Notes under the pieces: model-generated
Database searches by the model: none
Seen by the model: only the letters and a program-made list of their open reading frames with translations
What the model was told of the DNA's origin: nothing
IMG/VR virus record: IMGVR_UViG_3300042197_001631
Span: 1-21,741 of that record
Length of the DNA: 21,741 bases
DNA from: a virus
Direction: 5' to 3' (one strand)
Program-made: the position numbers and the translations under genes
Shown: positions 1-21,741 of the stretch, piece by piece
How positions within the stretch are numbered: the first letter of the stretch is position 1
Layout of the letters: every line of letters starts with the position of its first letter

Positions 1-422
1 GACTCGGTGCTCGGGATCAGCGGCGGCTCGTCCCGATTCCCGATATCCCATTCAACACACTCGGCGATGTAAACGCCGTGGTGCCAGCCCCACGCGACGC
101 ATGATCCGTTCAGTTGCTTGCCGACAGCGAAAGGCTTCCCGTAGCGGGCCTGGTGCGCCCGATACATAGGGCGGAACAAATAGGTGTCCCGTCCCTGCGC
201 TCGCTTTACGCAGTCTGCGCCGGCCTCTGCAAAATAGGGCTGCTCCAGCGTCTCCAGAAACCGCCGGGCCGCCTCGGGGTTCGGGCAATAGCCGAAATCC
301 CCGCCGCCCCCGGCAGCGATCCGCCCCTGCTGCGAGGCGACCGGCGGAAGGAGCGTGGTCCAGGCCGCCGCCAGGAGCAGGCCGAGGGCGAGACCGATTC
401 GGACTAGCTCACTTCGCCGCAT
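1..422 (-). CDS. Exported phage protein, possible cysteine hydrolase (partial, C-terminus off window)
   Basis: The frame is open from the ATG at 422 to the window edge, giving about 140 residues with the C-terminus missing. A good ribosome site (GGGAGG, 6 nt before ATG) sets the start, which lies inside the end of the upstream gene. The N-terminus is a signal peptide: two Arg, a Leu/Ala-rich core at about residues 8-20, and a PPVAS-type cleavage region near 26-30. The mature part has Cys near residues 46 and 71 and a GSCVAWGWHHG segment at about 108-118. In several phage proteins I remember, a GxCVxWG segment carries a putative catalytic Cys of papain or NlpC/P60-like hydrolases; that assignment is by resemblance only. 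Its place after three membrane proteins would suit a lysis or cell-wall role, but an exported virion protein is equally possible. Confidence 0.6.
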   Translation of the reverse strand, partial: MRRSELVRIGLALGLLLAAAWTTLLPPVASQQGRIAAGGGGDFGYCPNPEAARRFLETLEQPYFAEAGADCVKRAQGRDTYLFRPMYRAHQARYGKPFAVGKQLNGSCVAWGWHHGVYIAECVEWDIGNRDEPPLIPSTE

Positions 423-861
423 CGCAGGCCCTCCCAACCTCGCGGAATGCGATCACCCACTTGGCCCGCTGGGCGGCATCGACTGGGCCGCCGGAGGTGC
501 CGAGCGTGGTGGTGAGGTAGCCCCCGATGGCGTCTCGCACGGCGGGTTGACGATCACCAATCGAAGCCCCCCTGACGCGAGCCAAGCGAGCCCTTGTGCG
601 CAGCGCGTCGAAATGAACGCCAGCCGCCAACAACGGCTTTTCGGCTCGGCCGTCCGCTTCGATCTCGTCAGCGAGTTCAGAGAAGTAGGCCGCAAGGAGC
701 GCCGCGTCCGACCGGGCTGTCTCGCCGGAGAACTGGAGGGAGAGCGCGAGCGGAGGCGGAGGCGGGCCCGGCGGCTGCGGGCGAGACTCGTCCTTCCAAG
801 AGAGCAGCACTGCCGCGCCGATGAGCGCGAGGCCGACGAGCGTCCGGGACTGGTCATTCAT
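409..861 (-). CDS. Small membrane-anchored protein, possible lysis accessory
   Basis: A 150-aa protein starting at ATG 861, which overlaps the end of the upstream gene by 8 nt. One N-terminal transmembrane helix (about residues 7-21, LVGLALIGAAVLLSW) is followed by a Pro-rich linker near 28-37 and a mostly helical, charged domain. The topology of a single N-terminal anchor, proline linker and helical ectodomain is what is seen in i-spanin-like or virion-anchored accessory proteins, but no family motif is recognised. It lies in a run of overlapping small membrane genes, which supports a shared lysis or envelope-related role by context only. Confidence 0.6.
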   Translation of the reverse strand: MNDQSRTLVGLALIGAAVLLSWKDESRPQPPGPPPPPLALSLQFSGETARSDAALLAAYFSELADEIEADGRAEKPLLAAGVHFDALRTRARLARVRGASIGDRQPAVRDAIGGYLTTTLGTSGGPVDAAQRAKWVIAFREVGRACDAAK

Positions 862-1165
862 CTTGGCTCCCGGCTACGAGTTTTTGAGTGACCTTTTCGA
901 TTGCTGCCTTTGTCTCTTCGTCCAACTGCTGCGTGTCGGAGAGCCTCCGACGCAGGGCTGCGAGCGCCGCCAGCGCAGCCTCAAACGATTGCGGCTGGCT
1001 GGGCGCCAGCGGCTTCGGGATCTTCCCGCCGGCCGAAGACAGAACCTGCTCAAGAGTCTTCAGGCTCGCCGGACGCCGCTGCACGGGCAACGAGAAAATC
1101 TTGGCGACAATCGGCCAGAGCAGAACAACCGCGCCGGCTGCGACTAGGAGCGTCGTCGTGGTCAC
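854..1165 (-). CDS. Small single-pass membrane protein
   Basis: A 103-aa protein. The start is GTG at 1165, in a GTGA overlap with the stop of the upstream gene, implying translational coupling. An N-terminal hydrophobic helix (about residues 5-25) is followed by a Pro-rich stretch near 48-58 and an Ala/Leu/Glu-rich amphipathic C-terminal region (about 60-97) that could form a coiled coil. It resembles the next gene downstream in plan (anchor, Pro linker, helix) but not in sequence. The function is unknown; a spanin- or holin-accessory role is a guess from context. Confidence 0.6.
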   Translation of the reverse strand: MTTTTLLVAAGAVVLLWPIVAKIFSLPVQRRPASLKTLEQVLSSAGGKIPKPLAPSQPQSFEAALAALAALRRRLSDTQQLDEETKAAIEKVTQKLVAGSQDE

Positions 1166-1515
1166 GCTAGCTGCCTAACAAGCGGCAGGATCTGCTCAAC
1201 CGCGCCCGCCGCCGCCGCGAGCACAATGGCCTTCACGTTTGAGCGCGCGACAAGCCAGAACGGCCACATCAACGCTGGGACAAGCTTGTCGGCCACAGCC
1301 TCAAACAACAGGTCCACGCAGTCCAACACATATTGCTTTTTCGCCGCGCCGTCTAAGGGAACCGAATCCACTCCGGCGACCACCAATCGCAGAAGGCCGA
1401 CGACGAGGAACCCGAATTCGCTTACTGTCAGACCGTCGGCGGCGGTGGCCTTGGCGGTTTCGATGTATTGCCGCGCCTGGTTAATCACGGCAGCCAGTTG
1501 TGGATTGGTTGTCAT
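1162..1515 (-). CDS. Putative holin-like membrane protein
   Basis: A 117-aa protein starting at ATG 1515 in an ATGA overlap with the thioredoxin-like gene. It has two or three hydrophobic segments: about residues 34-48 (FGFLVVGLLRLVVAG), about 80-90 (LVPALMWPFWLVA) and an Ala-rich stretch at 95-113. The N-terminus is polar and helical. Size, hydrophobic profile and position beside other membrane proteins suit a phage holin, but no holin signature is recognisable. I remember similar sequences (SVAEFG-like start, WPLWLV-like middle) in planctomycete prophages without an assigned role. Confidence 0.6.
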   Translation of the reverse strand: MTTNPQLAAVINQARQYIETAKATAADGLTVSEFGFLVVGLLRLVVAGVDSVPLDGAAKKQYVLDCVDLLFEAVADKLVPALMWPFWLVARSNVKAIVLAAAAGAVEQILPLVRQLA

Positions 1516-1829
1516 TTCTGCCTTTTCTCCTGTATCCAGTTTCGCAACTGCAACGAGGTGTCGAAGCCGACCCGTCTTCCGATCTCGCGGCCATCACGCT
1601 CAAGGATCACGGCCGGCACCGCCGACACCCGCCGCATGGCGGCGATCAGCGGGTGCCGCTGCACGTTGACCGAATAGACGACACACCCATCGGTAATTGA
1701 CGGATCGCTCGCAATCGCCGCCTTGAGCCGCTCGCAGGGTGCGCAACCCTCGCGGGTGAAAATGTAGAGGTCGTCGGCGCCCAGGGCGGACGTTGCGACG
1801 AGCGCCAAACAGGCAATAAGCCGCTTCAT
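1512..1829 (-). CDS. Exported thioredoxin/glutaredoxin-like protein
   Basis: A 105-aa protein starting at ATG 1829 in an ATGA overlap with the upstream gene. The start is chosen because it opens directly with a signal peptide (residues 1-18, MKRLIACLALVATSALGA). The mature domain starts with a beta-strand YIFTREGCAPC: the CxxC redox pair is Cys29 and Cys32. The predicted cis-proline is in SAVPAVIL (about residue 72), and the C-terminal helix carries LQLRNWIQ. This is a minimal thioredoxin fold, expected to act on disulphides outside the cytoplasm. A redox protein among membrane or lysis genes is unusual; it could fold Cys-containing exported proteins such as the one at the left edge. Confidence 0.85.
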   Translation of the reverse strand: MKRLIACLALVATSALGADDLYIFTREGCAPCERLKAAIASDPSITDGCVVYSVNVQRHPLIAAMRRVSAVPAVILERDGREIGRRVGFDTSLQLRNWIQEKRQK

Positions 1830-2155
1830 CCTTTGAGCCCCACGGTGAGCGAGCAGGTGGCCGCTCCGCTGATAATTGGATACACGTACTTCGCCGCAAA
1901 GCATTCGTCCGGGATCTGGATGGCGCCCACCGTGACGCTGCTTGTGAGGGCGCCGTAGGTGCCGTACACCTTCACAGGCGTGTCCTCTACTCCGCCGGCA
2001 ACGTGCCAGGTAATCTGCGTGGCCCCGTTGGTATTGCCGCAAATCACAATCCCGCCACTGAACGGGCCAAACGGGATGACGCCGGAAGTGCTGGCGGCAG
2101 AGGAATTCGCGGTTACAACAAAAGACGGGGTGGATTCGCGGCGGATAGTAGTCAT
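1826..2155 (-). CDS. Small putative virion structural protein
   Basis: A 109-aa protein starting at ATG 2155 (ATGA overlap upstream and downstream). It is rich in Thr, Ser, Gly and Val with alternating short beta-strands (GGIVICGNT, ITWHVAG, VKVYGTYG, TCSLTVGL) and no charged helices, the composition of a small beta-sandwich such as a phage decoration, head-tail joining or tail fibre tip subunit. Its position in the structural series downstream of the portal supports a virion role. No specific family is recognised. Confidence 0.6.
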   Translation of the reverse strand: MTTIRRESTPSFVVTANSSAASTSGVIPFGPFSGGIVICGNTNGATQITWHVAGGVEDTPVKVYGTYGALTSSVTVGAIQIPDECFAAKYVYPIISGAATCSLTVGLKG

Positions 2156-2667
2156 GCGTCTCGCTTCTTCTTCGGGTGCGCTTTCTTGTCGATCACTTCT
2201 CCCCTGGTCCAGCCGGGGTTCTTCCTCATCTCCTCTTGGATGATCCTCTCGCTCAGGGCCCTGCGGCGAGGCGGGACCTGATGTCCTTCGTGCTTTACGG
2301 CGCCTTCGACGTGCAGGTTCCTCTTTCTGGCCACCCTCGCCACGTCGTCAACGCCTGACACCCACGCCTCCGGGTCACGGTGCCCGCGACCGTCCGCCAG
2401 CCCTCCCACGTAAACCTTTCCTGAAGGGTTAATGCCCGCCGCGCGGGCTTCCCGCAACAACCAGTTCGCTTGGCGCAATGGCATGTCGTCTAGCTGCTGG
2501 TTATTCATGCGGCCTTCCATAAAGGCCCTGTCAGACCCCCGCGTGCCGGGAGGGGCCTGAAGGGCCACCATCTCAGCGAACCGCTCCGTTGCCCCGCTGG
2601 CCAAGGAACGGAGGTAGATACTGACCGCCTCCTTTCCTGCGTGTGACACGCTACTTGGGACTTCCAT
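2152..2667 (-). CDS. Conserved hypothetical phage protein downstream of portal
   Basis: A 171-aa protein starting at ATG 2667, inside the 3' end of the portal gene (17-nt overlap), with AAGGA 7 nt upstream. The centre has a distinctive segment at about residues 74-118 (NPSGKVYVGGLADGRG, then DPEAWVSGVDDVARVARKRNL) that I associate with uncharacterised proteins in planctomycete-type phage clusters. The C-terminus is very basic (KKAHPKKKRDA), suggesting nucleic-acid contact. It is likely a virion-associated or head-completion accessory; the function is unknown. Confidence 0.6.
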   Translation of the reverse strand: MEVPSSVSHAGKEAVSIYLRSLASGATERFAEMVALQAPPGTRGSDRAFMEGRMNNQQLDDMPLRQANWLLREARAAGINPSGKVYVGGLADGRGHRDPEAWVSGVDDVARVARKRNLHVEGAVKHEGHQVPPRRRALSERIIQEEMRKNPGWTRGEVIDKKAHPKKKRDA

Positions 2668-4687
2668 CGCTATTTCCTTGTGGCTGGGCCGGGCCGCCTT
2701 GCGGCGGTCCCTGCGGGGGCTGGGGAGGGGGGGCGCCCGGGGGAGGACCCGGTGGAGGCGGCGGAATCATGTAGCGTGACACGTCTATGTCCATGGCATC
2801 GCCAAAGTCTTGGACAAGCGCGTTGAACACAGACGGATTGCCAGATTGCAGGATGCCCTGCGCCACCGGCATGAGCACCTGCATGGCCTGCTGAATCTGC
2901 TCCACTTTCGTCGCCTTATTCGGCTTCCGCGCCGAACCGGCCTCCACGCGATAGGAGTACTCTCGCACCACGGCCTCGGGGTCCTCGGCCTTGACATGCA
3001 GCCCCCAGGCGTGGGCCGCCATTCCGCCCAGCAGCGGCGCAACGTCCTGCGGCTCAATCAGCCAGCGCGCCATCAACGCCTCTTTGCGGGCGACCTCCGA
3101 CAGGGCGTCTTCCAGAATGTTCGCGTAGTCGTCGGGGCGGACAGAAATTTGCTCCGCCTTTACCTGCGCCTCTGCCGCGCTCCTGAACTGGGAGCGGGTC
3201 ATGCCGTAAATTAGCTCAGTCAGGCCGACGCGGCGGTCGAAGAGGTTCGTGACCTCCGCAATGATCTGGTACATGTCCTGCGTGACCCCAGGCATCTGGA
3301 ACACAGAGATCACGTCGTTGACAGACCGGCCGATGGCTTCGGAGATTTCAACGATTTTGAATCCACCTTCCGCCTTCTCCAGAATCTTGGCCTTGATGTC
3401 CGGGTCTGCCGCCTTCGCCACGCCCACCAAGGTCTGTGAGCTTGTGGCGATGCGTGTCGCCAGAAAGCTCATTGCCCAGTTGATAAATCGAAGCTCCCCG
3501 ACTGCTGGGCGAATCAGCGAAATCGGCCATGAGTACCCGGGCTTGCCATGCCACGCCAATAGAGTGAATGGCCAGCCATTGGGCTCCAGCCAAAACGGAA
3601 TCGGCCATTGGACAGACTGGAACAGAGCTGGCGGCACGCCGGTTTCGTCCACTTCCGCAGAAAGCATCTGCGGCGGAATGTTGAGCGGAAAATTCACGCC
3701 CTCCGCGACAACGAGGTAGCAGTACGGCCCCAGCGAGTCGAAGACGCCCTTCAGGTCCTTGTCCCCGTCCTTCAGGCGGTCGCCAAAGCCGGTCTTGGAG
3801 TAGACTTCCCAATAGCAAATCAGGTCGTTGGTTTTACCGGCCTTGCGCTTCGTTTCGTACCCGCGAGCGTCCTCTTCTTCACGCGCGCGGTAGGACTCAA
3901 TGTGCCCCTGCAACTCCTCCGGGCGGATGCCGAACTTGTTGGCGACAAAGTCCAGCGGGTGAACTCGCTTGCGCGCGCACCACAGGATGTCCTCCGCCTC
4001 GTCTGCGTCCGGATCCCAGACGAGGTTGTCTACGCTGTCATGGAAACTGCCGGCGAGTTTGACGCTCGCCCCGGGTGGCTGGTACAGCTCATGCCACCAC
4101 ACGCCCGCGCCCTTGATGAACGCCTCTTCAACCGTTTTGCGGGAGTGTTGCTTTAAATTCAGCTCGGCGGGCGTGTAGTTCAGGTAGTCTTGGATGAGTT
4201 TGGCGATCAGCTCACGCCGGGCCCCCAGCATCTGCTGGGCGTTCATTGCCTGCTGGTACATCATCACGCCAGGGTCTGGCATCATCACGGGCTGCCCATC
4301 CGGCCCGACGGCAGGACGCCCGTCCGGGCCCATCTGCGGCATCGGCGGCCGTGGCATGATCCCCAAGAGCTGTGGCGGGATCACCGGGAACTTCTTTGGG
4401 GTAACGGTGCGCGTCGGGTTGCGGTGGTGGATGACTGCCGTGAACAGTCGGACGGCCTCCCAAACACGGTTGACCGTCATCCGGAAGGGTGGCGGGTCGA
4501 TCCCTTTGTTGTAGCCACGCTCTCCGCGCGCGTAGGCGTCCTTCCACATGAAGTCCGGGTCGCCAGCGAAGAAATTCATCGCTTCGTTGGCGTCGTCCTG
4601 GAAGGGCTTTTTATGCTTCCGGGCCAGTTCGATCTTCTTCAGCCAGCCCGTAACAATGGGCAAGAGCGGGCTGTCTGTGCTGGGCAT
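2651..4687 (-). CDS. Phage portal protein
   Basis: A 678-aa protein starting at ATG 4687 with AGGAG 6 nt upstream. The length is typical of large (P22-type-size) portals. The N-terminal third has the mixed aromatic and charged core common to portals (FAGDPDFMWKDAYARG near residues 40-55, FRMTVNRVWEAVRLF near 68-82), then a Pro/Met-rich insertion near 110-140. The middle has FINWAMSFLATRIATSSQT and a long helical region that would form the stem and wing. The C-terminus (about 645-678) is a low-complexity Pro/Gly/Gln tail. It lies two genes after the large terminase, the usual partner: the portal dodecamer forms the DNA channel on which terminase docks. No protease or MuF domain is fused. Confidence 0.85.
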   Translation of the reverse strand: MPSTDSPLLPIVTGWLKKIELARKHKKPFQDDANEAMNFFAGDPDFMWKDAYARGERGYNKGIDPPPFRMTVNRVWEAVRLFTAVIHHRNPTRTVTPKKFPVIPPQLLGIMPRPPMPQMGPDGRPAVGPDGQPVMMPDPGVMMYQQAMNAQQMLGARRELIAKLIQDYLNYTPAELNLKQHSRKTVEEAFIKGAGVWWHELYQPPGASVKLAGSFHDSVDNLVWDPDADEAEDILWCARKRVHPLDFVANKFGIRPEELQGHIESYRAREEEDARGYETKRKAGKTNDLICYWEVYSKTGFGDRLKDGDKDLKGVFDSLGPYCYLVVAEGVNFPLNIPPQMLSAEVDETGVPPALFQSVQWPIPFWLEPNGWPFTLLAWHGKPGYSWPISLIRPAVGELRFINWAMSFLATRIATSSQTLVGVAKAADPDIKAKILEKAEGGFKIVEISEAIGRSVNDVISVFQMPGVTQDMYQIIAEVTNLFDRRVGLTELIYGMTRSQFRSAAEAQVKAEQISVRPDDYANILEDALSEVARKEALMARWLIEPQDVAPLLGGMAAHAWGLHVKAEDPEAVVREYSYRVEAGSARKPNKATKVEQIQQAMQVLMPVAQGILQSGNPSVFNALVQDFGDAMDIDVSRYMIPPPPPGPPPGAPPPQPPQGPPQGGPAQPQGNSDGSPK

Positions 4688-4713
4688 GGGGCTCTCCTAC
4701 AAATCAATGCCCG

Positions 4714-5034
4714 TCACGCCTTCTTGGGCGAGATCGCGTTGACCTTCTTTTCCAGAAGGGCCACTTTTTCCGACAGAATCGCCAACCGCGTGTCGTCCGG
4801 GCGGTACATCCACGCCCCCGCCTTGGCCCACTCTGCATTGCTCTGAATGCCAGGGTCGTCAGCGTGATGCACGGACGGCCGCTCCACCCCACCATAGCCG
4901 GGGGCCATGACCCACAGGGTAACGGCTGACTGCCCGGTCTTAATGACCTGAGCGATGTTGGGCTCCGAGCCTTGGTGGGGGAAATAAAACACCCAATCAC
5001 CCAGGCCGACTAGGGGCATTTTGAACTCAGACAT
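4714..5034 (-). CDS. Small hypothetical protein between terminase and portal
   Basis: A 106-aa protein. I choose ATG 5034 (MSEFKMPLVG), which overlaps the end of terL by 8 nt and has GGAG about 9 nt upstream; an in-frame ATG 24 nt earlier is less well placed. The N-terminal part looks like a small beta-barrel (DWVFYFPHQ, VTLWVMAPG). The C-terminal 25 residues form a heptad-like helix (LAILSEKVALLEKKVNAI) followed by a Lys-rich end. The layout of small barrel plus coiled coil could suit a terminase or portal adaptor. No family is recognised. Confidence 0.65.
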   Translation of the reverse strand: MSEFKMPLVGLGDWVFYFPHQGSEPNIAQVIKTGQSAVTLWVMAPGYGGVERPSVHHADDPGIQSNAEWAKAGAWMYRPDDTRLAILSEKVALLEKKVNAISPKKA

Positions 5035-6706
5035 TGCTGCGGGCTCCAAGGGGTCCAAGGATCACACAATTCTCCGCTTCGACACGCTGTCGCTTGCGGC
5101 GGTCGGCCAACCACTTCACCCACCACGGGTCGGGCCCGGCGGTTCTGGGCGGTGGAAAATACTTCGGTTCGTAGGCGCACAGATATTCCAAGGTCTGGCA
5201 GGCATGCACTTCCCCGCGCGTGTAGGGCTCATCCGTAACAAACACCGCGCCGTTGACCGTCGTTGTCTTCTTGCGATAGCGTTTCAATTCACGCACCAAG
5301 TTCGGGCAGGACTCACCCCATATCTTTAGGCGAGTCGTCCCATCCCCGCGAATGTGAAACATTTGCCGCGTGAGGGCCGTGCGGCTGCGGATGTCGTCGG
5401 AACCTGGTATGAATGAGGTCCCCGACACCAGCGCGGACACCTTCCGCTTCCGCATCTCTTCGGAATACAGCTCATGGGGCAGCCGGCCGGACCCAAGGTC
5501 CCGCAAAGCGCCGCCGTGCATGTCCATGATGATTGAGCGAATGTTCTGCCCCTGGCATCTGCGGGCGAACTCTTCGCCCCAGATAAGCGCGTTGCACTGA
5601 CGCTGGTACATCTCGTCGTAGATGAGCAGAAACTTCTCGTCGGGCGGTACTGCACCAAAAAGGGTACACATCACAGAATGCCCGGGGTCGATGGCCACAT
5701 AGCGCGTCCAGTCGTCGGGGATCTGCGGCATCTCGTCCCGCGGCAGGATATGGACCGAGCGATTGAACGAGGGGTACATCAGAGTGCTCTCTGTCGTGAA
5801 TTCACCCTCCGACCGCATCCGAAGCTCGTCCACGCCAAGTGCCGACCAGCGTTCGATGGCTTTGGCCTGCTCCTCCCGGTCGATGTGGGCGTTGTCCAAG
5901 AAACGCAGCGTAAACTTGCGGATTGTTTCTGATCCGGTTTCTGCGGCTTTCTCAGCGCGCTCCGACAGACCCAAGAGGGCGTCGTTCTTGGAATGTGGCA
6001 TTGCCGACCAGACAAATCGGCCACGTCTATCGGCAAGGCGGGCCAGCATCTCCCCCACCCACCTCTCGTCGTTAATGTCCTCGTCAATGTGGACAAGGTC
6101 GGCTTGAAACCCTTGCGGGGGTTCGCCTTCAGACGAGAAGCAGTAGATGGTCCAGCCGTTCACGAGGGTTGCCTTGTTGAGATAGCTGGCGTTCTTCAGG
6201 ATCCAGGAGAACTCCTTAACCATTCGCGGCGGAATGAGCGGCGGCGCGGGCTTCGACTCCGCGCGGCGGGCGGCGTCTTCGTTGGGCCGATATGCTCGCC
6301 ATTGGCCGGTCCCGGCGTCACGGATGATCCGGAACGCCCCGGCCTTAAAAAGCATGGGGTAGACGACCATGCCAATGTGCGGCCAGTTCCGGCCGATAAT
6401 CACCAAGTTCCCGTCTTCCTTCGGGTACTTGTCATGGGGGTCTTGGCCCGTTGCGGCGCGGGCGTCTTCGATGAACGTGGAGAGCGATTTGCCAGACCGA
6501 TTGCCGCCGATTACCAGCCGCTCTGACGCACGGCTTTTGTGAAATTCATCTTGGAGCGACATGGGCTCATAGAGCCTCAGAGCCTCCAGCCGCCGGCCGG
6601 CAAGCTCCGCCTGGATGTCACGCAGCTCCTGCATGGAGTGCTGTGTGACGCCGCCGATTTCCCCCTTCGGTGGTTTAGGGGGATCCACGGGCGGGTGACG
6701 CTTCAC
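5027..6706 (-). CDS. terL: Terminase large subunit (packaging ATPase and nuclease)
   Basis: A 559-aa protein, the usual length for TerL. The start is GTG 6706 with GGAG just upstream. The ATPase domain has Walker A at residues 67-74 (GGNRSGKS) and Walker B with catalytic acids at about 203-210 (DLVHIDED), followed by the coupling region near 233-236 (VWSA). The C-terminal RNase H-like nuclease shows its first acidic motif at 338-342 (AIDPG) and a second at about 392-398 (IIMDMHG), with further conserved acids downstream (DEPYTRGEVH). It pumps DNA into the prohead through the portal and cuts concatemers. It overlaps the upstream zinc-finger gene by 32 nt. All key motifs look intact. Confidence 0.95.
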   Translation of the reverse strand: MKRHPPVDPPKPPKGEIGGVTQHSMQELRDIQAELAGRRLEALRLYEPMSLQDEFHKSRASERLVIGGNRSGKSLSTFIEDARAATGQDPHDKYPKEDGNLVIIGRNWPHIGMVVYPMLFKAGAFRIIRDAGTGQWRAYRPNEDAARRAESKPAPPLIPPRMVKEFSWILKNASYLNKATLVNGWTIYCFSSEGEPPQGFQADLVHIDEDINDERWVGEMLARLADRRGRFVWSAMPHSKNDALLGLSERAEKAAETGSETIRKFTLRFLDNAHIDREEQAKAIERWSALGVDELRMRSEGEFTTESTLMYPSFNRSVHILPRDEMPQIPDDWTRYVAIDPGHSVMCTLFGAVPPDEKFLLIYDEMYQRQCNALIWGEEFARRCQGQNIRSIIMDMHGGALRDLGSGRLPHELYSEEMRKRKVSALVSGTSFIPGSDDIRSRTALTRQMFHIRGDGTTRLKIWGESCPNLVRELKRYRKKTTTVNGAVFVTDEPYTRGEVHACQTLEYLCAYEPKYFPPPRTAGPDPWWVKWLADRRKRQRVEAENCVILGPLGARSNV

Positions 6707-7238
6707 CGGGCTCCACTTCTGGGAGTCTCATGCCAATGGCCGCATCCACCGGAAGCGCATTGATCGTAATCGCTGTTTCGATGAGCCGTTTTCGCAGCTC
6801 TTCGTCCAACTCCTCTTCGCTCCACAACTCCAGCGGCTTCTTGGCGCCCCCCATTGCGGTATTCGCGGACACCAGCCGGATGACGGTGTCCAGCATCTTG
6901 GTGCGAAACGACCCTCCCGCCGGGCTGTCGTAGTACTGCTTCATAAAAGCGTTGGAGAATCCGCGAACGCCCCCGAAGTATTCCATCACGCATTCGACTA
7001 GCTCCGAACTGTGGGGTATGTTGGCCCCGCCGATCCTGGCAGAGTCCATGAAGGAGTCGATGGCGTTGCGCTCCATCTCGTCCAGCTTCTTTTGTGTCTT
7101 GCGACTGCGGCGTTCCTTCTCATGCTTTAGCCGGCACCTCTTGCACCGCCCGTGCAAGCCGTCTTTGGATTTGTGAAAATGCTCCTCAGTAGCTGGGAGC
7201 GTTTTCTTGCATTGCAGGCACGTTTTTGTCGGTTGCAT
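6675..7238 (-). CDS. Zinc-ribbon protein, candidate terminase small subunit
   Basis: A 187-aa protein read from ATG 7238, with TGGAAA about 5 nt upstream. This start includes a CxxC pair at residues 7 and 10 and a second at 32 and 35 (CLQC ... CKRC), a zinc knuckle seen at the N-terminus of many phage HNH and DNA-binding proteins. No HNH His-Asn-His core follows, so it is not an obvious nuclease. The rest is helical: a basic helix (about 36-56), then YFGGVRGFSNAFMKQYYDSPAGGSFRTKMLDTVIRL in two pieces at 87-122, and an acidic C-terminus. Its position directly before terL, overlapping it by 32 nt, makes a DNA-recognising small terminase the most likely role. It also overlaps the upstream gene by 53 nt, which is unusually long. 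Confidence 0.65.
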   Translation of the reverse strand: MQPTKTCLQCKKTLPATEEHFHKSKDGLHGRCKRCRLKHEKERRSRKTQKKLDEMERNAIDSFMDSARIGGANIPHSSELVECVMEYFGGVRGFSNAFMKQYYDSPAGGSFRTKMLDTVIRLVSANTAMGGAKKPLELWSEEELDEELRKRLIETAITINALPVDAAIGMRLPEVEPGEASPARGSP

Positions 7239-8121
7239 TGATTTCCACCAGTCCCAGCGCGGCCTCCATGCGGGCGGACGGCCTGACGTCAATGATGCGG
7301 GCCGCGCCGTCGTGGCCGCTGGCCCACGCCTCTCGCAGCTTCTCTCCGACTCCGGCCGCGTCCAGCACAACGGGGCGATTTACGCACTTGGGCTTCCAGT
7401 GCCCAGCCCACGCATCCCAATTGCACATCACCGGGTTGTACCCGAGCGCAACGGTGCCGGCCAACGACAGGTCGCGAGTCTGCGTCACGTCCTCCGTGGA
7501 AGCCTTCTCGGCCGCATACTTGTCCTTCCATTCGTAGTAAAACCACGGCCTGCTTGTTTCGTCCTTTGGCTCCGTGATGTCAAAAGCCCGCATGTCGTAC
7601 ATGATCAAGCCAGTTGGGAGTGCGGCGCACTCCTGGATGCCGCTCATTCGCACCGCCGTGTGACGGTCGTACATCTCTAATTGAAAGTCAGGATTGGCGC
7701 TGTCGGAAGCCATGTTCTGCCACCGAAACACATACACGCACTCAGCCGGCGGCGGGCCGCAGTACGGAGCCCCGATTACGACCGGGCCCTTGTGGTAGTG
7801 CTTGGCCAAAAAATCGAAGGACGACTGGAAGAACGGCTTTGCGCCAGGGGCCGACTGGGCTGCATCCGGCCTCATGTCCGAGTCCACCATGACCAAGACA
7901 TCGACCGAGAACTGCCGCGCCATCAGGACCGCGCGGTTGCGGGTCATGGTGATGGGCGTGTCAGCTAGATTCCAGATGCGGATGTTCTCAATCCGCTCGT
8001 CCTTGCTAACCTCCGCGACCAGCGGGACCATCCACTCCCGTATGTCGGGAACCTCAGAGCTGATCCCGCCATTGCCACCGTAGGAGAACGTGCAAAAACC
8101 GACGTTGAACTTTTGCTTCAT
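7186..8121 (-). CDS. Glycosyltransferase-like protein (GT-A fold)
   Basis: A 311-aa protein. ATG 8121 is chosen because GAGG lies 5 nt upstream; the frame stays open further upstream, but that part overlaps another gene. Residues 5-15 form the first strand (FNVGFCTFSYG), TMTRNRAVLMA is at 58-68, and a DSD metal/nucleotide-sugar motif sits at 80-82 (VMVDSDM), as in family 2-like GT-A transferases. Downstream are VVIGAPYCG (114-122), PTGLIMYD (169-176) and a DLSLAGT / WDAWAGHWK region (217-243). It probably transfers a sugar, perhaps to a virion protein or phage DNA, since it lies between capsid and terminase genes. The acceptor cannot be read from sequence. Confidence 0.7.
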   Translation of the reverse strand: MKQKFNVGFCTFSYGGNGGISSEVPDIREWMVPLVAEVSKDERIENIRIWNLADTPITMTRNRAVLMARQFSVDVLVMVDSDMRPDAAQSAPGAKPFFQSSFDFLAKHYHKGPVVIGAPYCGPPPAECVYVFRWQNMASDSANPDFQLEMYDRHTAVRMSGIQECAALPTGLIMYDMRAFDITEPKDETSRPWFYYEWKDKYAAEKASTEDVTQTRDLSLAGTVALGYNPVMCNWDAWAGHWKPKCVNRPVVLDAAGVGEKLREAWASGHDGAARIIDVRPSARMEAALGLVEINATDKNVPAMQENAPSY

Positions 8122-8153
8122 GGCTACCTCGGGGGATGGTATACCAATGTATA

Positions 8154-8543
8154 TTACTGCGGCGAGGAAGGCAACTGCATGTACGGCGCTAGCTGCTGCC
8201 AGTCGGGCCAGCCCTGCTGGCCACCAAAGGGATTGCTGTTCCACTGCGGCGTCTGCTGACCGTACGGATTCCACAGGGGGCCCCACTGCGGCTGCGCGGG
8301 AGGGGCGTAGCTGACCGTACCTTTGCCGGGCAGCGGCTGCGGCCATCGGTGGCTCTGCCACGGCGGGGCGGCGTCCGGGTAATGGAATGGAGTCTGCCCA
8401 GGCAGGGGCTGCCAGTCAGCCTGCCGCCAACTGGGGTGCTCGCCGTAGCCAGTTCCCTGCGGGGAATCCTGCTTTGGGGCAGCGCGGCCAGGGTCAAAGT
8501 TTACCGTCTTTCGCCCGCTGCCGTCCTTCCACTGAAGACTCAT
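8154..8543 (-). CDS. Pro/Gln/Trp-rich low-complexity protein
   Basis: A 129-aa protein starting at ATG 8543, in an ATGA overlap with a 52-aa gene, with GAGG 10 nt upstream. The sequence is almost entirely low complexity: repeated short units around Trp, Pro and Gln (WQPLPGQ, WPQPLPGK, WGPLWNPYGQQ, WPDWQQLAPY). It is expected to be disordered and could act as a linker, virion surface tail or binding platform. It precedes the glycosyltransferase-like gene by 32 nt. No known domain is present. Confidence 0.65.
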   Translation of the reverse strand: MSLQWKDGSGRKTVNFDPGRAAPKQDSPQGTGYGEHPSWRQADWQPLPGQTPFHYPDAAPPWQSHRWPQPLPGKGTVSYAPPAQPQWGPLWNPYGQQTPQWNSNPFGGQQGWPDWQQLAPYMQLPSSPQ

Positions 8544-8698
8544 TGGTTTTTAACCTCGCTGGCTTGGTTTGTGCGCAACATGCGCAGCCTGTCCATATCC
8601 GCAGCAGGAAACTCCCCACGCACTTCCGAAATGAGCCGACGCAGAAAATCCAGATTCTGGACGGCGGATTGCGGGACTATGAAATGGACAAGGTTCAT
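8540..8698 (-). CDS. Small gene of 52 aa between capsid terminator and structural genes
   Basis: A 52-aa frame from ATG 8698 to TGA 8540; its stop overlaps the next start as ATGA, which supports it as a real gene. It starts MNLVHFIVPQSAVQNLDFLRRL and ends with SEVKNQ: a short hydrophobic strand, then two amphipathic helices with RRLI and DRLRMLR basic patches. The start codon lies immediately after the U-tract of the terminator that closes the capsid group, so it would be translated only from read-through or from its own promoter. There is no clear Shine-Dalgarno. The function is unknown. Confidence 0.5.
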   Translation of the reverse strand: MNLVHFIVPQSAVQNLDFLRRLISEVRGEFPAADMDRLRMLRTNQASEVKNQ

Positions 8699-8738
8699 AA
8701 AAGAAAACGCCCCTGGCCAGTTGCCCGACCAGGGGCGT
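8699..8738 (-). terminator. Rho-independent terminator after the capsid genes
   Basis: On the minus strand a perfect 10-bp stem (arms 8729-8738 and 8707-8716, ACGCCCCTGG paired with CCAGGGGCGT) with a 12-nt loop is followed by TTTTCTTTT at 8699-8707. It lies 28 nt after the stop of the decoration gene. It would limit transcription from the highly expressed capsid genes into the terminase and portal genes. Confidence 0.85.
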
Positions 8739-8765
8739 CCCCCTAAGCCCCTGATAGGGCGTGCG

Positions 8766-9356
8766 TCACGCTACGTTGGACCGGACGAGCACCAGAGGGG
8801 TGCTGCCTGTGGTTGCGCCGGCGGAACAGGCGTAGCCGATCACCCCCAGGCTGTTGTTGCCCGCTGCCGTCGTCGCCGCACCGACGCCGCTGGTCGTCAC
8901 GCGGCCCGCAGTCGTCGCACCGGAGGTCGCTGCCGTGATGACGGCCACCCGATCACCGGCCGTGATGTCGCTGCCAGACAGGGCAGCGGCCACCTCGGTC
9001 GGCCCGTCAACCACCACCCAGAACACGTCCTGGGCCGCCACGCCTCCCGCCGGCAGATGCTCGTCCACCACGCCGACAAATTCGGCGTTCGTGGTTGTGG
9101 CGTAGCCAGTCACCGTGCTGAAGCAGGCCGTGCCGGCCGTGGTCGAAAACTGCACCACGCGCTTGGGCAGCAACGCCCCCCCAGATCCGTTCCGAACTGC
9201 GATGCACTTCTTCACGCGGCCAGACCGGATCTTGCCCGTAGTGGGGTTCACATCCGGGAACAGCTTCACAACGCCGACCCACTGCGTTCCATCGGAGTCA
9301 GAACTGACGCCGAGGGTCTGGCCAAGAGAGAACGGCGGATCGATCAGAAGACTCAT
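8766..9356 (-). CDS. Putative capsid decoration (head cement) protein
   Basis: A 196-aa protein starting at ATG 9356 with AGAGGTG 6 nt upstream. It lies 19 nt after the major capsid gene. The composition is rich in Gly, Ala, Thr and Val with a beta-strand pattern (WVGVVKLF, VVQFSTTAG, FVGVVDEHL, VFWVVVDG, DRVAVITAA, LGVIGYACSAG, TPLVLVRS) typical of beta-rich capsid-stabilising proteins. ALLPKRVVQFS followed by GVVDEHLPAGGVAAQDVFWVVVDGP in two pieces resembles decoration proteins I remember next to HK97-fold capsid genes. Alternative: another minor head protein. Confidence 0.7.
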   Translation of the reverse strand: MSLLIDPPFSLGQTLGVSSDSDGTQWVGVVKLFPDVNPTTGKIRSGRVKKCIAVRNGSGGALLPKRVVQFSTTAGTACFSTVTGYATTTNAEFVGVVDEHLPAGGVAAQDVFWVVVDGPTEVAAALSGSDITAGDRVAVITAATSGATTAGRVTTSGVGAATTAAGNNSLGVIGYACSAGATTGSTPLVLVRSNVA

Positions 9357-9375
9357 TTGTTACACCTCTGGGTTA

Positions 9376-10485
9376 TCAGGCAAGGGCGGTGAGTTTGAAG
9401 AAGTTGCGCGGGCTCTTAAACTTGAGGTTGCCGAGATGGCTGACCACATATCGATACTGCTGAGTGACCTCGTCGTAAAAAGGTCCTTCGCTCTCAAACA
9501 GGTTGCCAGTCATGCAGAGCAGTTCCATGTTGCCCACCGCCAACCCGTAGGCCGTGTTGGGAGGGACACTGTTCTCGCTCGTCTGCTCCACCCCATCGAC
9601 CTCAAAGACGTCCGTGAAACCGTAGGACCGCAGGCCGTTCTGGCGGCTGACGATCACACGCTCCTTGGAGTCCAGCGCGTTCATGAAGTCGATGTAGAGC
9701 CGGCGGTCCATGACCACCAGGTCAACCTGATCTTCCTTGGTGTCGTTGCGGCGAGTCTGGTGGATCGCCTCACGCACCGCCTTCACGCAGTTGGCCGACC
9801 ACGTCGCCGAACCGAAGTACGAAGACGTGTAGTTGACAATAACCGGCGAGAAAAAGTCGTACTCAGCGTCGGCATCGCCGTTGGGCCAGATGCCCGAGAG
9901 CTGCGATCCGCCGTAGTAGCCAAGCTGCGTGTTCAACCCGGCGTACGTGTCGGCCGGATACCCGAACGGGTCAGCCGCATTGGCAGTCCGCTGAGCGCCC
10001 GTGCCCACATTGACCGTGCCGTTGGTCCCCATGAACGATTCGATGCCATGGAACCGCAGCTCGTTGCCGGCAGCGTAGCCATCCAGGGTCCACTCCTTGG
10101 AGATGTACTGCTCCATGGAGGTGAGGAGTCGGGAGGCCAGCTTGCCGGCCACGTTCACCAGAGCCTGGGCGCTCCGGTTCTCCAGCATTTCCTTGCGGTA
10201 GATGGCGTCACTGACCTGATAGCCCCGGTACTCCAGCTCCAGTTTCTTCCACAGGTTTTCACGGCTGAAGGAGCGCGGCGTCTCTCCGTTGTTACCGGAG
10301 GGGCGGTGATTTCTGTACTGCAACTCCCAGTCGAACCCCCTCCCGGACATGTTCATCCGGACGTTGCCGCTGCCCTCCAGCAGCGAGAACAGCTTGTACT
10401 TGCGAAGGCACGCAATCTCCTCTTCGCGGAGGTGATTGACGATTGTCGTCGCAATAGAACGTGCCCAGTCGGTCGAACTAGCCAT
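9376..10485 (-). CDS. Major capsid protein (HK97 fold)
   Basis: A 369-aa protein starting at ATG 10485, just after the scaffold stop (TGATATG); the site GGAG lies inside the scaffold end. The length and layout suit an HK97-fold coat protein: an N-terminal helical arm (residues 1-35), an extended E-loop-like region near 40-75 (MSGRGFDWELQYRN), long spine-type helices around 95-135, and C-terminal beta strands (TQQYRYVVSHLGNLKFKSPRNFF). The segment at about 235-310 (REAIHQTRRNDTKEDQVDLVVMDRR ... VIVSRQNGLRSYGF, in pieces) looks like the A-domain. There is no N-terminal delta domain, agreeing with a separate scaffold gene upstream. Confidence 0.85.
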   Translation of the reverse strand: MASSTDWARSIATTIVNHLREEEIACLRKYKLFSLLEGSGNVRMNMSGRGFDWELQYRNHRPSGNNGETPRSFSRENLWKKLELEYRGYQVSDAIYRKEMLENRSAQALVNVAGKLASRLLTSMEQYISKEWTLDGYAAGNELRFHGIESFMGTNGTVNVGTGAQRTANAADPFGYPADTYAGLNTQLGYYGGSQLSGIWPNGDADAEYDFFSPVIVNYTSSYFGSATWSANCVKAVREAIHQTRRNDTKEDQVDLVVMDRRLYIDFMNALDSKERVIVSRQNGLRSYGFTDVFEVDGVEQTSENSVPPNTAYGLAVGNMELLCMTGNLFESEGPFYDEVTQQYRYVVSHLGNLKFKSPRNFFKLTALA

Positions 10486-10486
10486 A

Positions 10487-11479
10487 TCAGATTACTCCAT
10501 CGGCTACGAGTTGGTTTTTCAGCCTGTCCTCAAACGTCATCCGGCCCCTTGGGGCGCGCGGTTCGGTGGTGCCTCCGCTTCGGTTCGGCGTGCGGGTGGC
10601 ACGCTCGCGAAGGAACTGCATGTCTCGCTGGGCTGCCTGCGGCTGCGCCTGCGGGGCGGGCTGCTGCGGCTGTTGCATCTGCTGGTAGCGCAAATTTAAC
10701 AAGTCTCTCTGGAGCATTCCGGTGGCATACTGCCAGCGGGACTGCGGGTCGTTAATCCCCATTTGGGCGGCTTGGGCGATGTACGCCTGAATGGCCTGCC
10801 CCTCCCTGGAGACGTTCCCGGATTGGTCGTAAAGCCAGTCGGCATTCTGCTGCTCTAGCGAGCCGACATAGTTCGCCGCCTGGTACGCCCCAAGCTGACT
10901 GCCCAGCACAGTGTTGTAGCCCTGCACCATCTCTTGGGCCTTCTGCATCGCCACCTGCTCAACGAACGGCTTCAGCGTGTTCTCCGGATCCGTCACCAGC
11001 CGGCGGGCGAAGTCTGCCGTATAGTCCTGGTACTGCCGGAGCGCCTGCTGCGCCTCAAATGGGGCCTGCGGGTCGATGACCTCACGGCCGCTCTGCGGAT
11101 CCCGGACGATGTACTGGCGCCAGGTGTCTTTGACCTCCGGGGGAGCCCACCACTTAGGAGCCTCCTGCGGGCGAGGCATCTGGGCCTGGGCCTGCGACTG
11201 CCGCCACGCCTCAAACTCCTTCTGATTACGAAGGTACTCCTGGGCGTACGGGATTACCTGCTGGTACTGCTGGAGCGCTCGCTGTGCGTCTTGGTAGCCC
11301 GAATACGCCTGGTAAAGGCCGCGGGCGATAGAGACGTCGTCCTGCCCTTCAAAATCAGGCAGCGACTTAAAGGCGTCATAGACGTTGACGGGCTCCGGCG
11401 CTGGCGCGGAAACAGGCTCCGGCGCGCTCTGCGGCGCGGCCCGGACGTCAACTGGAGGGAGATTTTCTTCTTCGGCCAT
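10487..11479 (-). CDS. Capsid scaffold protein
   Basis: A 330-aa protein starting at ATG 11479 with GAGG 6 nt upstream. The N-terminus is acidic and Pro/Ala-rich (residues 1-35). The central part is long, Gln-rich and predicted helical, with repeated Tyr-Gln units (ALQQYQQVIPYAQEYL; ALRQYQDYTADF; LRYQQMQQPQQPAPQAQPQ). The C-terminus is basic (RERATRTPNRSGG, MTFEDRLKNQL). An acidic start, helical middle and basic capsid-binding tail is the classic scaffold layout, and the gene directly precedes the major capsid gene. The reading frame continues open upstream to a TAG, through the 27-bp repeat, but no better start is seen. Confidence 0.75.
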   Translation of the reverse strand: MAEEENLPPVDVRAAPQSAPEPVSAPAPEPVNVYDAFKSLPDFEGQDDVSIARGLYQAYSGYQDAQRALQQYQQVIPYAQEYLRNQKEFEAWRQSQAQAQMPRPQEAPKWWAPPEVKDTWRQYIVRDPQSGREVIDPQAPFEAQQALRQYQDYTADFARRLVTDPENTLKPFVEQVAMQKAQEMVQGYNTVLGSQLGAYQAANYVGSLEQQNADWLYDQSGNVSREGQAIQAYIAQAAQMGINDPQSRWQYATGMLQRDLLNLRYQQMQQPQQPAPQAQPQAAQRDMQFLRERATRTPNRSGGTTEPRAPRGRMTFEDRLKNQLVADGVI

Positions 11480-11691
11480 CTGTAGTCCTCGCTTCAGGGG
11501 CAGGGGGGTCTACAGAGTCACTGTCCTCTTTCTCCGATTTTGTTTCACGATTGCCCGCATTTTGTGCAGAGACGATCACGGGCGCGTCAGTCTCAATCCA
11601 CACCCGGGGCGGCCAGTGCTATTTTTGTTACGGCGACAGCTCGCGGAGCAAGTGATCAGTGGCCGGAAACTCCGCAGTTTGTTACAGCGAG
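11480..11691 (-). promoter_or_regulatory. Intergenic leader between DNA methyltransferase and scaffold
   Basis: About 210 nt without a convincing gene. On the minus strand, just after the methyltransferase stop, AGCTC + GCGGAG can pair with CTCCGC + GAGCT (with a 13-nt bulge). GTAACAAA occurs twice, and one copy of the 27-bp repeat follows. The last 120 nt are an open frame joined in phase to the scaffold start. The AT-richer GTAACAAAAAT patch could hold a capsid promoter, but no good -35/-10 pair was found. Confidence 0.35.
11587..11613. repeat. 27-bp direct repeat, left copy flanking the DNA methyltransferase
   Basis: The sequence TCAGTCTCAATCCACACC then CGGGGCGGC is identical to 12605-12631. 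The two copies bracket the cytosine methyltransferase gene about 1 kb apart. On the minus strand both copies can be read as PPRVWIET, and similarity continues as D/E-A/T-P-V beyond the exact repeat with synonymous codon changes. Confidence 0.9.
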
Positions 11692-12570
11692 CTATCGCAG
11701 CAGGCCGCCCAAGATGTCAGCCGCATCGTCAACGCTCCAAGAATTGCCGAGCGTGCGATAGCGTTGCGTGTCTGACAGGCCGCCTGTGTACCCCCGCGGA
11801 AACCCGAACAAGCCCTCAATCTCCTCGGGCGTTAACCTGCGAAGAGTGCCGTCATCTAGTCTCACGGCGTTGTACGGCACGCCCTTGTAGATCACGCTGG
11901 GGATGGTGCGGGCCTTCGGATCGTTAATGTCGAAGCCGTGGCGCTCAAAGTGCGTGCGGCCCGACTTTCCCGCCGGGCGGTACATGTACTCCGTGGCGCG
12001 GTCAGACAGGAGGTAGCGATCCGGCACCGCGGGTTGCAGAGCGTCCCGAAAGACGGCCGGCGAGTTAGCGGGCGGCGTCAGCGGTATGTCGGTCCACCAT
12101 AGCCTCTGCCGCTTCATCGGGCCGTAGTCCGCCGCGTCCCGCATCACGGGATCGACACCCAGCATCTTGGATATTTCTCGGATGTCGTCCTCGGCGCGAC
12201 GGCCCGTTGGGACGACGTTCTCCACCAAGAGGTGGCGCGGCTGAAGCTCGTCTACCACGCGGGCCATTTCGTACGCCAAGCCAGAGCGGTCGCCACGTAT
12301 GCCTTGCCCCTTTACGTTGGCGCGCGAAAGGTCTTGGCACGGAAACCCGGCGCACAGCAGGTCCACAGGCTCCCTGACTGTCTGCCGATTGACGTTGCGA
12401 ATATCGCCCAACTCCACGGCATCCGGGTAGTTCTTGCGAACGACCTGCGATGCGTACGGATCGATTTCGGCCGTGTATCGTCGGCTGACCGGCATGCCAG
12501 CTTGGTCTAGCGCCACATGCGCGCCGCCAATGCCGTCAAAGAGAGAGAGGAGGTTGAACCGCTGTCCCAT
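11692..12570 (-). CDS. DNA (cytosine-5) methyltransferase
   Basis: A 292-aa protein starting at ATG 12570, with no clear Shine-Dalgarno. All main C5-methyltransferase motifs are present: motif I SAM binding FDGIGG (11-16), motif IV with catalytic Cys78 (GFPCQDLS, 75-82), motif VI ENV (117-119), motif VIII QRLWW (155-159), a short variable target-recognition region (about 170-240), and motif X LGNSW (274-278). The protein is short for the family but complete. No restriction nuclease is adjacent, so it is an orphan phage methyltransferase, probably protecting phage DNA against host restriction. The target sequence cannot be predicted. It sits between 27-bp direct repeats, suggesting gain or movement as a unit. 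Confidence 0.95.
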   Translation of the reverse strand: MGQRFNLLSLFDGIGGAHVALDQAGMPVSRRYTAEIDPYASQVVRKNYPDAVELGDIRNVNRQTVREPVDLLCAGFPCQDLSRANVKGQGIRGDRSGLAYEMARVVDELQPRHLLVENVVPTGRRAEDDIREISKMLGVDPVMRDAADYGPMKRQRLWWTDIPLTPPANSPAVFRDALQPAVPDRYLLSDRATEYMYRPAGKSGRTHFERHGFDINDPKARTIPSVIYKGVPYNAVRLDDGTLRRLTPEEIEGLFGFPRGYTGGLSDTQRYRTLGNSWSVDDAADILGGLLR

Positions 12571-12604
12571 ACAAGACTAATGGGCTTCCACCTCAACCGG
12601 CGTT

Positions 12605-12631
12605 TCAGTCTCAATCCACACCCGGGGCGGC
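12605..12631. repeat. 27-bp direct repeat, right copy flanking the DNA methyltransferase
   Basis: Identical to 11587-11613. It lies between the stop of the 175-aa gene (12636) and the methyltransferase start. The minus-strand frame through it reads LPPRVWIETETPVEVEAH then stops just before the methyltransferase ATG, without an ATG or Shine-Dalgarno of its own. Confidence 0.9.
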
Positions 12632-12635
12632 AAGC

Positions 12636-13163
12636 TCAACGCAAGCGCCGGATCAGCTCATCGGCCGTCATCACCCGCAATCCTTCCGGTGCCGGCTGGC
12701 GGTATCTGGCGCGCAGGGCTTGGCGGTCTTCAAACAGACCCTTGGCCAGATCGAACACATCTTGGTCGGATGGGCTAGCCGGGGTGGGATATCGGCCGGT
12801 GCCATGCTCCGCTGTGGCGCGGAGGTTGGCGATCAGCCCCTCGCGGTCGCCAAACATGGCGGGGTTCTGAACGTACTCCGCATAGCGGGCGGCCATGGGC
12901 TGCGCAGCGCCGGTGGCGGCATCGTCTATTGCGTGACCACCCGACAGTTCCGACCAGTTGTCGGTGACATCGGTCAGGGCGTCATCCATCCGCTGCTCCC
13001 AAGCGTCCAGCCGGGCGTCCCACCGTTCTGCCCGTGGATTGCCGGCGGCGTAGGCGTCTTCGATCTTGGCCGTGATCCGCTTGTGCTGGGCGGCCCGCGG
13101 GCTGATGTGCGGAGAGTCGGCCGCCCTGGCCAATCGGAGGATGAGTTCGTCTAGCCACCTCAT
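12636..13163 (-). CDS. Hypothetical helical protein upstream of the methyltransferase
   Basis: A 175-aa protein starting at ATG 13163. It is charged and largely helical: RWLDELILRLARAAD at the N-terminus, RAERWDARLDAWEQRMDDAL near residues 44-63, and a basic C-terminal segment after DVFDLAKGLFEDRQALRARY. No catalytic motif is evident. The start has no Shine-Dalgarno but shares the leader CATTAGTCTGGTATG with the methyltransferase gene (one mismatch). It is probably another piece of the accessory polyvalent-type cluster; the function is unknown. Confidence 0.55.
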   Translation of the reverse strand: MRWLDELILRLARAADSPHISPRAAQHKRITAKIEDAYAAGNPRAERWDARLDAWEQRMDDALTDVTDNWSELSGGHAIDDAATGAAQPMAARYAEYVQNPAMFGDREGLIANLRATAEHGTGRYPTPASPSDQDVFDLAKGLFEDRQALRARYRQPAPEGLRVMTADELIRRLR

Positions 13164-13213
13164 ACCAGACTAATGCCCGACGTTGCCTATCGGCGCATTA
13201 CGTGCTGGTTCTG

Positions 13214-13375
13214 CTAGTTCCCGCAGTACCCTTCGCACTCGTCAACGAATCCGCGAAAGTGCATCTGACCGCTTTTCTGGTCGGCCTCGCGTAGATCGAC
13301 TTCATCCAACGGACGGCAGTCGCGGTGAACGTACCTAGTGGCGTCCAGCACACGCGCTAAGCGGACGGGGTCCAT
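13214..13375 (-). CDS. Small acidic Cys-containing protein (53 aa)
   Basis: A 53-aa frame from ATG 13375, whose A is shared with the stop of the upstream gene (TAATG), the same coupling used between the two genes before it. It begins MDPVRLARVL and ends DECEGYCGN, with Cys at about 20, 47 and 51. The junction and absence of any competing gene make it likely real. A small zinc- or disulphide-stabilised fold is possible; the function is unknown. No gene is seen in the 50 nt between it and the next start. Confidence 0.5.
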   Translation of the reverse strand: MDPVRLARVLDATRYVHRDCRPLDEVDLREADQKSGQMHFRGFVDECEGYCGN

Positions 13376-14133
13376 TACTCATTGTCCTCGGCGGCCAGGG
13401 CCTGCTGAAGTAGGTACATTGTGCCCACACCAGCCCCCGTCAGGACTGGGTGGTCCTTGGTGAATTGCGCGGCCTGGCCGCCCAACTGCCGGGCCCGCTG
13501 GGCAGCTTCCAACGCACGGGCGACCCTGGCAGCACCAAGCTTGCCGCCGGCAGCGTACAGCTCAGCGTAGACGCCCCAGGGAACGTCTAGGGCCCGCGTT
13601 CCACCCACACCCTGGGCGACCATCTCATCCATCGGCACCGACAGGGAGCGAGGCAGTGAAGCCGTCAGGCGAGAAGCGAACGGCAACCCTTTAAAGCCCT
13701 GCCGCGCCGCCTCGTTGTAGCCGTGCATGATCTCATGCCGCCGGACGTTGCGGGCCAGCTCCACGTTCGGCACTCCACTGACGTAGGAGGCAACGCCCAG
13801 GTAAGGCTTTCCAGGGGCAGGCACGAACGTCCCAAACGCACGTTCAGCGACAACGTCACGGGCGCCTAATTCCGCCAGGCCCGAAAGCGCTCGCGCTGCT
13901 GACCAGTCGCCCTCCGGATACCAGTCGCCAGACGAACCAGGCCGCCACGACCCGCGCACCAGCGCCCCAAGATCGTCCGACCTGGCTATCAGGGAATCCG
14001 GGGCTAGGTTTCCAAAATAGGACGGCACCATCGGCTGATCGACGATCCGCCGCCTGGCCGCCATCATTCCTGGTACACGGCTGGGGCGCACCAGAGCTGC
14101 AATGGCCCGTCCGGCACGGTCGATAGAAGGCAT
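13375..14133 (-). CDS. Putative zinc metallopeptidase of the phage polyvalent-protein type
   Basis: A 252-aa protein starting at ATG 14133, overlapping the upstream stop as TAATG, with GAGGAG just before. Residues 133-137 are HEIMH, the HExxH zinc motif, preceded by an Arg-rich helix start (ELARNVRR) and followed by GYNEAARQG, as in small gluzincin-like domains found in phage polyvalent proteins and inner virion proteins. The third zinc ligand is not obvious. The N-terminus (MPSIDRAGRAIAAL) matches the start of the preceding protein. The C-terminus has a hydrophobic helix (VLTGAGVGTMYLLQQAL). It might process capsid or ejection proteins, or act in the infected cell. Confidence 0.6.
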   Translation of the reverse strand: MPSIDRAGRAIAALVRPSRVPGMMAARRRIVDQPMVPSYFGNLAPDSLIARSDDLGALVRGSWRPGSSGDWYPEGDWSAARALSGLAELGARDVVAERAFGTFVPAPGKPYLGVASYVSGVPNVELARNVRRHEIMHGYNEAARQGFKGLPFASRLTASLPRSLSVPMDEMVAQGVGGTRALDVPWGVYAELYAAGGKLGAARVARALEAAQRARQLGGQAAQFTKDHPVLTGAGVGTMYLLQQALAAEDNE

Positions 14134-15677
14134 TACTCCTCACCCTCCATTGCCATTGGCGCCAACAGGGAGGCCCCGATGCCTTGGGTCAGGATGCGCT
14201 TGCGCATTTCGTCGGACATGAGGTAGCGGCGTGAGGTTGCCGCGCTCGGACGAGGCGTCAGATGTTCGTAAATCTTTTGATTCACGTACGCTGCCTGCTG
14301 CGTTGCGGCGTGCGGCGCTTCCATCAGCGCACGGCTCGTTATCGCCTGCGCCTCTTGCGGCGAATACCCAACCTTAGTCAGCCGAAGATACATGTCGTCC
14401 GCGGCCTGCTCTTGGGTGCGCCCGTAATTGCCCCATCCGCCAAACTCTTGGTACACGCGGTCGCTGTCCAGCGGACTGAGGTTGGCGTGCATCATTTCGG
14501 AGTAGTTGCGCCAAAACTGCCCGCCAGCGTAGTCGGTTCCGCGAGATGTCGGCGTGGACATGATTGTCTCGCGGATCGCTTCGCGCCCTGGCCAGTCTGG
14601 GCGTGGCGTCTTGTCGATGACTGCAATCCCGCTGGGGTCTTCTACCACCCCACCCATCTTCCTCCCCAGCCGCTCAATCGCACCTGGGACTACCTTGCCG
14701 TAGAAGTGTTCGTAGTTTTCGATGTTGCCGCCGACCTTGTCTGCGATGGCACGCGGGCTGGCGATTTCTATTGCGCGGTGGCCCTGGCGGGCCGCTTCCA
14801 GGGCAAGGCGTTTGATGAGGAGGTCGGACCAAGCGTCTTCTAGGGGGAAGGGGAGCGTGTTGGCCGCGGAGGTGATCGTCCACCCTCCGCCGTATGCCCG
14901 CTGGACGCCGTACCCCATCTCGCGCATGCGGGCGATGTACGAATCATCGGACTCCCGGCGATCTTTCATCGCTATGGTTTCCGCATCGTCGCCAATCAGA
15001 TTCTGGTTCGCCTCCCGCATCTTCCGGTTGTGTATCCCCAAGTCCGACTGCAACTCATTGATCCGCAGGGCATCGCCGTGAGTGTCGAAGCGGGCGTGGG
15101 CGACGGCGTCCCGCTCCTTGTCCGACCAGTGGCTGCCAAACTGGGCCTTGCCGGCCCCAGGCTGAACAAGAAGCACCTCCGTATAGTCGCTTCCGCCGTG
15201 GCCATAGTCCTCATATTTGGGCAGGCCATGCGCGGCGCTGTCGTACTGGCCAAGCGGCAACGCTTCGCTGTCGAATATCGGCGTCCTTCGCTGGCGCTGA
15301 ATAAATTCCTGATTGGGATATTCACTGCGCAGCCACTTCAGGCTTTCGTTTGTTGGGTCTAGCGATGCTTGCACAATCGGCCGACCGCCCAACACTACCT
15401 CTCCGTGCGTAAACACCGGGCTGCGTTCGCGCACCCGATCCAGGAGATCCTGCCTGGGGATGACCTTGGCGTCACCGATCAATCCTGGGAAGTCGGCTTC
15501 CTTTAACTCCCAGCCGGGCACGCCTTCCTTGTAGCGCTTCAGAAGTCCGGGGAGTTCTTCCACGCGCACGTTGGCCGGCATGGCTTCGACGGCACGCTCC
15601 AAGCGGGAGTAGATGCCGGGGCCGGGGTTGTAGCCCAGGAGGCCGGCGATAACTCTTCCTGCACGGTCACTTGGCAT
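14133..15677 (-). CDS. Large polyvalent protein-like phage protein
   Basis: A 514-aa protein starting at ATG 15677 with AGGA upstream. It matches the plan of a domain common in phage large polyvalent proteins: an N-terminal module at about residues 33-100 (AMPANVRVEELPGLLKRY ... RQDLLDRVRERS), then INELQSD at 206-212 (family EIQSD), PFPLEDAWSDLLIKRLALEA at 276-295 with AIEIA, and a YEHFYGKVVPGAIERLGRKMG block at 322-342 (family FYDK...LPxxLxKxxKKxG). Such proteins are thought to be injected with phage DNA or to act early against the host; the biochemical role of this domain is unproven. The N-terminus MPSDRAGRVIAGL resembles the next gene, and the last 20 residues contain a hydrophobic segment duplicated at 16150-16239. 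Confidence 0.7.
   Translation of the reverse strand: MPSDRAGRVIAGLLGYNPGPGIYSRLERAVEAMPANVRVEELPGLLKRYKEGVPGWELKEADFPGLIGDAKVIPRQDLLDRVRERSPVFTHGEVVLGGRPIVQASLDPTNESLKWLRSEYPNQEFIQRQRRTPIFDSEALPLGQYDSAAHGLPKYEDYGHGGSDYTEVLLVQPGAGKAQFGSHWSDKERDAVAHARFDTHGDALRINELQSDLGIHNRKMREANQNLIGDDAETIAMKDRRESDDSYIARMREMGYGVQRAYGGGWTITSAANTLPFPLEDAWSDLLIKRLALEAARQGHRAIEIASPRAIADKVGGNIENYEHFYGKVVPGAIERLGRKMGGVVEDPSGIAVIDKTPRPDWPGREAIRETIMSTPTSRGTDYAGGQFWRNYSEMMHANLSPLDSDRVYQEFGGWGNYGRTQEQAADDMYLRLTKVGYSPQEAQAITSRALMEAPHAATQQAAYVNQKIYEHLTPRPSAATSRRYLMSDEMRKRILTQGIGASLLAPMAMEGEE
14161..14211. repeat. 51-bp direct repeat, copy within the polyvalent-protein gene
   Basis: Fifty-one bases identical to 16193-16243, covering codons for RKRILTQGIGASLLAP near the C-terminus of the 514-aa protein. 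The identity stops abruptly on both sides, which indicates a recent duplication or recombination. Confidence 0.9.
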
Positions 15678-15683
15678 AACGTC

Positions 15684-16082
15684 CTAGTACGGTGTCGCGT
15701 ACCTGTCCCGTAGCTTGCGAATGGCTTCCGCCGCCTCCACCGCAACGGGAATCGTCCCGTGGGCAGTTCCCAGCCCGTAGTCCACCGCCAATCCGCCCCA
15801 GGTCTTGGACGGAGTCATCAGGGGGTCTAGCGTGGCGTCCATCACGGCGCCAAACACGGCCCCAACAGGCCCTTTGACCCCGGCCTCGCCAAGGAACTCC
15901 TTGCCCGTCTTGGGTTCGGCGCGCGGTTCGTATATCTGGCGTGCGACGTTGTCAGTAAGGCCACGCGGAACCATGGCGTCCCACGGGATCGAATCCTGGG
16001 CGTCACGCATCTCCTGCATGTCACGCTGTTGGTTCTGGTTCTTGCCGAACGGTTCGTCCATGAAGAACAGGATGTTGTTCAT
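15684..16082 (-). CDS. Hypothetical protein, probable polyvalent-cluster fragment
   Basis: A 132-aa frame with ATG at 16082 (MNNILFFMDEPFG), although an internal ATG at residue 8 is also possible and neither has a clear Shine-Dalgarno. The frame continues upstream, in phase and coding-like (PYPNAPNDYAKN), to a stop at about 16130 without a start codon, so the gene may be the remaining part of a longer one. It contains GLTDNVARQIYEP, a Gly-rich hydrophobic stretch at about 71-85 (GPVGAVFGAVMDA) and a C-terminal basic helix. It precedes the polyvalent-protein gene by 6 nt. No family is recognised. Confidence 0.55.
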   Translation of the reverse strand: MNNILFFMDEPFGKNQNQQRDMQEMRDAQDSIPWDAMVPRGLTDNVARQIYEPRAEPKTGKEFLGEAGVKGPVGAVFGAVMDATLDPLMTPSKTWGGLAVDYGLGTAHGTIPVAVEAAEAIRKLRDRYATPY

Positions 16083-16149
16083 GTTCTTGGCGTAGTCGTT
16101 CGGCGCGTTCGGGTAGGGATTGGCGCTTCATGATGTACAAGTGTACACT

Positions 16150-16239
16150 TTACTCTTCCGTGCCGCCACTCATGGCCGCCCCGGCTATCGGAGCCAACAG
16201 GGAGGCCCCGATGCCTTGGGTCAGGATGCGCTTGCGCAT
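16150..16239 (-). pseudogene. Orphan C-terminal fragment (29 codons) of a polyvalent-type protein
   Basis: The minus-strand frame from ATG 16239 to TAA 16150 reads MRKRILTQGIGASLLAPIA then GAAMSGGTEE. The first part is identical at DNA level to the C-terminus of the 514-aa protein encoded at 14133-15677. A TAG lies four codons before the ATG and no Shine-Dalgarno is seen, so this is most likely the tail of a lost paralogue, not a working gene. The remaining bases of 16083-16275 hold a perfect 12-bp palindrome AAGTGTACACTT (16139-16150) and no other gene. Confidence 0.65.
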
Positions 16240-16243
16240 TTCG
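16193..16243. repeat. 51-bp direct repeat, orphan copy
   Basis: Identical to 14161-14211. Outside this block the two loci share no evident similarity, apart from a comparable short, acidic end to the encoded peptides. Confidence 0.9.
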
Positions 16244-16275
16244 GTGGTCTACAATTCTGGGCGCGGGTCCTCCCA

Positions 16276-16812
16276 TTATTCGCTCGCCTTCTGGACAATA
16301 ACCTGCCAGCCGTGGTGCAGCACTTTCAGGTGCTTCGCATACAAATCCAAAAACGTGTCGATGCCGGCCTTCGGCCCCGGGCGGCCGTCGGGCCGCGTCC
16401 ACGGGTAGTCGTCAAAGATCATTGCGCCGTATGGGTGCGTGCATTGAAACGCCATCACTGCGTCTTGTAGGACGCCAGCCGGGGAATGGTCTGCGTCGAT
16501 GTACACGGCATGGAACCGCTTGCGCTCATGGATGGCCTTCGCCAGATAGTGAACCGTCTTGGCCACAACCTTGGTTGCCCGGCTGCCGATGGCGTGGTCA
16601 AACGTCCGTTCCCTGTCGGGCCAATAGAAAGTGTCCACGCATACCAGCTCGTCGCCGTTGCGCAGGGCGTTGTCTAGCACCCACAATGCGCTGCGCCCCT
16701 CAAACGACCCCAGCTCCAGCCAAGAGCGCTTGCTCTCCGGAAGCAGTGGGAGGACGTGCTTGCGCCAGTTCTCTTCGTGCGGGGTGACCCAGTCGGTGGT
16801 GAAGCTAGCCAC
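16276..16812 (-). CDS. Class I SAM-dependent methyltransferase-like protein
   Basis: A 178-aa protein. The start codon is GTG 16812, with AGGA 7 nt upstream. The Rossmann core is clear: glycine-rich SAM loop ELGSFEGRS (33-41), acidic end of strand 2 VCVDTF (57-62), VYIDADHS (103-110), where family members coordinate metal or bind substrate, and MIFDDYPW (131-138). This order matches the Methyltransf_24 / O-methyltransferase-like group, in which GxxxGxS, YIDGDHxYE and IxxDDY are conserved. It may modify a sugar or small molecule, which would suit the glycosyltransferase-like gene in the same phage, but the substrate is unknown. It lies 9 nt after the preceding gene. Confidence 0.8.
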   Translation of the reverse strand: MASFTTDWVTPHEENWRKHVLPLLPESKRSWLELGSFEGRSALWVLDNALRNGDELVCVDTFYWPDRERTFDHAIGSRATKVVAKTVHYLAKAIHERKRFHAVYIDADHSPAGVLQDAVMAFQCTHPYGAMIFDDYPWTRPDGRPGPKAGIDTFLDLYAKHLKVLHHGWQVIVQKASE

Positions 16813-16821
16813 AGCGACTTC

Positions 16822-17517
16822 CTATTGCCGTTGGAGGTGCGGGAGGGCCGCCCTTGGCGGCGCGAATCTGTTGGCCGACCGCACTGGAGTGGCGGGCCGC
16901 AGCCGGCGGATCACGTCGCCGGCCTCATCAACAAGTGCCGTGGGGATGCGTGGCGGTCGCAGGAGCCTCCAGGCAGCGGACAGGCCCCGCGCTGCTTCGG
17001 CAGGGCCCGGCATCGCAAAGTCAACGGCCGTGCCAGCAATGGGCCCCAAATCCTCATACATGCGGTCACGCGCCGGCTCAATCGGGTAGCCGGCCGGTGG
17101 GTATATCGCTCCAGGTATGGCCCTCGCCAGCCGGCTAGCGCGTTCCGTGAGCGGCTTATCGCCCGACAACGCTTCCATCGCCCCGAAGATGGCGTTCTCC
17201 GGAATTAACAGGCCGTGCAGAATGGGGTGCCGGCTGCGTGGCGTGGAGTAAACCCACTCCCGCGCCTCCGATAAGTCTCGCATCCACGAAGGGGATGGGC
17301 CGACCGTCTTGGCTGCCAGCCTGTAGCTTTCCTGCGCGTCCACCGGGCCCGGGGACTGCGCGCGGTCAAAGTGCCGCTTCCAGTCCGCAAGCGCAGACAG
17401 TCTTTCTAGCTCAGCCGCCCTGATAAGAGCAGTGTCGTCTTCTGCTGCGGCAAGACGCTTCTCAAAAAGGTCGGCGTCACCAGGGTGCAGCGGCGGTCGC
17501 CAAAAGGGATAGGGCAT
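16822..17517 (-). CDS. Hypothetical protein of the accessory structural cluster
   Basis: A 231-aa protein starting at ATG 17517 with a strong site TAGGAGGC 6 nt upstream. The N-terminal third is an acidic and basic alternating helix (FEKRLAAAEDDTALIRAAEL, then ERLSALADWKRHF). The middle, about residues 100-170, is Pro/Gly-rich with hydrophobic patches (HGLLIPENAIFGAMEAL, ARAIPGAIYPPAGYP, LGPIAGTAVDFAMPGPAEAARGL). This kind of segment is common in phage polyvalent and inner virion proteins. The end is Arg/Pro-rich. No catalytic motif is seen. Confidence 0.6.
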   Translation of the reverse strand: MPYPFWRPPLHPGDADLFEKRLAAAEDDTALIRAAELERLSALADWKRHFDRAQSPGPVDAQESYRLAAKTVGPSPSWMRDLSEAREWVYSTPRSRHPILHGLLIPENAIFGAMEALSGDKPLTERASRLARAIPGAIYPPAGYPIEPARDRMYEDLGPIAGTAVDFAMPGPAEAARGLSAAWRLLRPPRIPTALVDEAGDVIRRLRPATPVRSANRFAPPRAALPHLQRQ

Positions 17518-17527
17518 GGCACGCCTC

Positions 17528-17809
17528 CTACCAGGAATAATTGCAGGACCAATACCCGGCCTTTAGCTTGTCCGTCTTCTCGTCGCAGTTGTGCCGGGCT
17601 TTAAAGTTGGCCCGGCGACCTTCGTCGCCATGCCCCGCCCCACGGGAGCCGCCTTCCTTGTAGTGCCCCATGGAGGCGTCACCGAATCGCACAATCCGCT
17701 CTTGGTCACCAACCTTGGCGCGGACGACAAATTTCTTGCCGCCCTGCGTGTCCCGCACCGGACGGTTCGGCAGCAACCGCCGGATCCTGTCCCCCTCGCT
17801 GTCTCTCAT
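17528..17809 (-). CDS. Conserved small phage protein with ARHNC / YWSC motifs
   Basis: A 93-aa protein starting at ATG 17809. The C-terminal half carries a recognisable pattern: FGDASMGHYKEG (about 42-53), GHGDEGRRANFKARHNCDE (about 59-77) and AGYWSCNYSW at the end. I recall phage and bacterial proteins with R-NF-ARHxC-K-YWSC-W, often near head or capsid genes and superficially similar to DUF5754-like proteins; the role is unknown. The two Cys and two or three His could bind zinc. The Arg-rich N-terminus suggests a link to nucleic acid or to a larger ancestral fusion. Confidence 0.7.
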   Translation of the reverse strand: MRDSEGDRIRRLLPNRPVRDTQGGKKFVVRAKVGDQERIVRFGDASMGHYKEGGSRGAGHGDEGRRANFKARHNCDEKTDKLKAGYWSCNYSW

Positions 17810-17849
17810 TTCTGTTTCCCAAAGACCGTATGCCAGTAAATGCGACCGT

Positions 17850-17939
17850 TCACACCAGGACGTCTATCGGCCTGTCCGCGGCGTGGCTACCGAACAGGAG
17901 GGCGGCCCACAAAAAGACTACTAAACAAGAGAACGCCAC
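17850..17939 (-). CDS. Possible tiny exported or membrane peptide (uncertain)
   Basis: A 29-aa frame from GTG 17939 with GAGG 9 nt upstream (an alternative GTG is 24 nt earlier). It reads as a signal sequence, AFSCLVVFLWAALLFGSHAAD, then RPIDVLV and stop. The hydrophobic core with SHAAD cleavage-like end is not expected by chance from GC-rich noncoding DNA, but the peptide is very short. The surrounding 17810-18015 holds nothing else convincing. A tail peptide NGRIYWHTVFGKQK in another frame runs directly into the next start, so a frameshifted longer gene is an alternative. Confidence 0.25.
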   Translation of the reverse strand: MAFSCLVVFLWAALLFGSHAADRPIDVLV

Positions 17940-18015
17940 ACGGGCGGGCCTCTTCAGGCGCACGCCGCGGGCTACATCTCTTCTTCCCAGCCATCGAAGA
18001 AGAACTCCAGAACGA

Positions 18016-18360
18016 TCACTGGGGGACGGCTGCGGAGATGTCGCGGTTATCGATGTTGAACGTCCGGGCGGCAGAGGAAGCTACCGGGCGCTGGCTCTCC
18101 GAAAGGTAGGGATTGAAGTAGTTCCCAGTCCCCGCATTGCGGCGGAGGTCGTCCAAGAGCTGGCGGATCATGTTGGCGTACGGGTCTTCGTTGAACGCCA
18201 TCCGCTCCAGGTCGGAGTGGACCTGCATGGTCGCCGCCCGCTCGCCCGGCCCGGAGTACATCATGCCCGGCCCGGAGTACACCCGCCGGCCGGCAGCATC
18301 GAAACCCGCGCCCGACCCCGCCGTAAAGCGATTCAGCGCGTCATTCATCGGACCTGGCAT
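18016..18360 (-). CDS. Hypothetical small structural-cluster protein
   Basis: A 114-aa protein. ATG 18360 (MPGPMNDALNRF) is chosen because AAAGGAG lies 6 nt upstream and the start is one base after the stop of the previous gene. It is Gly/Arg/Ser-rich at first, with a short repeat VYSGPGM / MYSGPGE at about 27-39. A helical middle follows (MQVHSDLERMAFNEDPYANMIRQLLDDLRRN in two parts) and an Asn-rich end. No family is recognised. The gene belongs to the run of short leftward genes at the 5' end of the late series. Confidence 0.6.
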   Translation of the reverse strand: MPGPMNDALNRFTAGSGAGFDAAGRRVYSGPGMMYSGPGERAATMQVHSDLERMAFNEDPYANMIRQLLDDLRRNAGTGNYFNPYLSESQRPVASSAARTFNIDNRDISAAVPQ

Positions 18361-18361
18361 G

Positions 18362-18775
18362 TCAGTCTCCTTTACTAGCCAATGCCCTGCGGATGGCCAG
18401 ATGCACAATCGCTTTTCCAGCCAGCCGCACAAACGGAAGCCCGCGCTTGGCCGCCTCCTCTTGCAGCCAGCCCACTATCGTTTCCACGTTCGCCTGGCAC
18501 CACGGGACGCCGCGGGCATCCATCGCATTGGCCCTGGCAAGGCAAGAGCATCCCGGCTGCGCCGTTATGCCCAGCCGTGACAGCAGCTTCTTTAACTCCG
18601 CGCCGACGCCCCCGGCAGCCACACCACGGAACTTGCGCTTCAGCGCCTCATAGTTTTCCTTGGACAGCCCAATCCTGTCCCCCAAATCCTGGGACTTGTC
18701 TAAGACTTCCGCCACATAACCAAACGGCCGGTGCTGCGCCATCTTGGCCAAGGCGTCTTTGCGGATAGTGATCAT
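18362..18775 (-). CDS. Conserved hypothetical protein with CxC and GWLxEEA motif
   Basis: A 137-aa protein starting at ATG 18775 in an ATGA overlap with the upstream gene; no Shine-Dalgarno is present, so translation is probably coupled. The second half contains QPGCSCLARANAMDARGVPW, CQANVETIVGWLQEEAAKRG and LPFVRLAGKAIVHLAIRRA in succession. The pattern of Cys-x-Cys, MDARG, Cys and IVxWLxEEAxxRxLPF is one I recognise from uncharacterised proteins of planctomycete genomes and prophages. The three Cys suggest metal binding. The function is unknown. Confidence 0.65.
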   Translation of the reverse strand: MITIRKDALAKMAQHRPFGYVAEVLDKSQDLGDRIGLSKENYEALKRKFRGVAAGGVGAELKKLLSRLGITAQPGCSCLARANAMDARGVPWCQANVETIVGWLQEEAAKRGLPFVRLAGKAIVHLAIRRALASKGD

Positions 18776-19188
18776 GGAGGGGGCGAATCCGTCGGATCAA
18801 AATCAGTGTAGTCCTGGGCGCACTCCAGTGGAGGAGAGACATCAAAGGCGAGTTCGTTTGGGACCCAGCCTCGCTGGGCGCAGTCCGCCAGCGCCCCTCT
18901 GGAGTAATAAATGACGCCATCGTTGGCGCCATCACAGGCGTCCACGAACGTGCCGAAGGGCGGTACGGGCGAATGGAACTGGTAACTGCACCGCCCATGC
19001 GGGTTCTCGTCCGTGACGGCAGTTAAATTAGAAAGCGGAGAATAGCCGGCCGCGTCCAACTCCGCCTGTGTCGCAATCCAATCGCCTAGCCTAGTAGGGG
19101 TGCATGCCAACCATGTGCTCCTCACGCGGTCGCAGCACACGTACAGGAAGAATACGTAACACGGCCCGTCGCAGCATGCACAGGGCAT
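18772..19188 (-). CDS. Cys-rich hypothetical protein, first gene of the leftward series
   Basis: A 138-aa protein starting at ATG 19188 with TAGGAGGC 5 nt upstream. The first 28 residues contain seven Cys (CACCDGPC, VCCD, LAC), and three or four more occur later. DGANDGVIYYSRGALADCAQRGW and an acidic Pro-rich C-terminus follow. Such a Cys density suits either a zinc-binding or a disulphide-rich protein; the thioredoxin-like gene of the same phage is of note if disulphides form. No family is recognised. Confidence 0.6.
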   Translation of the reverse strand: MPCACCDGPCYVFFLYVCCDRVRSTWLACTPTRLGDWIATQAELDAAGYSPLSNLTAVTDENPHGRCSYQFHSPVPPFGTFVDACDGANDGVIYYSRGALADCAQRGWVPNELAFDVSPPLECAQDYTDFDPTDSPPP

Positions 19189-19305
19189 AACAGCCTCCTA
19201 CCAGAAAATGCCTGTTACGCGATGAATTAAAGCCCTCCGCGCTGGGGGAAGCCGTGGAGTCACGTGGTTTGGGGGCCGAAAGGTAGAAAAAATCCAGGAG
19301 GGGAT
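19189..19305. other. Intergenic leader of the leftward series
   Basis: This stretch holds the ribosome site of the 19188 gene (GCCTCCTACCAG on the plus strand, 19193-19204, the same 12 bases as at 17523-17534) and, at its right end, a plus-strand Shine-Dalgarno AGGAGGGG. A leftward promoter for the whole structural series is expected here or just to the right, but I could not identify convincing -35 and -10 boxes. Confidence 0.4.
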
Positions 19306-19455
19306 ATGACAACAACCGCTTTGCGGCGCGGGGGGGGCGGGGGGGTAGGGGGTAGGCTTTGGAGTGGCCGGAAGTCTAGGGAACGCTTGGGTTTACGTTA
19401 CACTAGGGCGGGCCGTGTCGAAATTTTAGGATTTCGTGAAACCCCTGTTTTTTAG
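19306..19455 (+). CDS. Possible small Gly/Arg-rich basic protein
   Basis: A 49-aa frame from ATG 19306 with the Shine-Dalgarno AGGAGGGG beginning 10 nt upstream. The start MTTTALRRG is followed by a Gly run encoded by the long G-tract, then the basic part GRLWSGRKSRERLGLRYTRA and the end GRVEILGFRETPVF. The stop lies inside a hairpin that could act as terminator. The strand is opposite to both neighbours. An RGG-like basic peptide could bind nucleic acid. The strong ribosome site and fitting terminator favour it; the G-run and small size argue for caution. Confidence 0.4.
   Translation: MTTTALRRGGGGGVGGRLWSGRKSRERLGLRYTRAGRVEILGFRETPVF
19330..19356 (+). repeat. G-tract, potential G-quadruplex
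   Basis: Plus-strand runs of 8, 7, 5 and 2 G separated by C, TA and TA. The three long runs can supply four or more GGG stacks, so an intramolecular quadruplex is possible in DNA or in a plus-strand transcript. It lies in the control interval between the structural genes and the 243-aa gene. Confidence 0.6.
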
Positions 19456-19462
19456 GGGTTTT
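19439..19462 (+). terminator. Hairpin at end of small plus-strand frame
   Basis: An 8-bp stem AAACCCCT / AGGGGTTT with a 7-nt loop, followed on the plus strand by TTTTCG. It encloses the stop of the 49-aa frame. The U-run is short and the structure is nearly symmetric, so it may act weakly in either direction. Confidence 0.45.
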
Positions 19463-19479
19463 CGTGATGCATGGGCACG

Positions 19480-19512
19480 AAAAAGCCCCCCGGGGGTTAT
19501 CCCCCGGGGGGC
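19480..19512 (-). terminator. Strong rho-independent terminator after the 243-aa gene
   Basis: A perfect 12-bp GC stem (19485-19496 with 19501-19512), a 4-nt loop and, on the minus strand, a run of five T (19480-19484). It lies 26 nt past the stop of the gene at 19539 and should separate that gene from the structural series to its left. Confidence 0.9.
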
Positions 19513-19538
19513 GTTTCCTGGGCTGCGGTTGTTGGCGT

Positions 19539-20270
19539 CTATTGTGCCGCGGTGCTGATCCGGCAACGGATTGTCTGTCCCCGGACGCCTTTGGGCGTCA
19601 CGACGACGCAAACGTCCCGGGTTCGATCCGCCGCGGGTGGTGGCGGCTGGTGGCCGGCGAACCGATCGACCATTTCGATTTCTTCCCGGACCTCGCCGGC
19701 ATCGTACCGGATGACATGTCCTGTTCGGGGTGACGTCATTCTCCAACCGCATTCGATCTCAAACCGCTCCTCCCCATTTTCGATCCACGCCCGATTAACC
19801 TTCACGGTCGGCACAATCTTCCCATCGGTTTCCCGACCGGAGGCCGTCCCTCCGCGAACTTGCACAACCCCCCCCGGCACCACTCGCCCCGCTCGCCCCT
19901 GGACCGCCAGCAGGGCGTCCGGGTCGCCTTCGCATAATGCAACGATGGCGGACGGGTTGTCCCCTGCGGCTGTCATACTTGCCACGTAGGGATGCCACTG
20001 GCGCGTCCGTCGTTTCGATCCTGCTTTACCGCAGTGCCAGTTGGCACGCCGAAGGTAAGCGACGGGGCGATTGATTGCCCGGGCGACGTCGGTCGCATTG
20101 AACGGCGGGCCGTCTAAAAACAGTTCCACGGCGAACGCCACGCGGTCGTCGATCCACGATTCCCGGTGCGCCCTCGGGAGCTGCGGGGCGTGGCGACCAA
20201 TCCGACGCCTGTAGTGGGCTTGAAGGGCATCAAAGCTTCCGGGCATCGCTAGGTAGTCGAATGGGGACAT
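19539..20270 (-). CDS. Possible DNA-binding regulator in its own transcription unit
   Basis: A 243-aa protein. ATG 20270 (MSPFDYLAMPG) is chosen for its AAGGA site 8 nt upstream; the frame is open further upstream but that part overlies the promoter. Residues about 54-85 (FNATDVARAINRPVAYLRRA, then NWHCGKAGSK) look like a helix-turn-helix followed by a basic patch. The C-terminal half is beta-rich with WIENGEERFEIECGWRMTS and an RTGHVIRYDAGEV segment. The gene has its own promoters and a strong terminator and lies divergent from the plus-strand unit, the usual place of a phage switch regulator. The family is not recognised, so the regulatory role is inference. Confidence 0.6.
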   Translation of the reverse strand: MSPFDYLAMPGSFDALQAHYRRRIGRHAPQLPRAHRESWIDDRVAFAVELFLDGPPFNATDVARAINRPVAYLRRANWHCGKAGSKRRTRQWHPYVASMTAAGDNPSAIVALCEGDPDALLAVQGRAGRVVPGGVVQVRGGTASGRETDGKIVPTVKVNRAWIENGEERFEIECGWRMTSPRTGHVIRYDAGEVREEIEMVDRFAGHQPPPPAADRTRDVCVVVTPKGVRGQTIRCRISTAAQ

Positions 20271-20324
20271 GTTTTGAATCCTTATCCTTCCAGTGAATCC
20301 GCCGGGACGTCCGGCGTTGAGTCT

Positions 20325-20353
20325 ATTGTATCGTCCATTCCGCGATTGTGCAA
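20325..20353 (-). promoter_or_regulatory. Sigma70-type promoter for the 243-aa gene
   Basis: On the minus strand, TTGCAC (20348-20353), a 17-nt spacer, then TACAAT (20325-20330). Each box has four or five of six consensus bases. It is about 55 nt upstream of the ATG at 20270. Confidence 0.7.
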
Positions 20354-20354
20354 T

Positions 20355-20385
20355 AAAATTTTTATACCGCTCCTGCTTATACAAT
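20355..20385. repeat. Imperfect 30-nt element, first copy
   Basis: AAAATTTTTATACCGCTCC then TGCTTATACAATG; similar to 20471-20502 (AAAATTTTTCATACCGCCC, TGCTATATATGG). Both copies share AAAATTTTT, ATACCGC and TGCT in order. The copies are about 116 nt apart and both overlap promoter candidates. Confidence 0.55.
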
Positions 20386-20390
20386 GTCGA
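20361..20390 (-). promoter_or_regulatory. Second leftward promoter candidate
   Basis: On the minus strand, TCGACA (20385-20390), an 18-nt spacer and TATAAA (20361-20366); five of six consensus bases in each box. It lies in tandem upstream of the first leftward promoter and overlaps the 12-bp tandem repeat at its edge. Confidence 0.5.
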
Positions 20391-20413
20391 TTCGATGCTA
20401 TTCGATTCGATGC
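20387..20413. repeat. Tandem 12-bp repeat, possible operator
   Basis: TCGATTCGATGC occurs at 20387-20398 and again at 20402-20413, with a period of 15 nt. It sits next to the second leftward -35 box, so it could be a paired operator for a regulator such as the 243-aa protein. Confidence 0.6.
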
Positions 20414-20470
20414 GAAGAATGATGGTTTTCCGCGCCACAGACTTGGAAACCATGCGGGCAGGATGGGAGG

Positions 20471-20502
20471 AAAATTTTTCATACCGCCCATGCTATATAT
20501 GG
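20471..20502 (+). promoter_or_regulatory. Rightward extended -10 promoter candidate and second copy of the 30-nt element
   Basis: TGCTATATAT (20491-20500) fits an extended -10 box (TGnTATAAT-like); no good -35 is present, as often with extended -10 promoters. Transcription would start near 20507, shortly before the hammerhead ribozyme, and read into the plus-strand genes. Confidence 0.5.
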
Positions 20503-20537
20503 CGTTCCGTCCCGCGTGTTTTATGTCGTGCGTGACA

Positions 20538-20551
20538 CCCGCGTATGCGGG
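20538..20551 (+). other. Hairpin 5' of the ribozyme
   Basis: CCCGC-GTAT-GCGGG, a perfect 5-bp stem with a 4-nt loop just before stem II of the hammerhead. The sequence ACCCG..TATGCGGG around it resembles stem I of the ribozyme (20591-20604), hinting at a degraded duplicate. Confidence 0.55.
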
Positions 20552-20555
20552 CAGC

Positions 20556-20624
20556 GTAAAGGCCCAAGCCGAAACCGCCTAGTGCGGTCTACCCGTTATG
20601 CGGGTACTGATGAGGCCAACTTAC
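20556..20624 (+). ncRNA. Hammerhead ribozyme, type II (open at stem II)
   Basis: All conserved core parts occur in the right order. The stem II 3' strand GCC (20568-20570) is followed by GAAA (20571-20574). Stem III is A-CCGC / GCGG-U with loop CTAGT (20574-20588). The cleavage nucleotide is C17 at 20589. Stem I is TACCCG / CGGGTA with loop TTATG (20590-20606). Then come CTGATGA (20607-20613) and the stem II 5' strand GGC (20614-20616). The closing pairs A15.1-U16.1, U1.1-A2.1 and G10.1-C11.1 are all satisfied. Stem II can extend past an internal loop (CAA / GCCCAA) by CTTAC against GTAAAG with one bulge. Predicted self-cleavage between 20589 and 20590 would give the downstream gene an mRNA with a 5'-OH and a 47-nt leader starting with the stem I hairpin. 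Confidence 0.88.
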
Positions 20625-20636
20625 CCTGGAGGTGCT

Positions 20637-20978
20637 ATGTCTTCGGACGAGCGCGTCGGGGCCATTCTGGCGGCTCTCGCTGAACCCTTGGCCAAGCTCC
20701 GTGAGGCAGGCAATGTTGCCTGCCCCTCGGATGACTTGGCCCGGGAGGCCATTGAGGGATGCGTCAAGCGTGATGGCTCATGGCGCAAGACTAAGCCGGC
20801 GGATGGTCCGGCGGAGTTGCTCTGGCAACTGGTGAAGTTTCATCGCGGCTCGGGTTCCCTGTACGGGTTCCCGTGGTTCGCGGATGCGGGGCTCCGGGAC
20901 CAACTGGATACCCTCGCGGTTCTGCTGCTCGGCGGGCAGTCCTCTGCGGCTGCGGCTTGGCAACGGGCCTTGTCCTGA
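20637..20978 (+). CDS. Hypothetical protein directly downstream of the hammerhead ribozyme
   Basis: A 113-aa protein. ATG 20637 has GGAGG 4 nt upstream; the frame is also open from an ATG at 20598, but that lies inside stem I and the core of the ribozyme and has no ribosome site, so it is rejected. The protein is helical: SSDERVGAILAALAEPLAKL at the start, then DDLAREAIEGCVKR with DGSWRKTKP, then WQLVKFHRGSGSLYGFPWFA and a C-terminal Leu/Ala-rich helix. No known domain is recognised. It is the first gene of a rightward unit. Its mRNA should be processed by the ribozyme, and it is followed by 218 nt of structured RNA. Confidence 0.65.
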   Translation: MSSDERVGAILAALAEPLAKLREAGNVACPSDDLAREAIEGCVKRDGSWRKTKPADGPAELLWQLVKFHRGSGSLYGFPWFADAGLRDQLDTLAVLLLGGQSSAAAAWQRALS

Positions 20979-20984
20979 CGACGC

Positions 20985-21063
20985 CCGATCCCGGGCAGGT
21001 GGGCAGGGGTAGCGGCATTGCGTCCGCACTAAAGTCCCTGAGTGTTCGCCTGCCCGGGTTCGG
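20985..21063 (+). other. Inverted repeat / branched RNA structure 1
   Basis: The arms CCGATCCCGGGCAGG (20985-20999) and CCTGCCCGGGTTCGG (21049-21063) pair over 15 positions with a single T-T mismatch. The 49-nt interior can form smaller hairpins: GCGG / CCGC and CACT / AGTG. No U-run follows, so it is not a simple terminator. It begins 6 nt after the stop of the 113-aa gene. Confidence 0.65.
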
Positions 21064-21072
21064 TTGCCGTTT

Positions 21073-21169
21073 GACGGTGTCCGAATAGCCCCCTACAGGC
21101 TAGGTACCAGAAGAGGCCCAGGTGGCCTACCGGCTAGGTACCAGAAGAGGGGGCTATTCGGCTGCCGTT
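21073..21169 (+). other. Long inverted repeat enclosing two 25-nt direct repeats (structure 2)
   Basis: CCGAATAGCCCCCT (21081-21094) is the exact complement of 21148-21161. After one mismatch, seven further pairs including G-U extend the arms to 21073 and 21169, about 22 nt each. The 53-nt interior and arm edges contain two copies of a 25-nt element (21092-21116 and 21126-21150, 24 of 25 identical): CCTAC, A or C, then GGCTAGGTACCAGAAGAGG. Each copy can form a small CCTA / TAGG hairpin and contains the palindrome GGTACC. Between the copies is a short AGGCC / GGCCT stem. No U-run follows. It is either a structured RNA leader of the next gene or a DNA site such as an origin or recombination site. 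Confidence 0.8.
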
Positions 21170-21196
21170 CGGTAGTCGGTTCTACAGGAGGTGCGT

Positions 21197-21741
21197 ATGG
21201 TCGCAAGATCACGCACCGCCCGGCCCCTTGGTGTCATCTTGCACCGAGGTGTCTCGCCATTCGATGGCTCGCCCTATGTGGTCATCATGCCACTGGGCAA
21301 GTCTTCTAATGCGAAGACGGGGAGCATGCTCCAGACCTACATTATTAGGTCGCATGTGCATCCGGTCGCAGCGGTGCAATCAGGTGGCGATCTGGCCATC
21401 TGCGGTAACTGCGTCATGCGTGGGCTGGTTGCCACGCAGAAGCGCCGCAACCGGAAGAAAAAGAACTTCCGGGCGTGCTATGTCAACGTAGGCCAGGGCC
21501 CTGCCATGGTCTACGGTGCGTTCAGGCGTGGTCGATACGTGGACTACAGTCCCGCCGACCATGACCAGTTCATCCGTGGTCGCAAGATCCGGTTTGGCAC
21601 ATACGGGGAGCCTGTCCTGATCCCCCTGGAGTTGCTCCGCCATCTGGCAGACATCTCCGGCGGCTGGACGGGCTACACCCACCAGTGGGCCAACCTCGGT
21701 TTCCGAGACTACCAGCGGTTCCTCATGGCCTCAGTCCATGG
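21197..21741 (+). CDS. Conserved uncharacterised phage/plasmid protein (partial, C-terminus off window)
   Basis: The frame is open from ATG 21197 to the window edge, 181 residues. AGGAGG lies 5 nt upstream, one of the strongest sites in the window. The sequence matches a family I recall from phages and plasmids of GC-rich bacteria: start with SPFDGSPYVVIMPLGKSSNAKTG in pieces (about 20-42), MLQTYIIRSHVHPVAAVQSG (about 44-63), CGNC at 69-72 followed by CYVNVGQGPAMVYGAFRRG (about 93-111), a basic KxRFGTYGEPVLIP block, and SGGWTGYTHQW near residues 155-165. The Cys pair plus a later Cys could bind metal. The function is unknown in the family. The gene lies downstream of the two inverted-repeat structures and may share the ribozyme-processed transcript. 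Confidence 0.8.
   Translation, partial: MVARSRTARPLGVILHRGVSPFDGSPYVVIMPLGKSSNAKTGSMLQTYIIRSHVHPVAAVQSGGDLAICGNCVMRGLVATQKRRNRKKKNFRACYVNVGQGPAMVYGAFRRGRYVDYSPADHDQFIRGRKIRFGTYGEPVLIPLELLRHLADISGGWTGYTHQWANLGFRDYQRFLMASVH

Follow-up and report, generated by a model that had tools for sequence, protein, structure and literature searches.

The whole virus contig of 21,741 bases (the window) carries, judging by its core, stems and model matches, a genuine type II hammerhead ribozyme of a compact form, located in the 5′ leader of a gene encoding a 113-aa protein. Taken as a whole, the locus is probably best explained by a self-cleaving compact hammerhead that would now trim the leader of this gene and that ancestrally would have split a two-gene transcript.

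Structural genes (portal, terminase, capsid) and a C5 methyltransferase gene run leftward; for the terminase, the only matches are distant ones to bacterial phages. A divergent intergenic region (20454–20636) is followed by rightward genes, namely the 113-aa ORF (plus strand, 20637–20978) and a phrog_2554 gene, both of unknown function. Relatives of the 113-aa protein in viral contigs share 56–74% identity, the protein gave no Pfam, PHROG or PDB match, and the gene was found neither among named phages nor in the bacterial genomes searched. Its ribosome-binding site (RBS; GGAGG, plus strand, 20628–20632) is invariant across the orthologue alignment. Within the coding sequence, 20698–20731 is an inverted repeat of 16 bp whose arms are separated by 2 nt. 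Between this gene and the next there is a very stable imperfect hairpin (21074–21168; −57.5 kcal/mol, z −5.35) containing two 25-nt direct repeats, CCTAC[A/C]GGCTAGGTACCAGAAGAGG, the 19-nt core of which has no exact match in viral contigs; this hairpin may represent a further structured RNA or a site bound by protein.

The ribozyme spans 20566–20618 on the plus strand when the flanking adenines are included, with the core and three stems at 20568–20616. Stem II is formed by GCC (20568–20570) and GGC (20614–20616), giving 3 bp, with an A·C mismatch at the fourth position (20567/20617); an unpaired A (20566) lies just 5′ of it and A20618 follows C20617 on the downstream side. GAAA (20571–20574) leads into the stem III hairpin, CCGC-CTAGT-GCGG (20575–20588), with 4 bp (20575–20578/20584–20587) and the closing pair A20574–U20588. 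Stem I is a 6-bp hairpin, UACCCG-UUAUG-CGGGUA (20590–20606; pairs 20590–20595/20601–20606), containing the motif GUNANGC, and is followed by CUGAUGA (20607–20613), which together with GAAA aligns to the catalytic cores of both covariance models used below. The type II hammerhead core is complete and free of mismatches (CUGANGA, GAAA, and U16.1-H17 before the cut site), the three stems are in the correct order, and in both alignments loops close stems I and III, leaving stem II open. The original prediction of a complete type II hammerhead (CTGATGA, GAAA, C17 and three stems of 6 bp, 4 bp plus an A-U closing pair, and 3 bp) that a phage carries ahead of a translated gene is thus upheld by the sequence and by both models, which also place the predicted cut at the same position, between C20589 (C17) and U20590. 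The stated 47 nt before an ATG is right if counted from the predicted cleavage position, the ATG lying at 20637.

RF02276, the Rfam type II hammerhead model named in the original prediction, does match the window, at 29.8 bits (E 7.4e-4; 901 bases, 4227 families), but this lies under its gathering threshold of 37 bits. With R1, a model built here from 36 compact ribozymes in contigs outside the phage group of the window (the window itself being left out), the same element scores 56.8 bits (E 5e-17), and the next-best match in the window 12 bits. The shortfall with Rfam arises because the compact subtype scores poorly with RF02276: of 43 compact sites found by R1 in 20 loci, the Rfam threshold recovers 4 and misses 39. 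One orthologue (L002) reaches 39 bits with RF02276, and the R1 score of the window copy is the lowest of seven orthologues.

Type II hammerheads were gathered from viral contigs by two patterns, and the parsed copies (at least 249 distinct ones) fall into two main groups, one with larger loops and one compact. Characteristic of the compact group are a stem I hairpin of 17 nt that contains GUNANGC, a stem II of 4 bp preceded by an unpaired A, and the absence of a pseudoknot. Among the matches listed, stem II is exactly 4 bp in 122 of 125 compact copies from viral contigs, the base before it is A in all 125, and the base opposite this A is never T, both positions having been left free in the search patterns; in bacterial genomes, A precedes stem II in 75/76 compact hammerheads. 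The window copy has the 17-nt stem I, the GUNANGC loop, the unpaired A20566 and the R1 match, and departs from the group in stem II (3 bp plus A·C rather than exactly 4 bp); on these features it belongs to the compact group. An extended stem II (20556–20559 with 20621–20624), which had been put forward as a possible link between folding and translation, finds no support because stem II of the subtype ends at 4 bp with the invariant unpaired A, as seen in the 125 relatives listed, and such an extension was rejected as a translation switch at the level of the family.

Pairing between loop I and the tail separates the two groups. Among the copies listed, at least 4 bp can form in 75% of the larger-loop group versus 26% with tails swapped, and in 2% of the compact group versus 5% with swapped tails, so that a pseudoknot, no commoner than with swapped tails, was rejected for the compact form. 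In the window, loop I (UUAUG) and the tail (CAACUUACC) show no 4-bp match by eye. An alternative hairpin, in which the core CUGAUG pairs with a downstream CAUCAG or UAUCAG, was also discarded, one being present within 30 nt in only 19 of the 249 listed ribozymes. Pair counts on the 36 R1 sequences gave 191 cells changed on both sides versus 56 in shuffles; because these sequences had already been parsed by pairing, the test was repeated on matches to a pattern without pairing requirement, and 122 of the 123 listed keep all five variable stem I pairs. The compact form occurs widely and is poorly captured by Rfam, which readily finds the larger-loop group (22 matches in 13 loci holding 20 parsed copies). 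A literature search covering the main texts of papers from part of the journals did not find the compact form as a described type, which is weak evidence. Two contigs from actinobacterial genomes, L266 (Phycicoccus jejuensis) and L273 (Streptomyces iakyrus), each have three compact hammerheads with identical mutual spacing and in opposite orientation; the equal spacing probably reflects one prophage, or two close relatives, residing in both genera, or else contamination of an assembly.

Placement relative to genes was compared with random positions. For the 249 listed ribozymes, the stop codon of a long ORF falls between −4 and +10 nt relative to the 5′ edge in 75% (random, 5.7%), an RBS and start lie within 45 nt in 82% (random, 17%), and both are found in 61% (random, 1.6%); in an independent set from bacterial genomes, stop and RBS/start occur together in 46/76 versus 7/970. 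The compact form is apparently placed between genes by phages to cut long transcripts into separate messages. In 33 of the 125 compact copies listed, the invariant A is inside the stop codon of the long upstream ORF, mostly TAG, and a ribosome terminating at such a stop would cover stem II, suggesting coupling. Within a few kilobases, each of five phage contigs (L019, L083, L029, L141 and L182) has 5 to 11 type II hammerheads among the matches listed, occupying many successive gene gaps. We tentatively suggest, as a possibility somewhat short of even chances, that the compact form is an undescribed type II subtype spread over many bacterial phyla, in which the single unpaired A that always adjoins the 4-bp stem II contacts the GUNANGC loop I and replaces the pseudoknot, and that it serves phages as a standard intercistronic cutter, often sharing bases with the upstream stop codon, where a ribosome in the act of terminating would keep the ribozyme from working. 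In the window, RBS and start are within 45 nt of the ribozyme; no plausible plus-strand gene was found upstream of it in 20454–20566, and no stop codon of such a gene lies beside stem II.

Relatives of the 113-aa protein were identified in 23 viral contigs in a second search. In L230, L245, L246, L251 and L252 the gene has a compact hammerhead ahead of it, as it does in L025, which came from the pattern search. The other orthologous loci have no ribozyme before the gene, and since they are the majority the ribozyme is dispensable for it. Between the window and the six orthologues, the ribozyme is 84–94% identical and the gene 65–68% in DNA. Stem III varies among orthologues with pairing retained (CCTGCC/GGGCAGG, CCCGG/CCGGG, CCGGG/CCCGG), at lengths too unequal for fixed alignment columns. 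The fourth stem II pair is G-C in all six and A·C in the window, while the other differences between the window and its nearest copy (L251) are confined to loops.

A small ORF of 36–38 codons lies between leader and ribozyme in L025, L245, L246 and L252; its stop codon either abuts stem II or lies 3 nt from it, and downstream of the ribozyme come the RBS and the gene. L230 and L251 have no intact upstream small ORF, yet their 4-bp stem II is perfect. In the window the ribozyme starts 12 nt after a conserved leader box, leaving no small ORF, and it therefore sits in the 5′ leader; the ORF was presumably lost by deletion here rather than never present. L246 and L251 match at 284/292 positions rightward from stem I through the gene and are unrelated upstream, with different stem III sequences, indicating a recombination junction at the ribozyme. 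L240 and L241, which are without ribozyme, have a different hairpin, CCCTTACCTGCGGGTAGGGG, at the same place before the 113-aa gene (upstream of 2501), and this may be a replacement element.

The leader box is a hairpin, CCCGC-GTAT-GCGGG, followed by CAG (plus strand, 20538–20554). Most orthologous loci have it ahead of their first gene, in the form GCGCATGCGGGCAG or GCATGCGGGCAG (GCGTATGCGGGCAG in the window), directly before the RBS of that gene (positions include L230:2095, L245:2292 and L252:1533), and in most ribozyme-free loci it runs straight into the gene. A palindrome such as GTAAACGGTTTAC, which looks like an operator, usually precedes the box. The plausible rightward promoter originally proposed was not recovered, a sigma-70 scan of the region finding none on the plus strand; TATATAT (plus strand, 20494–20500), picked out by eye and present as TATATA or TATACAAT in several relatives, is a candidate −10 of a rightward transcript.

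Comparison of sequences shows the motif, its conservation, its place and the stem changes. The element is likely to act in RNA processing, which in the window would mean trimming the leader ahead of the 113-aa gene. In the proposed mechanism, a rightward transcript would cut itself between C20589 and U20590. The 5′ fragment would terminate with the stem III hairpin and bear a 2′,3′-cyclic phosphate, and the 113-aa mRNA would then begin with a 5′-OH and the stem I hairpin, its RBS ~38 nt from the new end. The hairpin ends may influence RNA stability or translation, and cleavage would be expected in the cell. The ancestral task was probably to divide a transcript of two genes into two messages whose ends are capped by hairpins, because in related phages the ribozyme separates the 36–38-codon ORF from the 113-aa gene; in the window, with the small ORF absent, the cut would remove a leader. 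Trimming of the mRNA 5′ end or release of an upstream RNA, as first suggested for this locus, is consistent with its anatomy and with the HF1/HF2 precedent (PMC3088659). Against this explanation, a fold involving GGCC at 20562–20565 is ~6 kcal/mol better in a nearest-neighbour model without tertiary energy (the same calculation gives comparable gaps of 5.5 and 5.6 for L230 and L251), the fourth stem II pair is A·C, the R1 score is the lowest of the seven, the scan gave no promoter, and most orthologues of the gene do without a ribozyme. The window copy appears slightly weakened.

The alternative that survives best, although we consider it improbable, is that the window copy is a decaying remnant, a former splitter made useless by loss of the small ORF, with A·C as an early sign of decay and cleavage slow or absent. 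The 3-bp stem II, found in only 3 of the 125 compact copies listed (window included), the low R1 score, the competing GGCC fold and the lack of a gene ahead to be separated would all fit. However, no damage is seen in the core, in the loop I motif or at the invariant A, whatever else distinguishes the copy from L251 sits in loops, and L230 and L251 have kept a perfect 4-bp stem II in the same absence of an intact small ORF. Less likely still, the ribozyme sequence could act mainly as a module boundary, a homology block for exchange of small cassettes between phages with cleavage being secondary. The junction between L246 and L251 at the ribozyme, the variation between contigs in the small ORFs ahead of it, and a 2017 review reporting hammerheads that flank small non-conserved ORFs (PMC6155905) are in line with such exchange, but a pure homology block leaves unexplained both the paired stem changes, even though that set was partly selected for pairing, and the retention of pairing in the pattern matches listed that were found without such selection.

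A regulated switch is very unlikely. In such a switch GGCC (20562–20565) and the GCC of stem II would compete for 20614–20617, the choice between inactive and active folds being set by co-transcriptional folding or a bound factor. The predicted minimum-energy fold does contain the alternative helix, but the upstream GGCC is not seen in orthologues, such alternatives are frequent in short GC-rich sequences, and the 20548–20640 fold is no better than that of shuffled sequence (z +0.74). Mere chance resemblance to a hammerhead, which the sub-threshold Rfam score might suggest, was rejected as next to impossible in view of the R1 E-value and the ribozymes at the same place in six orthologous contigs, and of the loss of most R1-found compact hammerheads at that threshold.

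The self-cleaving hammerhead proposed for the window is new at this locus and of a kind already known. Type II hammerheads of RF02276 (PMC3088659) share with it the core, the permutation open at stem II, a phage or prophage host and a position beside genes, but its score with that model is below the cut-off. The commonly described type II form has a loop I–tail pseudoknot, in place of which the compact form has its 4-bp stem II, invariant A and GUNANGC. Tandem phage or prophage hammerheads flanking single genes are known from Agrobacterium, Azorhizobium and Clostridium scindens (PMC3088659); as in relatives of the window, those ribozymes lie between genes of a polycistronic phage transcript, whereas the window has a single ribozyme and no gene ahead. 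Three tandem phage arrangements were found to cleave in vitro and one in E. coli (PMC3088659). HHphage of HF1/HF2 resembles the window copy in lying in the 5′ leader of a first gene, shortly before the start codon: this halovirus hammerhead is 13 nt before the start codon, and the 5′ end of its transcript was mapped no more than 3 nt from the cut (PMC3088659). HHphage is a structural variant in archaeal viruses (PMC3088659), whereas the core in the window is canonical and the distant matches of its terminase are in bacterial phages. RNA processing was proposed for phage hammerheads by Perreault et al. in 2011 (PMC3088659), and this proposal, the cleavage of the tandem arrangements and the halovirus leader hammerhead are the reason why we favour it here.

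What hammerheads do in prokaryotes and phages has been described as an open question (PMC6155905), to which this locus brings a natural comparison of the same gene with a ribozyme, with a ribozyme and small ORF, and with neither of them. From the many ribozymes compared comes a positional rule, stop codon–ribozyme–RBS, and a rule this firm makes the idea of mRNA processing directly testable. As the Rfam threshold overlooks most members of a common form, phage ribozymes are probably under-annotated.

Follow-up and report, generated by a model that had tools for sequence, protein, structure and literature searches.

The inverted repeat studied here lies in a virus record of 21,741 bases (the window, that is, the whole stretch of DNA analysed) and is one unit, module B, of an array in tandem with a second hairpin, module A, and with a small tail hairpin placed ahead of the ribosome-binding site of the next gene. 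The array stands between a gene that is exchanged from phage to phage and a gene that is held constant; its stems covary, and its modules have repeatedly been replaced one at a time. We take it to be an intercistronic structured RNA that would separate and protect the messages of the exchangeable and the constant gene, with the arms of its hairpins doubling as borders for exchange, and we give this reading an even chance of being right.

The array and its neighborhood

The head genes of the window, including those for terminase, portal and major head protein, run leftward, and a rightward operon begins at the right end. The features of that operon are:

20541..20555, plus strand: leader palindrome GCGTATGCGGGCAGC, left border of the cassette, conserved in most relatives
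20567..20621, plus strand: hammerhead ribozyme of type II within the cassette gene's 5' leader (RF02276; predicted cleavage after 20589, GUC)
20637..20978, plus strand: exchangeable cassette gene of 113 aa, matching no family; module A opens with its stop codon
20976..21071, plus strand: hairpin module A (inverted repeat 20978-21070; covariance model R1; outer-stem covariation)
21059..21085, plus strand: A/B boundary, alternative hairpin TTCGGTTGCCGT-TTG-ACGGTGTCCGAA (from the sequence)
21074..21168, plus strand: hairpin module B, the inverted repeat under study (inverted repeat and covariance model R2)
21092..21116, plus strand: first 25-nt unit, inside module B (repeat search; private to the window genome)
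21126..21150, plus strand: second 25-nt unit, inside module B (repeat search; private to the window genome)
21158..21179, plus strand: tail hairpin TCGGCTGCC-GTTC-GGTAGTCGG, which folds in all 58 arrays
21186..21191, plus strand: ribosome-binding site AGGAGG of the downstream gene (from the sequence)
21197..21741, plus strand: downstream gene of the phrog_2554 family (E 4.2e-38), running off the contig end

The inverted repeat of module A, directly 5' of module B and part of the same array, had been overlooked in the first-pass annotation. Relatives were reached through the downstream gene: 33 close phrog_2554 loci were found in IMG/VR, each with a hairpin directly 5' of the gene, and the pattern of the 3' arm then led to loci before a GP88 protein (PF17338) and before a second GP88 subfamily. 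A further array lies on a 55-kb contig (L246) binned with a Pirellulaceae MAG, which is a weak hint as to the host. In all, 58 arrays were parsed in related uncultivated phages, the window included, with module A in 56, module B or a B-like module in 28 (two of these being the B-like variant), the tail hairpin in 58, and 48 distinct A and 25 distinct B sequences; these are not independent lineages, some arrays coming from overlapping or near-identical contigs and two from a single 118-kb contig. The module B pattern occurs as one array per contig in the 33 contigs searched. More distant phrog_2554 loci (42-51% identity) gave no matches to the module models R1 and R2, and the module family therefore seems confined to this phage lineage.

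The modules are built on constant outer arms, ACGGYGTCCGAA-like on the 5' side and TTCGGYTGCCGTT on the 3' side (TRACGR..TCCGATCCCGGGCAG and CTGCCCGGGTTCGGYTGCCGTT in module A, ACGGTGTCCGAATAGCC and GGCTATTCGGCTGCCGT in module B), enclosing an exchangeable interior that varies widely: lengths range from 54 to 113 nt for A and from 81 to 213 nt for B. Since the 3' arms all end alike and the 5' arms all begin alike, every boundary between modules is itself a small hairpin, built like the A/B boundary of the window. After the last module, the strand GGTAGTCGG completes the tail hairpin in 58 of 58 arrays; the 5' strand of that hairpin is the 3' strand of the module B outer stem, so that the two structures are mutually exclusive. 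At the other end, about 49 of 57 loci examined have module A opening at the upstream gene's stop codon; in six arrays the two are separated by a spacer (about 36 nt or longer) whose sequence is the same after unrelated genes. Extra modules (C) lie between A and B in L018, L209, L228, L230 and L246.

Some of these longer arrays have features of their own. A complete ORF (MDYMSEYDWWVDPDRAG...) lies between A and B in L227 and ends shortly ahead of GCGCCGTTTCTACGG. Three modules stand in tandem in L230 (2564-3001) and in L089, the middle one with the arms AGCGTTCACGG / CCGTGAACGC. In L246 the C module (reverse strand, about 7690-7860 in reverse-complement coordinates) contains a stretch resembling a tRNA T-arm, GCGGGTTCGATCCCCGTAGC; ARAGORN finds no tRNA in this module, and that candidate was dropped.

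Evidence for a conserved RNA structure

The outer stem of module A has five pairs changed on both sides, and its covariation score is reached by none of 500 shuffles, although a count of such pairs by itself does not exceed that in shuffles (162/500). In columns 17-20 of this stem the departures are all G-U and none A-C, which fits a plus-strand RNA. In the tail hairpin 92% of cells are paired, one pair occurs in five standard types, and the covariation score, again reached by 0 of 500 shuffles, exceeds all slid controls. For module B the covariation is thin because most columns of the outer stem never vary; the B1 class has six pairs with both sides changed. Homologues thus keep the inverted repeat and alter it in compensating fashion, the very point on which the first-pass annotation had made its proposal of a conserved, structured intergenic element depend, and that proposal stands.

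Covariance models agree with this. R1 matches module A with 85.2 bits (E 7.6e-21), the window sequence being among those from which R1 was built; R2, built on the B1 class with the window left out, matches the window's module B with 39.6 bits (E 3.3e-7). R1 also matches the window's module B (E 0.0075), which supports a common design of A and B. Folding energies are low throughout (mean z of -5.4 for A and -5.8 for B); the comparison of folding energies between strands was discarded as evidence, since flanking coding sequence has the same bias. Some interiors form recognizable classes (A1, B1) with covarying stems and conserved unpaired letters; that of L013 is short and simple (54 nt in all). 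Searches of Rfam (no match at or near gathering score for modules A and B) and of the reference phage collection (no blastn match to the modules) make the module classes new to both, as searched.

The tandem units of the window

In the repeat search the arms of the window's module B (21074-21094 and 21148-21168) are 21 nt long and 86% complementary, with 53 nt between them, and the two 25-nt units are 96% identical at a spacing of 34, each with a GGTACC. That the repeat and its two units exceed chance, as had been judged from the letters, is borne out by several tests: 1) within 20979-21196 the best pair of 21-nt arms agrees at 18 of its 21 positions, the best of 60 dinucleotide shuffles at 15; 2) the region folds with -67.8 kcal/mol (z -4.9), and 0 of 200 shuffles are equally stable; 3) the 19-mer core of the units, with up to three mismatches allowed, occurs at only these two places in the window, 0 being expected in shuffles.

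The further idea that the tandem GGTACC motif is the functional core is not supported by comparison. The motif is absent from the other 57 arrays, and an exact 19-mer search of IMG/VR gave no matches, so that the motif is private to the window genome; in the predicted fold its two copies pair with each other within the module B stem. The window's module B interior is a private tandem duplication, and the suggested kissing of palindromes between copies or molecules, like the suggested iterons, loses its basis with it. A pattern for B with an interior of 40-70 nt found no matches because other B interiors are longer or shorter. At the hairpins of the window no intrinsic terminator (a GC-rich hairpin followed by a U-run) was found, and neither a U-run nor an intrinsic terminator at those of L004; this agrees with the earlier opinion that the element, with no U-run after it, does not look like a terminator.

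Exchange of genes and modules

A tree built on 32 downstream genes requires at least 18 changes of the upstream gene, 13 of the A type (one or two A labels being coarse) and 10 of the B type. Close pairs differ by the clean, single replacement of one module or gene. In L006 and L008 the leader, A, B and the gene are 91-99% identical and the cassette 40%, identity resuming at the leader palindrome, beyond the replaced cassette; in L203 and L221 the cassette and B are 99-100% identical and A 49%; in L032 and L026 the genes before and after A are each 98% identical and A 65%. The A module of L033 joins a 5' arm from one A class to a 3' arm from a second, and such chimeric arms suggest crossovers within the arms. 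The hairpins, then, border repeated exchange of genes and modules, and the early proposal of a recombination site is to this extent partly upheld, a site-specific reaction being no more than a candidate.

What might carry out the exchange? An Erf single-strand annealing protein is encoded in 13 of 13 near-complete relatives, with an exonuclease VIII-like gene adjoining the Erf gene in the one relative examined. The same 13 all have a serine recombinase, and nine of them a tyrosine recombinase (PF00589; four over the cut-off). Erf-type annealing proteins are described as promoting recombination between short, diverged sequences (PMC3945230, PMC8093625). For the exchange seen here, we infer, the simplest agent would be Erf working on the conserved arms. 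A near-complete relative phage (L290) also has a subtilase-family protease gene (G005:C1 451-1413, minus strand).

A proposed intercistronic RNA with borders for exchange

The preferred reading joins these observations as follows. The array would be part of the phage's early rightward transcript. Module A, from the stop codon on, would usually form the 3' end of the exchangeable gene's message, and the last module with the tail hairpin would be the leader of the next gene; as RNA, the hairpins would give the cassette gene a stable 3' end and the gene that follows, of GP88 type or phrog_2554, a structured 5' leader. Processing by a nuclease or ribozyme would probably be involved in separating the two messages. 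Unrelated genes could then enter the operon with the expression of the constant gene undisturbed. The arms, because all are alike, could also provide the short homologies for exchanging cassettes, the interiors of modules and modules as a whole. Against this, early genes can be exchanged in phages without dedicated borders.

This is a concrete example, densely sampled, that resolves the borders of early-gene exchange in phages to single bases: the same arms follow at least 13 different ORFs, which take the cassette position among the relatives, and precede three types of downstream gene, phrog_2554 and the two GP88 subfamilies, and single modules have been replaced between near-identical genomes. 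It can now be tested whether structured RNAs shield an operon from gene swapping while serving an annealing protein as short homologies.

Comparison with known systems

In T7-like phages the early genes are separated by RNase III processing hairpins, which are long imperfect intercistronic stems. The modules described here are of the same general form; conserved arm sequences and modular interiors like theirs are not known from the T7 sites.

Closer still are the promoter early stem-loops (PeSL; Arbiol 2010, Comeau 2014) that lie between the shuffled early genes of T4-type phages (PMC4503421). Like the array, they are non-coding stem-loops between small exchangeable early genes, and they border a gene shuffling that probably proceeds by homologous recombination. 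PeSLs contain an early promoter; in the array none was found (0 promoter-like sites of the early sigma-70 type in window 20400-21300 and in L004, with the proviso that the host's promoter type may differ), nor a U-run. The array also departs from PeSLs in being present once per genome at one locus (by the module B pattern), in a different phage lineage, and in its tandem modules, exchangeable interiors and covarying tail hairpin. By analogy the array would seem to work most like PeSL elements; it is not filed among them because no promoter was found inside it and no U-run. It is instead to be described as an intergenic hairpin associated with gene shuffling and built of tandem modules whose interiors are exchangeable; no description of such a build was found in the open-access literature.

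A third likeness is to phage hammerheads, type II ribozymes near exchangeable genes, one of which lies in this very operon. Modules A and B themselves have no hammerhead core and match no Rfam ribozyme. The window's hammerhead scores 29.8 bits against RF02276 (E 0.0011), under the Rfam gathering score of 37; its homologue in L015 scores 39, above it. All core nucleotides (CUGANGA, GAAA, UH) are present in the window with three stems, and the hammerhead recurs with compensatory stem changes in 10 relatives (L008, L009, L011, L012, L015, L016, L204, L212, L228 and L246). For hammerheads flanking changing phage genes, Perreault et al. (2011, PMC3088659) propose that long transcripts are cut by them into messages of one gene each, which fits the reading preferred here. 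(A technical note: a hammerhead shares the operon in 11 arrays, all 11 with module B, but this association (Fisher p 9e-5) fails once relatedness is allowed for, there being only 4 independent pairs.)

In most relatives a near-identical GC(A/G)TATGCGGGCAG or GCATGCGGGCAG precedes the first cassette gene on its 5' side. At window 20536-20555 and in the relatives this conserved leader, with GTAACGTATTAC-like and GCATGCGGGCAG palindromes, sits between the divergent operons, and is possibly the operator and promoter of both.

Other readings

Could the array instead be an RNA switch, in which the 3' strand of the last module has a choice of partner, the 5' arm of that module or the tail strand, and so controls translation or termination before the downstream gene, possibly as set by a ribosome halting at the stop codon of the cassette gene? 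The mutually exclusive pairing is conserved with compensatory changes, and A does begin at that stop codon in most loci. Partition functions have the A stem and the tail hairpin competing, and in arrays without B the predicted tail hairpin climbs from 0.29 to 0.88 when the first 14 nt of A are masked. This rise, however, is a trivial result of masking; predicted access to the ribosome-binding site is unchanged by it (0.31 to 0.28) and shows no consistent change in the partition functions generally, and arrays with B, the type of the window, have no masking effect (0.24 to 0.25). The want of a terminator and the spacer that sets A apart from the stop codon in six arrays also tell against a switch. 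Its translation-coupled form, acting on the ribosome-binding site, was rejected for having no predicted effect on access; the reading as a whole we consider rather unlikely.

The array may also be thought of as a cassette platform: hairpin modules with constant ends, as RNA or DNA, at which a phage-encoded recombination system would bring in, take out and recombine protein genes as well as structured-RNA units, all at a single locus. If this were true, early genes and RNA modules would be interchangeable and form a pool common to the phage population. We regard it as a possibility to be kept in mind, though an improbable one.

A site-specific, integron-like platform, in which a phage recombinase would use the folded hairpins and move cassettes and modules at their conserved GCCGTT ends, seems doubtful to us. 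Like integron attC sites, the modules are imperfect hairpins with constant ends and a variable terminal part, 3' of exchangeable ORFs; cassette borders are fixed at both ends, a whole gene has come to lie between A and B in L227, direct repeats of TTCGGYTGCCGTT flank the modules after A, and recombinases of the serine and tyrosine families are at hand in 13 and 9, respectively, of the 13 near-complete relatives. The module ends, TRACGR... and GCCGTT, then CGG, GTG, TCT or AGC, do not fit the attC R boxes RYYYAAC and GTTRRRY, and membership in the attC class was rejected on that account; there are no cassette arrays of many genes and no constant integron integrase, four of the 13 element-bearing relatives are without the tyrosine recombinase, and a single array is present per contig in the contigs searched for module B. 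Exchange, moreover, extends to the interiors (L203/L221), an outcome that cuts confined to the ends would not produce, and the chimeric arms of L033 suggest a crossover inside the arms.

The interiors might, on the other hand, be separate functional RNAs (decoys, aptamers or anti-defence RNAs), with the arms only their carrier. The conserved A1 and B1 classes would suit such a role, and the interiors spread between genomes independently of neighbouring genes; but others, such as that of L013, are short and simple, the one in the window is a private duplication, and there is no Rfam match, all of which makes this account quite improbable. A replication origin or packaging signal, suggested by a skew inflection near the locus and divergent transcription, is very improbable: the 25-nt repeats are not conserved in the other arrays, the element lies inside an operon, and in a near-complete relative the inflection of the GC skew, whose plot had been proposed as the check, coincides with the switch in transcription direction, which explains it, the lowest point lying elsewhere.

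Neighbouring features

Some further features of the locus and of the window can be recorded. The downstream gene is either phrog_2554 or one of the two GP88 subfamilies (PF17338; L202 and L225, both at 3001); all three types have several cysteine residues towards the N-terminal half. An inverted repeat at window 19479-19518 (18-nt arms, 4-nt loop), close to the 3' part of the leftward ORF 19539-20453 or just past it, has the appearance of a terminator-type hairpin. Amid the head genes, at window 11695-12570 on the minus strand, there is a gene for a C-5 cytosine DNA methyltransferase (PF00145).
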